Assembly (NCBI GenBank): GCA_017481205.1
Contig: JAFUPN010000041.1
Location: 1 to 64,000 of the forward strand
Reading direction: 5' to 3'
DNA length: 64,000 bases
From: Clostridia bacterium
GTDB lineage: Bacteria; Bacillota; Clostridia; UMGS1810
Shown: piece after piece, positions 1 to 64,000 of the stretch
How the letters are laid out: every line of letters begins with the position of its first letter
How positions within the stretch are numbered: the stretch's first letter is position 1
Position numbers and translations under genes: made by a program
Notes under the pieces: model-generated
Databases searched by the model: none
What the model was told of the DNA's origin: nothing
What the model saw: only the letters and a program-made list of their open reading frames with translations

Positions 1-355
1 ATGGTAAAATTCGTCATATCAATTTCCTCTGCTGATGGCGAATTTTAGCGGCAATGCAGATTAGTTCTGCAGTTTGACGCGGCGATTTTTCTCAGCAATT
101 CTTAATTTTTTCGGAATGTGCACATTAGTAATTATATATAAGTTTATCACTCAAGCGAGGGGTTCAGGGGACCGGTCCCCTGACGGGGGTTCCAGGGGCA
201 TCGAGCCCATGGGGGTTTTTGGTACTTTTTGACCTCAAAAAGTACATATAATAAATATTTTTCGCAAGAAAGGTGCATACAACGTCTGCAAATCAAAATT
301 TTTCTTTCACGTTCTACAATATATATTTTAATCCAAAACTGCCGATTTTGCAATT
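1..355. other. Intergenic region with two perfect hairpins
   Basis: I see no convincing gene here. The stretch holds an 18-bp perfect palindrome at 165-182 (CAGGGGACC and its complement) and a second hairpin at 222-245 with 11-bp arms (GTACTTTTTGA / TCAAAAAGTAC) around a 2-nt loop. The G-rich spacer between them resembles dispersed intergenic repeats of Clostridia; that resemblance is from memory, not from a search. An open frame of 68 codons crosses the repeats on the minus strand but has no ribosome-binding site and its protein is just translated repeat. Confidence 0.5.
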
Positions 356-1006
356 CTATTTTGTTAAGAAATCGTAAATTTCTTTCGCAGAGCCGGCGAT
401 AAACACGGGATTATATGGCAAAAGCTCGTCAACACTTCCGAAGCCGTAGGAAACTCCCATTGCGTCAATACCCATATGCTCCGCTCCCTCCATATCATGA
501 AAACGGTCGCCAATCATTATGGCAGAAGTCTTGTCAATATCACATTCTTCAAAAACATAGTCAAGGACGCTGTTCTTGGTGTCGCGCTTTTTATCCATGG
601 AGGCTCCCCCCAGGAATGTAAAATATTTTTCAAGGTCAAAATGCCGTATAATCTGCTCCGCAAGCACTATGGGCTTGGTGGTGGCAAGATACAGCTTAAA
701 ACCGTCCCGGTGCAAATCGCAAAGAAGCTTGTCCACATCGTCATAAATCAGATGCTCCCGGAGAAAATGCACCTGGTAGTGCTCGCGGTACTTAGCCACA
801 GCCTCAAGGGCTTTTTCTTCGTCAAAGCCAAACATGTCACGGAAAGCCTCTCTCAACGGAGGACCTATAAACGGCGAAAGAGTGATTCTGTCATCAACCT
901 TAATTCCGAAAAAATCAAGAGCATAGGCAACCGACTTGGTGATTGCGTCAAAGGAATCGGTAATGGTACCGTCAAGATCAAAAAGGATGTGTTTGTATTT
1001 TGGCAT
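356..1006 (-). CDS. HAD-superfamily phosphatase, phosphoglycolate phosphatase-like
   Basis: Predicted cytoplasmic phosphatase of the haloacid dehalogenase family, Gph/PpaX-like, about 216 aa. Motif I is HILFDLDGTITDS near the N-terminus (nucleophile and acid/base Asp), followed by a helical cap, motif II as ATTKP, and motif III/IV as IMIGDRFHDMEGA with the Mg-binding acidic pair. An upstream in-frame ATG at 1033 exists, but AGGAGCG lies 6-7 nt before the ATG at 1006, and only that start gives the usual HAD N-terminus. The exact substrate (phosphoglycolate, pyrophosphate or a sugar phosphate) cannot be read from sequence. It lies downstream of rpmF, separated by a terminator, so it probably has its own promoter. 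Confidence 0.85.
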   Translation of the reverse strand: MPKYKHILFDLDGTITDSFDAITKSVAYALDFFGIKVDDRITLSPFIGPPLREAFRDMFGFDEEKALEAVAKYREHYQVHFLREHLIYDDVDKLLCDLHRDGFKLYLATTKPIVLAEQIIRHFDLEKYFTFLGGASMDKKRDTKNSVLDYVFEECDIDKTSAIMIGDRFHDMEGAEHMGIDAMGVSYGFGSVDELLPYNPVFIAGSAKEIYDFLTK

Positions 1007-1102
1007 AAAAATCGCTCCTAATCTTAAGATCACTATTGCAAAAGAGGAAAATGATATATGAATGAATTCATGCTTTAAGACAATTCATCATTTTCATCTT
1101 TC

Positions 1103-1134
1103 AAAAATAGCCCGCCGATTGGCGGGCTATTTTT
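1103..1134 (-). terminator. Bidirectional Rho-independent terminator after rpmF
   Basis: Arms AATAGCCCGCC and GGCGGGCTATT close a GATT loop and are flanked by A and T runs on both sides, so it can end transcripts in either direction. It sits just behind the rpmF stop codon. Confidence 0.85.
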
Positions 1135-1140
1135 TGATTT

Positions 1141-1314
1141 TTACTGTTCTACAACTGCTTTGCCGTCATAATGTCCGCAAGATTTGCAAACTCTGTGAGG
1201 CAACTTGAATTCCTGACAATTGGGGCACTTAACCATGCCGGGCAGAGTCAGCTTCCAGTTTGCTCTTCTTTTATCTCTTCTTGCTTTTGATACTTTTCTC
1301 TTAGGTACTGCCAT
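1141..1314 (-). CDS. rpmF: 50S ribosomal protein L32
   Basis: A 57-aa ribosomal protein of the large subunit. The translation starts [18 protein letters not shown] and carries the zinc-ribbon cysteines CPNC near residue 30 and CKSCGHY near residue 44, so this is the zinc-binding (four-cysteine) form. GGAGGTGG lies just upstream of the ATG. It follows yceD by about 36 nt, the classical yceD-rpmF pair, and probably shares the promoter at 1864-1892. The length is normal for the family. Confidence 0.97.
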
Positions 1315-1350
1315 GTGTTTCCACCTCCCGAGTTTTTTAAAAAACTAAAA

Positions 1351-1839
1351 TTATTTCAAAAAATTTTTGAGGGCTGCCAATCTTGGGTCAATATAGTCAT
1401 CCTCACAATCACAGGTCGTGTGATTGAGATTGCAGCCACAAACATGACATAACCCCTTGCAGTCTTCACTGCAAATATAATTTATCGGCAATTCGGAACA
1501 GAAGTTCTTTATCACCAATTCATCCAAATCGAGCTCTGATGAGTCGATTATGATAACTTCTTCATCGGACGGAAGCTTAGACAGCTGCTCTTCCATAGAA
1601 AAATCAAGCGTCTCCTCCACATCCTCAAGGCACCTGCCGCACTTGGTGACAAATTGAGCCCTGCAGTCAAGACTGAGATACAGAATACCCGAGATATTCT
1701 TAATATCACCATGAATGCTTACGGGAGCCGTAAAATGAATATCCTGACCGTTAAAGGAAAGGTCAGCAAGGCTGAGCTCACCGTCTATCTCTTTAACCGC
1801 GCCTTCATTTGTTATAATTTGTGATACATCAATAATCAT
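1351..1839 (-). CDS. yceD: YceD/DUF177 family protein, 23S rRNA accumulation protein
   Basis: About 162 aa. The C-terminus has the cysteine cluster of the family: CSEDCKGLCHVCGCNLNH, then CDCEDDYIDPRLAAL. In the family, YceD is linked to large-subunit rRNA accumulation and is almost always found directly upstream of rpmF, as here. The ATG at 1839 is preceded by GAGGTG at 4-5 nt; an ATG five codons earlier has no better site. A consensus promoter lies immediately upstream. The molecular activity of the family is not settled; the cysteine pairs suggest metal binding. Confidence 0.92.
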   Translation of the reverse strand: MIIDVSQIITNEGAVKEIDGELSLADLSFNGQDIHFTAPVSIHGDIKNISGILYLSLDCRAQFVTKCGRCLEDVEETLDFSMEEQLSKLPSDEEVIIIDSSELDLDELVIKNFCSELPINYICSEDCKGLCHVCGCNLNHTTCDCEDDYIDPRLAALKNFLK

Positions 1840-1863
1840 ATTACACCTCGACATAACAAATCA

Positions 1864-1892
1864 ATTATACATATTTATTTGCCATTTGTCAA
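1864..1892 (-). promoter_or_regulatory. Sigma-A promoter of yceD-rpmF
   Basis: On the minus strand TTGACA (1887-1892), 17-nt spacer, TATAAT (1864-1869): a perfect consensus ending about 25 nt before the yceD start codon. Confidence 0.85.
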
Positions 1893-1902
1893 GTTTTTTT
1901 TA

Positions 1903-3090
1903 TTATTTTGCAAGTCTTGCTGTATCTTTTGCAATCATAAGCTCTTCATTTGTAGGAATTACCAAGCATTTTACCTTAGAGTCGGCTGCAGAAATCACCT
2001 TGTCCTGACCTGCCACCTGGTTTGCCTCAGCATCAAGCTTAACACCCATAAATTCAAGTCCTTCGCAAATTTCGTCACGGATAAAGGGTGTGTTTTCGCC
2101 GATACCTGCAGTAAATACGATTGCATCAACACCGCCCATAGCAGCTGCATAAGCGCCGATTGTCTTTTTAACAGCATAGATAAACATATCCAGAGCCAGA
2201 GCACATTTTTTATCACCATTGTCTCTACCGGCTCTCAAATCTCTGAAATCAGAGTAGCCTGCAATACCCCATACACCGGAATCCTTGTTGAGGATTTTGT
2301 CAACCTCTGCTGCGGAGTAGCCTTTTTTGTTCATAAGGAAGGTCACGATAGCAGGGTCTATATCGCCTGAGCGTGTACCCATGGGAACGCCTGCAAGAGG
2401 AGTGAAGCCCATTGTGGTGTCAACGGAGTGACCGTTCATAACTGCGGAGATAGAAGAGCCATTGCCCATATGGCAGGTGATAATTTTCAGGTCTCCTATA
2501 TTCTTGCCCAGCATCTCAGCCGCACGCTGTGAAACATACTTGTGGCTGGTGCCATGGAAGCCGTATCTTCTGATTTTGTCATTTTCATAAAACTCATAGG
2601 GGAGCGCATACATATATGCCTTCTGAGGCATCTGAGCATGGAAAGCTGTGTCAAACACACCTACCTGCTTAACACCGGGCATAACCTTTGCACATGCATT
2701 GATACCGATGATGTTTGCAGGGTTGTGAAGGGGCGCAAGCTCTACACAGTCCTCAAGCGCCTTCATAACGGCATCGTCAATGAGAACACTATCCTTAAAT
2801 GCCTCTGCTCCGTGAACCACTCTGTGACCTACAGCATCAATCTCGCTCATGTCGCTGATAACACCGTGCTCACCTGTCAGAGTAGCAATAACATGCTGGA
2901 TAGCATCTGCATGGTCCTTCATGACAATTTCTTCTTCGATATTATCTCTGCCGGGTACCTTGAATACAAAGCCGGAAATATCCTGACCTATTCTTTCGCA
3001 AAGACCCTTTGCAATAACCTCTTCGGTTTCAATCTTGATCAGCTGAAACTTAAGTGAAGAGCTTCCTGCGTTAATAACCAATATATTCAT
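1903..3090 (-). CDS. ackA: Acetate kinase
   Basis: 395 aa, normal length. It makes acetate and ATP from acetyl phosphate and ADP in the cytoplasm, the energy-yielding end of fermentation. Visible signatures are MNILVINAGSSSLKFQL at the N-terminus, GHRVVHGAE, CHMGNGSSISA and GFTPLAGVPMGTRSGDIDP in the middle, and FTAGIGENTPFIR near the C-terminus. AGAGG lies 9 nt before the ATG. It lies 31 nt downstream of pta and is probably co-transcribed from the promoter at 4213-4241. Confidence 0.97.
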   Translation of the reverse strand: MNILVINAGSSSLKFQLIKIETEEVIAKGLCERIGQDISGFVFKVPGRDNIEEEIVMKDHADAIQHVIATLTGEHGVISDMSEIDAVGHRVVHGAEAFKDSVLIDDAVMKALEDCVELAPLHNPANIIGINACAKVMPGVKQVGVFDTAFHAQMPQKAYMYALPYEFYENDKIRRYGFHGTSHKYVSQRAAEMLGKNIGDLKIITCHMGNGSSISAVMNGHSVDTTMGFTPLAGVPMGTRSGDIDPAIVTFLMNKKGYSAAEVDKILNKDSGVWGIAGYSDFRDLRAGRDNGDKKCALALDMFIYAVKKTIGAYAAAMGGVDAIVFTAGIGENTPFIRDEICEGLEFMGVKLDAEANQVAGQDKVISAADSKVKCLVIPTNEELMIAKDTARLAK

Positions 3091-3121
3091 TATATAAAAC
3101 CTCTTTTCGGTAATTTAATTC

Positions 3122-4123
3122 TTAGTTGTTAGCCTGAGCCTGTACACAGGTGATAGCAACAACACCTACGATATCATCTGCAGAGCAACCTCTGGAAAGG
3201 TCGTTGATAGGCTTTGCAATACCCTGGGTAACAGGACCGTATGCCTCTGCCTTTGCAAGTCTCTGAACCAGCTTGTAGCCGATGTTTCCTGCATCAAGGT
3301 CGGGGAATATAAGCACATTTGCATGACCTGCAACCGGGCTGCCGGGAGCCTTGGATTCGCCAACCGAAGGAACGATAGCTGCATCAAGCTGGAGCTCACC
3401 GTCTACCTTAAGACCGGGGTTAGCTTCCTTGCATATTCTTGTTGCTTCCACAACCTTGTCTACATCAGCATGCTTTGCACTGCCCATGGTGGAGTGTGAA
3501 AGCATTGCAACAATAGGCTCCTCCTCTGCCAGGAGTTCAAAGGACTCTGCAGAGCATGCTGCGATTGCAGCAAGCTTCTCCGGGTCGGGATTCTGCTCAA
3601 GACCGCTGTCGCCGAAGATAAATGTTCCGTTTGCGCCGTATTCGCAATCGGGCACTACCATTACAAAGAATGCTGATACCAGCTTAACACCGGGCTTTGT
3701 CTTGATAATCTGAAGGCTGGGGCGAAGCGTGTTTGCAGTGGAGTGGCAAGCACCGGATACAACACCGTCAGCATCTCCTGCCTTAACCATAAGACATGCA
3801 TAGTACATATAGTCGCCGAGAGCCTGTTTCTTGGCATCCTCGTATGTAAGACCCTTTGACTTTCTCAGTTCAACAAAGAGATTGATATATTCCTCTGTCT
3901 TTTCGTATGTAAAGGGGTCAATAATTGTTGCACCTGAGATATCGAGGCCCTTGCTGTTTTCGGCAACCTCTTCGGGGGTACCGATAATAATCAGGTTAGC
4001 AATATCCTCTTTAAGTATTGTTTCTGCCGCTTCAAAGGTTCTTCTGTCCATTGACTCGGGGAGAACAATTGTCTTTTTGTCCTGTTTTGCTCTTTCTTTG
4101 ATTCTGTCCAAAAATTTGCTCAT
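3122..4123 (-). CDS. pta: Phosphate acetyltransferase
   Basis: 333 aa. It converts acetyl-CoA and phosphate to acetyl phosphate for ackA. The short Pta form is present (PTA_PTB domain only, without the N-terminal DRTGG and AAA parts seen in long Pta). Recognisable stretches are TIVLPESMDRRTFEAA, GDADGVVSGACHSTANTLRP, FFVMVVPD and FIFGDSGLEQNPD. The start is set at 4123 because GGAGG sits 10 nt upstream; the open frame extends 13 codons further but lacks a site there. First gene of the pta-ackA operon. Confidence 0.96.
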   Translation of the reverse strand: MSKFLDRIKERAKQDKKTIVLPESMDRRTFEAAETILKEDIANLIIIGTPEEVAENSKGLDISGATIIDPFTYEKTEEYINLFVELRKSKGLTYEDAKKQALGDYMYYACLMVKAGDADGVVSGACHSTANTLRPSLQIIKTKPGVKLVSAFFVMVVPDCEYGANGTFIFGDSGLEQNPDPEKLAAIAACSAESFELLAEEEPIVAMLSHSTMGSAKHADVDKVVEATRICKEANPGLKVDGELQLDAAIVPSVGESKAPGSPVAGHANVLIFPDLDAGNIGYKLVQRLAKAEAYGPVTQGIAKPINDLSRGCSADDIVGVVAITCVQAQANN

Positions 4124-4212
4124 TTGTATTATCCTCCATTCAATGTAACCCGATACGGTCAATTTATACGGCTTTTTCGGGAAACAAACTAAAAATATTC
4201 ACAATTATAATT

Positions 4213-4241
4213 ATTATACTACCATTCGGAAAATTTTACAA
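4213..4241 (-). promoter_or_regulatory. Sigma-A promoter of pta-ackA
   Basis: On the minus strand TTGTAA (4236-4241), 17-nt spacer, TATAAT (4213-4218), giving a leader of about 85 nt before the pta start. Confidence 0.75.
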
Positions 4242-4271
4242 GTGGTTTTTTGAGGATTTTTATATTATTTT

Positions 4272-5582
4272 TTATATTTCCTTTATCAAAACACAGCTAT
4301 ATGCTTTGAGTGTGAAGTCAAGCTCGCTTGTTGTTTTTACCAATTCCCCGTCATGCTCTTTATCGAGAAGATAGATTTCATACCTACCTTCCCTGCCGAA
4401 ATCCACCGAGAAGGATTTTTTGCCTGCGTTATCATCATCGGTATAATATGTGATTATTGAAAGTACCTTGCCGTCGCTATCCACACTGCAGAGCGTGTAG
4501 ATATTGTCTATATTGTCCTCGCACAGGACTTCCTTTTCCATATCATAGAACATTCCGTACCAGAGGAAGGGGTAATAGCCCTTTAAAGGACGGTAGGTAT
4601 ACATGTCGAAAAGTCCATTAAAGCCGGTGGGACGGGCATCGTAGTACATAAGCATATCTATGGACGAATGCTGAGCCGCACTCATACACGCCATGTTAAA
4701 TGCCGCACCCTTTATGCCGATAATCTGCTCTATGGAATATACAAACTCGTCTGTCCAGCCCTTTACATAATTCCACTCATTGAGTATGCTCTCAGCATTT
4801 TTGTAGCCGTGCTTTATAAGGAGATTTTTTACGGTTTCTGCTCTTGCCAGCATCTGTGCAGGCTCTGTGCAGTATATGTGCCAGGAGAAGAAGTCAATGG
4901 GCACTTCTCGTTTTTTCATTTCACCAAGGAAATCATCTGCCCAGTTCATGCGATTTGCAAGGGCGGGACCGCCGATCATAAGATTGGGGAAGCAGGATTT
5001 AAGGTGCTTTGCCGCAATCTCATACATATCAAAAAACTGCGCCTTGGTGCCGCCCCAAGTACGCTTATTTAGGCAGTCATCCTCATCAAGGTCGGGCTCA
5101 TTCCAGATTTCCCAGTACTTTATATTAAGCTCAAAGCCATCTGCCCAGCCTTCATTGTAATGACGGATGATATGCTCACAGATTACCGCCCATTTGTTAA
5201 AATCCTTTGGGGGGATTGTGCCGTATTTTTTGATATAATGCTCAATCTTCTGACCTAAGCGGTAAAATGTCTCGGTATCTGCCTCAAGAGTTACAAGGAT
5301 ATATTCGTCAGTTACCGCAAAATCATATGATTCGGGACTATACGGATCTGCATCAAAATCCGGAAAAATCGCAGTGATATCCACAGTGTGCTCGCCGCCG
5401 TAGCCCGGCCAGAACGCCGCATCGTGATTGCGCGCATAGGGTATACGCGCCGCCTTGTACTCCGCCAGATTGCTCCTGAACTGGTCGTTGGCATGGCGCT
5501 TGTGGCACGGACCGTTGTTTACGGCATTCATTATCTTAAAGCTGCCGTCATTTCGCGAAAGGTCAAATTTTAATGTATCCAT
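4272..5582 (-). CDS. Clan GH-A glycosidase, GH39-like
   Basis: 436 aa without signal peptide, so probably cytoplasmic and acting on imported oligosaccharides. The TIM-barrel signatures are YWEIWNEPDL with the likely acid/base Glu near residue 162, and SILNEWNYV with the likely nucleophile Glu near residue 269; the small C-terminal part after about residue 355 looks like the beta-domain of GH39 xylosidases. GH39 includes beta-xylosidases and alpha-L-iduronidases, and the latter would suit the heparinase-like neighbours, but the substrate is inferred only. AAAGGAG precedes the ATG by 7 nt and a consensus promoter precedes that. It is the last gene of the exoprotein block but has its own promoter. 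Confidence 0.75.
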   Translation of the reverse strand: MDTLKFDLSRNDGSFKIMNAVNNGPCHKRHANDQFRSNLAEYKAARIPYARNHDAAFWPGYGGEHTVDITAIFPDFDADPYSPESYDFAVTDEYILVTLEADTETFYRLGQKIEHYIKKYGTIPPKDFNKWAVICEHIIRHYNEGWADGFELNIKYWEIWNEPDLDEDDCLNKRTWGGTKAQFFDMYEIAAKHLKSCFPNLMIGGPALANRMNWADDFLGEMKKREVPIDFFSWHIYCTEPAQMLARAETVKNLLIKHGYKNAESILNEWNYVKGWTDEFVYSIEQIIGIKGAAFNMACMSAAQHSSIDMLMYYDARPTGFNGLFDMYTYRPLKGYYPFLWYGMFYDMEKEVLCEDNIDNIYTLCSVDSDGKVLSIITYYTDDDNAGKKSFSVDFGREGRYEIYLLDKEHDGELVKTTSELDFTLKAYSCVLIKEI

Positions 5583-5618
5583 GGTTTGTCTCCTTTGGTC
5601 AAAAGTGATTTTTCCTAA

Positions 5619-5646
5619 ATTATATCATTGTTACCGGAATTGTCAA
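5619..5646 (-). promoter_or_regulatory. Sigma-A promoter of the GH39-like gene
   Basis: On the minus strand TTGACA (5641-5646), 16-nt spacer, TATAAT (5619-5624), about 37 nt upstream of the start codon. Confidence 0.8.
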
Positions 5647-5724
5647 TGGTATTTTATCTACATGATTTTGGTGAAAAAGTATACATTTTTTCGTATATGG
5701 AATGCTATTAATTATTACTTCAAA

Positions 5725-5759
5725 TTTTAGTTTAGCGGCGACTCGCTGCTAAACCAAAA
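5725..5759 (-). terminator. Hairpin behind the heparinase-like gene
   Basis: Arms of 17 nt (TTTTAGTTTAGCGGCGA against TCGCTGCTAAACCAAAA on the plus strand) with one mismatch and one G-T pair. It starts directly after the stop codon of the 5761-9105 gene. There is no clean T tract, so it may be an RNA-stabilising 3' hairpin rather than a full terminator. Confidence 0.45.
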
Positions 5760-5760
5760 T

Positions 5761-8700
5761 TCATCTTAACGGTTTTAAACTCTCCATATCCCACAGATAT
5801 GTCTTTACATATCCGCCGGAGGCTTGTGTATCAAGCGATACACTCAGTGTATCCGAAAGCTCTGCTTTTATCAGATTTCCCATATCATCGTAATGAGCAA
5901 TAATAAGACTTGCATCCACTGTCTCTGTGCCATAGGTATGTATGCTTGTTTGCGCAGAGAGCTCCCCTGCTTCCACAGTATCGTCAAGAAGCTCGCCATT
6001 GTTTGTAATGACGGTAGCTTCTATTATATAGTTGTGCACATCTGTAATACCGTCGTATGCAAAGGTGCTGTCCGGCGAAAGCGTCACACGGATAAGCACA
6101 TTGCCATCTCCATTGCCTCTCACAACCACTCTGGAATAGCCCTCGTTTGTATTCTGCCCTTCCAGTACGGGAGCACCAAGCAAAGGCTCGCAGGCGGTGG
6201 TGGTTCCGCTAAGGTCTGTAACATTGCCTATCGTCTCTACAGTGCCGTAGAGCTTCTGAGTGTTTTTGGTAAGCACAAAATGGGTATTATCTATCCACGA
6301 AACTTCTGCAGGAGTTATCATAAACCAGCACACATCACTGCTGTCCTTGAGATTGATATAATCGCTGACTATAAGGGATTTTGTGTCGTAATCCGTATGG
6401 AACTGTCTGTGATATAACGAAACATAATCTCTGTAGCAATCCGACATATCGTACTCACTGAAGGAGCCGTAATCAGTTTCTTTTGCCTTTATAAGCGGAG
6501 CAAAGGCGTCGTTGCTCTGTCCTCCGTCCTTATCGCTGGTATTGGGATTGATAACAACCACATTGTGTGCCTCAGCACGTCGGCGGTATGAGCCGTAAAA
6601 GCCAAGACCTCCGTCACGCTGTACATCATAGCTCTCGCTGCCAAGGTCATCTGCCCAGCGTACACCGTTTGCCTCGTAGACAAAATTACCCGTATCGCAG
6701 TGGCTGTGGTAGCAGAATACCGAGCCACCGTGTGCCGAGAAATACATAGCTTTATTGTCATCATATGCAGAGCGGTCGGACACACTCTCAATACCATTTG
6801 AGGCTATATACCGGGGTAGTGCCGATTCGGTAGTAGGGATACCTGATTTGTACCAGATAGCATCATACACACCACCGCCGCCACCGGTTGTTGCACTACG
6901 CCTCATGGTGCTGTATGCTGTGTTATTGTATATCTTACCCAGCCACAGAAGCCATTCGGTTACTTTGGTCATCTTTGAGGAATCATGGAAATTGTTGCCG
7001 CCGAGAGGGCTTATCATGCTACGGATCCACAGAGCGGTTTTTTCCACCCCGGGATAACCCATAAGTCCGTAGTCCGTACCCAATGTGGTAATCATAGAGC
7101 CGACACCCTTAGAAAGATATGATAAGGTATAGTTCCAGTAAGCGATACCCTCTATCCATGAGCCGTCCGGCTGAAAGCCAATCATGGTATATTCCAGTGA
7201 ACGGACAGCCTTTTCGGCAATGTCGAAACAATAGTCCGGGTCGTGCTCGGCAAAGGCCATTGCCGCCGCAAGAGCACCGCCGTTTATAACTGCATTAAAA
7301 TTGCTCTTCCAGGATGTAAAGGCGCTTGTATAATTTGCCCACTGGCTCCACTTGGGCACTCTGCCATAGTAGCACAGACGGGTTACATTAAGCCCCTGTC
7401 TTTTGACACCCTCATATATCTGCTGTCTCTGCTCCTCGGTGTATCCATCGTACATCCAGTCGTAGCCAATGGCAAAGGCGGCATTGAGCTCACCTACGTC
7501 TATCATATGTGACGGATTCCAGTCGGGAAAGTTTATTGTCTTATAGAGATTTTCCCATGCACAGTCTGCATACTTTTGCTCACCGGTTATCTGATATGCA
7601 GCACCGAGATATTCCATACGGCGGAGCAGCTCACGGGATATAGTGAGAATCCTCTGTTTGTCGGGGATATTGTATTCCTGAGGCGACAGCTTCAGAATTC
7701 TGTCGGCATTGGTAACAATGGTATCGCACATAGACTTCGCAGGAGAGCCCGTACGGTAGTACTCATCACGGAGCAGGTCAAACTGAGCTTTGTCTGCCAT
7801 AATGCGCGGATGAGCGGCACCCTTTGCCTCAAAGTCAGCTTTTATTTGCGCCGCTGTAGGTCTCTCAAAGGCAAGAAACCTGTTTAGTGCAAGAATGTCT
7901 GTGTACTGATACACTACATTATGAGGCTTTTGGTATTCGGGTATCTCGCTTGCAAGGTCAAGATTTATTTCATTAGCAGAGACAATAATCATCCCCTTGC
8001 CGTCATCAAAGACATTTCTGTTTAAGATTTCGCGTGCAAATTCTTTTACGGGAACAAGATATTTACTACCGCTTTTGCGCAGAACAAGAGTGGTTTTTGT
8101 ATCACAGAATTCGGCAACACCACTGTCTTTATACACAGTGATGCCGCTGCCCTTGAAATAAGATGTATATTCAACAAGATTTATACCGAAGGTCTTGTTC
8201 AGAACCTTGCAGTCTCCGTAAATCTCAGATTTTTCGTCGTCATATTCAATGCCGGGATAGGTCTTTTCCCCACCGGCAAACATAGCACCGCTGTAGCCAT
8301 GAAATGCTGTCTTATCGGCAAGGTAGGCTTTTATGGGCTCGTCACTGTGGAAGATTGAGGACAAATTGCTGTCGTCTCCGGTATATTTTTTGTGCATACC
8401 GGTTACCTCCAGCTCATCCAGGTACAGGTCGCCATCGTAATTGGCATCGTGATACAGCCAAAAACGCACAAGGCTGAGCTGTTCGATTGAAGTCGAAAAA
8501 GACACAGTGTGCTTGTATGTACCATTGATATATATATCTGCATTGTGGTTTGCCATGTCTATTGCCACGGCATAGCTGAACCACTCACCTGCTGTTACAC
8601 TTCCCACTGCCACACCGTCTCCTGCAGTAATCACACCTGCGGGAGTGATTTTGAGCAGGTCGGCACTGTAGTTTTTGTCGCCAACATATCTGATATAACA

Positions 8701-9105
8701 CAGGCGCACATCGGCACCCACAGTATCGCTCTTGGCATTGGCACGTACAAGATAATAGGAATACACGGGAATTTTGACTACATCAAGATGCACATCGTAC
8801 TCGGAGTTATCCAGCATATATATACTGCTGTCGGTACGGTTTGGATTATATCGGTTTTCCTCACCGCAACGGTTGAACACAAGCTCATTACAGCCGTATT
8901 TTGCACCATTGTTGGTATAGTTGCAGTTGCGATAGTGATTGTTTGTATCGCTGATATAATCACTGTTGAAAACAGTGCAGTCGCCGCTGTTGTAATAATT
9001 TATATTAAGCTCGTCATATGCAAAGACCCGGAAAACCGGGTCTTTGCATATAATAGTAGTAAGTAGAATACATAGTGCCATAAAGACACATAATTTTTTT
9101 ATCAT
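5761..9105 (-). CDS. Secreted heparinase II/III-like polysaccharide lyase
   Basis: 1114 aa. The signal peptide (KK, hydrophobic stretch, likely cleavage after VFA near residue 29) exports it. Order of parts: LamG/concanavalin-like sandwich about 100-235; a Cu-amine-oxidase-N-like segment about 310-385; an alpha/alpha-toroid about 430-730 with SNFNAVINGG near 601-610; a heparinase C-terminal beta-sandwich about 770-1040 with CYHSHCDTGNFVYE near 798-811; and a terminal module shared with neighbours (about 1065-1114, ending VKTYLWDMESLKPLR). Heparinase II/III-type enzymes cleave uronate-containing glycans by beta-elimination; the substrate here is unknown. The site before the ATG is weak (GGTGA). 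A perfect palindrome lies inside the signal-peptide codons. It is paralogous to the 15462-19817 product. Confidence 0.8.
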   Translation of the reverse strand: MIKKLCVFMALCILLTTIICKDPVFRVFAYDELNINYYNSGDCTVFNSDYISDTNNHYRNCNYTNNGAKYGCNELVFNRCGEENRYNPNRTDSSIYMLDNSEYDVHLDVVKIPVYSYYLVRANAKSDTVGADVRLCYIRYVGDKNYSADLLKITPAGVITAGDGVAVGSVTAGEWFSYAVAIDMANHNADIYINGTYKHTVSFSTSIEQLSLVRFWLYHDANYDGDLYLDELEVTGMHKKYTGDDSNLSSIFHSDEPIKAYLADKTAFHGYSGAMFAGGEKTYPGIEYDDEKSEIYGDCKVLNKTFGINLVEYTSYFKGSGITVYKDSGVAEFCDTKTTLVLRKSGSKYLVPVKEFAREILNRNVFDDGKGMIIVSANEINLDLASEIPEYQKPHNVVYQYTDILALNRFLAFERPTAAQIKADFEAKGAAHPRIMADKAQFDLLRDEYYRTGSPAKSMCDTIVTNADRILKLSPQEYNIPDKQRILTISRELLRRMEYLGAAYQITGEQKYADCAWENLYKTINFPDWNPSHMIDVGELNAAFAIGYDWMYDGYTEEQRQQIYEGVKRQGLNVTRLCYYGRVPKWSQWANYTSAFTSWKSNFNAVINGGALAAAMAFAEHDPDYCFDIAEKAVRSLEYTMIGFQPDGSWIEGIAYWNYTLSYLSKGVGSMITTLGTDYGLMGYPGVEKTALWIRSMISPLGGNNFHDSSKMTKVTEWLLWLGKIYNNTAYSTMRRSATTGGGGGVYDAIWYKSGIPTTESALPRYIASNGIESVSDRSAYDDNKAMYFSAHGGSVFCYHSHCDTGNFVYEANGVRWADDLGSESYDVQRDGGLGFYGSYRRRAEAHNVVVINPNTSDKDGGQSNDAFAPLIKAKETDYGSFSEYDMSDCYRDYVSLYHRQFHTDYDTKSLIVSDYINLKDSSDVCWFMITPAEVSWIDNTHFVLTKNTQKLYGTVETIGNVTDLSGTTTACEPLLGAPVLEGQNTNEGYSRVVVRGNGDGNVLIRVTLSPDSTFAYDGITDVHNYIIEATVITNNGELLDDTVEAGELSAQTSIHTYGTETVDASLIIAHYDDMGNLIKAELSDTLSVSLDTQASGGYVKTYLWDMESLKPLR
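9016..9051. repeat. Perfect 36-bp palindrome within signal-peptide codons
   Basis: Left arm ATATGCAAAGACCCGG (9016-9031), loop AAAA, and an exactly complementary right arm (9036-9051). It falls on codons 19-30 of the heparinase-like gene and encodes most of the c-region of the signal peptide. Confidence 0.95.
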
Positions 9106-9180
9106 GGTAAATTCACCGTACTTCTGAAATATAAAACATTTGATTTATAACCAATTTCATAAATGCGCCAAGGGGGCAAG

Positions 9181-9205
9181 ATCCTTCGACTTCGCTCAGG
9201 ATGAC
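9181..9205. repeat. Dispersed intergenic repeat unit
   Basis: The core CTTCGACTTCGCTCAGGAT, with ATCCT/AGGAT ends that can pair, is a repeat I recognise from intergenic spacers of many unrelated bacteria. It occurs once here, between two exoprotein genes. Recognition is from memory. Confidence 0.55.
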
Positions 9206-9263
9206 ACAAAAGGTAATTTGTGCGAACATCTTTAATAATAGATTATTTGTTATCGATATCACT

Positions 9264-9294
9264 CAAGGGCGTCCGCCTTGTGTGGACGCCCTTG
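9264..9294 (-). terminator. Hairpin behind the 9312-12629 gene
   Basis: Perfect 11-bp stem CAAGGGCGTCC / GGACGCCCTTG with a 9-nt loop, 17 nt after the stop codon. A T tract is lacking on the minus strand, so termination efficiency is uncertain. Confidence 0.55.
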
Positions 9295-9311
9295 TTGATT
9301 AAGAGATTGGA

Positions 9312-12300
9312 TTATTTAAGTGTAGTTACATCTGTAAGAGGCTTGATAGAGCCAAAGCCATCGAGAACAAAGAGCTTAACTGTATAATCCTGTGAATCTT
9401 CAAATTCCATTGAAACAGCACCGCTGGATGCATCTACAGGCCAAGCATACTCTGAAGCAAAGATATTTACCGCATATTCATTTTCAACAAAGCCTGTTGA
9501 AAGGAGCTCGCCGGTCTTGGAGTACTGAGCAAATATTACAGTAGCACTGTCCGAGAAGGATTTGTAGCACTTAAAGTGTGCTCTCAGGTCTTTGTGTCCT
9601 GTTTCTGCCCAGCTGATTTGTGTATTGTTGCTGTTGGTAGCGCCTGCCACCTTAAAGTCTGTGGGTTCACCCTCAGCAAGGTAGAGGTATTCATATACCA
9701 GACCTTCGTCATTTGCAACCATAAATACATTGCCTTCTTCGAGCACATCGTCCATGCTTGTGAGGACTTCGGTCATTGTGCTGTCTGTAAATACGGTAGG
9801 CATAACCTTTGCTGTGCCGTAGCCTGCTACGTTCATAGCCAGGTCTTCGTAAACAACTTCTTCGGGCATAAAGATAACATCGCCATCGTTGTATACATCA
9901 AACAATGTATCATCTGCACTTTCCAGAACAACGGGGTTCATAGCAGGGCGTGAGCCGCTGTAGATGCGGAAATCGTCTATGGAGAATTCACCGCTTCTTG
10001 TGTCGCCTTCGCCTGTGCTGGAGAATGCCTGCTCAATCTTGAAACGAGCAGCGTAGTTGTTGCCCAGTGGCCACATCTGCTGAGTCTGGATAAGCTCATC
10101 GTTGATATAGGTCTCAACCATGTTGGTCTGAGGATATACGGTTATAGCATAACGCACCCATTCTCCCTGACGGATTTTTGCAGCATCGTATCTGCTGCTG
10201 GAGTTGAGAGTATTGTCTCTTACATTGATTCTGCCGTCACCTGTTGTTGTAAAGGGTCTGTACCAGCCTTCGCCGTTTGAGGTATCATGAGGAACAAATA
10301 TAAGGTTGGTCGCATAAGCATCTCCCGTGATGCGGAGAGAGTACTCTACAGTAAATACGTCTCTTACAACATCTGCAGCAATTACAGCACCGGAACCCAC
10401 TGTTACCTGGAGGAAGGGAGCGAGATTGTCCTTGCCGTCCTGCCATACATCGGTTGTTCTCATGGTGAGAGCATAGTCATCGGCATTCTTACCTGCGATA
10501 CCTGCTTCGTAATTTTCTACAGTATATGCTTTTTTAGCATAGTTGAAGTTTGCTGTTGTGCCGGCATCTGCCGCTGAAAAGGTTTCGTTCTTTACAAGAG
10601 TGTTTGAATTCTTAAGGGTACCGTAAAGCACTGTGCCGTCGTCACGGGTTACCTTTACACGGTTTAATGTGCCATTAAGCTTATCAATCTTGTTGTAGTT
10701 TGCATCAAAGAGCTCTACTGTGCCCTCGTTTGAAGTGATGCTTGCACCTGCCGCACGTTCGTCTATATAGCTTGAGAAGCCTGATATTCCGTCACAAGCC
10801 ATATAATTTGCTACGGATGCATTGTCTGAGCTGAGGGTTACAGGGGCGTAGGTAGGCTCGGTTGTGCCGTGGTAGCTTACTCTGAAATCGTCATAATATG
10901 CACCGGGGCTTGCTGTGTTTGCAGGGTTGAGATCCTTCATTGACTGGAGAATAATCCAGTACTGCTTGAAGCCTCTGAACTTATCGTAATTAACCTGCTG
11001 ATTTTTGGTAGTGGTTGTGCCGTCCTCTGCAGTAGTGGTTACAGCAGTTCTTGCACTGGGAACAAACACTGTTCTGTCCTGAACGAGCTTGTCGTTGATA
11101 TAGAGCTTGAACCAGTTTTTGTCTGCATCGTCTGATGCAGTGTTGTCACCTGCGTGGATAACCAGGTTGAACTTATACCAGGTGTTTGCATGGAGCTTAC
11201 CTGCAGCGTTAATGGGAGTGTTCAGTACATTTACTGTTCCGTTGCTCTGTACAACGAGAGCATAGCCGGTTGCTTTACCGTCACCGGGCTGGTCTATATT
11301 GTAGAAGGTCTGTACAGCCTTGTCCTCACCATCGCCGTTCCACGCCATGGAGATTTCCATCTCATAGAAGTCGCCGGGGTTTGTGTTGATGGATGCTTCC
11401 GGAATACCGCCTGTGTGATACCCCGCCTCGGTGAGACCTACAAACTGAGTTTCGTCTATATCGTGAGTCCACTCGGTGCTCTTTTGCATAAAGAGGCTGT
11501 GGTCTCCCTTATCCCTGCCGTATACGCCGTCTGCAATGTTGTATACATCGCCGGTGAGATTCTGATAATTTACCGCCTGATAATATCCGGGGTTCTTAAC
11601 CAGGTCTGCCTTTACTGCGGCTATATCTGTGCTTACGGTATTGGTATTGAAGTCAATAACCTTGGTGTTGTTCATTTCGGGCAGTGAATCATACTTTGAT
11701 ACTGCAAGATTGTCCAGATATGCAACCGAGGGATCGTCGAGTGTGATTTCTGTATCCTCAGTGTATTTTGTATTCATTGTCTTTTCGTTGATGAGATACC
11801 AAAAGTAGCTGAAGCCTCTGAACTTGGTAATTTTGTCTGTGTTACCCTTGTTTCTGTCATAATGAGTAAAAGTACCCTCACTTACAAGAGTGCCGTTAAC
11901 GTATATCCAGTGGTAGTTCTTGTCTTCGTCAAGGCCGCTTGCAGGGTTGTTCTCTCCTGCCTTTATAACAAATCTGTAGTTATACCAGGTACCTGCTTTT
12001 GAAGTATAATTGGAACTTTTGGAAAAAGCACCGCCGTTATCGGGACGGAGAGCAGGGCTGGTAACCTTACCGCTTGCATCGATGTTGAGCAGATATGCGA
12101 TAACACCTGCGTTTGCAAGTGAGCCGTCATCGCCGGGGATACCTACGCGAACCTGCTTTGTAGCTCCGGGGCCCTCCCACATAACATCCATAGATACTTC
12201 GTAATACTCACCCTTTTCCACATACATAGGATTTGTAGGATTGAATCTTACAAACATTGCGGGGTCTGCATTTGCTTCCATGTTACCGCTCTTGAAATAA

Positions 12301-12629
12301 ACCTTCATGGCACCGTCGTCTACAGCCTTGCCACGTGCACCCTTGACATACTCGTATGTCATAAGGTCCGAACCGGTATTATCGCCGGCATTTGTACGGC
12401 GGCGGAGCTGTACTGTCCAGTCGTCATTTGAAAGTGATGCCTCGTCATTGGTGGTGAAGCTGTCAAAATCGAGAGATATTGACTTTGATACGGCAGCACT
12501 ACCGCCTGCACCGCCACTGCCACCTGTGCTTGGTGTTTCGTCTGCTGCAAGGGCAGAGAAGCCGCCGAGCATAGCGGTGAGCATGCAAAGAGCAGTGAAT
12601 AATGCTGCAATTTTTTTGCAATTTTTCAT
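9312..12629 (-). CDS. Secreted protein with three LamG-like repeats
   Basis: 1105 aa. Signal peptide with cleavage near SALA-AD (residue 29), then a Gly/Ser linker. Three concanavalin/LamG-like units follow at about 48-315, 318-590 and 668-905; each has a strand of the type WYNYRFVIKAG or WYKFNLVIHAG followed by a YVNG/YIND turn, and each ends in an acidic DDFRI/LDNLAV-type strand. The C-terminal 100 aa carry the shared module (ATVIFAQYSKTGELL ... VKLFVLDGFGSIKPL). No catalytic motif is visible, so carbohydrate binding or scaffolding is the best guess. AAAGGAGG lies 9 nt before the ATG. It lies in the same orientation as the lyase genes with gaps of about 150-200 nt, so it may have its own promoter; I could not find a convincing one. 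Confidence 0.72.
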   Translation of the reverse strand: MKNCKKIAALFTALCMLTAMLGGFSALAADETPSTGGSGGAGGSAAVSKSISLDFDSFTTNDEASLSNDDWTVQLRRRTNAGDNTGSDLMTYEYVKGARGKAVDDGAMKVYFKSGNMEANADPAMFVRFNPTNPMYVEKGEYYEVSMDVMWEGPGATKQVRVGIPGDDGSLANAGVIAYLLNIDASGKVTSPALRPDNGGAFSKSSNYTSKAGTWYNYRFVIKAGENNPASGLDEDKNYHWIYVNGTLVSEGTFTHYDRNKGNTDKITKFRGFSYFWYLINEKTMNTKYTEDTEITLDDPSVAYLDNLAVSKYDSLPEMNNTKVIDFNTNTVSTDIAAVKADLVKNPGYYQAVNYQNLTGDVYNIADGVYGRDKGDHSLFMQKSTEWTHDIDETQFVGLTEAGYHTGGIPEASINTNPGDFYEMEISMAWNGDGEDKAVQTFYNIDQPGDGKATGYALVVQSNGTVNVLNTPINAAGKLHANTWYKFNLVIHAGDNTASDDADKNWFKLYINDKLVQDRTVFVPSARTAVTTTAEDGTTTTKNQQVNYDKFRGFKQYWIILQSMKDLNPANTASPGAYYDDFRVSYHGTTEPTYAPVTLSSDNASVANYMACDGISGFSSYIDERAAGASITSNEGTVELFDANYNKIDKLNGTLNRVKVTRDDGTVLYGTLKNSNTLVKNETFSAADAGTTANFNYAKKAYTVENYEAGIAGKNADDYALTMRTTDVWQDGKDNLAPFLQVTVGSGAVIAADVVRDVFTVEYSLRITGDAYATNLIFVPHDTSNGEGWYRPFTTTGDGRINVRDNTLNSSSRYDAAKIRQGEWVRYAITVYPQTNMVETYINDELIQTQQMWPLGNNYAARFKIEQAFSSTGEGDTRSGEFSIDDFRIYSGSRPAMNPVVLESADDTLFDVYNDGDVIFMPEEVVYEDLAMNVAGYGTAKVMPTVFTDSTMTEVLTSMDDVLEEGNVFMVANDEGLVYEYLYLAEGEPTDFKVAGATNSNNTQISWAETGHKDLRAHFKCYKSFSDSATVIFAQYSKTGELLSTGFVENEYAVNIFASEYAWPVDASSGAVSMEFEDSQDYTVKLFVLDGFGSIKPLTDVTTLK

Positions 12630-12651
12630 GATTTACTTCCTCCTTTATATG

Positions 12652-12742
12652 AGCAAGCAGTGGCTTGCTTGGTTATGATGTTTGAAGGGGAATCCCTCCA
12701 CCGTCTGGGGCGGTCCCCCTCCCTTTAGGCAAGGGGGCGTTT
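12652..12742. repeat. Intergenic hairpin and GC-rich repeat
   Basis: The spacer holds a 7-bp hairpin AGCAAGC/GCTTGCT (12652-12669) and a GC-rich segment at 12687-12742 (GGGGAATCCCTCCACCGTCT onward, ending in AGGCAAGGGGGCG) that looks like a dispersed Clostridia spacer repeat. Confidence 0.45.
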
Positions 12743-12782
12743 GATTGTGCGATCATATATGCTATACATTCTTTATAAAATA

Positions 12783-15449
12783 TTATTTAGAAATATAAAT
12801 TCTGTGTGTTATCGCCTTTGGAGCAACCACACCGTCCCAGATATATGCTGTTGCATATCCGCCGTTGGGAATTGATGGAGTATTTACCATATATGTCTCT
12901 CCGCTTCCGTCTGCAACTGTAACCGGGATAACCTTGACTCCGGTAACCTTGCCGTCCTTCCAGGTCTGGGTTACTACAGTAACCGTAGCTTCCTCTCCTG
13001 TGGTATTGTTGGCTGTGAAATTGAAGGAATTGCCCACAAACCAACCTTCTGTCACATCGAGAGGTGCACAAGCTGTCTTGAACTCACCTATGCACTCAAC
13101 TCCGAGCGGAGCACCAACACTATAGCATACATCAGGGCTTATGGAAACGGTGTAATCCATATTGCTTCGAAGAGGTACGGCGGGAGTAACGGTAACTACC
13201 GCTCCGTCTGTGCTTACCACAGAAGCTATGGCAACCTCGCCGTAGGAATCTGAAATCTTCACTGTATCGGTACTGAGGTCTGATGCCTTAAGAGTTGTAG
13301 ACAGAGTAAAGCTGAAGGATGTTGCAGAAGGAGCCACATCACCCTCAAACACAAGCTCGGGAAGCTCAAGCTTCTGTCTGATAACCATATTGTCTATAGC
13401 CGCAAAGGTGGGCACATCATCAAAGGCAGGTCCAAAGAAACGGAAATAATTGAGACCGCCGCTGTTGCTGTTAAGCCTGCCGGAATAGTTTTGATTGAAA
13501 TCAGCTCCGTCGGAGATAATCATATCATAATCCAATGTGCTTGTGTTGACATTTATTGTCACATGGTACCAGGTTTTGATTTCATAAGGTACCTTAAGAT
13601 CAACATTCTGGTTGGTCTTGCAGAACTGCATTTCATTTGCTGTGATAAAGAAGAAGGTTGTTTCGTTGTTTGCTGTTCTGAAGGACATTCTGTAACGGTT
13701 TTTCTCCACATCGGCAGGTCTTTCGTTGATATACATATCAAACTCGATATTAACTCCGCCTGTAGCACCGCCGCCGGGGAAGCCCACAAATGCAGTATTG
13801 TCTGTATTGTGTTCTTCGTTTGCGGTTTCCATGCCCACGATAAGGCTGTTGCCGTGGTCTTCGTCAATAACACCTGCGGCAAGATAACCTCTCTGAGGTC
13901 CGCCCTGACAACCGGTGGGCAGGGTGTTGTTTCCCTTATAATCCGCAAAATCATTGGTATAGGTTTCTATAAGATGTACAGATTCTATGGAAATATTATA
14001 CTCTACAGATGTTTCCTTGCCATAGATATCTTTTGCGATAAACTTAAGTGTATGTCCGCCGCCGGAAAGACCTGCAAGCGAAACTGTAGCCGGACTCTCT
14101 GTGTAGGTAGCTCTGAGCTTGCTGTCAGAATAAAACTCAATTGACTCTATGCCGTTGTCGTCCTCTGCTGTGACTGTAATCTCGGGGAGATTGTTTACAT
14201 CGCACGCAGAGCCCTCCTCAATACCGCTGACGGTAATTACGGGAGCTTCGTGATTGAGTATTGTCACGGTGTATACTTCGCTGTAGCCGAGACCGCCTGC
14301 TGAATCTGTAGCAACAGCCTGAAGTTCTATAGCCTTTGCCTCACTCTCGTTTATACTGTATATATAGGGAGCTGATGTCAAGGTGGACACGAGTGTGCCG
14401 TCTGCATAGATATCGAGCTGTACACAGTCGCCGTCTACATTGAAGGGGATGTCAAGAGGCTGGCCTATGTAGTAATCTGCACTGAAGTCAAACTCCGAAG
14501 TAACCACAGGAGCTGTGTAGCCCTCGTATGCTGTGGTAAATGCTATTGTCTTGTCTGTAGCTTTTACATCGCCGAATATATCGGTGATGGTAGCAATGGT
14601 CAGCTCATATCTTGTGAGGTCACGGAGACCGCCAACTGGAACTATTGTAACAGCAGTACCCTTGTCAACAAGCTCAAATTCAGCCGGTTCGCCATCGGCA
14701 ATAAGGCTGTAGTTAGCCTTGTCATATGCCGCATCGCTCATAACTGTACCGTAAGTAAGCGCAATACCCTCATAATCGGCAGGACTTATCATAGCCTGAC
14801 CGTCGGCAGGGAGAGAGGAAAAGCCGTAACTGCCTGCATAGATATCTGCATTAAAATTGCTTACTACCCACTCTGTGGTGTCTGCAACAGAAGATGTGGC
14901 ATTGTTCTTAAGTGCAATAGCAACAGCAGAGGTATTGAGAGCTGCTTTCCATGCGGTAAAGTCGCCACTGTATACAAGCTCGCCATCTACCCAGGCAGAT
15001 GCCTGAACCGGGCTTGCGGCAATGTCTACCGCTACAGTCACGGAAGCCTCTGTGGTCTCTACAGATGCGGCACTGCCAAAGAAGCTTATAACACCGCTTT
15101 TTATATTGATAAGCTCTGTGGAGTTCCACATATTGCCATCTTCTAAGGTAATTGTCTTTTTAATCTTGTCTCCGTTTGTCTCAACAGTGGCAACACTGTC
15201 AAAGGATATGCGGAGTATTCCTGATGAAAAATCATATTTTGAAGTAGTGATTTCACTTTTGCCTCTTGCCGCCTTGTCCGTTGTATCAAAAGCAAGAGTC
15301 ATAATTCCGTCTTCTACGGTGGCATTATTCACTGTCCAGCCGTCGGGAGCAGAGGTAAACTCAACCCCTCCCACAGAGGCGGCAAAAGCCGCCTGAGTGA
15401 GAAGAAGCATACATATTAATAATGAAAGAATTTTTCTTGATATTTTCAC
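12783..15449 (-). CDS. Secreted LamG/Ig-like surface protein
   Basis: 888 aa. Signal peptide MKISRKILSLLICMLLLTQA, cleavage near AFA-AS. Parts: LamG-like about 30-205; a Big_5/SbsA-type Ig domain about 210-312 (GYGTVMSD-like and YELTIATITDIFGDVKATD motifs); two Ig-like Big_17-type domains about 315-490 (the second with AEDDNGIESIEFYSD); a second LamG-like domain about 495-695; a second Big_5-like domain about 705-795; and a terminal module ending YIWDGVVAPKAI. The start codon is GTG, with GGAGG 7 nt upstream that overlaps the stop region of the gene before it, so translation is probably coupled to the discoidin-lyase gene. No enzyme motif is seen; a binding or spacer role at the cell surface is inferred. 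Confidence 0.72.
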   Translation of the reverse strand: MKISRKILSLLICMLLLTQAAFAASVGGVEFTSAPDGWTVNNATVEDGIMTLAFDTTDKAARGKSEITTSKYDFSSGILRISFDSVATVETNGDKIKKTITLEDGNMWNSTELINIKSGVISFFGSAASVETTEASVTVAVDIAASPVQASAWVDGELVYSGDFTAWKAALNTSAVAIALKNNATSSVADTTEWVVSNFNADIYAGSYGFSSLPADGQAMISPADYEGIALTYGTVMSDAAYDKANYSLIADGEPAEFELVDKGTAVTIVPVGGLRDLTRYELTIATITDIFGDVKATDKTIAFTTAYEGYTAPVVTSEFDFSADYYIGQPLDIPFNVDGDCVQLDIYADGTLVSTLTSAPYIYSINESEAKAIELQAVATDSAGGLGYSEVYTVTILNHEAPVITVSGIEEGSACDVNNLPEITVTAEDDNGIESIEFYSDSKLRATYTESPATVSLAGLSGGGHTLKFIAKDIYGKETSVEYNISIESVHLIETYTNDFADYKGNNTLPTGCQGGPQRGYLAAGVIDEDHGNSLIVGMETANEEHNTDNTAFVGFPGGGATGGVNIEFDMYINERPADVEKNRYRMSFRTANNETTFFFITANEMQFCKTNQNVDLKVPYEIKTWYHVTINVNTSTLDYDMIISDGADFNQNYSGRLNSNSGGLNYFRFFGPAFDDVPTFAAIDNMVIRQKLELPELVFEGDVAPSATSFSFTLSTTLKASDLSTDTVKISDSYGEVAIASVVSTDGAVVTVTPAVPLRSNMDYTVSISPDVCYSVGAPLGVECIGEFKTACAPLDVTEGWFVGNSFNFTANNTTGEEATVTVVTQTWKDGKVTGVKVIPVTVADGSGETYMVNTPSIPNGGYATAYIWDGVVAPKAITHRIYISK

Positions 15450-15461
15450 TTGTCTGCCTCC

Positions 15462-18400
15462 TTACTGCTTCTGCAATACTTTGAATTCAAAGATATTGCT
15501 GTGTCCGTTGTTGGTATTACCGCCACCGAGGAACTTGATGTAGCGTCCCTTTGAGTTAACCTCGGTTACCTCAAGACCTTCTGTGGTACCGGAGTTAGAT
15601 CCCTTGGCAACGGAGGTCCAGTTTTCGCCGTCTTCGGATACAAAGAGCTCGAAGAAATACTGACGGGTATCGCCGCGCCAGAACGCCATGGAGATGGCAT
15701 CTATAGCCTTGCTTTCGCCAAGATCGAAGATTGCCCAGGAGCCGTTCTGGTTGGGGCTGGTCCAGCGAGTGGTGAAGTTGTTGTCAAACATATTCATCTT
15801 GTGGTTATCCTCTTCGGGAGTTCCGCTGACTTCAACACCCTGAACTTTTATTTCCTTATATTTACTGATGTCTGCCGACTTGTTTACAACATAGTCCACA
15901 CCATATTCTACATAATAGCTCTTGTCTGCTGTGTAGATTCTTACAACAGTAGGATCGCCGAAGTTCTCACCATAGATAACCTCAACAATATTGGTAGGAT
16001 CCTCGGGAACAGCTGTAATTTCGGGAACAGGCTGACCTTCGGTAATACCGAGCTTGCCGTTGGTAAGTACGTTGTCAAGATTTACACCGTTTGCATAAAG
16101 CACGGCATTGAGCACCGGTCTGGGAGTAAATTCTCCGTCGGGAATCTGCCACTGACTCATGGGGATGCTGATTTCCTTGATGTCATTTGTATGTTCTCCT
16201 GCGGGAGACATCTTTACTGTTACATAATAATCTCTGTTTGCATTAAGATTCATCTCAAGGATAACCTTGCGGAAGCCCACATTCTGATTCTGTCCCGGGA
16301 TATCAGGAGAGGTATCAAGAGGTCTTGCATCACCATAGGTAAGCTTGAGGTCTTCGATATTGGTATCTATCTGAAGTCTCAGCTTCTGACCCTTGGACGA
16401 GAGAATAGCTGTCTTGTCATCTACAATCTGTATATCTGCCTGGGTATGCATAAACCAGTGAGCCGGCATATCCTTGCGTACATTGAATTCGTCTCTTACT
16501 GTAAAGCTGGTTCTCTCATCACCCATGTAGAATCCGCGGTGTGCAGAATTTACCCAGGTCTTGTATACACTGCTTATATCATAGGTTGCAATGCAGCCTC
16601 TGGGCTTGCTCTCCCAACGTGTCATAACAGCACAGCCGTCTTTATCCATACCGGGAACTGCCTTGTCAAAGAGCATTACATTGTGACCCTCGGCGATATC
16701 ACGGTACATCTTGTTGAAGCCGCCGTTATCACGTCTTACGTTATAGTCATCGCTTCCAAGGTCTGTAGCCCAACGCACACCCTTCATATCCATAACATAA
16801 GTACATACGTCGTACTGGCTATGATAGCAGGTTACCTGACCGCCGTGAGTACCGTAGTAAAGACCGGTTCCGTCGCTGTAGGAGGAACGGCTGCCCACTG
16901 TATCAAAGCCCTCGTAGTGAAGGTCGAGATCCAGGTCATCTGCAGATGCTGTGTTATTTGGCACATACCAGAGAGCATCCTCAGGCTGTGCGCCTCTCTG
17001 TTTAGATGTTACAAAGCTTGTAGCAATGGCTGACAGAGCATTGTCGTCATATACCTTTGCAAACCAGCCTACAAAGGGAGAGGTGAATTTACCGCCGCCG
17101 GCATCGTGGAAGTTGTTGATACCGCCGTAGCTGTTCATGGATACAATCCACTTGCCGGTATTGGGAGCGCCCTGGGCATCCATGATACCGTAGTGATTGC
17201 CTGTGCAGTTGATAAGTGAACCTATGCCCTTGCTGAGATAGCTTGAGGAATAATCCCAGTAGGAGGAGCTCTCCATCCAGATACCGCCGGGGCGGTATAC
17301 CAGCATGGTGTACTCAATGCTTCTCAGGTTGTCGCTGATAAGGTCAAAGCAGTAGTCGGGGTCCATCTCTGCAAAAGCAAGAGCTGCAGACATACATCCG
17401 CCGTTGATAACTGTATTGAAGTTTGACTTTGATGCTACAAAGTCGTTTGCACCTGCCCATTCATAACGGGTGGTGTTTATATCGTGCATATGACCGTGGA
17501 TTGCTTCAAGGCCGAGAACCTTGATACGCTCATATATCCACTGTCTCTGCTCTTCAGTGAAGCTGTCGTACGCCCAGTCATAACCCAGGGCAACGCCGAA
17601 GCAGAGCTCGCCGGTGTCTATCATATGGGAGGGGTTCCAGTCGGGGAAATTGAGCAAGCCCTCGATGTTCTTCCAGATAGCATCGGAATATTTCTTATCT
17701 CCGGTAATCTGATATGCAAAGCCCAGATAGCGGAGCTTGGTCATAGCAGCTCTCGCCTGGTCGAGGATTCTCTGCTTGTCGGGGATTGCAAAGGCAGGAG
17801 GCTCGCTTACAACATGGCCGTCTGCACTGTTCATTATCTGAGTAATCATATCGTTCAGAACCGGGTCTGAATCCTTGTTTGCGCGGATTCTGTCGAAATC
17901 CTCTTTTGTAGCTACGATACGAGGGTGAGCCGCACCGTTATTGGTGGTTTTGTTAAAATCTGCCATGATTGTTTCAACAGAAGGTCTTTCAAAGGACATA
18001 TACCAGTTGAGCGCCTTGGCAGGCTTAACTGCATATTCGCCCTTATAGCCGCTTCGTGTTGCCGCCTGGATAAGATAATCCGCTACGGGCTCGTCTGTAT
18101 CCAGATAGAATTTTTCGGGAGCGGTTACCACAAGGCCATTTCCGTCGTTCTTTACACAGTAGCCGAGAACCTCTCTTGCAAAGGTCTCTGCAGGTATGTA
18201 GAGAGTATCATTTTCCCATACGCAGGGAAGGAGCATTTCTTTTGATGCACCCTTATATGAAACAGTCTTGCTGTCTGCTGTGAGGGTGATATCTGAGCCG
18301 GAAGCAGTCATTGAAGCCGCATCCACACTAAGGCTCAGGCTGTAGCCAAGGTTAATAGCCTTGGCGGTTACATAAGTAACATGGTCTATCATAAGAGGTT

Positions 18401-19817
18401 TGTCTACACGGATATTTTTAACTCCGTTGGCAAACACATTTTCACTGTAGCCATAGAAGGCTGTCTTGCCCTGCATATATTCCTCAATGCCACTGTCATC
18501 ACTGAAAAAGCTTGGATGATAGTCGGGATTCTCGGGATCATAGGGATTACGCTTAGCAATTAACTTGAGCTTATCGAAGGTAGCAGTACAATCGTCGCCG
18601 GTATCTACCCATATACGGAGCATACCGGGCTTTTTGAAGTTTGCATTGAATTTGTAGGAATCCACAAGCACATTGTCAATATACACATCTGCTTTTGTTT
18701 CCTTCATATCAAGGGCAATAAGGAAGTTGAGCCACTCGCCCTGAGCAAGCTTTTTAACCACCTTGCCGGAGCCGGTTACAACATTGCCCGACGAATCAAT
18801 CCTTATGGGTTCAATATTGGGATTGCCGTTGTAGGTATCTCTCATATAAGCAGGTCTTATGGGAGCACCGAACTTATCGCCTCTTACTCTGCCCTCGTAG
18901 GTGAAGTAATAGAAGTCGCCCATGTCGTGATTGCTGAGAGCTGTAAAGTCGTAATGCACGTCAGAGGCAGTTGTCTTCTCCATTATGATATATCCGTTTT
19001 CACGGTTGGGATCTTCTCTCTGCTGGAGTCTGTTGAGAGTAATCTTGTTTGTCTTGGGAGCGGGAGCCGCATTGCGGTATTTGGTATTATCGCTCGCCCA
19101 GGTAGCATCGTAGAGATTTTCCGTATCTACAAGAGCGTAGTCTGCATTATAGTAATATTCGTATTCCATATCTGCGTCACCGCCCTCTACATATGCAACG
19201 GGAGCTACATCCATCTCATCCTTGCCTTCATACACCAGTATATTGTCTATGAGGACTTCGCCGTCTGTCTTTTCAAAGATAACGGTTTTTTGAGCCTTTG
19301 CAGGGAGCTTCCACTGCTTTAAAATCATCTTGTCATTAATATATATATCGCCAAGATTCTTTTTGTTGATTTCTATTCTTACATTTGTATATTTGTTGTC
19401 ATATATTGCGCCAATTTTTCTGCCATCGCTGGTATAAAGATTTCCCTTTACTGCTTTAACAACAACTGTTGCCACCGCATCCATCGACACTACAAAATCA
19501 ACATTTTTGCTGATTTTCTTTACATCAAAGGAAATTACCGCATTGGAGGGAAGTGCATTTGTGCTTACTGTGAATGTTTCTTTATTTACTCCGCCAAGCT
19601 TTAGCGCCTTGTTGGTTTCGCCATCGTCGGCAACCCTGGCATTTTCGGTAGCGGTAACAGTGCCTGAAGCGGTAGTAGGTGCCATATTGGTAAGCTCATT
19701 GTCAAACTGACAGTTTGCAATGGGAGTTGCATCTGCAGGCACTGCCGCACCGGCAGGGATAGTACCACACACAAGACAAAGAGAAAGTACTGCAGATAAA
19801 AGCTGTTTTATTTTCAT
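15462..19817 (-). CDS. Secreted heparinase II/III-like protein with discoidin domain
   Basis: 1451 aa with signal peptide (cleavage near AGA-AV). Parts: LamG-like about 85-200; second LamG-like about 290-420; Cu-amine-oxidase-N-like about 470-570; alpha/alpha-toroid about 620-930 (SNFNTVINGG near 798-807); heparinase C-terminal sandwich about 960-1220; Ig-like linker; and a C-terminal F5/8 type C (CBM32-like) domain about 1315-1451 (DNNFTTRWTSPNQNGSW, GRYIKFLGGG). It aligns by eye with the 5761-9105 product over the lyase part, but where that has CYHSHCD this one has CYHSQYD, so a conserved His is Gln. The stop of the preceding gene and this ATG share bases (TAATG), with GGAGGCGAG just upstream, so the two are translationally coupled. 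Confidence 0.78.
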   Translation of the reverse strand: MKIKQLLSAVLSLCLVCGTIPAGAAVPADATPIANCQFDNELTNMAPTTASGTVTATENARVADDGETNKALKLGGVNKETFTVSTNALPSNAVISFDVKKISKNVDFVVSMDAVATVVVKAVKGNLYTSDGRKIGAIYDNKYTNVRIEINKKNLGDIYINDKMILKQWKLPAKAQKTVIFEKTDGEVLIDNILVYEGKDEMDVAPVAYVEGGDADMEYEYYYNADYALVDTENLYDATWASDNTKYRNAAPAPKTNKITLNRLQQREDPNRENGYIIMEKTTASDVHYDFTALSNHDMGDFYYFTYEGRVRGDKFGAPIRPAYMRDTYNGNPNIEPIRIDSSGNVVTGSGKVVKKLAQGEWLNFLIALDMKETKADVYIDNVLVDSYKFNANFKKPGMLRIWVDTGDDCTATFDKLKLIAKRNPYDPENPDYHPSFFSDDSGIEEYMQGKTAFYGYSENVFANGVKNIRVDKPLMIDHVTYVTAKAINLGYSLSLSVDAASMTASGSDITLTADSKTVSYKGASKEMLLPCVWENDTLYIPAETFAREVLGYCVKNDGNGLVVTAPEKFYLDTDEPVADYLIQAATRSGYKGEYAVKPAKALNWYMSFERPSVETIMADFNKTTNNGAAHPRIVATKEDFDRIRANKDSDPVLNDMITQIMNSADGHVVSEPPAFAIPDKQRILDQARAAMTKLRYLGFAYQITGDKKYSDAIWKNIEGLLNFPDWNPSHMIDTGELCFGVALGYDWAYDSFTEEQRQWIYERIKVLGLEAIHGHMHDINTTRYEWAGANDFVASKSNFNTVINGGCMSAALAFAEMDPDYCFDLISDNLRSIEYTMLVYRPGGIWMESSSYWDYSSSYLSKGIGSLINCTGNHYGIMDAQGAPNTGKWIVSMNSYGGINNFHDAGGGKFTSPFVGWFAKVYDDNALSAIATSFVTSKQRGAQPEDALWYVPNNTASADDLDLDLHYEGFDTVGSRSSYSDGTGLYYGTHGGQVTCYHSQYDVCTYVMDMKGVRWATDLGSDDYNVRRDNGGFNKMYRDIAEGHNVMLFDKAVPGMDKDGCAVMTRWESKPRGCIATYDISSVYKTWVNSAHRGFYMGDERTSFTVRDEFNVRKDMPAHWFMHTQADIQIVDDKTAILSSKGQKLRLQIDTNIEDLKLTYGDARPLDTSPDIPGQNQNVGFRKVILEMNLNANRDYYVTVKMSPAGEHTNDIKEISIPMSQWQIPDGEFTPRPVLNAVLYANGVNLDNVLTNGKLGITEGQPVPEITAVPEDPTNIVEVIYGENFGDPTVVRIYTADKSYYVEYGVDYVVNKSADISKYKEIKVQGVEVSGTPEEDNHKMNMFDNNFTTRWTSPNQNGSWAIFDLGESKAIDAISMAFWRGDTRQYFFELFVSEDGENWTSVAKGSNSGTTEGLEVTEVNSKGRYIKFLGGGNTNNGHSNIFEFKVLQKQ

Positions 19818-22468
19818 TATTGTCTCGCCTCCGTTTCTTCATACAACATAACAGTTTTGGTATTGAGATTGTTCATACAGAATACTGCATAGTGAGCATC
19901 TGTACCGTTTGACTTATAGGTTTTGATTTCTGATGCGCTGATGGGTCTGGTATCGCCGGTTCTCGCATTGTACTGAACAATGCTGTTTGTGCTGAGCGAT
20001 GCATATCTGAGGTTTTCCTGAGAGAAATCGTCACCAGAAACACTGATTACAGCAAAGTTGCTGCCCACATCATATATTCTTCCCACATAATACTGGGGTG
20101 AATCGTAGCCAATCTGATTTACTCTGGTATCGTCCATTGCAAACACATTTTCTCTCGCATCAAAGATTACATCAAGAGATTTTATATTGCCTGCCGCATC
20201 TGCGCCGTATTTGATAATATCTCCGCCGGATAGCAGAGGATGTACCGATTTAACCGGAGCGGCATCCACAGCAGAAGAATTCTTGGTGAATTCAACATCG
20301 GGGCTGAGATACATGGTAACGAAGGAGCCGTTGCACCAGCCATTTATTGTATACACCTCGTTGCCCTCGGCATCCAGGCTGTTGTTTATGCTTCTTATAA
20401 GCATAGGCACACTGTCTGGATTTGTCTGATTGGGGTTGTCGTTGCGGTATACAAGAGCCTCTGCACAGCCGAAGGTGTCCAGATTGTATACCTCAATCTC
20501 ATCTGCATTGTACTGCTGGTCGTTTACAAACAGGTTTTTGTTTCCCGCAAGGAAATTTTCATCATCGCTAATATCGCCCGGTACATTGAATACAATTGAA
20601 TTTACCACATTATACAGGGTAGACATAGCAGATATATTGCTTCTGTAGCGGACAGCATTTGTGAAAGTATAGCGTGTCAGTTTATTGAGCGGGTCGCCGT
20701 ATACTCCGGGGGTATCCGGGAGCATATCCGTGGCAAAGTCGATTGCTCGAAGCTCGCCGTTTCCGTCAAGACCGAAGCGTACAAGCTGATGAGCAACATT
20801 TCCGTCTGGTGCTACGGCAGTGTAAAAGGTATCTCTGCTGTTATTACGCACACCGTCTATAATGGTCTTTTCGCGTACAACATATTCGTCAAAGCTGCCT
20901 GACTGAGTATAGATTCTTACCATAAGGTCTGTTTCCATACCATCCATCCACTTTACACCCACAAGATAACCGTACTGCATATCACCGCCATCGGGGCTTG
21001 CCGCAACTATGGTGTTACCATCGTAGATAAGGCTGATTTCAAGAGGAATACTCTCTATCTGACGGAGAGCAATATTAATGAAGTAATCTGACATAATATA
21101 CTCTGTATCGTCAACTGTGATTATGCCTTCAGCATGATTGATTTCATTAACAATGCCGGCAAGAGCGGTCTTTACTTTTGTAAGCTTTATAAAGCCGCCG
21201 TCTGCGCTCTTTTCAACTCTGAGAATATCTCCGGAGCTGATATCGATAGGATCGATAACTGCGCCATTATCGTTTCTTACAATGTTGGGAATATCATCAA
21301 TACACACTGTATAATATGCATTGTATTTATCTCTCACGGTCTCGGTTACGGAATCGTAACTGAGAACTGTAAGATAGCTGTAGCTGTTTATAAACACCAC
21401 ATCATATGTTCCGTCCTCATCATTATCTGCAAGCACAAGATTTCCGGGACCTCTTTTTATGTACGAATCAATATTTGAAGCAATCTTTCTGCCGTTGTAT
21501 ATATACTGACATCGTGAAGAAAGCTTTTCGGTGCGGCGCTTGCTGCCATCGCTTCTCCAATATGTAAGGCTTGTACCGTCTTTTTCATCAAGGTCGGCAA
21601 GGCTGATTGTGAGTTTTTCGGACAGGTCACGGAGATATACTATCTCGTCCTTTGCGCCGGAAATATTTTCCTTAACAAAGGCTCTTGCATAACAGCCCAG
21701 CATATCCCAATCGCCGGATTTAGACTTATAGGCAACACCGTCGATTTCAACAACATCGCCCAACTCGGCACTTTCGCTGCCGCTGAGAGTGTTGTAGGGA
21801 GTGCGGGACACAATGCCTTCGATTACAGTAATACCGTATATCTGTTCAAGAAGGCTTTCGCCTGATTTTTCGTATTCTTCGGTATCGCCGAAGGAAACCT
21901 GCTCAAGGGTTGGTGCGCAAGCCGAATTAAAGAGAAGCTTATATGCATTTTTCGCATCCATACCTGCAAGGCTCATATCAACACTTTCGGTAAGGTCGAG
22001 GATTTTTGCCACATACATGTCTCCTGCAGGATATCCGCCCTTGCTTACGGAGATAAGCTCATAATTCATCGCACGAACAAGAATTTTGAGTGCTTCGGTG
22101 GGAGTGATGATTCTTTCGGGCTCAAAAACACTGCCCTTTGAAATCCATCCCTTATCTACTGCAGTATAAACCACAGGAGCGTGCTCGCTGAAGGATTTTA
22201 CATCGGTGAAGAAGTATTCATCATGCTTTTCTGTATAGGGAATCTGCATAAAATCAAGAATGGCTTTTACATAAGCCGCTCTTGTAACATCACCTTGTGC
22301 AAACAGCTCTTTGCCCACAATCAATTCTACAAATTCACGGGCTTCTGTCAGGTCGGCTTCAAGGTCGGTATCAATCACAGTTGCCGCTGTTTCTTCGGCA
22401 AAAGCAATCCCCCCGAGACTTACAGCCATCACAGCAAGAGCTGTGATAAGTGCCAAAAGTTTTTTCAT
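19817..22468 (-). CDS. Exported protein with SLH-like N-terminal repeats
   Basis: 883 aa. Signal peptide MKKLLALITALAVMAVSLGG, cleavage near AFA-EE. The region about 45-135 resembles one to two S-layer-homology repeats (GDVTRAAYVKAIL ... FFTDVKSFSEHAP ... AVDKGWISKGSVFEPERIIT), but it is divergent. The remaining 700 aa are beta-rich with turns such as DNDEDGTYDVVFINSY and no family I can name. AAAGGAAG precedes the ATG. It is placed between the canonical SLH protein and the large lyase, overlapping the latter by one base, so it probably makes up part of the same surface assembly. Function unknown. Confidence 0.6.
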   Translation of the reverse strand: MKKLLALITALAVMAVSLGGIAFAEETAATVIDTDLEADLTEAREFVELIVGKELFAQGDVTRAAYVKAILDFMQIPYTEKHDEYFFTDVKSFSEHAPVVYTAVDKGWISKGSVFEPERIITPTEALKILVRAMNYELISVSKGGYPAGDMYVAKILDLTESVDMSLAGMDAKNAYKLLFNSACAPTLEQVSFGDTEEYEKSGESLLEQIYGITVIEGIVSRTPYNTLSGSESAELGDVVEIDGVAYKSKSGDWDMLGCYARAFVKENISGAKDEIVYLRDLSEKLTISLADLDEKDGTSLTYWRSDGSKRRTEKLSSRCQYIYNGRKIASNIDSYIKRGPGNLVLADNDEDGTYDVVFINSYSYLTVLSYDSVTETVRDKYNAYYTVCIDDIPNIVRNDNGAVIDPIDISSGDILRVEKSADGGFIKLTKVKTALAGIVNEINHAEGIITVDDTEYIMSDYFINIALRQIESIPLEISLIYDGNTIVAASPDGGDMQYGYLVGVKWMDGMETDLMVRIYTQSGSFDEYVVREKTIIDGVRNNSRDTFYTAVAPDGNVAHQLVRFGLDGNGELRAIDFATDMLPDTPGVYGDPLNKLTRYTFTNAVRYRSNISAMSTLYNVVNSIVFNVPGDISDDENFLAGNKNLFVNDQQYNADEIEVYNLDTFGCAEALVYRNDNPNQTNPDSVPMLIRSINNSLDAEGNEVYTINGWCNGSFVTMYLSPDVEFTKNSSAVDAAPVKSVHPLLSGGDIIKYGADAAGNIKSLDVIFDARENVFAMDDTRVNQIGYDSPQYYVGRIYDVGSNFAVISVSGDDFSQENLRYASLSTNSIVQYNARTGDTRPISASEIKTYKSNGTDAHYAVFCMNNLNTKTVMLYEETEARQ

Positions 22469-22489
22469 ATCTGTTCTTCCTTTCTACAG

Positions 22490-24112
22490 TTATCTGATTA
22501 TTGCAAGTACATTGTTCAGAATTGACGCTGTTTCTGCTCTGGTGGTGTTATTATTGGGATTGAAGTTATTATTATAGCCGTTTATAACTCCCAGACCGCC
22601 GAGAACGGATACTGCTTCTTTGGCATAATCCGCAACACTTGCATCATCTGCAAAGGTAGCCCCGCTGCCCTTAGCAACACCGTTTTGCTGCAGTGCTCTC
22701 CATGTCATAACCGCCGCATCCTGACGGGTTATTTCGTCATTGGGATTAAAGCTGCCGTTATAGCCGGTTACAATACCCTTGCCCGAAAGCGCAAGCACAT
22801 AGGGTGCGTACCAATCGGCAGGTGCCACATCTGCAAAATCTGCTCTGTAGCTGTCACCGCCAAGACCCAGGGTCAGGCAGAGCATTTTTGAAAACTCCGC
22901 TCTTGTAACCTTCTTTTCGGGAAGGAAGGAGCCGTCATTATATCCATTTACTATACCAAGGGCTGCCAGATTGTTTACCTTAGCCTGTGCCCAGTGACCG
23001 TTCATATCGGTAAAGGTTACTGCGCCAGACTCTTCCTTGGCAGGGGTGTTTGTCACCGTGCCGCCGCCAAAGCTTCCGCCGGAGATAGCGGAGCCGCCGC
23101 CCGATGAGGAACCGCCGCTACCGGAGCTTCCGCCGTCGGCAACATCGTCTACTGCATCGTCAAAGGCGCTGTCTACCTCGTCAAAATCCTTATATGCTTT
23201 TCCAAGCATTTCTGCAAATACCTGATTTTTCTTATAATCATTTGAAAGCTTACTGTAGTCGCCGAGGCTGATGCCAAGCTCTGTTGCATTTTCTTCTATA
23301 ATACTGCGGAGCTCGGTGTCGGAATCCGCCTTGTTTATTCTTGCAAGGAGAAGATTTTTTCTGTAAATTTCTTCTGCATTGCCGTCCTCAAGAGTATCAA
23401 GCTTTATGAGCCTTTCAAGCTCTTTGCGAATCTTTGAGTTGTAGACATTGTAATCTGCTGTCATATCAACACCGATATATTTTGAAAATCTTCCAAGGGC
23501 ATCGCCAAGGGACATATCGCCCTCCTTAACCATTGCCAGCGCAAGACCTGCCGTATATTCACTCAGGAGGGAATCGGCACTGTAGCCACCTTTCGGTTTG
23601 TTTGCATAAAGATAATCACCGAGTATATCAGCATATTTTTTTGCAAGGTCTGCATCTGCGCCCAGGTCTGATGCGTTGGTTCTGAGTATATCTGCTATGC
23701 CTGAGGAGGTGGCGGAATTTATATCATCAATATATTCTTCTGCCTTATCTGCATCTGCATAGGAAAACCAGATTTCTGCAGATTCATCGCCCTGGTAAAC
23801 AATTGCCTTGTACATACCGCCGTCCCAGTTGTCCATAAGCCCCATACTGAGGCTGAATCTGCCATCCTTATCTGTATGCGCCATATTGAAAACCGCGCCG
23901 CCTCTGCCTGCCGTTCCGGAAGTAAGAGCCGCCGGGTCGCTGTCAAAAGGAAGCACCACAACGGTAACCTCACTGCCGGATTTACCGGTACCGCTTACTG
24001 TGAGCATATCATTTTCACTTGAAAACACTGCATCGGCTCCAAGGGGTGCCCCAAGAGCACTCTGAGTCAGAAGAGTCATGCTCAGTGCAGCTGCAAGAGT
24101 AATTTTTTTCAT
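22490..24112 (-). CDS. S-layer homology (SLH) domain surface protein
   Basis: 540 aa. Signal peptide MKKITLAAALSMTLLTQSAL, an Ig-like segment about 25-120, a long helical region about 125-320, a Ser/Gly linker about 325-355, then three SLH repeats at about 365-540 (FTDMNGHWAQ ... GYNDGSFLPEKKVTRAEF; FADVAPADWYAPYV ... FNPNDEITRQDA; a third ending FNPNNNTTRAETASIL). SLH repeats bind pyruvylated secondary cell-wall polymers, so this is the likely wall anchor of the cluster. It lies 16 nt from the solute-binding lipoprotein gene and 21 nt from the next, all one transcript by spacing. Confidence 0.85.
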   Translation of the reverse strand: MKKITLAAALSMTLLTQSALGAPLGADAVFSSENDMLTVSGTGKSGSEVTVVVLPFDSDPAALTSGTAGRGGAVFNMAHTDKDGRFSLSMGLMDNWDGGMYKAIVYQGDESAEIWFSYADADKAEEYIDDINSATSSGIADILRTNASDLGADADLAKKYADILGDYLYANKPKGGYSADSLLSEYTAGLALAMVKEGDMSLGDALGRFSKYIGVDMTADYNVYNSKIRKELERLIKLDTLEDGNAEEIYRKNLLLARINKADSDTELRSIIEENATELGISLGDYSKLSNDYKKNQVFAEMLGKAYKDFDEVDSAFDDAVDDVADGGSSGSGGSSSGGGSAISGGSFGGGTVTNTPAKEESGAVTFTDMNGHWAQAKVNNLAALGIVNGYNDGSFLPEKKVTRAEFSKMLCLTLGLGGDSYRADFADVAPADWYAPYVLALSGKGIVTGYNGSFNPNDEITRQDAAVMTWRALQQNGVAKGSGATFADDASVADYAKEAVSVLGGLGVINGYNNNFNPNNNTTRAETASILNNVLAIIR

Positions 24113-24128
24113 TTATATTTCCACCTTT

Positions 24129-25703
24129 CTACTGTCTGTTTATATATCTGTCGTATGCCGCTTGCTTAATGGCAATGGCACGGTCTATATGCTTTGCCTT
24201 ACATTCTTCCACAAACATTTCAAATTCTTCAATGGGTCTTGAGCCTATGATAAAATCCTCGGTATTTTCTTCACAGTATGCACTGATATCTATCATAATC
24301 CGGTTGTAATCATCCAGCTCCTCTGTGGCAAGGGTTATATGAGGCATAGAATGCTTTTCGTATTCATTGTCACTCCATATCTCCAGTGCTTTTTTCTGAG
24401 CAGGGTGCTGATAATACTGCTCTATATATCTCTCATCCTGAATTATAGGAGCCTCATTTGCCGAGCGCACATAAAGAGGAAGGATTTTTGCCGCAGAAAT
24501 TCCGTCGGGATTGTCAGTTACAAGCCCCGTATATACCGGCTGACCGTCAACCATATTATAGCTGACTCCCTCTATGCCGAAGTTGTTAAGCATAGAGCCC
24601 TCCTCACTGTAGGAATAGTCAAGTAACCTTGCCGCCAAAGCCGGGTCCTTGCAGTCTCCGCTGATAGCGGCACCGTCTATAGGTTCATACGGCCAGGTCT
24701 TTGCAGAAAAGGAAGGACGCTGACCCTCTGGTGCGGGAAATTTTACTGCCGCAAGGGAATAATTTTCGTCTCCGTTGGTTCTTGCCGAATTAAGCCATAC
24801 ACCCATTGCGCTTCCTCCTGCACCGAAGGTAGCACCGGAAATGCCGTTGAGCATACTGGCGTACATATAATCAGATCCCATTATGGCAAAGTTCTTGTCA
24901 ATAAGTCCGTTTCGATACCAACGGTTCATGGTGACAACAAATTCCTTATATCCGGTCTCTATGGGACCGTATTTGACAATACCCTCATCCACATAAAAGC
25001 CTTCTCCGGTGTTAAAGCCGCCGAGAAACCTCTTAAGAACAGCGGTTTTGCCGATAAACGGAGCCTTGGCTCCCTTTTTCTCTTTAAATGTAGTAAGCAC
25101 AGCTTCCCATTGGTCTATAGTCCCGGGAGATTCAAGATTAAGCTCCTTGAGCCAGTCGTCACGGATTATAAAGCCCTGGGTTGTGATTAACTTTTCTCCG
25201 TTGCGGATAAAGGGGAATACATAGTAACTGCCGTTATCGGTCTTGACAGATTTGTCAATATCCTTGTTTTCCGACAAAAATTTTGTCAGATTCGGGGCAT
25301 GGTTTACCAATATATCATTGAGTCTCATTATAGTGCCCCGCTCTATACTTGCCTCGGGGCTTCTGCTGTACCAGTTACTCTCTATAATATCGGGCAGGGG
25401 TTCACCGGAGGCGATAAGCATATCCAGAGTTTCGTTATATTTCCCCGGAGACGGATGAATCCAGGTGATGTCAATACCGGTGCGTTTTGCATACTCTGCG
25501 GCAAAGGGAGTTTCGCCGAAATTCGTAACAGAATCAAGCATCTCCGGTAACTCCATCCAGTATGTAAGGGACGGTTTTTCTGCAGTGTCGCTGCTGCAGC
25601 CGGACGACAACAAAAGCAAGCCTGCGCCAAGTACCGCTCCTATGCAAAAAAAGCATAATCTGCTCCCGGGTCGCTTACCCGGAGGAATATTTTTTCTGTG
25701 CAT
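24129..25703 (-). CDS. Extracellular solute-binding lipoprotein, sugar ABC type
   Basis: About 524 aa. An N-terminal membrane segment ends in a lipobox LLSSGC, so the protein is lipid-anchored. It has the type-1 solute-binding fold of oligosaccharide transporters (LipO/YtcQ-like): LTYWMELPEM, YAKRTGIDITWIHPSPG, then GITFGAGGSAMGVW-like hinge region and a C-terminal helical lobe. No permease or ATPase gene is adjacent, so it must work with components coded elsewhere or serve as a surface binder. The ATG at 25703 has AAAGGAG 5 nt upstream; a GTG two codons earlier overlaps that site. First gene of a five-gene run that continues to the 12783 gene. Confidence 0.82.
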   Translation of the reverse strand: MHRKNIPPGKRPGSRLCFFCIGAVLGAGLLLLSSGCSSDTAEKPSLTYWMELPEMLDSVTNFGETPFAAEYAKRTGIDITWIHPSPGKYNETLDMLIASGEPLPDIIESNWYSRSPEASIERGTIMRLNDILVNHAPNLTKFLSENKDIDKSVKTDNGSYYVFPFIRNGEKLITTQGFIIRDDWLKELNLESPGTIDQWEAVLTTFKEKKGAKAPFIGKTAVLKRFLGGFNTGEGFYVDEGIVKYGPIETGYKEFVVTMNRWYRNGLIDKNFAIMGSDYMYASMLNGISGATFGAGGSAMGVWLNSARTNGDENYSLAAVKFPAPEGQRPSFSAKTWPYEPIDGAAISGDCKDPALAARLLDYSYSEEGSMLNNFGIEGVSYNMVDGQPVYTGLVTDNPDGISAAKILPLYVRSANEAPIIQDERYIEQYYQHPAQKKALEIWSDNEYEKHSMPHITLATEELDDYNRIMIDISAYCEENTEDFIIGSRPIEEFEMFVEECKAKHIDRAIAIKQAAYDRYINRQ

Positions 25704-25796
25704 CGCCACTCCTTTCCGTGAGGTATGCCCACTTAATATTTTTTCCTTTAGGATGACGTTTTTTTCAAAAAGAAAAATTCACCCTTGTACCATATC

Positions 25797-25825
25797 ATTC
25801 TAACATAAACAAATGGAATATTCAA
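25797..25825 (-). promoter_or_regulatory. Candidate promoter of the exoprotein operon
   Basis: On the minus strand TTGAAT (25820-25825), 17-nt spacer, TAGAAT (25797-25802), about 94 nt upstream of the lipoprotein start. Both boxes match consensus at four or five of six positions. Confidence 0.55.
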
Positions 25826-25930
25826 CGGCCAAAACACAAACTTTTCAACTAAAAACCGTCAAAATGCCAACTACCGTCAATTTTCAAACTAAAAAACGGT
25901 TTTGCCGCAAAAGATATAAAATGATTTCAT

Positions 25931-25953
25931 CGGCGCGCCGGGGCGTCACGCCC
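25931..25953. repeat. GC-rich double palindrome
   Basis: CGGCGCGCCG (25931-25940) followed directly by GGGCGTCACGCCC (25941-25953). It is a GC island in an AT-rich spacer and looks like a dispersed intergenic repeat. Confidence 0.5.
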
Positions 25954-25977
25954 TACAAAAATCCATCAAAACACAAA

Positions 25978-26008
25978 GCAAAACAGACCCAATACAGGTC
26001 TGTTTTGC
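25978..26008 (-). terminator. Terminator of the LamG-metallophosphoesterase gene
   Basis: Perfect 12-bp stem GCAAAACAGACC / GGTCTGTTTTGC with a 7-nt loop, beginning 9 nt after the stop codon, followed on the minus strand by TTTGTGTTTTG. Confidence 0.85.
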
Positions 26009-26016
26009 AATACAAC

Positions 26017-29000
26017 TTATTTTACTGTCAGCTTTACTGCTCCCGCAAGTGGTGCAAGAGCTTTTTTATCGCTCCACACCATTATTTTAACTACTGCGGC
26101 ATCATCAGCCCTGGTAAATGTCAGCTGATTTTCGCCCTTATCAAGAGTAATAAGCTCGGTTTTTGCAAGGCTTCCGCCGCCATCATACTGCGCTGCGATT
26201 ACCTGCTCTCCACCACTTTTTGCCGCAACGGTAAAGCTTACCTGAGACCCGGTTATTGAGCCGCTCTCAACACCGGATGTGAAATCGGCAGTATAGTATG
26301 TCTTTATATCATAGTAACTATATGCATCGGCAGAAGCATCATATGCTACTGCATAATCACCTGCTGTCACTATGCTGCCGGAGGTTTTTGTAAAGCCGTC
26401 AGCACCGGATACAGTCACGCCTAAGCTTTCGCCAAGCTCTGCCGCCGCCATTCCGGGGTCTGTATATACGACTTTTGCAGTATTATCAACAGTGATACCC
26501 TTGCCGTAATCCTTATCCTCAAGACCCTGAGCCCAGAGGAGCATAGGAAGATTTTTTGTTTCATAAATCTCCACATCATCGGCATAGCCTGTAAGCTCAA
26601 AGGTTTCGGTTGACCAGCCGACAGTACCCTCAAATGTTATGCGGATATCACTGCCGGATGTAAAGCTTACGGCAGCATCATCTGACACCAGCTTTCCGTT
26701 TATGTATGTATCAATCAGCCCGGTCTCGATATTATATACACCCACAAGCTTGTTCCACTGATATTTATTTAGACTATCTGTGGATTTTGCAGTTACCGCA
26801 GTACCGCCGTTGGTACCGATAAGAGCATAGACGGTATCCTGGCTTGCCGGCATAACATTCATTGAGAATACGAGATATTTTGAATCGGCATTTGCCTGTT
26901 TCCAATTTCTCTTGGCAGCCCCACTGCCGCCGGGAACAGGAGCTCCCCAGGTACGTCCGCCGGAGGCAATATACATTCTGGCAGACTCATCGTCGAAATT
27001 TTTGCCGCCAATGCCGGTTTCATAGGTTGTAACGCCGTTTTCCTGACCGTTGTTGAGGATATATTCATCAGAAGAGGATTCTGTGGACACATAGTCTGTC
27101 CTGCCCTCATCATAGTCGGTAATATCAAATTGTCCTGATGGTATGGCATCAATGCTCTTAAAGGAGGTGCTTCTGTAATCGCCCTGTACATTCACGGCTC
27201 TAACTGCAACAAAATTGTCAAAATCTCCATTGAGTGCAAGGACATCACCGCTGAAGCTGTTGCCATCGGCAGTCCATTCAAAGCTCACATTATCATCGCC
27301 CTCTGCCTTGAGGTATACAAAGCCGTCACGCTCAATTTTCGAAACCCTGATATCTCCCACTGTGCTCTGAGCCTTGCGGGTAATCTGGCTGATACCCTGG
27401 GGAATCCACTTTTCATTAATAAGGTCGTAGCCTCTGGTTACAACTCTGTCGCTGTAGATTTCCGCATACACACAGGATGCGTCATCATAGGATGTGATAT
27501 CGTTGTTTCTGTCCTCATCAACAGGTGTTGTCTGGGATATGATACCGCCGTCATGAACAAAGGCGGGCTTTTCCTGACGTCCGTTGGTTGTCCATGACCA
27601 CTCGTTGTTAATGCCAAAATGAGAGTGTCCTGATACTACAATTGCATTGGGATGCTTATTTAAAATATCCTTGAAGGCCTGCTGGCGCACCTGAGAATTT
27701 TCCCAGGTTTCCTGTGCTCTGCCTATGGTGTCCTCTATGGGTACATGGCTGAATACAAAGATTGGTTTGCCGCTTTCTTCCATTTCAAAAAGCTTGCGGT
27801 CAAGGAAGTCCAGCTCCTGCTGCATAAGGTCGTAATATGCCTTGCCGCCGCTTTCATAGGGCACTCTAAGAAATATGAGGTGATAGCCCTTTACATAATC
27901 GTCATAGAAGGTGGCAAGATTGCTCTTATCAGAGGGACCCGTGTAGGTCTCGTCCACCTCGCGCTCAATTGCATCCTCATAATATCCGCTTTCAATACTG
28001 TAGTCAATCCAGCTATTGAGATATTCGCTGTATCTCCAGGAGGCTGTTGCGCCATAAGTTGCGTTTATATTGTAGCGTCCTGTTTCGGGGACATCGTGGT
28101 TACCCTGAACCATGTATACAGGTATGGTAAACTGCTCAAAATATTTTCTTGCCACATCAAACTGGCTGGGGGCATTTTCCCAGTCGCCACTGACAGCGCC
28201 TTTATTTGCCTGGTATGCATCAATCTGAGCCTTGCTGTGGGAGCCCCACCAGTTGGTGATATCGCCGTTTACAACCACTGCGTCCGCATAGGAATTGATA
28301 TGCTTGAGGGTCATATCATGCTTGCTTGTGGGCTCCTTATCTGCAGTCTGTGTACCGAAGTGATAGTCGGAGCTAAGAGCAATAATCACATCAGGCTCGG
28401 TCTCTGTCATGCGCTTTGATTCAGGAATTTCAAAGGTGAAGTCTATCTCTGCGTTATTATAATAATATCTTGCAAGAAGATACTCTGCTGTCTGAGGAAT
28501 AAACATATCCTTGGTGACGGTATATCCCTTTCTCAGGTCTGCACCGGTAAAGGACTTGATGGGCAGGTAGTCTGCAAGGGGCTGAACTGAGCCGGCATCT
28601 GCAACTGCCCAGCAAAGGTCAACCAAAGTATAGTCAAACTTATCTGCCAGGTCTATGCTGATTGTACCCTTGGCACAGCCTGCATCACTGTTTGCAAACA
28701 CATAGTCAAGGGTAAAGCCCTCAACGGGATAGGTTCCTATATGGCTGTCCTTATCTACAAAGACAATATCGCCTGCGGTTATATATTCATCAATGCCGGC
28801 AATTGCACCGTTTCTGTATACAACAGCCTCACCGTCGCAGGGAAGGTCGGATATTTTTACTGTATTTGCCTTAATTTTGGCTGTATCTCCATTAAGAATG
28901 ATATTTTCGTTTTCATATATCTTGCCGGGGTCGTATTTAACTGTGCCGGAAAGAGCTGTAACATAGCTTCTCAGATTGTCGATATACACATTATTCTCTG

Positions 29001-31332
29001 CTGAGATTTCAAGAGCGGAAGAAGCATAGTCAATACCGGTAGCTGTCAGAGAATTTTTCTCAGCTCCGTTTACACGGAGCCGCACTGTCTTTGCAGAAAA
29101 ATCGGCAATAAGGGCAATTCTCGACCACCTGCCGCCGGTAAGCGATGCAGTACCGAGAGAGATATCCCCTGCCCTGAGTGCAATAGCCGTATCGCTGCCG
29201 GTATAGGCATTAAGCTCAGTTACAAGGATGCCGCTGCCATCATAACCCCTCCAACAGCTTATGGAGTTATCACCGTTTGCAGAGAGCTTTAATGCGCCGT
29301 CTGATGCAGGCTTACCCATAACATCATCCACCGCGGTGCCGCCGGAAGCAAGCATTGCCCACTCCGCGGCTGTATCTGCCGCCGCAAGCTCAGCCTGTGC
29401 TGAGGTCACGGAAATCACATCGTAGTATGTAACAGAATCTATATCTGCCACTGCCACAACATTGCCCTCGCCAAGGCTCGCTCCGTCGGAAAGCTCATTG
29501 GCAAAGGTACCGTCTGTATATGCTCTTACAGATGCAGGTGACAGGGTATTCAGGTCTGAAAGCCTTACGGCAAATTCATCATATATTTTAAGAGTATTTT
29601 TTTCTACAGTATAATGAACATCAGGATTTTCGGTCAGTGCCGGCATATTAGTATAGGCAGCTTTATCAAAGCTGTCCATCTCGTACACACGGAGGTTGTC
29701 ATATGCCGCAATACTGCCGTTATAGGTGTCTCCGGCGGTCCAGTGACCTATACGGAGATTTTTGTTCATACCTCTGGCACTCCAGTCCATGCCCCAGTAC
29801 GGCATAACTGCGTCGGATGCAATCTCAGTTCCGTTTACAAATATAGTTACTTTATGCTTACCGGCCTTTGCCACTGCCTCCGTTACCTTACCGGACACAT
29901 ATTCCGCCTCGCCGGCGGCATAAACATTTTTGATAACCCATACAACCTTATTCCAACTGTTCATCTTAAGATATGCCAGATCGCTTCCGGGGTTCTCTGT
30001 AGTGCTTGCGACAAGACGCGGAGTAACATTGACATGATAAGCATTGCCCTTAAGAGTCAGATCATTGAAGGGGAGGTATTCTGTTCCGTCATCGGCTTCG
30101 CCGTAGGTTGAGCTGTCCGGATAAAACTCTGTTTCCACAACAAGATATTTAGCGGTAGAAGCTGTCATTTCCTTATAGTCATACTGCCAGTATATACCGT
30201 CACGGAGACCGCCGGTTTTTCCGTAATCTCCTCTTGCCGCGTCAAAATGTATGGAAATATCTCCCTCGGCACTTCCAGCATAGCCAACTGCAGCCACACC
30301 TGCGCCGCGGGTGGTATCGCTCATTCCGTACATGGTATTGCCGTTCATATACGCAAGGAGATTTTCCTTTACAGTATAGGTGGTATAGAGCTTTTCGCCG
30401 TCATCTGCCGCAACTATAATGTTGCCCACAGCAAGATTTACATTGCCATCAAGAGGTGATGACATGGAGCTGTCGTCATACACACGGATATTGCAGCCGG
30501 ATGCTGCCTCAAGGTCTGAGATATTCACATTGCCCTTAAGAGTGATATCGGAGCCTGACAGGGTAAAGCCGCTGTTTGCTTCAAGAGCGGGCATTCCAGG
30601 TGCACCGGGGTTCTCGGTTGTGAGATAGGTAATGCAGTCATCCCAGTATATATCCTGGTCGTACTCATAGGCAGACTCACCCATGAATATAAGACGTCCC
30701 GGATTGTAGCTTGTAATGGCACTGCCTGATGTACCCTTTGACATATCATATGCCACACCGTTTATGTAGGCGGTAACATCGGGATATCTGTAGGGTGATG
30801 CATCAAGACTTGCGGTATTCATATTGACAACCATGCGGATATTGTTCCACTGCCCGGGGATAATGCCTATATCTGCAGGGTTCTTGTACTGAGCGATGGA
30901 ATAGTTATTTGCAGTGAGCACTGTAAATGTACCGATATTAAGGTCCTTTGGCAGTACATTTGCCTCCATTACAACATAGCCTGTCTTGGCATAGTTGTTT
31001 GAAGTGTAATGAAAATACTGCTTATGGCTGTCGCATTTGTAAAAATCCTCCCCGGCGGTCATGGCACTCAATATAACATGAGCACTGTCATCCTCCGGGA
31101 GCTTTCCTCCTACGGCATACTCCAGACTTTTGGTAACCGTTACATTGGTTTCTCCGCCGGAGGTATTATCATATTTATTGAGCGTGGTAATACCGCTGAG
31201 CAGAGTTTCTCCGGAAAAACGCTCATTAAGCACAGTGATTGCAGCTTCCGCCGAAGCAGGCACGATAATAAATGTGCCCATCATGGCAAGCACAAGCAAA
31301 AAAGCCGTAATTCTTTTAAATCCGTGATTCAT
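26017..31332 (-). CDS. Giant secreted metallophosphoesterase with LamG-like domains
   Basis: 1771 aa, signal peptide with cleavage near ASA-EA. LamG-like domains occupy about 35-240, 330-560 and 640-790. A calcineurin-type phosphoesterase domain follows at about 980-1260, with all metal-binding motifs: SSDYHFG, VVNGDITNWWG, QGNHD, FSHVP and SGHSHFG. A further LamG-like domain lies at about 1460-1620 and a terminal module ends KIMVWSDKKALAPLAG. Secreted phosphoesterases of this class act on phosphomonoesters, phosphodiesters or nucleotides; embedding in sugar-binding modules suggests a phosphorylated or otherwise decorated glycan, which is inference. AAAGGGG lies 9 nt before the ATG. A terminator closes the gene, so it is monocistronic. 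Its upstream region contains the hairpin mosaic at 31400-31558. Confidence 0.78.
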   Translation of the reverse strand: MNHGFKRITAFLLVLAMMGTFIIVPASAEAAITVLNERFSGETLLSGITTLNKYDNTSGGETNVTVTKSLEYAVGGKLPEDDSAHVILSAMTAGEDFYKCDSHKQYFHYTSNNYAKTGYVVMEANVLPKDLNIGTFTVLTANNYSIAQYKNPADIGIIPGQWNNIRMVVNMNTASLDASPYRYPDVTAYINGVAYDMSKGTSGSAITSYNPGRLIFMGESAYEYDQDIYWDDCITYLTTENPGAPGMPALEANSGFTLSGSDITLKGNVNISDLEAASGCNIRVYDDSSMSSPLDGNVNLAVGNIIVAADDGEKLYTTYTVKENLLAYMNGNTMYGMSDTTRGAGVAAVGYAGSAEGDISIHFDAARGDYGKTGGLRDGIYWQYDYKEMTASTAKYLVVETEFYPDSSTYGEADDGTEYLPFNDLTLKGNAYHVNVTPRLVASTTENPGSDLAYLKMNSWNKVVWVIKNVYAAGEAEYVSGKVTEAVAKAGKHKVTIFVNGTEIASDAVMPYWGMDWSARGMNKNLRIGHWTAGDTYNGSIAAYDNLRVYEMDSFDKAAYTNMPALTENPDVHYTVEKNTLKIYDEFAVRLSDLNTLSPASVRAYTDGTFANELSDGASLGEGNVVAVADIDSVTYYDVISVTSAQAELAAADTAAEWAMLASGGTAVDDVMGKPASDGALKLSANGDNSISCWRGYDGSGILVTELNAYTGSDTAIALRAGDISLGTASLTGGRWSRIALIADFSAKTVRLRVNGAEKNSLTATGIDYASSALEISAENNVYIDNLRSYVTALSGTVKYDPGKIYENENIILNGDTAKIKANTVKISDLPCDGEAVVYRNGAIAGIDEYITAGDIVFVDKDSHIGTYPVEGFTLDYVFANSDAGCAKGTISIDLADKFDYTLVDLCWAVADAGSVQPLADYLPIKSFTGADLRKGYTVTKDMFIPQTAEYLLARYYYNNAEIDFTFEIPESKRMTETEPDVIIALSSDYHFGTQTADKEPTSKHDMTLKHINSYADAVVVNGDITNWWGSHSKAQIDAYQANKGAVSGDWENAPSQFDVARKYFEQFTIPVYMVQGNHDVPETGRYNINATYGATASWRYSEYLNSWIDYSIESGYYEDAIEREVDETYTGPSDKSNLATFYDDYVKGYHLIFLRVPYESGGKAYYDLMQQELDFLDRKLFEMEESGKPIFVFSHVPIEDTIGRAQETWENSQVRQQAFKDILNKHPNAIVVSGHSHFGINNEWSWTTNGRQEKPAFVHDGGIISQTTPVDEDRNNDITSYDDASCVYAEIYSDRVVTRGYDLINEKWIPQGISQITRKAQSTVGDIRVSKIERDGFVYLKAEGDDNVSFEWTADGNSFSGDVLALNGDFDNFVAVRAVNVQGDYRSTSFKSIDAIPSGQFDITDYDEGRTDYVSTESSSDEYILNNGQENGVTTYETGIGGKNFDDESARMYIASGGRTWGAPVPGGSGAAKRNWKQANADSKYLVFSMNVMPASQDTVYALIGTNGGTAVTAKSTDSLNKYQWNKLVGVYNIETGLIDTYINGKLVSDDAAVSFTSGSDIRITFEGTVGWSTETFELTGYADDVEIYETKNLPMLLWAQGLEDKDYGKGITVDNTAKVVYTDPGMAAAELGESLGVTVSGADGFTKTSGSIVTAGDYAVAYDASADAYSYYDIKTYYTADFTSGVESGSITGSQVSFTVAAKSGGEQVIAAQYDGGGSLAKTELITLDKGENQLTFTRADDAAVVKIMVWSDKKALAPLAGAVKLTVK

Positions 31333-31399
31333 AAAAAAATACCCCTTTCGTTTTAGAAAATGTTATAAAATCAGTGCACGATTTGGATGCCATCATTTG

Positions 31400-31558
31400 G
31401 TGAAGTTTTGAACTAAAGTTCAAAGTGAAGTTGCATACGCAGTGAAGTTTTTGCAAAGCAAAAGTGAAGTTAAGTTTGCCACTTCGCCGTCAGGCGAAAC
31501 TTCACTTGCCCATCAGGGCAAACTTAGCTGAATAGATTTAACTCCGTTAAATCTATTC
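31400..31558. repeat. Hairpin mosaic on the constant word GTGAAGTT
   Basis: GTGAAGTT occurs at 31400, 31425, 31442 and 31464 and inverted (AACTTCAC) at 31498. Between copies are different small palindromes: TTGAAC-TAAA-GTTCAA, TTTGC-AAA-GCAAA, TTCGCC-GTCA-GGCGAA, TTGCCC-ATCA-GGGCAA, and finally a perfect 13-bp hairpin at 31530-31558 (GAATAGATTTAAC with loop TCC). It fills the spacer between divergent genes. Confidence 0.85.
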
Positions 31559-31626
31559 TATCACCTCACCTCCTATTTTTCAACAGTCAAAATGCAAACA
31601 AAAAGGTCAAAAGTCCAACTTTATGC

Positions 31627-31655
31627 TTGCACAAAGTGGCATTTCATGATATACT
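31627..31655 (+). promoter_or_regulatory. Promoter of the GH43-like gene
   Basis: TTGCAC (31627-31632), 17-nt spacer, TATACT (31650-31655), 32 nt before the ATG at 31687. Confidence 0.75.
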
Positions 31656-31686
31656 TGGTCTGAAAAAGGATTGGAGGAAATCTGCC

Positions 31687-33207
31687 ATGAACACAATTAA
31701 GGATATGATATTCAAAAGAAAATTTTCTGTAAATTTATATAAAAACAAAAAGCTGAGTCTTGCTGAAATGAGCTTTAACAAGGACTGGATTTCTACTGAC
31801 CGGGGCGACCCATATCCACTCCTTTCAAAATCAGGAGATATATGCGAATCCACAGAGGGAAACGTATATACCATAAGCTCTGCAGGAAAAGGAGGTATAA
31901 AAAGACTTATCTGTCAGCACTTCCCCTATGCCACATATGAAATCACGGCAGAGGATATGAGCGAAGAGGCAATGCTGGGAATATGCATTGATACAAACGA
32001 AAAGCCGGACAGCCGCACTATATCCGTTTACATAAAAAAATCCCGGGGCAGGATAATGCTTTACCGCAATATCTGCGGCGAGGAAGCTCCGGTAAACGGT
32101 GAGATATTCGACTATATCCCGGGGATGTCGCTGGTGGTTACAACACATCACGGAAGTCAGTTTGACCTGTACTTAAGATACGGCAGACAGCTGAAAAAAG
32201 CAGGATACTTTAATGAAACAGGCTTTGAAAATTTAAAGAACGAAAGGATATTCCGCAGCTCCACGGCTTCTGTATATGCAGGCTTTGAAGAAAAGGGCAC
32301 AATCACCGTTTCAAAAGCAGAGATGTATATAGACTGCGGTATGTCCCAAGCAGATATGCGCCCCATACGCTATGAGGACGGCAGACCCATTATAGAAAAC
32401 GGCAGGATATTTCTCACCATGACCTCGCGGCTTGAATGGCAGAAGTATCAGACGGTGTATTCCTGGAACCCATCCACCTGTGATTTTGCACTGGAGGGAG
32501 CTATATTCTTTGATATGGGCGACGGAGAATGGTGCGGCGATGTGGCTTCGTCCATAATATATGACCGCAATGAGGGCAACTGGAAAATATGGATGTGTGC
32601 CTTTTCCCACGGTCATGTGCTGGGTCATGCAGTTACGGAAAACGACCCCAGATTCGGAATAAATGTTATTGATATAGAGCTGATGGAAACAAAGGAAGGC
32701 AGTACAGATACGGACTTTGCGGCAAAAATCAACGATGAGGACCCGGATATGTACTACGATGCCGAAGATAAAAAATGGTATATGTCAATATGCCGCTCCG
32801 ACAGCGAGGACAATGACAGCCACTACAGCTATTTTCTTTTTGAATCGGACAAGCCCTTTGAGGGATACAGATTCATCTCAAAAACAAGCGGTGACGCGGT
32901 GACCGGAGGCTCCTTCATAAAGACAGGCAAAAAGAGATTTTTTGCCTGCGGAGCAAACTTTGACCAAAGAGCACAGTACAACATATATGATGGCAAGGAC
33001 TTTACAAAGGCAGAGCGCATAAAATGCGACTTTGACGACGGAGGCTTCCGCGGCTGGGGAACAGTTATACCCGTGCCCTGCGGTACAAGGACAAAATATA
33101 TGTGGATTACCTTTGACCGCCACAACAGCAGCGAAATATACAACTGGAGCTACGGAAACCTTTATGTGTATGAAGCGGATGTTATGAACAAGGGGTATGA
33201 GTGGTAA
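31687..33207 (+). CDS. GH43-like five-bladed beta-propeller protein
   Basis: 506 aa, no signal peptide. The N-terminal 200 aa are beta-rich and LamG-like (SRTISVYIKKSRGRIMLYR); the C-terminal 300 aa show propeller blades of glycosidase type: MTSRLEWQKYQTVYSW, GEWCGDVASSIIYDRNEGNWKIWMCA, NDEDPDMYYDAEDKKWYMSICR, FRGWGTVIPVPCGT and KYMWITFDR. The repeated D-x-x-x-Y/W-x-M pattern is usual in GH43/GH32/GH68-like folds, but I cannot assign the three catalytic acids with certainty. The start is chosen at 31687, with GGAGG at 31673; the open frame reaches back to 31627, but that is the -35 box. It converges with the isomerase gene, overlapping it by 26 bp at the 3' ends. Confidence 0.65.
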   Translation: MNTIKDMIFKRKFSVNLYKNKKLSLAEMSFNKDWISTDRGDPYPLLSKSGDICESTEGNVYTISSAGKGGIKRLICQHFPYATYEITAEDMSEEAMLGICIDTNEKPDSRTISVYIKKSRGRIMLYRNICGEEAPVNGEIFDYIPGMSLVVTTHHGSQFDLYLRYGRQLKKAGYFNETGFENLKNERIFRSSTASVYAGFEEKGTITVSKAEMYIDCGMSQADMRPIRYEDGRPIIENGRIFLTMTSRLEWQKYQTVYSWNPSTCDFALEGAIFFDMGDGEWCGDVASSIIYDRNEGNWKIWMCAFSHGHVLGHAVTENDPRFGINVIDIELMETKEGSTDTDFAAKINDEDPDMYYDAEDKKWYMSICRSDSEDNDSHYSYFLFESDKPFEGYRFISKTSGDAVTGGSFIKTGKKRFFACGANFDQRAQYNIYDGKDFTKAERIKCDFDDGGFRGWGTVIPVPCGTRTKYMWITFDRHNSSEIYNWSYGNLYVYEADVMNKGYEW

Positions 33208-34075
33208 ATTTTCTTATGAGATTTCTTCCGGTAACCTCAGCAAGCTTTAATGCATAGGGATATATTTCATGCTCACTCTTAAGATAGGCAGTATATCCTC
33301 CGGTGATTTCGTAGGTAAAATCCCCCTTATAGCCTGTATCGGCAAGAGCAGTCATGACTGCATCCCAGTTTACACCGCCGGAGTAAGGCGGAGTGTGACG
33401 GTCGGATATGCCGTCGTTATCGTGAACATGAAGGCAGCTCAGCCTGCTGCCTAAATAGCACACGGCATCCTCAGGTTTTCTTCCAAGCAAAAAGCAATGA
33501 CCTATATCAAGACAGGCGGTAAAATAGCGGGAATCCAAAGCATCGCAATATTCCGCCTGTTCCTCATACATACTGCAGGGAATGGTGATAATCCTGCTTT
33601 TGTCCTCATTATGGGTCCAGACATTTTCTATTGCAGCTGTTATTCCGTACTCCTTAAGAACAGGAATAAAGCTCTCAAAAAATTCAAGATTATACTGCCT
33701 TGCATCATAGCTTCCGGGGCAATTCACCGGGTGGAGCACCACTCTTTCCGCTCCGAGGATTGCAGAGCCTATTATAGAGGTCTCTATATATTCTCTGACA
33801 AGGCTGTTTTCCTTGTCACAAAGGTCAATATCCTCTTTGAAGCTCATAATACTGCCGGAGCCGTGGGTCTGATTGTAATAAAGACCGTTTGCTTCGGCGA
33901 TTTTTCTTATGCTTTCGCAGGTTTTTTCTATATTCCTGCGGGAATACCTTTCTTTGTGCATTATATCTCTGAAATTAAAATCAATGGCATCAAAGCCCGC
34001 CTGTGCCAATATTTCTGTACCGGCTGCAATACCCAGTTCATTGAATACCGGAGCCGTATTTATTGATAGCTTCAT
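33182..34075 (-). CDS. Sugar phosphate isomerase/epimerase (xylose-isomerase-like TIM barrel)
   Basis: About 297 aa, cytoplasmic. MKLSINTAPVFNELGIA starts the barrel; HPVNCPGSYDARQYNLEFF, AAIENVWTHNED, ACLDIGHCFLLG, LHVHDNDGISDRHTPP and DFTYEITGGY carry the metal-binding His/Glu/Asp residues expected in the AP_endonuc_2 family (hexulose epimerases, inosose dehydratases and similar). The ATG at 34075 has AGGAG 9 nt upstream; an earlier in-frame ATG at 34180 lies inside the CATATCGA repeat mosaic and is rejected. Its neighbours suggest a role in converting sugars released by the glycan cluster. Confidence 0.82.
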   Translation of the reverse strand: MKLSINTAPVFNELGIAAGTEILAQAGFDAIDFNFRDIMHKERYSRRNIEKTCESIRKIAEANGLYYNQTHGSGSIMSFKEDIDLCDKENSLVREYIETSIIGSAILGAERVVLHPVNCPGSYDARQYNLEFFESFIPVLKEYGITAAIENVWTHNEDKSRIITIPCSMYEEQAEYCDALDSRYFTACLDIGHCFLLGRKPEDAVCYLGSRLSCLHVHDNDGISDRHTPPYSGGVNWDAVMTALADTGYKGDFTYEITGGYTAYLKSEHEIYPYALKLAEVTGRNLIRKFTTHTPCS

Positions 34076-34124
34076 AAAGCCGCTTCTCCTTTGTTTTTTT
34101 ATCATTATTAAATGCCACTTTTTG

Positions 34125-34234
34125 TCGATATGCAGGCTTGTATTAAATCTCGTCGCGTCAGCGACATATCGAGTCTGCAAGACATATCGAGAATTCGTTA
34201 GAATTCATATCGACGATTCCATCTTCGATGAAAT
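34125..34234. repeat. Hairpin mosaic on the constant word CATATCGA
   Basis: CATATCGA occurs at 34165, 34183 and 34206 and inverted (TCGATATG) at 34125. Between copies are GTCGC-GTCA-GCGAC (34152-34165), GTC-TGCAA-GAC (34173-34183), GAATTC-GTTA-GAATTC (34191-34206), and after the last copy GATTCCATC-TTC-GATGAAATC (to about 34234). Same architecture as the mosaic at 31400-31558 but a different constant word. Confidence 0.8.
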
Positions 34235-34658
34235 CATTATACAACATATAACAAAAAATGACAATCTTCGACAGTATTTTTGTAGTTAAGTAGTTGTTAC
34301 CAAACACCCCGACATGGTCAACGGTATTGGTAATGCAAAAACAACAAATAAGGATACAATTAAGATTTCCAAGATATATTTGATCTTTAACTATATGTAG
34401 TCCAGCAATTTGATTCAATTCGTAATATTTTTTTCTTATGCTTTTATAATACAATTTATCTTTTTCTATTACTAATCCTTCGTTTCTAGCAACCATCCAT
34501 AACAATGCAACGAGAATCGTCAGTCCACAGGCTATCGCCAAGGATGTCTTCATTGTATTCTCTTTTATTCCAGACACTATAAAAGCAATATCCGCAATAG
34601 CAGTCATAATTAAAGCAAATTTTATAGTATAATTATCAGCTTTTATAAATAACTTCAT
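34158..34658 (-). CDS. Small membrane protein of the Rhs island
   Basis: 166 aa. Two hydrophobic helices lie at about 13-30 and 38-56 (FALIMTAIADIAFIVSG; LAIACGLTILVALLWMV), followed by a soluble part with LVIEKDKLYYKSIRKKYYELNQIAGLHI that resembles bacterial PH-like domains. The last 20 codons run through the CATATCGA mosaic, so the natural C-terminus may have been replaced or extended when the repeat arrived. AT-rich like the other genes of the island. No family assigned; position at the end of the immunity-type array allows, but does not prove, an immunity role. Confidence 0.55.
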   Translation of the reverse strand: MKLFIKADNYTIKFALIMTAIADIAFIVSGIKENTMKTSLAIACGLTILVALLWMVARNEGLVIEKDKLYYKSIRKKYYELNQIAGLHIVKDQIYLGNLNCILICCFCITNTVDHVGVFGNNYLTTKILSKIVIFCYMLYNDFIEDGIVDMNSNEFSICLADSICR

Positions 34659-34699
34659 AATCTTCTCTCTTTATAATTATCGTATGTATTCTTAGTGTT

Positions 34700-34729
34700 G
34701 ATTGTGGCAGTTGTGGAACTGCCACAATC
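34700..34729 (-). terminator. Intercistronic hairpin in the Rhs array
   Basis: Perfect 13-bp stem GATTGTGGCAGTT / AACTGCCACAATC with loop GTGG, between the membrane-protein and HEAT-repeat genes. A weak T tract (TCTT) only; may be a partial terminator or processing hairpin. Confidence 0.55.
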
Positions 34730-34760
34730 ATTCCAATGCACTAACGGTTTAATATATAAT

Positions 34761-35414
34761 TTATCCTAATAAAATATCATTTATTGTAGATTGAACCGCT
34801 TCGCTTTCTTCTGTTTCGTTTAATGTGTTTATAGCAGAAAGAATGCTCTCTCGGTTTTCATTAGTCATAATATCTCTCAAAACATTTAAAATAGCACATC
34901 TATCTTGATATTCTTCGGCGTTTAACAATTCTATTATTCTATCAAGATATTCAATCTCGCCCAAAGCATAAAGCCCTTTAAAGCATATCGCCTTTGTAAA
35001 AACTTCATTGTCACATGAATAAGTTAAAAATAATTCTTTTAATTCAACTTTACTAATTTCAATACAATTCATAATGTCAATAATGGCTAAGAGTGCATAA
35101 TTTCTTGCCAAGCTACTGTCATCACTTTGAGCACATTTAAGTAAGCAACTATATGAATCAATTGTTGGGAAATTTGAAAGCGAATCATATACATTTATTC
35201 TCACTAATTCGTCCTGATCTCCACACATATTTATAAGTCTTTCTTCAATATCACTTTCATTTGATAAAGCAAGCAACTCAGCTACATATGCTCTTATTTC
35301 TGCATCATCGTTTTCCGATAATTCTAAAAGCAATTTTTTATCATCTGGATTTATACAATTTTTTTCTGAAATTGCATCCAATATATACTGTTGCAATCGT
35401 ACTTCCTCCTTCAT
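34761..35414 (-). CDS. HEAT-repeat protein, Rhs-island cargo
   Basis: About 217 aa, cytoplasmic, all-helical with at least four HEAT-type repeats (LLELSENDDAEIRAYVAEL, DQDELVRINVYDSLSNFP, SLARNYALLAIIDIM, FTKAICFKGLYAL, YQDRCAILNVLRDI). HEAT-repeat proteins are frequent immunity or accessory genes behind Rhs toxins. The start is uncertain: the ATG at 35414 has no site, while a TTG six codons later (35396) has GGAGG 8 nt upstream. Hairpins lie on both sides of the gene. Confidence 0.7.
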   Translation of the reverse strand: MKEEVRLQQYILDAISEKNCINPDDKKLLLELSENDDAEIRAYVAELLALSNESDIEERLINMCGDQDELVRINVYDSLSNFPTIDSYSCLLKCAQSDDSSLARNYALLAIIDIMNCIEISKVELKELFLTYSCDNEVFTKAICFKGLYALGEIEYLDRIIELLNAEEYQDRCAILNVLRDIMTNENRESILSAINTLNETEESEAVQSTINDILLG

Positions 35415-35420
35415 TAGATA

Positions 35421-35452
35421 TTCAATGCAGAAGTTTAAACCTCTGCATTGAA
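35421..35452 (-). terminator. Intercistronic hairpin in the Rhs array
   Basis: Perfect 11-bp stem TTCAATGCAGA / TCTGCATTGAA with a 10-nt loop, between the DUF5071 and HEAT-repeat genes; no T tract. Confidence 0.55.
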
Positions 35453-35460
35453 CTTGTAAA

Positions 35461-35910
35461 TTAAAAGTCTGAAAATTCTAACAATGAAAGAGTGTTTTCA
35501 TCAATAAAATTCATTTCATTATAGTTCCCCTTTTCAACAAGTAGTTTTAATCCTCCCAACCACATATAGTCCTCTTGTTGATATGCTTCCTTAATAGTCT
35601 GTTCTAATTTAGGAATAACAACATCTTTATTTTGCTTCAATAAAATATCAATAGCATGCATGGAACCAGGCCAATTTACATCTTGCAATAACCAAAGTAG
35701 TTCGGGAATGAAGAATTCGTTCTTTGGAAATCCTATTTTCTCTATCACGAGAACTATGTTTTCCCATGTTTCTTTTAGATTTTTATTAAATAACAGACAA
35801 AAATATTGTTCATCGACAACAGAAAGTTGATCGATAGCCTTATTTTGTTCTTCCTTTGGATATTCCCAACTTAGTTTAGAGACTAAATCTTTTATTTCAA
35901 TTTCATTCAT
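35461..35910 (-). CDS. DUF5071-type immunity-like protein
   Basis: About 149 aa, cytoplasmic and helical. LVSKLSWEYPKEEQNKAIDQL near the N-terminus and ELLWLLQDVNWPGSMHAIDIL in the middle match my memory of the DUF5071 family, which occurs in polymorphic-toxin loci. The ATG at 35910 has GGAGA 8 nt upstream, better than the GTG five codons earlier. It lies second behind the Rhs stop codon, after the 78-aa gene. Role as an immunity protein is inferred from family and position. Confidence 0.7.
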   Translation of the reverse strand: MNEIEIKDLVSKLSWEYPKEEQNKAIDQLSVVDEQYFCLLFNKNLKETWENIVLVIEKIGFPKNEFFIPELLWLLQDVNWPGSMHAIDILLKQNKDVVIPKLEQTIKEAYQQEDYMWLGGLKLLVEKGNYNEMNFIDENTLSLLEFSDF

Positions 35911-35928
35911 TTTGTTGTTCTCCACGAC

Positions 35929-35958
35929 GGTTAGGAGTGATATCGTTCACCCCTAACC
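35929..35958 (-). terminator. Intercistronic hairpin in the Rhs array
   Basis: Stem GGTTAGGAGTGA / TCACCCCTAACC (one mismatch) with loop TATCGT, directly behind the 78-aa gene; no T tract. Confidence 0.5.
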
Positions 35959-35980
35959 CACTCTACTTCTTTAACATCAT

Positions 35981-36217
35981 TTAAAAGCACCTAAAAGTAA
36001 TTTCTACATTATCAAAAAAATCTTTTAATTTTTCTCCATCAATAATGTATTCTCCTATCTCATAAGAACTTTGATAAGTCCTTTCGGTTAAATAATTATA
36101 TGCTTCCATGACATGAATTCCCTCATTTGAGTGTGTAATAGAATATTGCTTATCCTTATAAGTGAATTCTATCTCTCCGCCTCGAGAAATATTATCATAC
36201 AGTTCGGTTATATTCAT
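35981..36217 (-). CDS. Small acidic protein next to the Rhs tip, putative cognate immunity
   Basis: 78 aa starting MNITELYDNISRGGEIEF. AGGAGG lies 8 nt before the ATG and overlaps the TAG stop of the Rhs frame, so its translation is probably coupled to the toxin. No family recognised; it contains beta-hairpin-like EFTYKDKQYSITHSNEGIH and a C-terminal segment EKLKDFFDNVEITFRCF. The first gene after an Rhs toxin tip is usually the cognate immunity gene, which is the reason for the call. Confidence 0.65.
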   Translation of the reverse strand: MNITELYDNISRGGEIEFTYKDKQYSITHSNEGIHVMEAYNYLTERTYQSSYEIGEYIIDGEKLKDFFDNVEITFRCF

Positions 36218-36227
36218 AATTTTCCTC

Positions 36228-39200
36228 CTATTTAAAAGTTGGTGCGCCATTAGGATAGTTAATTGGTGGACCAAATTGTGGATTTCCATTTGCATCCCAA
36301 GTTATATCATGATCATGCGGATTAGTATGTTTTGAAGGATTTCCATGATCCGAATAATGTCTTTCTTTCACAGCTCTTCCATCTGAACCAATTTTTGTTT
36401 TAGATTTTCTTTCTTCTTTTATTTCTCCTGGTTCACCCGTAAGTCTTGAATCTTTATCTTTCGAGTCGTCTTTTGATTTTTCGTTACTACCACTCGTAGC
36501 AGCTTCATAGATGGCGACGCCTCCTGCTATTGCCGAGCCAACAATACCGATTACAAGGCCTGCTACATCTCCATAAGGGAACGGGCCATCTAAAGATGCT
36601 GCACCGGCACCCAATCCCCAAGCTCCGCTCAAAATTCCTTCAGCACCTTCACCGGTATAATCCACATACATAACAGGATTTTGATTACCGTAAATATACC
36701 AGTTGTATCCGTCTTCCGCAGTATCCTGTTGAGTGAACCGTCCTGTCGTTGGATCATAGTATCTTGCTCTTAAGTAATAGAGTCCTGTTGTTTCATCATA
36801 GGTTTGTCCGAAGTATGTGAAATGATTTTCGATTGTTTCTTCTTTCTTCAGGAAGTTACCCCATACATCATAATCGTACGTATTTTTGATTGTGCCTGAT
36901 GTATCTACAATTTGAACAACATCACCATGTCCATTGTATAGATAATAATAACTCTTGTTCGTTGTTTTATCTATCTTTGCAAGAACCCTATCTAATCCCC
37001 AAATGTAATGTGTAATCGGGAACATTACATTCATTGTTGAGCCATCTGCCATTGACAATGTAGCCGCCGCAGTAACAGCCTGTAGTCTTCCTTCAGGATC
37101 ATAAACATAATATTCAGGATAGCTTGAGTTTTCTTTCTTGAAATATCTGTATCCGTTTGAAGAATACTCAAGATATGTTATGTCGCTACCTACTTGGGAA
37201 CGGTCAAGCATATCTTCTGCATTGTATATAAATATAGCACTTTCTTCAGAAAGGAAGTCGATTTGTTCAAAATTCGCTTTTCTGTTCCCTCTTGCATCAT
37301 ATTCGTAATAGGAATCTGCACCTTTTGTTCCGGCAACGGATGCAATACGATTAAGCTTGTCGTATGTATATGTAACACTATTTTGAGTTGTACCTACCGT
37401 TTCTGTTGTCGTAAGGATATTGCCGTTGCTGTCATAAGTGTATGTATAGCCTGACAATATTTCTGTACCTTTGTAGTTTGTAAGGCTCGTCAATCTTGAA
37501 AGTCCGTCATACACATACTCTGATTTTAGTATAGAACCGTCTGTAAGTGCAGGATATGTTACGGATTTGAGCTTACCGTCATCATAATACTCATATGAAA
37601 CATTAACACTGTCAGCAGTATTTCTTGTATCTTCGCCATCAATCTGAACCTTAGAAAGACGGTTCTTGTTGTATTCATAATGAGTAGTTGCACCCCAAAT
37701 TGTTTCATTTACATTATCAACAATACCATGCAACGCTGAAACTATATTACCTGTAGAATCATACTGATAATACACATAAGGATTGAAGTCTACATCATCC
37801 ATTCCGGTATCTATAGCATAAGTGCCATATTGCTCAGTAAGATTTCCGGTAGGCGAATAGCTGTATTGTGTGATTTCGTTCATATATGCTGCATAACTGC
37901 TTGTAGCTTCATCATAGGTTCCTCTGACATCATATACAGTATTTGCACCATATGGGTTCTTGAATGCATAGTTTCTGGCTATAATAGAATCTTCCGGATT
38001 TGCACTGCTTGTTAAATCCAATGTGCCAAGCTCATTATATCCAAAGCTATTTTGTTTAAGAGCTTTATCCTGTGATACTTGGAGTCTTCCCATATTGTCA
38101 TATACATACAGATTGCTGTTTCCTGCATTATCTGTATCAGAAACAATTTTGCCATCACCGTCATAACTTCTTTGATAAAGGATACTTTCTGTTCCATCAC
38201 TATCAGTAATGGTTTGCTTCTTTATATTTCCCAATGAATCATAAGTGTTTCGGATTATTTCATTGTTAGCATTCTTTGATGATGTAACTCTATTGAGCTT
38301 ATCATATGTGTTAGTCTGAGTGTATCCATCTTCATTCAAAGTGTTATTTGCATCAATAATGCCTATAACATTTCCAACAAAGTCGTAGTTATAACTAACC
38401 TCAACGCTTGTATTCGGATAATCAGAATACCCCTTTTCCTTCGTAGTTCTGCCAAGTCGGTCATAAGTAAACTCCACAACATTTTGCTTTAATGATGTGT
38501 CGGATGCCGGAACAAAATATGACAGTGCTTTAAATCCTACTCCATCACCACTTATATTATATTCCGTAATATGATTGTTGTCAAACTGATCCGTCACCTT
38601 AACTTCTCTTCCTGCACCATCGTAATAGGTAACAGTCATATTTCCTTTAGAGTCTTCTTCTTTTACAAAATTTATAGAGGTACTATAATAATACTTTGTT
38701 GTATTTATTGCAGCACTGCCTTCAACCGTATCTAAAACATCACTTTTTATAAGCTCTCCGGTTCCAAGATAGTAATTCTGTTTAAATGCGTAGAATGTTC
38801 TTGTTAACGCAGTTAAATCAAGAGCCGAAGGATTAGAAGCGTCTACATCGCTTACGTCGTAATAAGAGATAGTATCCGTTATTCTCTGAGCAATCAAATC
38901 CTCATCCGAATATGTTACGCCACTATACTTATAACGCACCGACTCATATGTTATATCTTCAATCGGAAGTATAGCTATATCCTTTGTTCCATATGTGCTA
39001 TATGTTGAATATTCGGGATAAATTATTCTGGTCGGCCTTCCCAATGCATCATATTCATAATACGTAGTGTTTCCGTCATTGTCTGTCATTGTCTTAACAA
39101 CACAATAGAGCAAATCATAAGTATAATCGGTGCCGTTTGAATATGTCTTTTTCAACATTATAGGCATTTTCAAGAGATAATCTTCAACTATTGTAGTAAC

Positions 39201-39461
39201 AACAAGCGAGTTTCCGACAAGGTTATTGTATGTTGCTACTTCTTCATATTCAAGTACCGCATCATCTTTCTTATAAAACCTTCTTCTGAAGGTAGCATTT
39301 TCTCTTTCTTCAGTCACACGACACACATAGTCATCAGCCTCAATGTTTTCAGGAGAATTATAGTAAGGATATCCGGTATAATCACGACTGTAATTATATT
39401 CTACTCTATTATGGGTATATCCATCAATAATACTGTCATCATCTTCATCTAAAACAAGCAT
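36228..39461 (-). CDS. Rhs protein, C-terminal part (YD repeats, core, toxin tip)
   Basis: 1077 codons from the first ATG, but coding evidently continues upstream (SEAYRIDERGDD precedes the Met in this frame) and joins the 39479-41284 frame if one A is restored at 39497-39499. YD/RHS repeats run from about 100 to 880 (YTYDKLNRIASVAGTKG, YEYNKNRLSKVQIDGE). The conserved Rhs core YLRARYYDPTTGRFTQQD is near residue 896, then a Gly/Ala-rich hydrophobic stretch about 945-985, a charged linker, and a variable tip of about 66 aa with His/Asp-rich HYSDHGNPSKHTNPHDHD and PPINYPNG. The tip is the candidate toxin; a metal-dependent nuclease is possible, but no family is recognised. Confidence 0.85.
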   Translation of the reverse strand: MLVLDEDDDSIIDGYTHNRVEYNYSRDYTGYPYYNSPENIEADDYVCRVTEERENATFRRRFYKKDDAVLEYEEVATYNNLVGNSLVVTTIVEDYLLKMPIMLKKTYSNGTDYTYDLLYCVVKTMTDNDGNTTYYEYDALGRPTRIIYPEYSTYSTYGTKDIAILPIEDITYESVRYKYSGVTYSDEDLIAQRITDTISYYDVSDVDASNPSALDLTALTRTFYAFKQNYYLGTGELIKSDVLDTVEGSAAINTTKYYYSTSINFVKEEDSKGNMTVTYYDGAGREVKVTDQFDNNHITEYNISGDGVGFKALSYFVPASDTSLKQNVVEFTYDRLGRTTKEKGYSDYPNTSVEVSYNYDFVGNVIGIIDANNTLNEDGYTQTNTYDKLNRVTSSKNANNEIIRNTYDSLGNIKKQTITDSDGTESILYQRSYDGDGKIVSDTDNAGNSNLYVYDNMGRLQVSQDKALKQNSFGYNELGTLDLTSSANPEDSIIARNYAFKNPYGANTVYDVRGTYDEATSSYAAYMNEITQYSYSPTGNLTEQYGTYAIDTGMDDVDFNPYVYYQYDSTGNIVSALHGIVDNVNETIWGATTHYEYNKNRLSKVQIDGEDTRNTADSVNVSYEYYDDGKLKSVTYPALTDGSILKSEYVYDGLSRLTSLTNYKGTEILSGYTYTYDSNGNILTTTETVGTTQNSVTYTYDKLNRIASVAGTKGADSYYEYDARGNRKANFEQIDFLSEESAIFIYNAEDMLDRSQVGSDITYLEYSSNGYRYFKKENSSYPEYYVYDPEGRLQAVTAAATLSMADGSTMNVMFPITHYIWGLDRVLAKIDKTTNKSYYYLYNGHGDVVQIVDTSGTIKNTYDYDVWGNFLKKEETIENHFTYFGQTYDETTGLYYLRARYYDPTTGRFTQQDTAEDGYNWYIYGNQNPVMYVDYTGEGAEGILSGAWGLGAGAASLDGPFPYGDVAGLVIGIVGSAIAGGVAIYEAATSGSNEKSKDDSKDKDSRLTGEPGEIKEERKSKTKIGSDGRAVKERHYSDHGNPSKHTNPHDHDITWDANGNPQFGPPINYPNGAPTFK

Positions 39462-39478
39462 ATCATCGCCACGCTCAT

Positions 39479-41284
39479 CTATTCTGTATGCCTCACTTTA
39501 CCACTATGACCTAAATTTCTTTCACACAAATCATAATAATAGTAAGTATTTGAATGCGGTCGCACAATGTTTCCCAACAAATATGTAAGAGTATTCGTGT
39601 ACCCACTTGTATTGACTACATAATCAGACTCAAAGGACTTATCCGCAAATGTAAATTCAAGCGGCTGCGCATAGCTTCTCTCGCCGCTTATCATTGCAGG
39701 ATAATAAGTCGTTATTTCTCCGTTGGGATATTCGACTGATTCAAGAAATGGTTCTGTCGAAAAGTATTCGTCCTGATAGGTGACATCAATCATTTTTTTC
39801 GTATATATAAGTTCAATAGTCGATTCATCTTCAAGCGGTGATGTGACCTCTATTTTCACATAATCATAATCACCATCAGTTGTATATCTGAAATCAATAA
39901 ATCGTCCAACCGAGTCAGTTATACTGCTAATTACCGGCCATTGTTCAGCACCATAAAAGTCTTTATCCGTATAACTAAACTCTATTTTGTTTCCGTGAAC
40001 ATCTATAATACTCCGTATTTCTCCATGCGGACCGAAGTAGTATTCTGTACAATCGGTGTCTTCCACCATGTAGTCAACCCTTGCTGTGCTACATACATCT
40101 GTATCATAATACCCCAAAATATCAAATGTAATGTCCTGACCGACATAGTTTGTAAAGTAACAGCCATTCAGGTCATCATACTCCACTTCCATAACATTGC
40201 CTTTACCGTCATGATAATAAATAGCTTTCGGGAATTCAAACTCATTATAATCATTGTAATTATCCTTTATAGTCTGAACTGATGGGAATGACCACGACCA
40301 ACCTGCACCAAGGTTATTTCGGATAATCTGATAACTGGATGATGTTATTTCAGAAGTAATATAATAATCAAATGTTATAGTATCACCATCTGTGCTTAAA
40401 TCCCACCAAGCATTGTATATAAAGAGTCCATTGCAGGTATCTCTTGTTTCAATTTCATCAATTTTAGCCTCTGCGTCATATTGATCGGAATAGGCATAAT
40501 AGTATGTGCTGGTCTGATATGTTTCCGTATTATAAATTTCTTCAGTAACAACATACCAATTATCCGGCAAAACGTATGTTTTGGATTCTGTACTGATACC
40601 GGCTGTCTTCGTATACAATTCGGACTGTGCAAGACTATAGTAACGGGATAATTTCAAATCATGCCCATCCACACCGGGTAACACTAAGTCTGTTTCTGTT
40701 ACAATCAGATTGCCCGTCATCGGATCAATATATTCATCACCGATATTATCCCCAATATAATTTGTTCTTCCGGTCTGATTCTGCAACGCAAACGAATCTT
40801 TGCTATTAATATTTGTAATTCGATATGAAGCATCAAGAGGAGATGATGAAGCAGTCCTAACTGAAGCATTTACATCTGCTGTATTCCCGGTTGAGTTTTT
40901 CTGTTCATTCACCCTTTGAATACGGCTTGCCCGAAGCGACTCTATCTCAGCTAAATCTTCCGTGTCAATCTCATTTTCGCTTGTCCAATTTTCTTCCAAC
41001 ACCATCCTGTTATTCGGAATAACAAGCGTGTTATCCGCCGGCATCTGAATTGTTGGTTTTTCAGTATATACTCCACTCTTGTCAACATCAATTGTAGTGT
41101 ACCTTGAGACACCTGACATTATCGGCAATACATCATCTTCTGTAACTTCTATCAGAGGTCGTCCCTCCGGGAGTTCAATGTCATATTTTGCCGGAACATT
41201 TTCAGATAAATTTATGTTTATATTTTCGTTTTCGAATGCTAACGTAGTAATCGAACTGCAAAGCATTGATATAGTCAAAATCAA
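39479..41284 (-). CDS. Rhs protein, N-terminal part (frameshifted signal peptide)
   Basis: The frame opens only at a TTG (41284), inside a signal peptide. The natural start is the ATG at 41311-41313 with GAGGTG 6 nt upstream; adding one A to the run of six after it would read MKKICKRFLSLILTISML, a normal signal peptide. After it come a DUF6531-like segment (YIDPMTGNLIVTETDLVLPG; RYYSLAQSELYTK) and early RHS repeats (GWSWSFPSVQTI; PHGEIRSIIDVHGNKIEF). The frame ends at a TAG 16-18 nt after a second A-tract fault. With both bases restored the protein would be 1695 aa, typical of wall-associated Rhs proteins. The gene is AT-rich compared with its surroundings, a sign of transfer. Confidence 0.8.
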   Translation of the reverse strand: MILTISMLCSSITTLAFENENININLSENVPAKYDIELPEGRPLIEVTEDDVLPIMSGVSRYTTIDVDKSGVYTEKPTIQMPADNTLVIPNNRMVLEENWTSENEIDTEDLAEIESLRASRIQRVNEQKNSTGNTADVNASVRTASSSPLDASYRITNINSKDSFALQNQTGRTNYIGDNIGDEYIDPMTGNLIVTETDLVLPGVDGHDLKLSRYYSLAQSELYTKTAGISTESKTYVLPDNWYVVTEEIYNTETYQTSTYYYAYSDQYDAEAKIDEIETRDTCNGLFIYNAWWDLSTDGDTITFDYYITSEITSSSYQIIRNNLGAGWSWSFPSVQTIKDNYNDYNEFEFPKAIYYHDGKGNVMEVEYDDLNGCYFTNYVGQDITFDILGYYDTDVCSTARVDYMVEDTDCTEYYFGPHGEIRSIIDVHGNKIEFSYTDKDFYGAEQWPVISSITDSVGRFIDFRYTTDGDYDYVKIEVTSPLEDESTIELIYTKKMIDVTYQDEYFSTEPFLESVEYPNGEITTYYPAMISGERSYAQPLEFTFADKSFESDYVVNTSGYTNTLTYLLGNIVRPHSNTYYYYDLCERNLGHSGKVRHTE

Positions 41285-41323
41285 AGAAAGAAACCTCTTA
41301 CATATTTTTTCATAACAGACACC

Positions 41324-41902
41324 TCACTCTCTTGAAGTCTTGGATATCAAATTACCCATATTGTCATAAGTAAAGAATACCGATTTTCCATTCGCCTTAT
41401 CAATCTGTAATAATCTGTTCTCTGCATTATAGTAATATGCATTTATACCGCTGTTCTGAGCAAAATCAATTGATGCTCGAATTGGCATAGAATTTGTAAG
41501 TGTGTTCCAAATCATAAGTTTTCCTGAAAATTCTGTTTCCGCATCAAATTGATATACGATTTCCATGCTGTTTGTTTGTCCTGCGGCAACGGCAATTTTA
41601 AAAGTTCTTATGTTATATAACCTTCCCTCGTTTGTATAGGTAGCAAGAATGGCTGTTATACTATCATCCTTTGCAGATGAATTTGAAACACCCAGAGTGC
41701 ATGACATATTGGCATTATCAATAATTCTCATTCCATTTTCTCCAACAGTAATTCCATTCAATTTTATATTTGATGTTACTGCCAAAGCCGACGATACTGT
41801 CATTAAATTCTCATTTTGATTAACATCTACTTCAGCGAGAACAATCAGGCATACTAATAAAAAAATCAAACTAAACATTCCAATTTTTCTTACTGTATTC
41901 AT
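41324..41902 (-). CDS. Small secreted companion of Rhs with one YD repeat
   Basis: 192 aa. Signal peptide MNTVRKIGMFSLIFLLVCLI, then a beta-sandwich of the kind found at the C-termini of neighbouring exoproteins (ITAILATYTNEGRLYNI ... SGKLMIWNTLTNSMPI), then a single RHS/YD repeat (YYYNAENRLLQIDKANG, FFTYDNMGNLISKTSRE) at the very end. GGAGG lies 8 nt before the ATG at 41902. Its TGA lies 10 nt before the restored Rhs start and overlaps that gene's ribosome-binding site. A one-repeat protein cannot form a full Rhs cocoon; it may be a duplicated N-terminal or tail fragment, or a partner of the Rhs shell. Inference only. Confidence 0.75.
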   Translation of the reverse strand: MNTVRKIGMFSLIFLLVCLIVLAEVDVNQNENLMTVSSALAVTSNIKLNGITVGENGMRIIDNANMSCTLGVSNSSAKDDSITAILATYTNEGRLYNIRTFKIAVAAGQTNSMEIVYQFDAETEFSGKLMIWNTLTNSMPIRASIDFAQNSGINAYYYNAENRLLQIDKANGKSVFFTYDNMGNLISKTSRE

Positions 41903-41940
41903 AATTATAACCTCCTGTAAATTATTGACAATAATAAAAG

Positions 41941-41987
41941 GGCAAAGAAAAGTAATGCAATCTAATTGCAAAATACCATTCTTTGCC
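41941..41987 (-). promoter_or_regulatory. Leader hairpin of the Rhs operon
   Basis: Outer arms GGCAAAGAA (41941-41949) and TTCTTTGCC (41979-41987), inner arms TGCAAT (41956-41961) and ATTGCA (41965-41970). It overlaps the second half of a 15-codon leader frame and ends 38 nt before the first structural gene. Confidence 0.65.
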
Positions 41988-42009
41988 ACAAATAAACCGG
42001 TTCCTTCAT
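41962..42009 (-). CDS. Putative 15-aa leader peptide
   Basis: ATG at 42009 has AGGAGG 7 nt upstream, as good as any gene in the window. It encodes MKEPVYLWQRMVFCN and stops (TAG) in the loop of the hairpin 41941-41987. A promoter lies about 70 nt upstream. Translation through the hairpin could control its folding, as in attenuator leaders, but no run of regulatory codons is evident. Chance cannot be excluded for so short a frame. Confidence 0.45.
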   Translation of the reverse strand: MKEPVYLWQRMVFCN

Positions 42010-42076
42010 AACGATGCCTCCTATTCACCTGTAACTTCCTATACTTCCTACCACCTTTTCTATAAATCTCAGTTAT

Positions 42077-42105
42077 ATTTTAACATAAATTAACCATTTT
42101 GACAA
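42077..42105 (-). promoter_or_regulatory. Promoter of the Rhs operon
   Basis: On the minus strand TTGTCA (42100-42105), 17-nt spacer, TAAAAT (42077-42082). Confidence 0.6.
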
Positions 42106-42228
42106 CTGTTTTAAAAAATAACATATGGATGTCTCATAAAACAACATACAATTCAACCATACAGGGTGATTTTTGCCCCTGCATGAAACAGTCATTATCC
42201 AAAAAAACAGTCAATATTCCAAATTTCC

Positions 42229-42257
42229 TTGACAAAAAATTTTTTAATATATATAAT
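42229..42257 (+). promoter_or_regulatory. Promoter of the AraC-type regulator gene
   Basis: TTGACA (42229-42234), 17-nt spacer, TATAAT (42252-42257): perfect consensus, 35 nt before the ATG. Confidence 0.85.
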
Positions 42258-42291
42258 TTATTACAGACTTTCACAGAATAGGAGAAAACAC

Positions 42292-44595
42292 ATGTGGCTG
42301 AAATACTTTAACCGGCGCAATCCCACAAGCAGAAAAAGCAGCTTCTTTTTGCTCTATGTATGGCTGCTGTCATATCTTGTAATCTGCCTTGTTATGTCAA
42401 TGACAAGTACATTTTTGTATTCATCCCTGGTAAAAACAACCGAAGAGCAGGTTGAGCAAACCCACATGAGTAATCTGGACAAGGTAGTGACTCAGGTTGA
42501 CAACGACCTGAGCTATGCAAACAAGGTGTACTCAATGCTCAGTAAAAATGATAAGGTAAACAAGCTCATATACGATGAGCTGCCGACTGTACTTGAGGAC
42601 AAATATTCAATAGAGCTTGCCAAAGATATAAGCCAGCTGCTGTCTACAATGGATTTTACCGATGTGTACATATATTTTCAAAACCGCAATATTGTGATTT
42701 CGAGCCAACAGAGAAACAGTCCGGAGGAGTTTTTTTCAAGCTTCTACGGCAACACAAGCGTCACCTATCAGACCTGGCAGATGAATATGAAATCGGCAAA
42801 TATGGGCAACTACCTGTCTGTACAGGACGAGGACGGATGGCACATTGATATGATGTATCAGCTGCCCATATTTATAGAAAACACCTATGTACATGCCACC
42901 ATGGTACTGAGAATAAGCGACACCAAGCTTAAAAATATAACCGGAAGCGACAGAGCAAGCCTTGCAATAATAGACAGCAACGACCGTCTGCTTATGGCAA
43001 GCTCTTACGATTTCCCGAAAATCGGCACCTATTACAGCTACAGTGACGACATAATCCTTCAGGAAGAGGACTATGTAACCATGTGCCGTACCTCTTCATA
43101 CAACACATGGAAATACCTTTATACAACAAACAACTCCAAGTTTTACAAAAAAATTGAGCATACAAAGCATATAAACATCGCCTTTATACTCCTGTCACTG
43201 TTGCTATGCTGCGGTCTGGGTATATATTTTTCAATAAAAAACTACCATCCCCTCAACGAGCTTATAAAAATATATAAGCGCCAGGCAGGACTCAAAGAGG
43301 ATGCTCCCCATAACTACAAAATCGTGAAGGAAGCTCTGTCAGACTATGTAAACAGCAAGCGAAATCTTAACAGCATTGAGCAAAACAAACATCAGCCTAT
43401 TGTAACGGCATATCTGACCGGACTGCTAAAGGGCACAAATCCCAAAACAACGGTGAACCTCCCCTTTCCTACAGAACTGTTTTCGGTGGTTCTCTTCCGC
43501 CCATACAACACAGAAAAGCTCTTCGGCTCAGACAATAATATGGATATTAAGGAAACAGAAAACACAACCTTCTTTATTATTCAGAATGTTATGGAGGAGC
43601 TGTTTAACAAATCCGATTACTGTAAAATCATACAGATTGACGATTGTATAGCAGGTATATACTGCTACAGAGACGAGCATAGCTCCGGTATATACAAAAA
43701 CGGAATACACAGTGCGGTAACCTACGGCTTATCCTTTATCAAAACCAACTTCCAATTCGGATTTGATGTAGGCATATCCTCTGTCCGCAACGGTATGGAA
43801 AAGCTGAGCTTTGCATACAACGAGGCACGCCTTGCTCTGGGCAGCTGCTCTGCAGCAGATAGCGGAATAGTATTTTATGATGAAATATACAGGGAGAGTC
43901 TTGCGGCAGAAAAAAGCTTTTTTAAATCCTTTACCTCCCGTAAGGACGCACTCATTGTCAATATAGAAAACGGTGACAGCGAAGGAGCCAGAGAAATACT
44001 TGATACAATATTCAGTCAGTGTGTAGCTTCTCTTAATATAGAAAAAACAAAAATAATCCTGCTGCACTTGGAAAGCGCCGTTCTGTCGGCATTGAATATT
44101 GCCGAGGATGAATTCAGAGAAGAGATTGACGGAGACATTATGCACTCCATGAGCATGGACAACATATCAGACATATTTGATTCTCTGACAAAGATTACAC
44201 AGAAGGTATGCGATGCAAGAAAAGAGGCGGGAGCTACCGTCAGCGATAATACCGAGGTGTCCGCAAATGCAGAAACATATCTGCCCAAAATCATTGACTA
44301 TATCCGCACAAACTATACCGACAGCAACCTTAACGTAACTGCGGTAAGCGAATATTTCAATATGTCATCCTACTATATATCAAAGGTATTTAAAAATACA
44401 ACCGGCGAATCTATTATCGAATACATAGCTAAGCTCAGAATGGAAAAAGCAAAGCGACTGCTGGAATCCACTGATTTATCCATAACAGATGTGTATCTGC
44501 AAAGCGGCTTTGCCAGTGAAAAAACCTTTAGCCGAACCTTCAACAAATATGAGGCAATTACGCCGGGTAAATACAGAAGAAATCATAAAATGTAA
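42292..44595 (+). CDS. Membrane-bound AraC-family regulator
   Basis: 767 aa. Transmembrane helix about 17-42, an extracytoplasmic sensor region of Cache type about 43-285, a second helix (IAFILLSLLLCCGLGIYFSI) about 290-312, a cytoplasmic linker with partial GGDEF-like similarity, and a C-terminal AraC/XylS double helix-turn-helix in the last 105 aa (LNVTAVSEYFNMSSYYISKVFKNTTGES ... in two parts; second helix SITDVYLQSGFASEKTFSRTF). Such membrane AraC proteins of Bacillota usually control adjacent sugar-transport or glycan-degradation genes. AGGAG lies 7 nt before the ATG; the frame upstream of it is the promoter. Its targets could be the exoprotein block or GH130; that is inference. Confidence 0.88.
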   Translation: MWLKYFNRRNPTSRKSSFFLLYVWLLSYLVICLVMSMTSTFLYSSLVKTTEEQVEQTHMSNLDKVVTQVDNDLSYANKVYSMLSKNDKVNKLIYDELPTVLEDKYSIELAKDISQLLSTMDFTDVYIYFQNRNIVISSQQRNSPEEFFSSFYGNTSVTYQTWQMNMKSANMGNYLSVQDEDGWHIDMMYQLPIFIENTYVHATMVLRISDTKLKNITGSDRASLAIIDSNDRLLMASSYDFPKIGTYYSYSDDIILQEEDYVTMCRTSSYNTWKYLYTTNNSKFYKKIEHTKHINIAFILLSLLLCCGLGIYFSIKNYHPLNELIKIYKRQAGLKEDAPHNYKIVKEALSDYVNSKRNLNSIEQNKHQPIVTAYLTGLLKGTNPKTTVNLPFPTELFSVVLFRPYNTEKLFGSDNNMDIKETENTTFFIIQNVMEELFNKSDYCKIIQIDDCIAGIYCYRDEHSSGIYKNGIHSAVTYGLSFIKTNFQFGFDVGISSVRNGMEKLSFAYNEARLALGSCSAADSGIVFYDEIYRESLAAEKSFFKSFTSRKDALIVNIENGDSEGAREILDTIFSQCVASLNIEKTKIILLHLESAVLSALNIAEDEFREEIDGDIMHSMSMDNISDIFDSLTKITQKVCDARKEAGATVSDNTEVSANAETYLPKIIDYIRTNYTDSNLNVTAVSEYFNMSSYYISKVFKNTTGESIIEYIAKLRMEKAKRLLESTDLSITDVYLQSGFASEKTFSRTFNKYEAITPGKYRRNHKM

Positions 44596-44693
44596 TATAA
44601 AAAGGGAAAGTAAAATAAAGCGCAGAGCGCTTATAGGCATGTATACTGATTTGTTATAACACAAATTGACTAACAAACCAATAAAATTATGTG

Positions 44694-44728
44694 GAAATCT
44701 GCATTTTTTTGCAGATTTCTCATTTTTT
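44694..44728 (+). terminator. Terminator of the AraC-type regulator gene
   Basis: Stem GAAATCTGCA / TGCAGATTTC with a T6 loop, followed by TCATTTTTT on the plus strand, about 100 nt after the stop. Confidence 0.75.
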
Positions 44729-44739
44729 AAGCCTATAAG

Positions 44740-44828
44740 CTATAAGCAAACTTCACCTCTCGACGTACCAACGTACGCCTTCGGGTACCCTCAAATGAGG
44801 CTATTGCCTCATTTGAGTTCAGTTTGCT
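44740..44828. repeat. Nested hairpin element between convergent genes
   Basis: Outer arms AGCAAACT and AGTTTGCT (44740-44747 / 44821-44828) enclose a perfect 12-bp hairpin CTCAAATGAGGC-TATT-GCCTCATTTGAG (44790-44817) and an ACGTACC..ACGTACG repeat. The word AACTTCAC, inverse of GTGAAGTT, occurs at 44743, linking it to the mosaic at 31400. Confidence 0.6.
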
Positions 44829-44889
44829 CATTCTGCATCTTTTTTTACATCCCCTGGTCTTTTTTATATTCCCAAGTAACTTTTACAAA

Positions 44890-45624
44890 TCATTTTACAT
44901 CCGGCACAAAGGCAGGCATAAGCTGCAGCTTGAACAGATTGTTCTTGTGCTTGGTATCAATCAGTTTTTTTGTCTCGGCATTGTCAATAACACCCTCGCG
45001 GATATATCTGTCCAGCTCTGCATAGGTAAAGCCGAGGTTTTCTTCATCAGTCTTGCCGCAAAGTCCGTCTATGGGAGTTTTATCAACCAATACATCAGGC
45101 AAACCGAGAATTCTTCCTATTGCCTTGACCTCAGTAACCGTCAGATTGCTCAATGGCGAAAAATCGCCTGCCGCATCACCGTATCTGGTGGAATATCCAA
45201 CCCAGTCCTCAGAAAGATTACAGGTGTTTACCACTCTACCGTTGCAGCTCTGAGAAATTGCATACAAAGTTGTCATTCTGATACGCGGCGGAATATTTGT
45301 CCTGGTCTGGTCGCTGATTTTCAGCTCGTCAGGCAGGCTGTTTGCAATACCGTCAACCGCTTCTTTTACATTGACGGTATAATGGCGTATACCCAGGTGC
45401 TCAACCAGCATATGGGCACATTCAATATCATTCTGAACACCGCAGGGCATAAGCACACCGATAACACGTTCCCTGCCTAGCGCCTCGGCACAAAGAGCCG
45501 CAGCAACAGAACTGTCCTTACCGCCGGAGATGCCGACTATCGCATTACAGCCGGGACCGTTTTCTTCAAAAAAGCTTCTTATCCATTCAACACAGTCATT
45601 TTTTATTTTCATCGCATCAAACAT
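44890..45624 (-). CDS. nadE: NH3-dependent NAD(+) synthetase
   Basis: About 244 aa, cytoplasmic. It amidates deamido-NAD to NAD with ATP and ammonia. The PP-loop is GISGGKDSSVAAALCAEALG; further signatures are NTCNLSEDWVGYSTRYGDAAGDFSPL and TPIDGLCGKTDEENLGF. There is no glutaminase domain, so ammonia is the expected nitrogen donor. Three Met codons lie close together; GGAGG is 8 nt from the one at 45624, which is taken as start. Promoter TTGACT-17-TAAATT lies at 45661-45689 with three direct repeats immediately upstream. Confidence 0.93.
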   Translation of the reverse strand: MFDAMKIKNDCVEWIRSFFEENGPGCNAIVGISGGKDSSVAAALCAEALGRERVIGVLMPCGVQNDIECAHMLVEHLGIRHYTVNVKEAVDGIANSLPDELKISDQTRTNIPPRIRMTTLYAISQSCNGRVVNTCNLSEDWVGYSTRYGDAAGDFSPLSNLTVTEVKAIGRILGLPDVLVDKTPIDGLCGKTDEENLGFTYAELDRYIREGVIDNAETKKLIDTKHKNNLFKLQLMPAFVPDVK

Positions 45625-45660
45625 ATACATACCCTCCATTTACTTCGGCTAATTAATAAT

Positions 45661-45689
45661 AATTTACCACAAAATCCCGCTAAAGTCAA
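45661..45689 (-). promoter_or_regulatory. Promoter of nadE
   Basis: On the minus strand TTGACT (45684-45689), 17-nt spacer, TAAATT (45661-45666), 37 nt before the start codon. Confidence 0.7.
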
Positions 45690-45692
45690 GAA

Positions 45693-45764
45693 AGTATAAA
45701 TTTAGTCATAAAAGACAGTATAAATTTAGTCATAAAAGACAGTATAAATTCAGTCATAAGGGAC
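45693..45764. repeat. Three 24-bp tandem repeats upstream of the nadE promoter
   Basis: Units at 45693-45716, 45717-45740 and 45741-45764; the first two are identical and the third has three changes. Each contains GTC-N6-GAC half-sites on the minus strand. The array starts 4 bp from the -35 box. Confidence 0.9.
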
Positions 45765-45811
45765 AGACTATTTGTAAGAAAGTGTACTATTTATATATTT
45801 CAACTCCCCTG

Positions 45812-45829
45812 CCCCTCAATCTTGAGGGG
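45812..45829. repeat. Hairpin CCCCTCAA-TC-TTGAGGGG
   Basis: Perfect 8-bp stem in the spacer upstream of the GT2 gene. No T tract follows on the plus strand; probably a repeat remnant or weak terminator. Confidence 0.5.
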
Positions 45830-45909
45830 ATTAAGGTTCACTTTCTTTTTATTCCGGAAATTACAACTTGAAACCAGTAATTTCCTACATAATAAAAAGG
45901 AATGATAGC

Positions 45910-46821
45910 ATGATTTCTGTCATAATTCCTGCATTCAACGAAGAGGCCTTGATATCGGATGCATACAAAGCAATAGCAAACGCCCTCGACAGATACAGAA
46001 TAAAAAGCGAGATAATATTCATAGACGACGGATCAACCGACAGTACATGGCAGTGTATCGAAAGACTAAGTAAAATTTGTAGCAATGTATGCGGCATACA
46101 TTTTTCAAGAAATTTCGGCAAGGATGCCGCTATATATGCAGGGCTTGAAAAAGCAGAAGGCGACTGCTGTGTGGTTATAGACTGCGATTTGCAGCATCCT
46201 CCCGAAAAAATCCCCGAAATGTACTCGCTGTGGCAGCATGGATATGAAATAATTGAAGGTGTAAAAAAACACAGAGGAAAAGAAAACGGTTTTCACAGCC
46301 TTTGTGCAAGGAGCTTTTACAGAATTATCGGCTCTGCCATGCACACAGATATGGCAAATGCATCGGACTTTAAGCTGCTGGACAGAAGGGTTGCCGAGGT
46401 TTTGGTAAATATGCCGGAAAGAAGTCCTTTTTTCCGTGCGCTGTCATCCTGGGTGGGATTCAGAAAAACCACCGTGGAATTTGAGGTACAGAGCAGGCAA
46501 AAGGGCAAGTCAAAATGGCAGGTAAAGCAGCTTGTGAAATATGCCATTGACAATATATCTTCTTTTTCTCCGGCACCCATGCAGCTGGTAACACTTGCCG
46601 GGATTCTCATGGTAACAATCGCGGCAGGACTCGGAATATATACATTTTTTCATCCGGTAAACAGTCAGATTATCTCTGTTATTCTCATTTTTTCCGGCGG
46701 TATTATCCTGATAAGTCTGGGAATCATGGGATATTATCTGTGGCGAATGTATGACGAGATAAAAGGCAGACCCCGATATATAATCTCCGGAATATGCGAA
46801 AAACGGAAAAAGAATGAATGA
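45910..46821 (+). CDS. GT2 polyprenyl-phosphate glycosyltransferase (GtrB/DPM1-like)
   Basis: 303 aa. The N-terminal GT-A domain shows ISVIIPAFNEEALISDAY, IIFIDDGSTDSTW and VVIDCDLQHPPEKIP (DxD-type motif), then the family strand GFRKTTVEFEVQSRQKGKSKW; two C-terminal membrane helices follow (LVTLAGILMVTIAAGLGIYTF and VILIFSGGIILISLGIMGYYL, each about 20 aa). These enzymes load a sugar onto undecaprenyl phosphate for transfer to cell-envelope polymers. AAGGA lies 8 nt before the ATG at 45910; an earlier Met at 45868 has no site. It stands alone, with a hairpin behind it. Confidence 0.9.
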   Translation: MISVIIPAFNEEALISDAYKAIANALDRYRIKSEIIFIDDGSTDSTWQCIERLSKICSNVCGIHFSRNFGKDAAIYAGLEKAEGDCCVVIDCDLQHPPEKIPEMYSLWQHGYEIIEGVKKHRGKENGFHSLCARSFYRIIGSAMHTDMANASDFKLLDRRVAEVLVNMPERSPFFRALSSWVGFRKTTVEFEVQSRQKGKSKWQVKQLVKYAIDNISSFSPAPMQLVTLAGILMVTIAAGLGIYTFFHPVNSQIISVILIFSGGIILISLGIMGYYLWRMYDEIKGRPRYIISGICEKRKKNE

Positions 46822-46844
46822 AGCAGATATCGGAAGGCAAAAAA

Positions 46845-46914
46845 ATAAGAGATAATAGCAGAGAAGCAGCACTGCATATACAACAGCTTTTATCTGCTCA
46901 CTATTATCTCTTAT
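46845..46914. terminator. Long hairpin between GT2 gene and tRNA-Thr
   Basis: Perfect 14-bp stem ATAAGAGATAATAG (46845-46858) / CTATTATCTCTTAT (46901-46914) with inner AGCAG/CTGCT pairing. Placed between convergent transcripts, so a bidirectional terminator is plausible though T-poor. Confidence 0.5.
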
Positions 46915-46938
46915 CTTTGGCAAGTTCACTTGCCGCCT

Positions 46939-47014
46939 TGGAGCTGGTGACGTGAATCGAACACGCGACCTTCTCATTACGAGTGAGATGCACTACCGAC
47001 TGTGCTACACCAGC
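46939..47014 (-). tRNA. tRNA-Thr (anticodon CGT)
   Basis: 76 nt with encoded CCA. Acceptor stem GCTGGTG/CACCAGC, anticodon arm TCTCA-CTCGTAA-TGAGA giving anticodon CGT (reads ACG), T-arm with TTCGATT. A promoter lies 30 nt upstream. Confidence 0.96.
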
Positions 47015-47043
47015 AAAAAAATTGATTTTTGAATACGAAATAT

Positions 47044-47072
47044 ATTATACAACAAAAATAAAAATAAATCAA
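47044..47072 (-). promoter_or_regulatory. Promoter of tRNA-Thr
   Basis: On the minus strand TTGATT (47067-47072), 17-nt spacer, TATAAT (47044-47049). Confidence 0.75.
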
Positions 47073-47165
47073 TACGTAAGAGCAAAATAATTCGTTTATA
47101 TATCATTTTCTTCTTCATCAACAGTAATCTTATGAGTATTTTTTATAAAATATGAATTTTCGCCA

Positions 47166-47194
47166 TTGATTTAAAAATCTATAAATGTTAAAAT
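47166..47194 (+). promoter_or_regulatory. Promoter of the GH130 gene
   Basis: TTGATT (47166-47171), 17-nt spacer, TAAAAT (47189-47194), 67 nt before the start codon. Confidence 0.6.
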
Positions 47195-47261
47195 CATTAC
47201 AGACGGCTTTGTGACATTAAAATTTAAAAATAATTTAAAATAAACGAAAGAAGGTATGACA

Positions 47262-48428
47262 ATGAACGTAGAAAGAATCAAGGTACTTACCGCAAAAAAG
47301 GATGTACTGTGGATGGATTTTACGGTATTGAATCCTGCAATTATTGAGTATAAGGATAAGCTGCTTATGCTGTTCCGTACCAAAGGAACAGAGGGCAAGG
47401 CATGGGACGATCCGGAAGCTCTCTATCCCATTGCCATAGGATATGGTATAAGCAGTGACAACGGAAGGACCTGGGATTTTGATTTTTCCCGCCCTGCACT
47501 GGCGCCAAGATGCGAGCTTGACATAAACAACGTATACATAACCAATAAATACGGCAAAAAAGTAGCAAATTTTGCAAACGGAAGTATTGAGGACCCGAGA
47601 TTGTTTATGATTGAGGACAAGTGTTATATGACAGTTGCCTGCCGCCTGTTCCCTATGGGTAATTTGTGGTGGAACAACTCACTGGTAAGACTGGTTCCCG
47701 ACTGGGCAAAAAATGAAGATAATCCCTTCGGAAAGTCCGCTAAAGACAATCCTACGGTTACCGTGCTGTATGAGGTTGACTTAGACGCTTTGATGGAAAG
47801 AGATTATGACAACGCATTTTTCTATCTGACACACTTATCAAATCCCGATTTCGGCGAAAACAGAGATATCGTATTTCTTCCCGAAAAACAGATGATTGAC
47901 GGTAAAATGCAGTATATTATGATGGAAAGACCGGTTGAGCCCTTCAGAAATCCTTTCCTCACGGCAGAGAAGCCCTCAATGGTATTTTCTGCAGCAGAAT
48001 CCTTCTTTGACTTTGTTGAACCCGACAACAAAAAAACTCTTATAACAGAACCGAAATTTGAATGGGAAGCAAATAGAATCGGTGCAAGTGCTCCTCCGCT
48101 GAGAATTGACGATAAGCACTGGCTGCTTTGCTATCACGGCAAGCAGGACGACGTGGTTGGTTATACTCAAAACTTTATGGTATTCAGAGACCGCGAAAAT
48201 GATTTTCCCGAGCTTATATATCATTTTGACGAAAGATTGATTACAGTTAAGGAAGAGTGGGAGATGCCCGGAGGATTCCATATTCCCTGCATTTTTGTTA
48301 CCGGTATGGTAAAAAAAGATAATCAATTGATTCTGTCCTACGGTGCAGGAGACGAAAGAGTTGGTATCATGTATATTGATTATGATGAGCTCTTGCAGCA
48401 TCTTAAGGACAATGGTGCGGATTTTTAA
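47262..48428 (+). CDS. GH130 glycoside phosphorylase, mannoside-type
   Basis: 388 aa, no signal peptide, cytoplasmic. The five-bladed propeller of GH130 is seen in DFTVLNPAIIEYKDKLLMLF, FANGSIEDPRLFMIEDKCYM (catalytic Asp region), EANRIGASAPPLRID, LLCYHGKQDD and ILSYGAGDERVGIMYI. GH130 enzymes phosphorolyse beta-mannosides (beta-1,4-mannosyl-glucose, mannobiose or mannose-GlcNAc) to mannose 1-phosphate; the subfamily cannot be fixed here. The ATG at 47262 has GAAGG 7 nt upstream; the Met two codons earlier is too close to that site. Monocistronic, ended by the terminator at 48444. Confidence 0.88.
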   Translation: MNVERIKVLTAKKDVLWMDFTVLNPAIIEYKDKLLMLFRTKGTEGKAWDDPEALYPIAIGYGISSDNGRTWDFDFSRPALAPRCELDINNVYITNKYGKKVANFANGSIEDPRLFMIEDKCYMTVACRLFPMGNLWWNNSLVRLVPDWAKNEDNPFGKSAKDNPTVTVLYEVDLDALMERDYDNAFFYLTHLSNPDFGENRDIVFLPEKQMIDGKMQYIMMERPVEPFRNPFLTAEKPSMVFSAAESFFDFVEPDNKKTLITEPKFEWEANRIGASAPPLRIDDKHWLLCYHGKQDDVVGYTQNFMVFRDRENDFPELIYHFDERLITVKEEWEMPGGFHIPCIFVTGMVKKDNQLILSYGAGDERVGIMYIDYDELLQHLKDNGADF

Positions 48429-48443
48429 TCAAATACAAAACAC

Positions 48444-48471
48444 GGGCTGCCTCATTTTTCAGAGGCAGCCC
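48444..48471 (+). terminator. Terminator of the GH130 gene
   Basis: Perfect 10-bp stem GGGCTGCCTC / GAGGCAGCCC, 8-nt loop, followed by ATTTTAAT. Confidence 0.85.
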
Positions 48472-48527
48472 ATTTTAATCAGAATATTTGTACAGAACGC
48501 AAAAAACAGCACAGGTTAAACATCATT

Positions 48528-49022
48528 CTACTCATTTATTTTTATATCCATAGTTTCAAAATCTGTCTGGATTTTTTGAGTATAATATGAGTTGGTCTGA
48601 TTCAGATGGATAGATTTTCCGCTTTCAAGCACAACCATTCCGTTTTTTATAAGAGCAGGAGATTCTACCGTCAGCTCCAGGTCATACCTCTCCGGGAGCC
48701 CTGTCTTAACTATGGTACCATCAGCACGGGTGAGATATTCGGTAGCGGGAGTTATGTTTTTGTCAACTATAGTACCTGAATATTTATCACTTGAGTGATC
48801 ATACAGCTTATCTCCGATTTCAACACCATCTAAAGTAAAGCTTCTGAGATTGCGTGCCTGAATGGTATAGGTAACGGTAGTCTCATACTCAACCACATCC
48901 GAATGTGCACTAAGATTAAATTTAAAATAAGTCATGGCAAGTGCCAGGACAACAATCAGAATCACACAGATGTCTATAATATTTATTTTTCCGAAAAGCT
49001 TGCCTTTGTTATCTATAATCAC
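48528..49022 (-). CDS. DUF4330 family membrane-anchored protein
   Basis: 164 aa with one N-terminal membrane helix (INIIDICVILIVVLALAMTYF) and an outside beta-rich domain; GVEIGDKLYDHSSDKYSGTIVDKNI is typical of DUF4330. Start codon GTG with AGGGGG upstream. Last gene of the envelope-polysaccharide operon and a paralogue of the gene before it. Function of the family is unknown; in Clostridia it often follows polysaccharide ligase genes. Confidence 0.8.
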   Translation of the reverse strand: MIIDNKGKLFGKINIIDICVILIVVLALAMTYFKFNLSAHSDVVEYETTVTYTIQARNLRSFTLDGVEIGDKLYDHSSDKYSGTIVDKNITPATEYLTRADGTIVKTGLPERYDLELTVESPALIKNGMVVLESGKSIHLNQTNSYYTQKIQTDFETMDIKINE

Positions 49023-49035
49023 AGCAGTATACCCC

Positions 49036-49503
49036 CTATTCCTTAATATCCAGGGCTACAATGTAGCCTGAGCCAACGTAATTATCGCTTTTAAGATAAG
49101 CTGCACATCCGATTTTCACCTTCTGACCTGCAAACTGGATGTTGCTCTCATTCATGGACGTAGGAGTTCCATGTATGGTTACATACACATCATACTTATC
49201 GGGATATTCCTCCACAGAATATGTGCCGTCAATGGTATTTGCGGCAATTTCGGTAGCTTTTTTTGTCTCAACATCAACAACCTTGCCGTAATAACCGCCC
49301 TTGACACTGTCGGTAATTTCGTCGCCGACCTTTATAACGGCCGCTTCTTCTTGGGTAAGCTGTTTTATTTCCACAGTAAATTCCACATCGCTTACTCCCT
49401 TGGAGCTTTCTACCTCTTTTCCGCTGATAATACTGTAGCCTGCTATGCAGAGCACTACTACCAGCAGAATTATTATTACATCAACAATTCCGAACTTTTT
49501 CAT
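49036..49503 (-). CDS. DUF4330-like membrane-anchored protein
   Basis: 155 aa, N-terminal membrane helix (VDVIIILLVVVLCIAGYSII) and outside domain with EVDEITDSVKGGYYGKVVDV-like strand order (as read: VIKVGDEITDSVKGGYYGKV). It resembles the following gene along its whole length. ATGA overlap of 4 bp with the GT4 gene shows coupling. Confidence 0.75.
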   Translation of the reverse strand: MKKFGIVDVIIILLVVVLCIAGYSIISGKEVESSKGVSDVEFTVEIKQLTQEEAAVIKVGDEITDSVKGGYYGKVVDVETKKATEIAANTIDGTYSVEEYPDKYDVYVTIHGTPTSMNESNIQFAGQKVKIGCAAYLKSDNYVGSGYIVALDIKE

Positions 49504-50630
49504 CTGTTTATACCGTCCTTTCCCAATGTACTGATATATACATTTTCTATATTTTTTGTATTAATTTCAGCTGTGAACTTTTTGTCAAAAATCCTTAAGC
49601 TGTTTTCTCCCAGTTTTTTTCTCAAGGTCTCATCGCTCATAAACATTCTGAGCTTATCTGCCAGGTCTGCAGAATCCTTTGTACGAAAGATAAGACCGTT
49701 GTCTCCATGGGTAACCACACCGGGATTTCCGCCGAAATCACTGACTATTGCCGGAACTCCGAGACTCATTCCCTCAAGCAGAGAAAGGCTGGTTGCCTCG
49801 GTGCCGTAAGAAGCATTCATATTTACATCAAGTATATTCATTATACCGGTTACATCGCTTACAAAGCCCGCCATAATAACATCATCAGCAATACCCAGCT
49901 CATTAGCCTTGCGGCGTATATTTTCCTCATAATCACCGGTACCTGCAATAAGAAGCTTGAATTTAAAGCCCTCGTCTCTGAGAAGCTTTACTGCTTCAAG
50001 GAGATATACATGACCCTTCACCTCGTTGAGCCTGGCAACAATGCCCAGCAAAAGCTCGCCGTCTGCCACATTGTATGCAGAGCGAAGAGCATTTTTTTCA
50101 TCCTCCGGGAGCTTTTTAAGCGGCTCCACACCGTTTTGAATAACCAGGATTTTTTTTGCATCAACACCTGTTGCTGTAAGGTTATCCTTAGCAGCCTCTG
50201 CAACAGCAATTATTTTGTCGGCGGTAGCATTGTTTACCATACCGTTGATAAGCTTGCCTATGCCCCTTGAAATTTTAGGACTCGGCTCAAAAACACTGTG
50301 GCGGGTATATATTATCTTAGCTTTTCCGTAAAGTCTTCCGGCTATACGGGCAGACATACATCCGTGAGTATGGATAATATCCGGAGCCTGCTCTCTAAAA
50401 ATCCTTTTCAGCGCACGTATTCCCTCTTTGCCCAAGGATTTGTCCGCAATGCCCCTGCAGGTGATATATTGTCCGCCGAGCTTTTCTATTTCCGGAGCAA
50501 GCAGACTGTTTTCGGGAATAACCGCAAGGACCTTGAATTTGCTTTTATCATAATGCTTGAGAAAGGTCAGTACACATTTTCCCGCACCGCCGATATTTGT
50601 ATCGGATATAACATTTATAACCTTAATCAT
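49500..50630 (-). CDS. Glycosyltransferase family 4
   Basis: 376 aa, cytoplasmic, GT-B fold. N-terminal NVISDTNIGGAGKCVLTFL and IIHTHGCMSARIAGRLYG; C-terminal nucleotide-sugar domain with LLGIVARLNEVKGHVYLLEA and the E-x7-E motif in SLLEGMSLGVPAIVSDFGGN. It retains the donor sugar and forms glycosidic bonds in a surface polysaccharide; the exact sugar is unknown. GGAGGAGG lies upstream; 8-bp overlap with the ligase gene. Confidence 0.9.
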   Translation of the reverse strand: MIKVINVISDTNIGGAGKCVLTFLKHYDKSKFKVLAVIPENSLLAPEIEKLGGQYITCRGIADKSLGKEGIRALKRIFREQAPDIIHTHGCMSARIAGRLYGKAKIIYTRHSVFEPSPKISRGIGKLINGMVNNATADKIIAVAEAAKDNLTATGVDAKKILVIQNGVEPLKKLPEDEKNALRSAYNVADGELLLGIVARLNEVKGHVYLLEAVKLLRDEGFKFKLLIAGTGDYEENIRRKANELGIADDVIMAGFVSDVTGIMNILDVNMNASYGTEATSLSLLEGMSLGVPAIVSDFGGNPGVVTHGDNGLIFRTKDSADLADKLRMFMSDETLRKKLGENSLRIFDKKFTAEINTKNIENVYISTLGKDGINR

Positions 50631-52503
50631 CAGGAGTTTCCTCCTCCTTCTTTGCTATCAAAACCCCGCAGGCTGTGAGAGCAAGTATTATATAAAACAT
50701 AAATACTATACGGTAGTTGTACCACACATTGTCAAACATACCCTGCAGCAGATAGCCAAACATACCCGCCGCAAGACCTGTTACCGTAGCCTTAAGCATT
50801 TTGTCCTTATGGATACGTATAACCGATGAAATAGTCATGCGGTAATATGTCAGGATAAGCGCAATAAAAGCTGCCAATCCCATAAAGCCGTTTTCTGTAA
50901 TAATCTGCAAATACAGGTTGTGCGAATGAGGCGCCACTATACCGGAATATGAATAATAGGGATATATCATATTAAATGCCTCAGTGCCCAAGCCTATGCC
51001 GCAGAGCCAATAGTCCTTCAGCATATCCAATGTGCCCATCCATATATAGACACGGTAGGATGTGGATGTATCGGCAGTATCTCCCACACTAAGCAGTCTA
51101 TCAACAACCGTCTGAGGCACAAAAAGCGGCGCAAAAAGCATGGCAATAATACCCAGCCATACCACCCTGCCGTCATAAAACATAAAGAAAAGCAGTATTG
51201 CAGCCATAAGACCTATCCAGTTTCCTCTGGAATAGGTATATATCATACAAAGGCTCAGAAGCCCGGTTATCACAATGCCCACAAGCTTGTTAAACCTTGA
51301 CGGGCGGGCAAGTATATAGCCTGCTGCAACAGGAATGAGCAGCAGCAGATATTCATCCAGTACATTTGGATTGCCAAAGGTGGATACAACTCTGGTCTTT
51401 ATATCCTCAAACATCTGAGTATCGGTCCAGGTAGTACCCTCTGCAAAACCGAATATATGCTGATATATTCCGTACAATGCCACAACAGCTCCGGCAAACA
51501 ACATGGATATTATCAGTGTATACAGCTGTCTTTTTGTCCTGACAGCATTGACCGTAAGATAATAGCTAAGTATAAACGCCAGGTAAACAAGGAAAATATT
51601 TATACTGTTTCCCCGAGCAAAGGATGTGACTGCAGATATAAACATAATGAGCGCCAGTATGGCAAGGGGAGCGTCAAGGGATGTGTGAACAAATTTATAA
51701 TTTTTGTCCGCCATAAGCCTGAGCACAAAAAACACAAAGCTCACCAACACCAGACCTACAACCGCCATAGTCGGTAAAAAAGGCATGAGAATCAGTGCCG
51801 CAAAAATACCTATACGATAATCTGCTGCCAGAGCACCGGCACCAAGAAGAGCAAGCATTATAACAGGTATATAGAAATTACCCGTAACAGCCGACGAAAT
51901 GCCCGCAACCAGACCGACAGCAAGATGACATAAAAGATACCCTGAAGAGCAAGAGACTGTATCTGCCGCAGAGGTAAGGGGCACATTTCCCAAAAAGCAA
52001 ATAAACTTTGCTGCAATGCTGTTTGAAAACAGAACCTTAAGTGATTTGTCCACAAGAATTGCCGCAGCCGAAACAACCGTTATCATGAAAACAACAGCCA
52101 TGGCTGTAGTGCTGAGACTTCCGTCAAACAGCTTGGGAACAGAATATCCCACAGAAGCGGCAAGCAGTGCTACACCGTATCCGCGGACAGATACTGTAAA
52201 GAAATTCTCATACCATGCGATAACGGCTTTAATCACAGAGGTTTTTGCAAAGAAGCCCGACACAGCAGACACAATTTTTGCAAAGAAACCAAACATAGAA
52301 CAAAGAATGCCGTATATAAGGCTGTTCTCAAGCTTTGAACCGGGATAGGTCTTGAACCAATCCGCAAAAAAGCTTTTTTCAGTGACCTTTACCCACAGCA
52401 AGCTTACGGATTTTTGAAGGGAACAAAACAAACTGTTGTCAAAAAAAGTCATGACAGCATGAAAGAATTTTACAAAAAAGCCTAATATAACACTGTTATT
52501 CAT
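50623..52503 (-). CDS. O-antigen ligase/polymerase family membrane protein
   Basis: 626 aa with about a dozen membrane helices. The Wzy_C/WaaL signature lies in the C-terminal half: FGNPNVLDEYLLLLIPVAAG, TYSRGNWIGL and GIGLGTEAFNMIYPYYSY...VAPHSHNLYLQIITENG. Such proteins polymerise or ligate lipid-linked oligosaccharides on the outer face of the membrane. The N-terminal 170 aa extend beyond the usual ligase and contain extra amphipathic segments. AAGGAG 7 nt before ATG; ATGA overlap with murJ. Confidence 0.87.
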   Translation of the reverse strand: MNNSVILGFFVKFFHAVMTFFDNSLFCSLQKSVSLLWVKVTEKSFFADWFKTYPGSKLENSLIYGILCSMFGFFAKIVSAVSGFFAKTSVIKAVIAWYENFFTVSVRGYGVALLAASVGYSVPKLFDGSLSTTAMAVVFMITVVSAAAILVDKSLKVLFSNSIAAKFICFLGNVPLTSAADTVSCSSGYLLCHLAVGLVAGISSAVTGNFYIPVIMLALLGAGALAADYRIGIFAALILMPFLPTMAVVGLVLVSFVFFVLRLMADKNYKFVHTSLDAPLAILALIMFISAVTSFARGNSINIFLVYLAFILSYYLTVNAVRTKRQLYTLIISMLFAGAVVALYGIYQHIFGFAEGTTWTDTQMFEDIKTRVVSTFGNPNVLDEYLLLLIPVAAGYILARPSRFNKLVGIVITGLLSLCMIYTYSRGNWIGLMAAILLFFMFYDGRVVWLGIIAMLFAPLFVPQTVVDRLLSVGDTADTSTSYRVYIWMGTLDMLKDYWLCGIGLGTEAFNMIYPYYSYSGIVAPHSHNLYLQIITENGFMGLAAFIALILTYYRMTISSVIRIHKDKMLKATVTGLAAGMFGYLLQGMFDNVWYNYRIVFMFYIILALTACGVLIAKKEEETPDD

Positions 52504-54065
52504 CTGACCGCTCCTTCCTTTTTGCTGAATTTTTTCATAACAAGCCCGAATATATCGCGGAGCTCGTTGACCCCAAGAATTATACAGCTTGCAAAATAAA
52601 CGATAACTCCCGCTCCTACCGGGACAAACAGACCGATAATCTTGCTGTCGGATTTTACAAGATTTTTTACAACGATTACAGCAACGCTCATTATAACTGC
52701 CGAAACAAGGATTTTTGCAAAGTACACTGCAGTATCACGGTTGAAATATGGCTTTCTCCTGTGAAGAATATACATCATGGAAAAGCCTATAATATTTGCC
52801 GCAACGGATGCGGAAAGCGCCAATGACCAATGCCCCATGTCAAAGAGCTTTACAAACACAAGGCTAAGCGCCACATTAACCGCAATGCCTATCATGGAAA
52901 CACGCATGGGCGTACTTCCGTCGTGCATGGCATAAAAGGCTTTGTTGCATATCTCCTGAATACCGTAGCCAAGCATACCCAGTGAGTAAAAAAACAATGC
53001 TGAGGAGGTAAGGCTCGTAGAATCCGCTCCAAAAGCCCCACGCTCATAAAATAAGCGGATAATGGGAGTTGACAAAAGCAAAAAGCCTGCCATAACAGGA
53101 GTTATGATAAACATTACATAACGGATTGCCTGACGTACAATATCCGTAAATTCTTTATCATCATTTTTTGCCGCAGCTCTGGAAAGAGACGGAAAAATCA
53201 AATTGGTTATGGCAAAGGTAAATACTCCCACCAGAATTATATACAGCTTGTTTGCATAGTCCAGAGCCGGAACGGCACCACCGCCTGCCATGGAAGATGC
53301 AAGACGTATATTGACCATGGTGTTTATAGGCTGAACCCATGTACTCACAATTATGGGAAGAGCAAGCTTTATCACCTTGCGTATACCGTCATTCCTAAGG
53401 CTCAGCACCGGACGGTAGGCATATTTCAGCTTCGCAAGGCTTGGAAGCTGTACTATAAACTGACTGCTCCATGCAACAAGCATTGCCACAGCCACACCGT
53501 GCACTCCGAACCTATCTCCGAACACTGCAAGATACACAAGAAGCAGACCGTTGGAAACAAGGCTTATTATTGCAGGGATATAAAACTCACCAAAAGACTG
53601 GAGTATACCCACAAAGCAATATGCAAGCCCGGTGAATACAATTGTCGGGAAAAGAATCTTTACAAGCGAAGCAGAAAGAGCAAGCTTCTCACTGTCATAT
53701 CCCCCTGCAATAAGCTGTACAAAGCCTTCGGAAAAGACAATTCCGACTGCGCTCATCACAAGAGTTATAAGAACAACCAGGTTAATAAAATAATTTGAAA
53801 ATTCAATTGCTTTTTTTCTGCCGTCTTTTTCAAGATATTCGTTAAAAATAGGGATAAAAGCCGAGGTTACCGCCGAGCCCAGAGCTATGTCAAAAAACAA
53901 AAGCGGTATTCTGCTTGCTGTGGAAAAAGCTATTGCTTCATTGGTACCTGTACCGTACATACCGGCAAGAACAATGTCTCTCAGCATACCGCAAATCTTT
54001 GCCATAAGGGTTGCCATCACCAGAAATCCGGCTGTAACAACGGTATTTTTTTTATTGATTTTCAT
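52500..54065 (-). CDS. murJ: MurJ/MviN-type lipid II flippase
   Basis: 521 aa, about 14 membrane helices (MVF family). N-terminal signatures TLMAKICGMLRDIVLAGMYG, and AIAFSTASRIPLLFFDIALG; middle FPTIVFTGLAYCFVGILQSFGEF (two halves); QEICNKAFYAMHDGSTPM typical of MurJ. It flips lipid-linked precursors; in an operon with a ligase and a GT it may serve peptidoglycan or the operon's own polymer (Wzx-like use). The site before ATG is weak (GGTGA). First gene of a five-gene operon, 27 nt behind the structured element at 54093-54360. Confidence 0.88.
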   Translation of the reverse strand: MKINKKNTVVTAGFLVMATLMAKICGMLRDIVLAGMYGTGTNEAIAFSTASRIPLLFFDIALGSAVTSAFIPIFNEYLEKDGRKKAIEFSNYFINLVVLITLVMSAVGIVFSEGFVQLIAGGYDSEKLALSASLVKILFPTIVFTGLAYCFVGILQSFGEFYIPAIISLVSNGLLLVYLAVFGDRFGVHGVAVAMLVAWSSQFIVQLPSLAKLKYAYRPVLSLRNDGIRKVIKLALPIIVSTWVQPINTMVNIRLASSMAGGGAVPALDYANKLYIILVGVFTFAITNLIFPSLSRAAAKNDDKEFTDIVRQAIRYVMFIITPVMAGFLLLSTPIIRLFYERGAFGADSTSLTSSALFFYSLGMLGYGIQEICNKAFYAMHDGSTPMRVSMIGIAVNVALSLVFVKLFDMGHWSLALSASVAANIIGFSMMYILHRRKPYFNRDTAVYFAKILVSAVIMSVAVIVVKNLVKSDSKIIGLFVPVGAGVIVYFASCIILGVNELRDIFGLVMKKFSKKEGAVR

Positions 54066-54092
54066 TACGGGTCACCGTGCCGCATGCATAGT

Positions 54093-54360
54093 CGAAAGAT
54101 AGTAATTCGAACCCGCCTGAAACGGCGTAATTTTGGTAACTTTCGGTTTGTCATCTTCCCAAGGCGCCAGCCTTGCTTCATCTTCCGCACCAAAATTCAC
54201 TCAAAATTCCATCTGTTTCAGGTCGTAGAATTTTAAAAGTGGGAATTTTTGGTTGCGTAAGGCAAAAACGCAGGTAATCCTTGACGGATTACCGAGTATT
54301 TTAACACAACGAAAGCGAAAATTCACCTTTTAAAATCGAGGTTCGGATTACTCTCTTTCG
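54093..54360. ncRNA. Candidate structured RNA or MITE-like element
   Basis: 21-nt terminal arms (54093-54113 and 54340-54360) pair with one mismatch and one G-U on the plus strand. Inside are two nested branches. Branch 1: CCTGAAAC/GTTTCAGG (54116-54123 / 54215-54222), AATTTTGGT/ACCAAAATT (54129-54137 / 54189-54197), and hairpin CAAGGC-GCCA-GCCTTG (54160-54175). Branch 2: ATTTTAAAAG/CTTTTAAAAT (54230-54239 / 54327-54336) continuing into AATTTT/AAAATT, and hairpin GGTAATCC-TTGAC-GGATTACC (54273-54293). No protein is coded. It may be a 5' leader of murJ, an independent RNA or a mobile repeat. Confidence 0.6.
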
Positions 54361-54561
54361 GCTAAGCATCAGCACGTTCCTTTCCTTTTAAAATCCGCCG
54401 GCGGAATAAGCCCCGGAAAAGCAGTGTATTTCCAAAAATTCAAACGCAGCCAAAGCAAAAACGCATCTGAAAACCAGAGCCGGAATAAGCTTCCGACGGC
54501 AAAAGCAACAAACGACAAACTGTAAAACAATTTGCCGCAGTCTACGCAAAAAATGCGCAAT
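54361..54561. other. Spacer without supported gene
   Basis: A minus-strand frame of 63 codons with a TTG start and no ribosome-binding site lies here; I do not support it. The segment directly follows the ireB stop and includes a short TGCG/CGCA hairpin around 54543-54556. Confidence 0.4.
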
Positions 54562-54816
54562 TTATAAAGTTTTTAAATATTCCTTTGCAAGCTCTTCAAG
54601 GATTTCGTCACGTTCAAGACGGCTTATAAGAATACGTGCATTATTATACCCCGTAATATATGTGGGGTCTCCGCTCATAAGGTACGCAACCAACTGGTTA
54701 ATGGGGTTATAGCCCTTTTCTTTCAGTGCACTATAGACAACAGTCATGACTTCTTTAACCTTTTGAGAATTGTCGGATGGATTGGAAATTTTTAAGGTTT
54801 CATTATATTGTTCCAT
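54562..54816 (-). CDS. ireB: IreB family regulatory phosphoprotein
   Basis: 84 aa, cytoplasmic (UPF0297/DUF965). [20 protein letters not shown] starts the protein; then [20 protein letters not shown] and [17 protein letters not shown], the most conserved parts of the family. In Enterococcus IreB is phosphorylated by the Ser/Thr kinase IreK on N-terminal Thr residues and affects cephalosporin resistance; a Thr is present at position 6 here. GGAAGGTG lies 6 nt before the ATG. It has its own promoter and is not followed by ruvX as in many relatives. Confidence 0.93.
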
Positions 54817-54882
54817 TTTAAGCACCTTCCCTTTCTGATTATCCTCAGTGCATCGCAAACCGATACACCTATTGATATTATA

Positions 54883-54911
54883 AGTATATCATACAGAGGT
54901 AAATTTTTCAA
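54883..54911 (-). promoter_or_regulatory. Promoter of ireB
   Basis: On the minus strand TTGAAA (54906-54911), 17-nt spacer, TATACT (54883-54888) with an extended -10 TG. Confidence 0.75.
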
Positions 54912-55169
54912 GCATATTAATCTCGTATCACTCACTTTTAACATAATTGTAACATAAAACCCAGTAAGCTTATGTTTTGCACAAGCGCTGAATTTAATTC
55001 ATAAGCGGGACCTTTCGCAGCATGCAAGAGCCATCGGGCATTGCTTATTAGTATTGCAAAATAGAAAAATAATTGATATATAAATTTATTTACGACTTTG
55101 CCGTCATGAATTGGATGCGCGATGATTTCTCGCTGCGCTCCACAAAATCTCAAAATACTTATTTTTTGA
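54912..55169. other. Divergent spacer, repeat-like, no gene
   Basis: About 260 nt between the ireB and carboxypeptidase promoters. A 71-codon minus frame crosses it without a ribosome-binding site. Segments such as CATGCAAGAGCCATCGGGCA and GATGATTTCTCGCTGCGCTC look like dispersed spacer repeats. Confidence 0.4.
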
Positions 55170-55198
55170 TTGAAATTAAAGCATTTGTATGCTATAAT
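55170..55198 (+). promoter_or_regulatory. Promoter of the carboxypeptidase gene
   Basis: TTGAAA (55170-55175), 17-nt spacer, TATAAT (55193-55198) with an extended -10 TGC; leader of about 110 nt to the ATG at 55315. Confidence 0.8.
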
Positions 55199-55314
55199 TA
55201 GCCTTGGCGAATTTTATGAGAAGCTCCAAAAAATTTGAAGATATAACTCCGGGGCAATATAAAGAGCTTGTAAAAAATCAAAAAACAATGATTGATATAT
55301 GGGGGAATTTAAGA

Positions 55315-57021
55315 ATGACAAGAAAAAGGATTTCGGCAATACTGTGCATTGTGCTGTGCATCCAGGTAATTGCCGCTCCGATAGCGCTGGCAGCCGATGT
55401 AAACGGCAAAGCCATAACCTCACAGGGTGCCTGTGTAATGGATTTTGAAACGGGTGAGGTCCTGTATGAATACAACGGCAATGTACCGAGAGTACCGGCA
55501 AGCATGACAAAGCTTATGACAATATACTGTGTGTACGATGCCATACGCAGCGGCAAAATCACCATGAATACCGCTGTTCCCATAAGTCAGAATGTGTATA
55601 ACAAAGCACGCAATCCGGAATACCAGAGTGTACCCCTTTACTATAACACCGTGTATACAGTTGATGAAATGATGAGCATTGTCATAACCTACTCTGCATG
55701 TGCTCCGGCAGTGGCACTGGCAGAGCTAGTAAGCGGAAGCGAAGCTGCTTTTGTAAGGCTAATGAACGATACTGCAAAACGAATGAAAATCAATGCAACA
55801 TATTACGATTGCTTCGGAGTTATGAACAACAAGGTTTCTCCCATTGCCATGGTTACACTGGCGAGAAATCTTATTAAAGAATTTCCGGATATCGTCGTGC
55901 GCACATCAAAAAGGTCAATAAGCTTCCACGGAAATACATACTACTCCACAAACAAGCTGTTTAACACCTATTACTACGAGGGTGCCGACGGACTCAAAAC
56001 CGGAACAACCTCTGCATCGGGCTACTGCTTCTGTGGTACTGCAGTGAGAAATGGCAGAAGAATAATTGCAGTAACCATGGCATCTGCTTCATCGAATCAG
56101 AGATTTGCCGACATGGTTACACTGCTGGATTACGGCTTTTCTGTATCAGCAGGTACTGCCGCGGGAATATACCATACAGATATACACACCTATATAAACG
56201 GATATGAGGTTCCTACATATGTATACACCGACAAACAGACCTCAAAGCCTGTTATAATAGCCGAAAATCTTGCAAGCTATGGCTTTGATGCAGCATATAA
56301 TGCAGATACTCATACTCTCACTCTCACCTACAATCCCGAATTATCCGTGACACCAATGTCATTTTACAGAGGTGCCCCCGGCGAAGAGGTATTTGATGTA
56401 TTGAAGAATAACATAACCAAGGTTGTATTTAACGACGGTACATCTGACAGAATTATCTCAAATGTATATAATCTTAATGGATATATGGCAATGGATATAG
56501 ACGAGCTTGGGACAATATACGGTTTTTCCTGGAGCGATTCTGAGAGAAGTGCTTATATTGACACAAGCACGGTAAAGCGTACATACGGTTCTTCTGCAAT
56601 TGAAAACACGGTGTTTTTTACAGACATAGCCTCAACAGTAAACGGTACTGAAATACCAACCTTTATGTACAAGGGCGGCGAGTATCCCTACGCGGTGATA
56701 ATTGCCGAGGATTTGCAGAACTACGGCTTCGACGCAGCCTATGACGAAAATACACATACTCTCAGCCTTACCTATAATCCGGAAAAAGCAAGAAACCCCA
56801 TACCCATGGACTACTACAAAAACAAAAACGGTCAGCCTGCTTTTGGTATATATAATGACAACACAAGTGTAGAAATAAACATAGGCGGCAGCAAATATAT
56901 AATGAAAAAGGTTCATTCAACAGACGGATATATATTTATACCGGTTGATGAATTTGCAAATTTTGCGCACTTCAGTTGGAATGATGCGGCAAGAAGCGCA
57001 AGTGTGGAGATTGCTGAATAA
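55315..57021 (+). CDS. D-Ala-D-Ala carboxypeptidase-like S11 protein with duplicated C-terminal domain
   Basis: 568 aa. Signal peptide MTRKRISAILCIVLCIQVIA, cleavage near ALA-AD (residue 27). Penicillin-binding S11 domain about 30-276 with S63-x-x-K66 (PASMTK) and K228-T-G (GLKTGTT), but the second active-site motif S-x-N reads S127-A-C129. Two homologous domains of about 140 aa follow (around 285-425 and 435-568), each with VIIAE(N/D)L..YGFDAAY and HTL(T/S)LTYNPE, of the Cu-amine-oxidase-N/stalk type. S11 enzymes trim the terminal D-Ala of peptidoglycan stem peptides; the altered motif may reduce activity. Start chosen at 55315 with GGGGGA upstream; the frame opens 37 codons earlier, right at the predicted transcription start. 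Confidence 0.85.
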   Translation: MTRKRISAILCIVLCIQVIAAPIALAADVNGKAITSQGACVMDFETGEVLYEYNGNVPRVPASMTKLMTIYCVYDAIRSGKITMNTAVPISQNVYNKARNPEYQSVPLYYNTVYTVDEMMSIVITYSACAPAVALAELVSGSEAAFVRLMNDTAKRMKINATYYDCFGVMNNKVSPIAMVTLARNLIKEFPDIVVRTSKRSISFHGNTYYSTNKLFNTYYYEGADGLKTGTTSASGYCFCGTAVRNGRRIIAVTMASASSNQRFADMVTLLDYGFSVSAGTAAGIYHTDIHTYINGYEVPTYVYTDKQTSKPVIIAENLASYGFDAAYNADTHTLTLTYNPELSVTPMSFYRGAPGEEVFDVLKNNITKVVFNDGTSDRIISNVYNLNGYMAMDIDELGTIYGFSWSDSERSAYIDTSTVKRTYGSSAIENTVFFTDIASTVNGTEIPTFMYKGGEYPYAVIIAEDLQNYGFDAAYDENTHTLSLTYNPEKARNPIPMDYYKNKNGQPAFGIYNDNTSVEINIGGSKYIMKKVHSTDGYIFIPVDEFANFAHFSWNDAARSASVEIAE

Positions 57022-57099
57022 ATAAATTTTACGGCGTGCCGAACCTGCATACCAATAACGGGCTTTGGGAGCATACGTAAAAAGATTGTCTGTAAATCC

Positions 57100-57295
57100 G
57101 CAAATATTCCATTTGTGGGGACGTCAGACTGTCGGATAATTCATAGAATTTAGTTTTAATAAATAAACACTTGTGCCGTGGCACGAAGGAGCCATTCAGG
57201 GACGGTGGCAGTCAGATGCTTTGCATCCTTTTTGCATGGAAAATCCCGATTTTCTGTGCAAAAAGCGCCCCGTCCCCACAAAATGGAATATTTGC
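57100..57295. mobile_element. MITE-like element with 24/25-bp terminal inverted repeats
   Basis: Terminal arms at 57100-57123 (GCAAATATTCCATTTGTGGG and ACG) and 57271-57295 are complementary throughout except for one extra base in the right arm. Inside are a TGCA..GGAAAATC / GATTTTC..TGCA hairpin (about 57234-57260) and no gene. No target-site duplication is evident. Length 196 bp. Confidence 0.6.
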
Positions 57296-57310
57296 TTCAT
57301 AACAACAAAT

Positions 57311-58597
57311 TTATATTTCCTTGCTTATCTCAAAAAACAGCTTACCCTTTTCATCATTAAATGCAGAGCAGATATACTTATCATCTATCCTGCAGGCAGG
57401 TCTGCCTTTATAGGTCAGATTTTTGTCGTCAATGATGATTTCGGAGGCTTTTTTTTCTGTAAAAATGCAGGACTCCCAATCCTTTTCTCTCATAAATCTG
57501 TTGGTGTCGCTATAGCGGTGTCCAAAGGCTTTGTCGCCGCATATACGCCATACATATTTACTATCCGTAGTAAAATCATTCAATGTAAATTTATCGCTGT
57601 AGTGCAGAGTACCTGCAGCAAAACGGTCTGACAGGTCTATCTCCCAGAGAAGACCGTTGTCTGTCATGGCATACACTCTGCCGTTTGCTCCCATGGAAAG
57701 CTTTGTCACTCTTCCGCAGCCTGCAGTGAAGACTCCCTCAAAGGAAGGCTCCTCATAAGCCACTCTGGGCACTCTGGTATCCATAACAAAATCCGGTGCT
57801 TCGTTTATTCTCTTTGTATCGTGGTCATAGGTGGAAACAGTGATTACGCCGCCGGCTTCATCAAGGATCCTGGTATGGTGCTGACCGTCGCGGCTCCCCG
57901 AGGTGGCAGAGCCCGTAACAAAATATGCAATGCCGTCTGTAAAGGAGCTGCTGTCTGTATAGGTATGTCCCATATGGTAATGCCCTGAAAACCACATTAC
58001 TATCTGTCTGTAATTCCGTGCTAAATCAGTCCATTTTTTGTACCCGTGATCCTGATTGAGATATGCATTTGATGCTCTTACATGAACCAACGGAACCGTA
58101 AGGAGCCTGCACCCTGCCGGTGGAGCATGGGTAATCATAACCGTGGGCTTATGGGGATATTTTTCCAACTCTTCACAAACAAGCTCATATGTCCTGTCAG
58201 AAAGATAACATTCATTCTCAAAATAAAAATCCCCCTCTCTCTGAGTCTCCATATGAAGGCAGAACACACGAAAGCTTTCAAAATCCAATATCTGACAAGC
58301 GGGATAATCTCCGAATGCCTTAAGATAATTATCCTCCACGGAGCCCACAGGTGCAAGCCGCCCACCGGCAGCTCTCTGGACATCGTGATTGCCTATAAGA
58401 GGGATTACCCTGCAGCCTGTTTTTGTAAATTCGGTATCAATGTGCTTAAAAACCTCGTAGCTGCCGAAGCCCTCCCAATAGCCATAATCACCCACTATAA
58501 CAACCGCGTCAGGCTTAACATCCGCCAAGTCAAGAGCAATGCTCTCTACACTCTCCCCTTCTTTATACTGTAAATCACCAACTATTGCAATACGCAT
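57311..58597 (-). CDS. Cytoplasmic calcineurin-like metallophosphoesterase
   Basis: 428 aa, no signal peptide. Metal-binding motifs: IAIVGDLQYKEG (usually D-x-H; here D-x-Q), VVIVGDYGYWEG, LIGNHDVQRA, MITHAPPAG and WFSGHYHMGHTY. A C-terminal beta-rich extension of about 150 aa (RVTKLSMGANGRVYAMTDNG) resembles a propeller-like tail. AAAGGA lies 9 nt before the ATG at 58597, 16 nt after the GH106-like gene stop, so they form one operon. Substrate unknown. Confidence 0.82.
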   Translation of the reverse strand: MRIAIVGDLQYKEGESVESIALDLADVKPDAVVIVGDYGYWEGFGSYEVFKHIDTEFTKTGCRVIPLIGNHDVQRAAGGRLAPVGSVEDNYLKAFGDYPACQILDFESFRVFCLHMETQREGDFYFENECYLSDRTYELVCEELEKYPHKPTVMITHAPPAGCRLLTVPLVHVRASNAYLNQDHGYKKWTDLARNYRQIVMWFSGHYHMGHTYTDSSSFTDGIAYFVTGSATSGSRDGQHHTRILDEAGGVITVSTYDHDTKRINEAPDFVMDTRVPRVAYEEPSFEGVFTAGCGRVTKLSMGANGRVYAMTDNGLLWEIDLSDRFAAGTLHYSDKFTLNDFTTDSKYVWRICGDKAFGHRYSDTNRFMREKDWESCIFTEKKASEIIIDDKNLTYKGRPACRIDDKYICSAFNDEKGKLFFEISKEI

Positions 58598-58613
58598 ATT
58601 TGTATATCCTTTC

Positions 58614-61600
58614 TCAGTTTTTATATAATTCAATCACAGGCGAAGCAAGTATGCCTGTATCCTGGAAGCAGAAATCCTCTGTCCAGAACTCGTTTTTCGT
58701 CCATGCCATCGGTCCTATATAATGGAAGGGATCGGAAATACGCTTATTATGTATGGGACCGAAGGTGTTGTTGCGGTTTCCGTAGCACACAAGCTCTATC
58801 TCATGCTCTCCCGCCTCAAGCTCAATACGTACACAGAAGGGCGAAAGAGCGATAAGACCTGCATCCCTGCCGTCCACATATACTCTTACACACGGCGCTG
58901 TAAAATTCTGTACCTTGATAACAGCAGTGCATTTGTCCGTAGTGATATTTGCCATATAGGAAATATTGCCGCCGTAAAATAACATTCCCTGCTTCCCGAG
59001 AGGCTCAAAATCTATTGTACAATTATCCTCAGGCATAAGTGTAATACGGCTTCCGTTAACCCTTGTGCGAAATTCTCCCAGGAGATAACAGGGCTCTATA
59101 TTACAAAGTATCGAGAAAAATGTCTTTATCACAATTTCGTTGCAGCCTTTTTTTGTTTTGGGCAGTGCCACTGTCCTGATATCTTCATCTGTAAAATAGC
59201 CCTTCGGCTCAGATATAACCTTTTCGCCGTTAAGATATATCTGCGCATCACCGGCACGCTCCATAGCAAGGCAAAGCCCATCAAGAGGTGCTGTGCAGTC
59301 AAATTCATATTTAATATATACAGCCGAAGGCTCGCTGTCTGTAATCACATAGGGCTGAGCATCGGTAAGCTCAATTCCAAGCCTTTGGGATATCTCCTTG
59401 TTTATTTCAAGGACATATTCTCTCCTGCTGTAGCCCTTGCCGTCAAAGGAATATGAGCCTATGTCAAATACTGCGCTGTTGGGTTCGTGACGGCGGAAAA
59501 CTGCATTTTCCAAAACCAGAGTTTTATAGGGGGCTTCTTCCTTCTTCGTTGTTTTTGGCGGTATGGGCTCTTTTTTCAGGTCAAGAAGTATGCTGTCGCT
59601 GATATGCAGGCTGCATTTTACCGTAGTAATACCGTCTTTTATTTCATAATCCGCCGGAAGAATTTCTCCGCTCATGGTATCGTATATCTGCACTCCGTAC
59701 TCACCCTTTACGGAAATTGTATAATCCGTGGGCTGAAGACTGCTTCTTTCAGGAGATGTCTTTCCCATTTTTTCGGCACGGGCAGCAAAAAGCCAAAGCT
59801 TATCGCCCTCTTCACGGAGCTGATATATCATTCTGTTTTTATCAGGAGAATCTGCGCTTTCTATGCTGACTCTGCCCAAGGGCTTAAGCTTTGATGCAAC
59901 ATGGTCACAATCAGATACCTGAGCCTTGCCGTAGAGACTGCGGATTTTGTCCGAGGGTCTGCCGTCTGCATAGCCGGGGCACTCACCTGTAAATACAACA
60001 ATCCCTCCCTTAGCCGCAAAATCTTCAAGAATTTTTACGGTACTGCTTCTTAAAGTCTTAACAGATGGAACCACCACCGCAGAATACTTCATCTCGCCCA
60101 CACGAAGGCCATCCCCTGCTTCAACCTTCTGATTAACAAGATTGCCTTCGCTTATAAAGTCAAAATCAAGATTAGCATAAAGAAGCTTTGCGGCAATATC
60201 ATGGATTTCTTTGTCAAGAGCCTCTACATAAGCCTTTGATTTTTCTTCGGTGGAGAGGGTCAGCATCACTGTTTCTATAGGATGAATAACCCCCACATCC
60301 GCAAGCGGCTTGCCCCTTGTAAGCACATAGGAAAGCCTTGCATAGTGGTTCTCAAGATATTTGAATTCTTTGTACCATGGCGCCTGATAGTTAAAGGTCG
60401 AAGGATAATCTCTCTTGGCAGAGCCCTTCATGGAATACATAGAAAGATGAGGCACTCTTACGGTCACTCCCATTGCCGCCTGCCAGTCGCCCTGCATTTT
60501 GAGACATCTGAAATCAAAGTCCCAGCCGGTAACACCATAAAGCTCGGAGAGCATGGCCTCCTTGCCGTACTGACGCACCACAGACTGAGCCTGCTTTGCC
60601 CCGACAAATTCTATCCTGTCAAAAAGTATGTCTATGCCCGGTATATCAAAATACGGATACAGTCTCATTGAGTCGCCTGTCCACCTGAGCTGTCCGTAAA
60701 GCTCATCCTCAAGCATGAGATGTCCGCAGTACATAAGACCCTGAGCAGATGTGGCTTCGGTAACACTGCCGAAAAAAGCCTTTGCAAACAGGTCAGTACA
60801 GTGATTGAAATAATCATACCTTTCGTTGGAATGGATATTTGCTCTGTCCCACACAATATAAGGAAGCCTGTCGGTAATATCATAGCCATACTCTCTTTTA
60901 AAGCTTTCGGGGAGGTTGTATGACCAATAGAAAACTCCCTCGCTGCTGCCATCCTCTTTTATCCACTCATGGGGTCTGTGACGGGGCTCATCGGAAAATA
61001 TGGTGGGTACAGTGCCGCCGTAGTCAGCACCGAACCACTCATAAAACGGCTTGTGGGTAACCTGGGTAAACTTTTCTGCAGCCTCTTTCATAAAAAGGTC
61101 GGAAAAGGTGTAAAAATTAAACCTGTCCGACGGCTCATTTGCCTGACAGTAAAAATAGTATTTTGTGAATTTCTCTTCGCTTTCCGCATCACACCTTATG
61201 CAGCTTTTGATATAATTGTTTTCATCAAACTCTATATCAAAGCACGCAACCATGTATGCACTTCCCTCTGCCAATGCCTTTTTGCTGTCCGGCTCTATAT
61301 AAGGCAAGGTGTTTTTATCCTTTGTTACATACAAGGCTCTTTGACGGAAAACAGGATTTTCAGTTACCTTACCTCCGGCATAGCCCGACGGCCAGCGGTC
61401 TTCGTCATACAGGCAGGCAAGCATATCTGCGCCCTTTGCCTCCTGTATGCAGTGAGATATACAATGCATATATTCCTCGCTGAGGTAGGGAGTTGCCATT
61501 CCGCCGCGGGGATGCATATAAAACCCTCCGAAGCCCATATCCTTAAAGGCATGTATCTGGCGGGAAAGAGCTCCTTCTTCAAGGCGGGAGTTCCAGGACC

Positions 61601-61685
61601 AGAAGGGAGCACCTCGGTATTCCTTTGGCGGATTTTTAAAAAGGTTTATATCAAATTGGTCTTTTGTATTTTTATAGTATTTCAT
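58614..61685 (-). CDS. GH106-like glycoside hydrolase (alpha-L-rhamnosidase type)
   Basis: 1023 aa, no signal peptide, so cytoplasmic. The N-terminal half matches the GH106 family: PPKEYRGAPFWSWNSRLEEG, MGFGGFYMHPRGGMATPYLS, LYDEDRWPSGYAGG, and FSDEPRHRPHEW; the C-terminal half has jelly-roll-like modules (QIYLNGEKVIS; CVRVYVDGRDAGLIAL). GH106 enzymes release L-rhamnose from pectin side chains and similar glycans, but many related proteins are uncharacterised. GAGGG precedes the ATG at 61685; an earlier frame start at 61718 is less good. Paired with the metallophosphoesterase. Confidence 0.82.
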   Translation of the reverse strand: MKYYKNTKDQFDINLFKNPPKEYRGAPFWSWNSRLEEGALSRQIHAFKDMGFGGFYMHPRGGMATPYLSEEYMHCISHCIQEAKGADMLACLYDEDRWPSGYAGGKVTENPVFRQRALYVTKDKNTLPYIEPDSKKALAEGSAYMVACFDIEFDENNYIKSCIRCDAESEEKFTKYYFYCQANEPSDRFNFYTFSDLFMKEAAEKFTQVTHKPFYEWFGADYGGTVPTIFSDEPRHRPHEWIKEDGSSEGVFYWSYNLPESFKREYGYDITDRLPYIVWDRANIHSNERYDYFNHCTDLFAKAFFGSVTEATSAQGLMYCGHLMLEDELYGQLRWTGDSMRLYPYFDIPGIDILFDRIEFVGAKQAQSVVRQYGKEAMLSELYGVTGWDFDFRCLKMQGDWQAAMGVTVRVPHLSMYSMKGSAKRDYPSTFNYQAPWYKEFKYLENHYARLSYVLTRGKPLADVGVIHPIETVMLTLSTEEKSKAYVEALDKEIHDIAAKLLYANLDFDFISEGNLVNQKVEAGDGLRVGEMKYSAVVVPSVKTLRSSTVKILEDFAAKGGIVVFTGECPGYADGRPSDKIRSLYGKAQVSDCDHVASKLKPLGRVSIESADSPDKNRMIYQLREEGDKLWLFAARAEKMGKTSPERSSLQPTDYTISVKGEYGVQIYDTMSGEILPADYEIKDGITTVKCSLHISDSILLDLKKEPIPPKTTKKEEAPYKTLVLENAVFRRHEPNSAVFDIGSYSFDGKGYSRREYVLEINKEISQRLGIELTDAQPYVITDSEPSAVYIKYEFDCTAPLDGLCLAMERAGDAQIYLNGEKVISEPKGYFTDEDIRTVALPKTKKGCNEIVIKTFFSILCNIEPCYLLGEFRTRVNGSRITLMPEDNCTIDFEPLGKQGMLFYGGNISYMANITTDKCTAVIKVQNFTAPCVRVYVDGRDAGLIALSPFCVRIELEAGEHEIELVCYGNRNNTFGPIHNKRISDPFHYIGPMAWTKNEFWTEDFCFQDTGILASPVIELYKN

Positions 61686-61726
61686 AAGCTTTAACCCTCG
61701 GCTATCTGTTAAAATCAATTATAAAA

Positions 61727-61770
61727 CATTCGACCGCAGATATCAAGCTAAAAATATCTGCGATCGAGTG
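61727..61770 (-). terminator. Terminator behind the exoprotein fragment
   Basis: Imperfect 17-bp hairpin (arms 61727-61743 and 61754-61770, two mismatched or G-T positions), followed on the minus strand by TTTTATAATTGATTTT. It separates the exoprotein fragment from the GH106-like gene. Confidence 0.65.
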
Positions 61771-61847
61771 CTTTTTAAGTAGAATATTTATTTTCAGTAT
61801 ATCAGGTAAAATATATGTTTTAAAACTGCCTTTGGTATTGGCTGTTA

Positions 61848-62399
61848 TCAATATATCAGCGATACATTGTCTACAGCATACATATCCTCAAAGCCGGAGG
61901 ACATAAATTCAAAAGCAAAATCAGTTATAGGCTTTCCCTTTAGCGGGCCTTCGGATACGGGCAAACCATTTAAATATATCCTGTAGATGCCTTTTTTGGT
62001 ATCAAAATCCACAGTATAGTTATTCCACTTGCCGTTATCTGCACACTTGAGGTCGGCAATTATTGCTTCAGCTCCGTCGGAGTACCGGGCAAGCAGACAA
62101 ACAGACGCGTCCTCAGCCATATTATAATACATGGAAAATGCAAATATAAATCTGTCCGGAGCGGATTCATCAAATGAATTAAGAGACAGGCGGCTGCTTT
62201 TCTGCGTGTTTTCATAGCCGTATACCGCGGCACAGCCGTCATACTCTCTCTTACCGCCGAGTCCGCAGACAGTCTCAGCAATATAGCCCTCGCCGTTGAG
62301 CGAGTCAAACTCCCACATACCGCAGGAATCGCCGTATTCTCCGGGCATGGCATCGCATAGTACAACATCTATTGTATCATAGGCAAAAGCCTCGTCCCT
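61848..62399 (-). pseudogene. Remnant of a secreted LamG-like protein
   Basis: About 184 codons, open directly after the TGA of the upstream gene and in the same frame. No start codon with a ribosome-binding site is seen (the first ATG, 62348, lacks one). The translation begins RDEAFAYDTIDVVLCDAMPG; AFA-YD looks like the end of a signal peptide as in the 5761-9105 product (VFA-YD). The rest is one LamG-like sandwich (FIFAFSMYYNMAEDASVCLL; WNNYTVDFDTKKGIYRIYLNG; DFAFEFMSSGFED; AVDNVSLIY). Probably a fragment whose 5' end was lost. A translated read-through extension of the upstream protein is the alternative. Confidence 0.55.
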
Positions 62400-64000
62400 T
62401 CAGTCAAGAGTATTTTTACTCTGATAAGGATACAGTGTATTTTTATTCCAGAAAAATGCCTTAACCTTTGTCATATCCTCTACATTGGTAAGAGAACATT
62501 CAAGAGAAGCTGTCATTGAAGGAGTACCGGACGCCAGCTCGATATTAACCAGTTTGCCGTCATAAGCATACTCCGCAATTACAAGAAGACCGTTCATAAG
62601 GTCTGCGGTCAATCCGTTGTTGCTTACAGCCTCAGCATAAACCTCAGCAGTACCCTGCGCATTTGTGAAGCTGAGCTCAAATTCGGGATCGTATATACCG
62701 AAGGTAGCTGCAACATCATCTAAGGCATAATATGTACCCGGAGTATCGCTGTCTAAAACAAAGCGGAATCTCTTTGAATCAACATTATCAAGAGTGGTGC
62801 TTAAGTTGCCGCTGCTTGCTTTAACTCCGTTCATATAGAAATTATATTCTGTGCTGTTGGGATAAAGCTGGAGTGCAAATCTGTTCCAGCCATCCCGGAG
62901 ATAGACGCTGTTTCCGGCATAATTTGTACCGTTGGTATTGCCGAATCTGCCTGTAAGGTCGTTACCTGCATCTCCCTCATGGTGAGTATAGAGAGAATAG
63001 AACAGTGTTACAGGAGCATTTGCCTCGTTGTAAGCTGTGGTTGCATCATCGGGGATGTAGAAGTCCAGATAAGATCTGCTTGCCGAGCTTTCGGTTGACT
63101 CCTCGGTAGCCTCGATATATGTCTCAAGACCTATCTTGAGAGCTTCGTCATCCTCTGCCTTTCCGCCGATACCGATAACCTTTTCGGGCTTATAGCCTCT
63201 GCCGGTATAGTAGTTTTTATAATATGTCCAGTTGCCGCCAATAGAATAATCTTCATTTATTACAATGTCCTCTGTGGGATATTCTACAGTTCTTACCTCT
63301 GTAACAATATCAAAGTTTTCGTTAACACCCAGGTCTGTGGTAAGCTTGAGAGCCGCTGCCTGAGAAAGTACAGCGTCATCTGCCGCCTCGGTACCTGTGG
63401 AATCAACTATCTTAACAGTGCCGTCAAGTCCGTAGTACTTGGAAGAAAGACCTGCTTTAAGCTCCGATGCTGTCATATCCGGCTTGGTATATATAGCAGT
63501 GTCAGCCATAGAAATGTATTTATCTACATTTGCATCGGAGTGAGAAACTTCTGTATCCGACACCTTCATAACAGAATATCTGAAGTTATCATAATATTTT
63601 GTTGAGGTGCAGCCCGCGACATGTATATCATAGAGTCTCAATTCCTGAATGTTTCTGAAAAGATTTGCTTCGTCATTGTACACGATGGGTCTAAATCCGT
63701 TTACAGGCTCACCGTCAATGTAGAGTCGGTAGGTGTTCCAGCCTGTAAACACAGTTTTGATATTTGTCCATTTGTTGGTATAAACAGCAGGGTCAAGAGT
63801 TGTCACCTGGGTACCGAACATCTTTAAAACACCGTTCTTGTCTATATCAATGTAATTCTGCTTATTTACTTCGGTTAAGGTGGAGTTTGATTCGGTAACA
63901 CAGTTGTACCTGCCTACTTTCATTATTACAGGAGTAAGAAAGTCACTGTAGAAATCAAATGAGAATACTACATATCCGTTAGCACCGCAATTGACACTGG
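62400..64000 (-). CDS. LamG-type exoprotein, 5' end outside the window
   Basis: The frame is open to the window edge, so only the C-terminal 533 codons are seen. LamG-like domain (WNTYRLYIDGEPVNGF, DNFRYSVMKVSD), an Ig-like linker (ADTAIYTKPDMTASELKAGL), and a second LamG-like domain (LFYSLYTHHEGDAGNDL, NRFALQLYPNSTEYNFYMNG, ALDDVAATFG). It ends with the shared terminal module (LLVIAEYAYDGKLVNIEL ... VKAFFWNKNTLYPYQS). No catalytic motif is present in this part. Orientation and spacing place it ahead of the GH106-metallophosphoesterase pair. Confidence 0.75.
   Translation of the reverse strand, partial: SVNCGANGYVVFSFDFYSDFLTPVIMKVGRYNCVTESNSTLTEVNKQNYIDIDKNGVLKMFGTQVTTLDPAVYTNKWTNIKTVFTGWNTYRLYIDGEPVNGFRPIVYNDEANLFRNIQELRLYDIHVAGCTSTKYYDNFRYSVMKVSDTEVSHSDANVDKYISMADTAIYTKPDMTASELKAGLSSKYYGLDGTVKIVDSTGTEAADDAVLSQAAALKLTTDLGVNENFDIVTEVRTVEYPTEDIVINEDYSIGGNWTYYKNYYTGRGYKPEKVIGIGGKAEDDEALKIGLETYIEATEESTESSASRSYLDFYIPDDATTAYNEANAPVTLFYSLYTHHEGDAGNDLTGRFGNTNGTNYAGNSVYLRDGWNRFALQLYPNSTEYNFYMNGVKASSGNLSTTLDNVDSKRFRFVLDSDTPGTYYALDDVAATFGIYDPEFELSFTNAQGTAEVYAEAVSNNGLTADLMNGLLVIAEYAYDGKLVNIELASGTPSMTASLECSLTNVEDMTKVKAFFWNKNTLYPYQSKNTLD

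Follow-up and report, generated by a model that had tools for sequence, protein, structure and literature searches.

A structured, TA-flanked element upstream of murJ in a Clostridia bacterium: a probable non-autonomous mobile element with two divergent modules

The window analysed here, a 64,000-nt stretch of a Clostridia bacterium genome (assembly GCA_017481205.1, contig JAFUPN010000041.1), carries a structured element between murJ on its left and ireB on its right. Both genes lie on the minus strand, and the start codon of murJ lies 23 bp downstream of the element. The initial annotation had placed it at 54093-54360; that region is indeed structured, but the true unit is slightly larger and spans 54089-54364, with a 272-nt body (54091-54362) that has a TA dinucleotide on either side (54089-54090 and 54363-54364). 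These borders rest on an alignment of copies from the same genome, among which similarity ends at the TA dinucleotides, and on the TA duplication read from the empty site of a sibling copy. Two terminator-like hairpins follow ireB on the minus strand (window 54479-54538, with a terminator-like site at 54538-54512), and because of them murJ transcription may start between these hairpins and the element, or inside the element itself.

Within the body, a left terminal arm (GTCGAAAGATAGTAATTCGAACC, 54091..54113, plus strand) pairs with a right terminal arm (GGTTCGGATTACTCTCTTTCGGC, 54340..54362, plus strand), enclosing branch 1, or module A (54112..54225), structured on the minus strand, and branch 2, or module B (54227..54340), structured on the plus strand. 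Module A contains a tandem G.A helix with one side at 54150..54159 (GA-N-GA-N-GA on the minus strand) and the other at 54176..54186 (also minus strand), and a perfect apical stem, CAAGGC-GCCA-GCCTTG (54160..54175), whose adjoining pair covaries. Module B has its apical hairpin, GGTAATCC-TTGAC-GGATTACC, at 54273..54293, with covariation at pairs 186-204, 187-203 and 191-199. All the features first noticed in the sequence are present, namely the complementary arms, the pair of nested branches and the hairpin at the tip of each, and pairing is, as noted then, slightly better on the plus strand, where the arms have one mismatch and one G.U pair against two mismatches on the minus strand. RNA folding gave -90.8 kcal/mol on the plus strand (z -7.7) and -94.0 on the minus strand (z -7.4), and none of 200 shuffles reached the native energy on either; both strands are far more stable than shuffles, and the nested helices exceed chance (z about -7.5 on both).

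Compensatory change was assessed in a non-redundant set of 79 full copies, whose mean identity is 0.66, with our own approximation of R-scape rather than R-scape itself, in which a tree-aware null redistributed substitutions over branches and about 37,000 column pairs were judged at E<0.05. All 23 significant column pairs fall within predicted helices, with eight in the terminal arms, five in branch 1 and ten in branch 2, and substitutions keep the helices. In alignment A1, comprising branch 2 of 37 sequences, 93.0% of cells are paired, compared with 74.4% after shuffling and at most 52.7% with partners slid, and 277 cells are altered on both sides, compared with 83 in shuffles; double-sided changes occur at 30 of the 40 pairs of this branch. 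Copies fetched by pattern had been preselected for the branch-2 core, so that ascertainment accounts in part for its invariance; the pairs that covary fall mostly where the DNA search pattern had left positions open. Covariation thus supports the helices, as expected of a structured RNA, and the interior, judged from these alignments, is conserved as structure.

The relation between the two branches was decided by a covariance model, R1, built from branch 2 only, after half-to-half comparison had proved weak by profile search and moderate by profile-profile alignment, the controls of which were themselves raised. R1 scores 119.3 bits on branch 2 of the window; on branch 1 it scores 22.7 bits on the opposite (minus) strand and only 2.6 bits on the same (plus) strand, and branch 1 of three further loci is likewise matched on the opposite strand (L196, 54.9 bits; L198, 50.2 bits; L214, 43.5 bits). 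Because a model of branch 2 alone recognises branch 1 in reverse orientation, the branches are two divergently oriented copies of one module of ~115 nt inside the basal stem.

The strand of each module, which the initial annotation had left open, is resolved by half: branch 1 (left) gives its best fold on the minus strand and branch 2 (right) on the plus strand. In module B, changes from Watson-Crick pairs to G.U outnumber those to A.C by 52 to 20, compared with 15 to 26 in apical module A (pair 72-87 included) and a neutral 40 to 50 in the arms. Branch 1 shows on its minus strand up to three tandem G.A motifs spaced by single covarying pairs; the three steps carry GA/GA tandems in 54, 50 and 22 of the 79 copies, and pair 68-92, between the motifs, is TA in 37 and CG in 33. 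On the strength of this wobble bias and these tandem motifs, together with the covariation, each module is conserved as a fold on one strand, which leads from the element centre to the nearer tip. Whole-element RNAalifold energies were disregarded for this purpose, one alignment favouring the plus strand and another the minus strand.

Branch 1 can be read on the minus strand as a conserved peptide (DFGAEDE..LTPFEDDKPKD..), in a frame that stays largely open for 75 nt and has a dN/dS of 0.67. This reading is extremely improbable and was rejected: in most copies the frame is immediately preceded by an in-frame stop and lacks a start codon, and the tandem G.A motifs, in which a covarying pair recurs every three bases, account for the period-3 pattern. 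The earlier impression that the element does not resemble a protein gene accordingly withstood a direct check of coding.

The element is far from confined to this locus. Its own genome, a 2.2-Mb draft that is 71% complete, yielded 45 to 49 BLAST matches to the element and 87 matches to its ends. Near-full copies number about 23, of which about 15 are of the window type and 8 belong to a second type with the end TAGCCTTAGCAACCAATACTGAAGA and the same interior. Deletion derivatives, at least 24 in number, extend down to 60 bp and retain TA-flanked ends; they seem to have lost the stretch between short repeats, such as CTTTCGG, present inside the element and at its end. Because deletion forms without modules exist, again down to 60 bp, the module may be dispensable for TA-flanked presence. 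At one locus (L023), a first-type left end sits at a TA within a second-type copy. A second interspersed palindromic repeat, with the core TTTTTGCATGGAAAATC...GATTTTCTGTGCAAAAAGCGCCCCGTCCC, was also seen in this genome (L022, L059, L072), one copy of which interrupts an element (L022).

Homologues sought beyond this genome were likewise found across Clostridia, with R1 matches in 58 of 291 genomes and 40 of 181 genera; named records retrieved by DNA pattern were for the most part Clostridia assembled from metagenomes of gut samples of ruminants and horses. In relatives, nearly all copies measure 271-279 nt, and their ends take many sequences (TAGCCTGACAG, TAGGGTGACAG, TAGCCATTGG, TAACCGAAAC and TAAGCAGAGG among them), each end being able to pair with its partner. 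Across the Clostridia copies the terminal arms show at least ten clearly distinct sequences, always with complementarity kept, which identifies the ends, by comparison of copies, as almost free to vary provided that they pair. In distant genomes, both a single module inside other self-complementary ends (e.g., TTAGGAACAACTGAATAATAAA) and divergent pairs were observed. No Rfam family scored above its gathering threshold, and a relaxed threshold returned chance matches only, placing the element in no known Rfam family; the plasmids and phages searched gave no match, and viral contigs lacked the module core, three matches to one arm sequence there not being elements. The literature searches turned up no description of the element.

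Two further sequence contexts were recorded among the copies. Some end sequences, at four loci (L281, L309, L215 and L150), contain a motif resembling a tRNA T-arm (GTTCGANTCC, e.g., GGGGAGTCGAACCCC), which may reflect either tRNA origin or chance, and a reduced one-module element (L217:324-441) lies directly upstream of a tmRNA-gene-like start (GGGGGCGCAATGGTTTCGACGGGGATTTTGAAG), this sequence being about 50-150 bp downstream of the reduced element.

Copies are mostly intergenic and show no orientation preference relative to their neighbours (co-directional 34 and 24, divergent 18, convergent 13). This distribution bears on the proposal that the element serves murJ alone, as a cis-regulatory RNA leader, which its position 23 bp upstream of the start codon, its co-directional setting on the minus strand and the terminator-like site after ireB would suit. 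With copies beside many unrelated genes in all four arrangements, that identity is effectively refuted and, as an account of the element, very improbable; a local effect on murJ is possible.

Mobility is indicated by the insertion sites themselves. A copy at the glnA end (L148) is absent from a sibling genome, which has a clean empty site (CTATATC-TA-AAGGGG, against the filled CTATATT-TA-body-TA-AAGGGG), so that one TA has become two; approximate empty sites were seen for a second copy (L146) in two siblings. For the sibling copy, this comparison demonstrates insertion at TA with duplication of the TA. Groups of identically scoring copies within some genomes point to recent spread. Moreover, a sibling genome has a ~160-nt internal-deletion form (L256:1641-1800) where another copy sits (L140), which shows that an orthologous insertion has decayed. 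The multiple copies, TA target duplication and empty site bear out the earlier suspicion of a palindromic mobile repeat. Target-site duplications had also been named as the mark of a mere transposon relic, and only half of that description applies: the TA duplication is present, but substitutions preserve the helices.

In its architecture the element resembles a TA-type MITE, with terminal inverted repeats and TA, multiple copies and no transposase gene of its own. An ordinary MITE that descended from a TA-targeting insertion sequence, whether IS630/Tc1-like or another, and that folded only as a functionless by-product of its inverted repeats, would account for the TA duplication, the terminal inverted arms, the high copy number and the lack of orientation bias. 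In MITEs, ends are expected to be conserved while the inside drifts; here the interior is conserved and the ends are variable, the reverse of that expectation, and the interior helices covary across families with unrelated ends. Additionally, the IS630-type DDE_3 domain (PF13358), which carriers of an IS630/Tc1-derived MITE would be expected to encode, was found neither in the own genome nor in any of the 15 carrier genomes searched. An ordinary MITE is therefore improbable.

Y1 transposases (PF01797) occur in 9 of the 16 genome entries searched (two genomes seem to be entered twice), are absent from the own genome and elsewhere are not flanked by the module, and the linkage of a Y1 transposase to the repeats that marks RAYT-mobilised REP elements was not observed. 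More generally, DDE_Tnp_1, Y1 and IS1182-type transposases showed no consistent link to the element, and none of the families tested occurs consistently in the carriers. Two IS1182-type transposase fragments were noted at contig ends of the own genome (L269, at the start of C20, and L270, at the end of C43, of G000); the sequence adjoining both differs from the element ends. No autonomous partner with shared ends was found in the fetched loci or through four transposase families, in a sample in which most genomes are drafts, which lose insertion sequences.

Altogether, the element is very probably a non-autonomous, MITE-like mobile element that inserts at TA and whose body consists of two divergent structured modules in a self-complementary basal stem. 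The best reading would place it in a new superfamily of TA-inserting, non-autonomous elements whose defining feature is the structured module and not the ends. Of the three identities first proposed, the mobile palindromic repeat and the structured element with compensatory changes hold together, and the murJ leader was dropped. The mobilising transposase would act in trans, and the module would act as a single strand. On balance, the module is slightly more likely than not to be a cis-acting RNA through which insertions become tolerable or useful. With modules arranged divergently, a transcript arriving from either side would end in one correctly oriented module before the downstream gene, and one properly oriented module near the 3' side of the transcript, whichever way the element is inserted, would fit an orientation-independent cis-acting RNA.

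The free variation of the ends would be equally well accommodated if the element were recognised during mobilisation as folded single-stranded DNA, in the manner of REP/IS200 or integron attC, with end sequences drifting since only their pairing matters. This is a serious possibility that falls short of probable: the ends are variable yet always complementary and one strand folds per half, but Y1 transposases do not work by TA duplication, and Y1 genes occur in only 9 of the 16 entries and have no module beside them. A broader view, of a class of transposable elements defined by a folded module (RNA or single-stranded DNA) that shared machinery recognises, with ends that need only pair and may have almost any sequence, is rather unlikely. 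A structured module matched, in many copies, in about 20% of sampled Clostridia genomes and missing from Rfam represents a sizeable annotation gap. With its conserved interior and variable ends, the element poses the question of whether a selfish repeat here carries a functional RNA or is recognised by its shape.

Among known systems, REP/BIME elements, which RAYT (Y1) transposases move, are dispersed intergenic repeats made of structured units in inverted pairs. The present element likewise has inverted structured units between genes, but differs in its TA target duplication, the lack of a flanking Y1 gene and a much larger fold. The TA-terminated bacterial MITEs Correia/NEMIS, ERIC/RU-1 and RUP are short and non-coding, with terminal inverted repeats and 5'-TA-3' ends, and share with the element many intergenic copies and stable predicted transcripts (PMC2229807). 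In contrast to their length of about 100-200 nt, the element has 272 nt, is two-branched and was found with no IS630, and its interior covaries across many families while its ends vary (PMC2229807). The CIR repeats of Caulobacter and Brucella also possess two long arms with a linker and a conserved RNA-like structure, but are ~110 bp long without typical terminal repeats, whereas the arms of the element are homologous modules inside a basal stem (PMC2229807); no sequence relation between the two was seen. MRSC-65-2 is likewise a multi-copy structured motif with covariation, inconsistent gene orientation and an RNA or DNA form left undecided, although it forms a single long stem with UYCCGG repeats, unlike the divergently duplicated multi-loop module and TA duplication described here (PMC11109978). 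The element fits the 'mobile/repeat sequence candidate' class (PMC11109978), and it differs from known MITEs and repeat candidates in its conserved multi-helix interior, its module duplication, its variable ends and its class-wide range.
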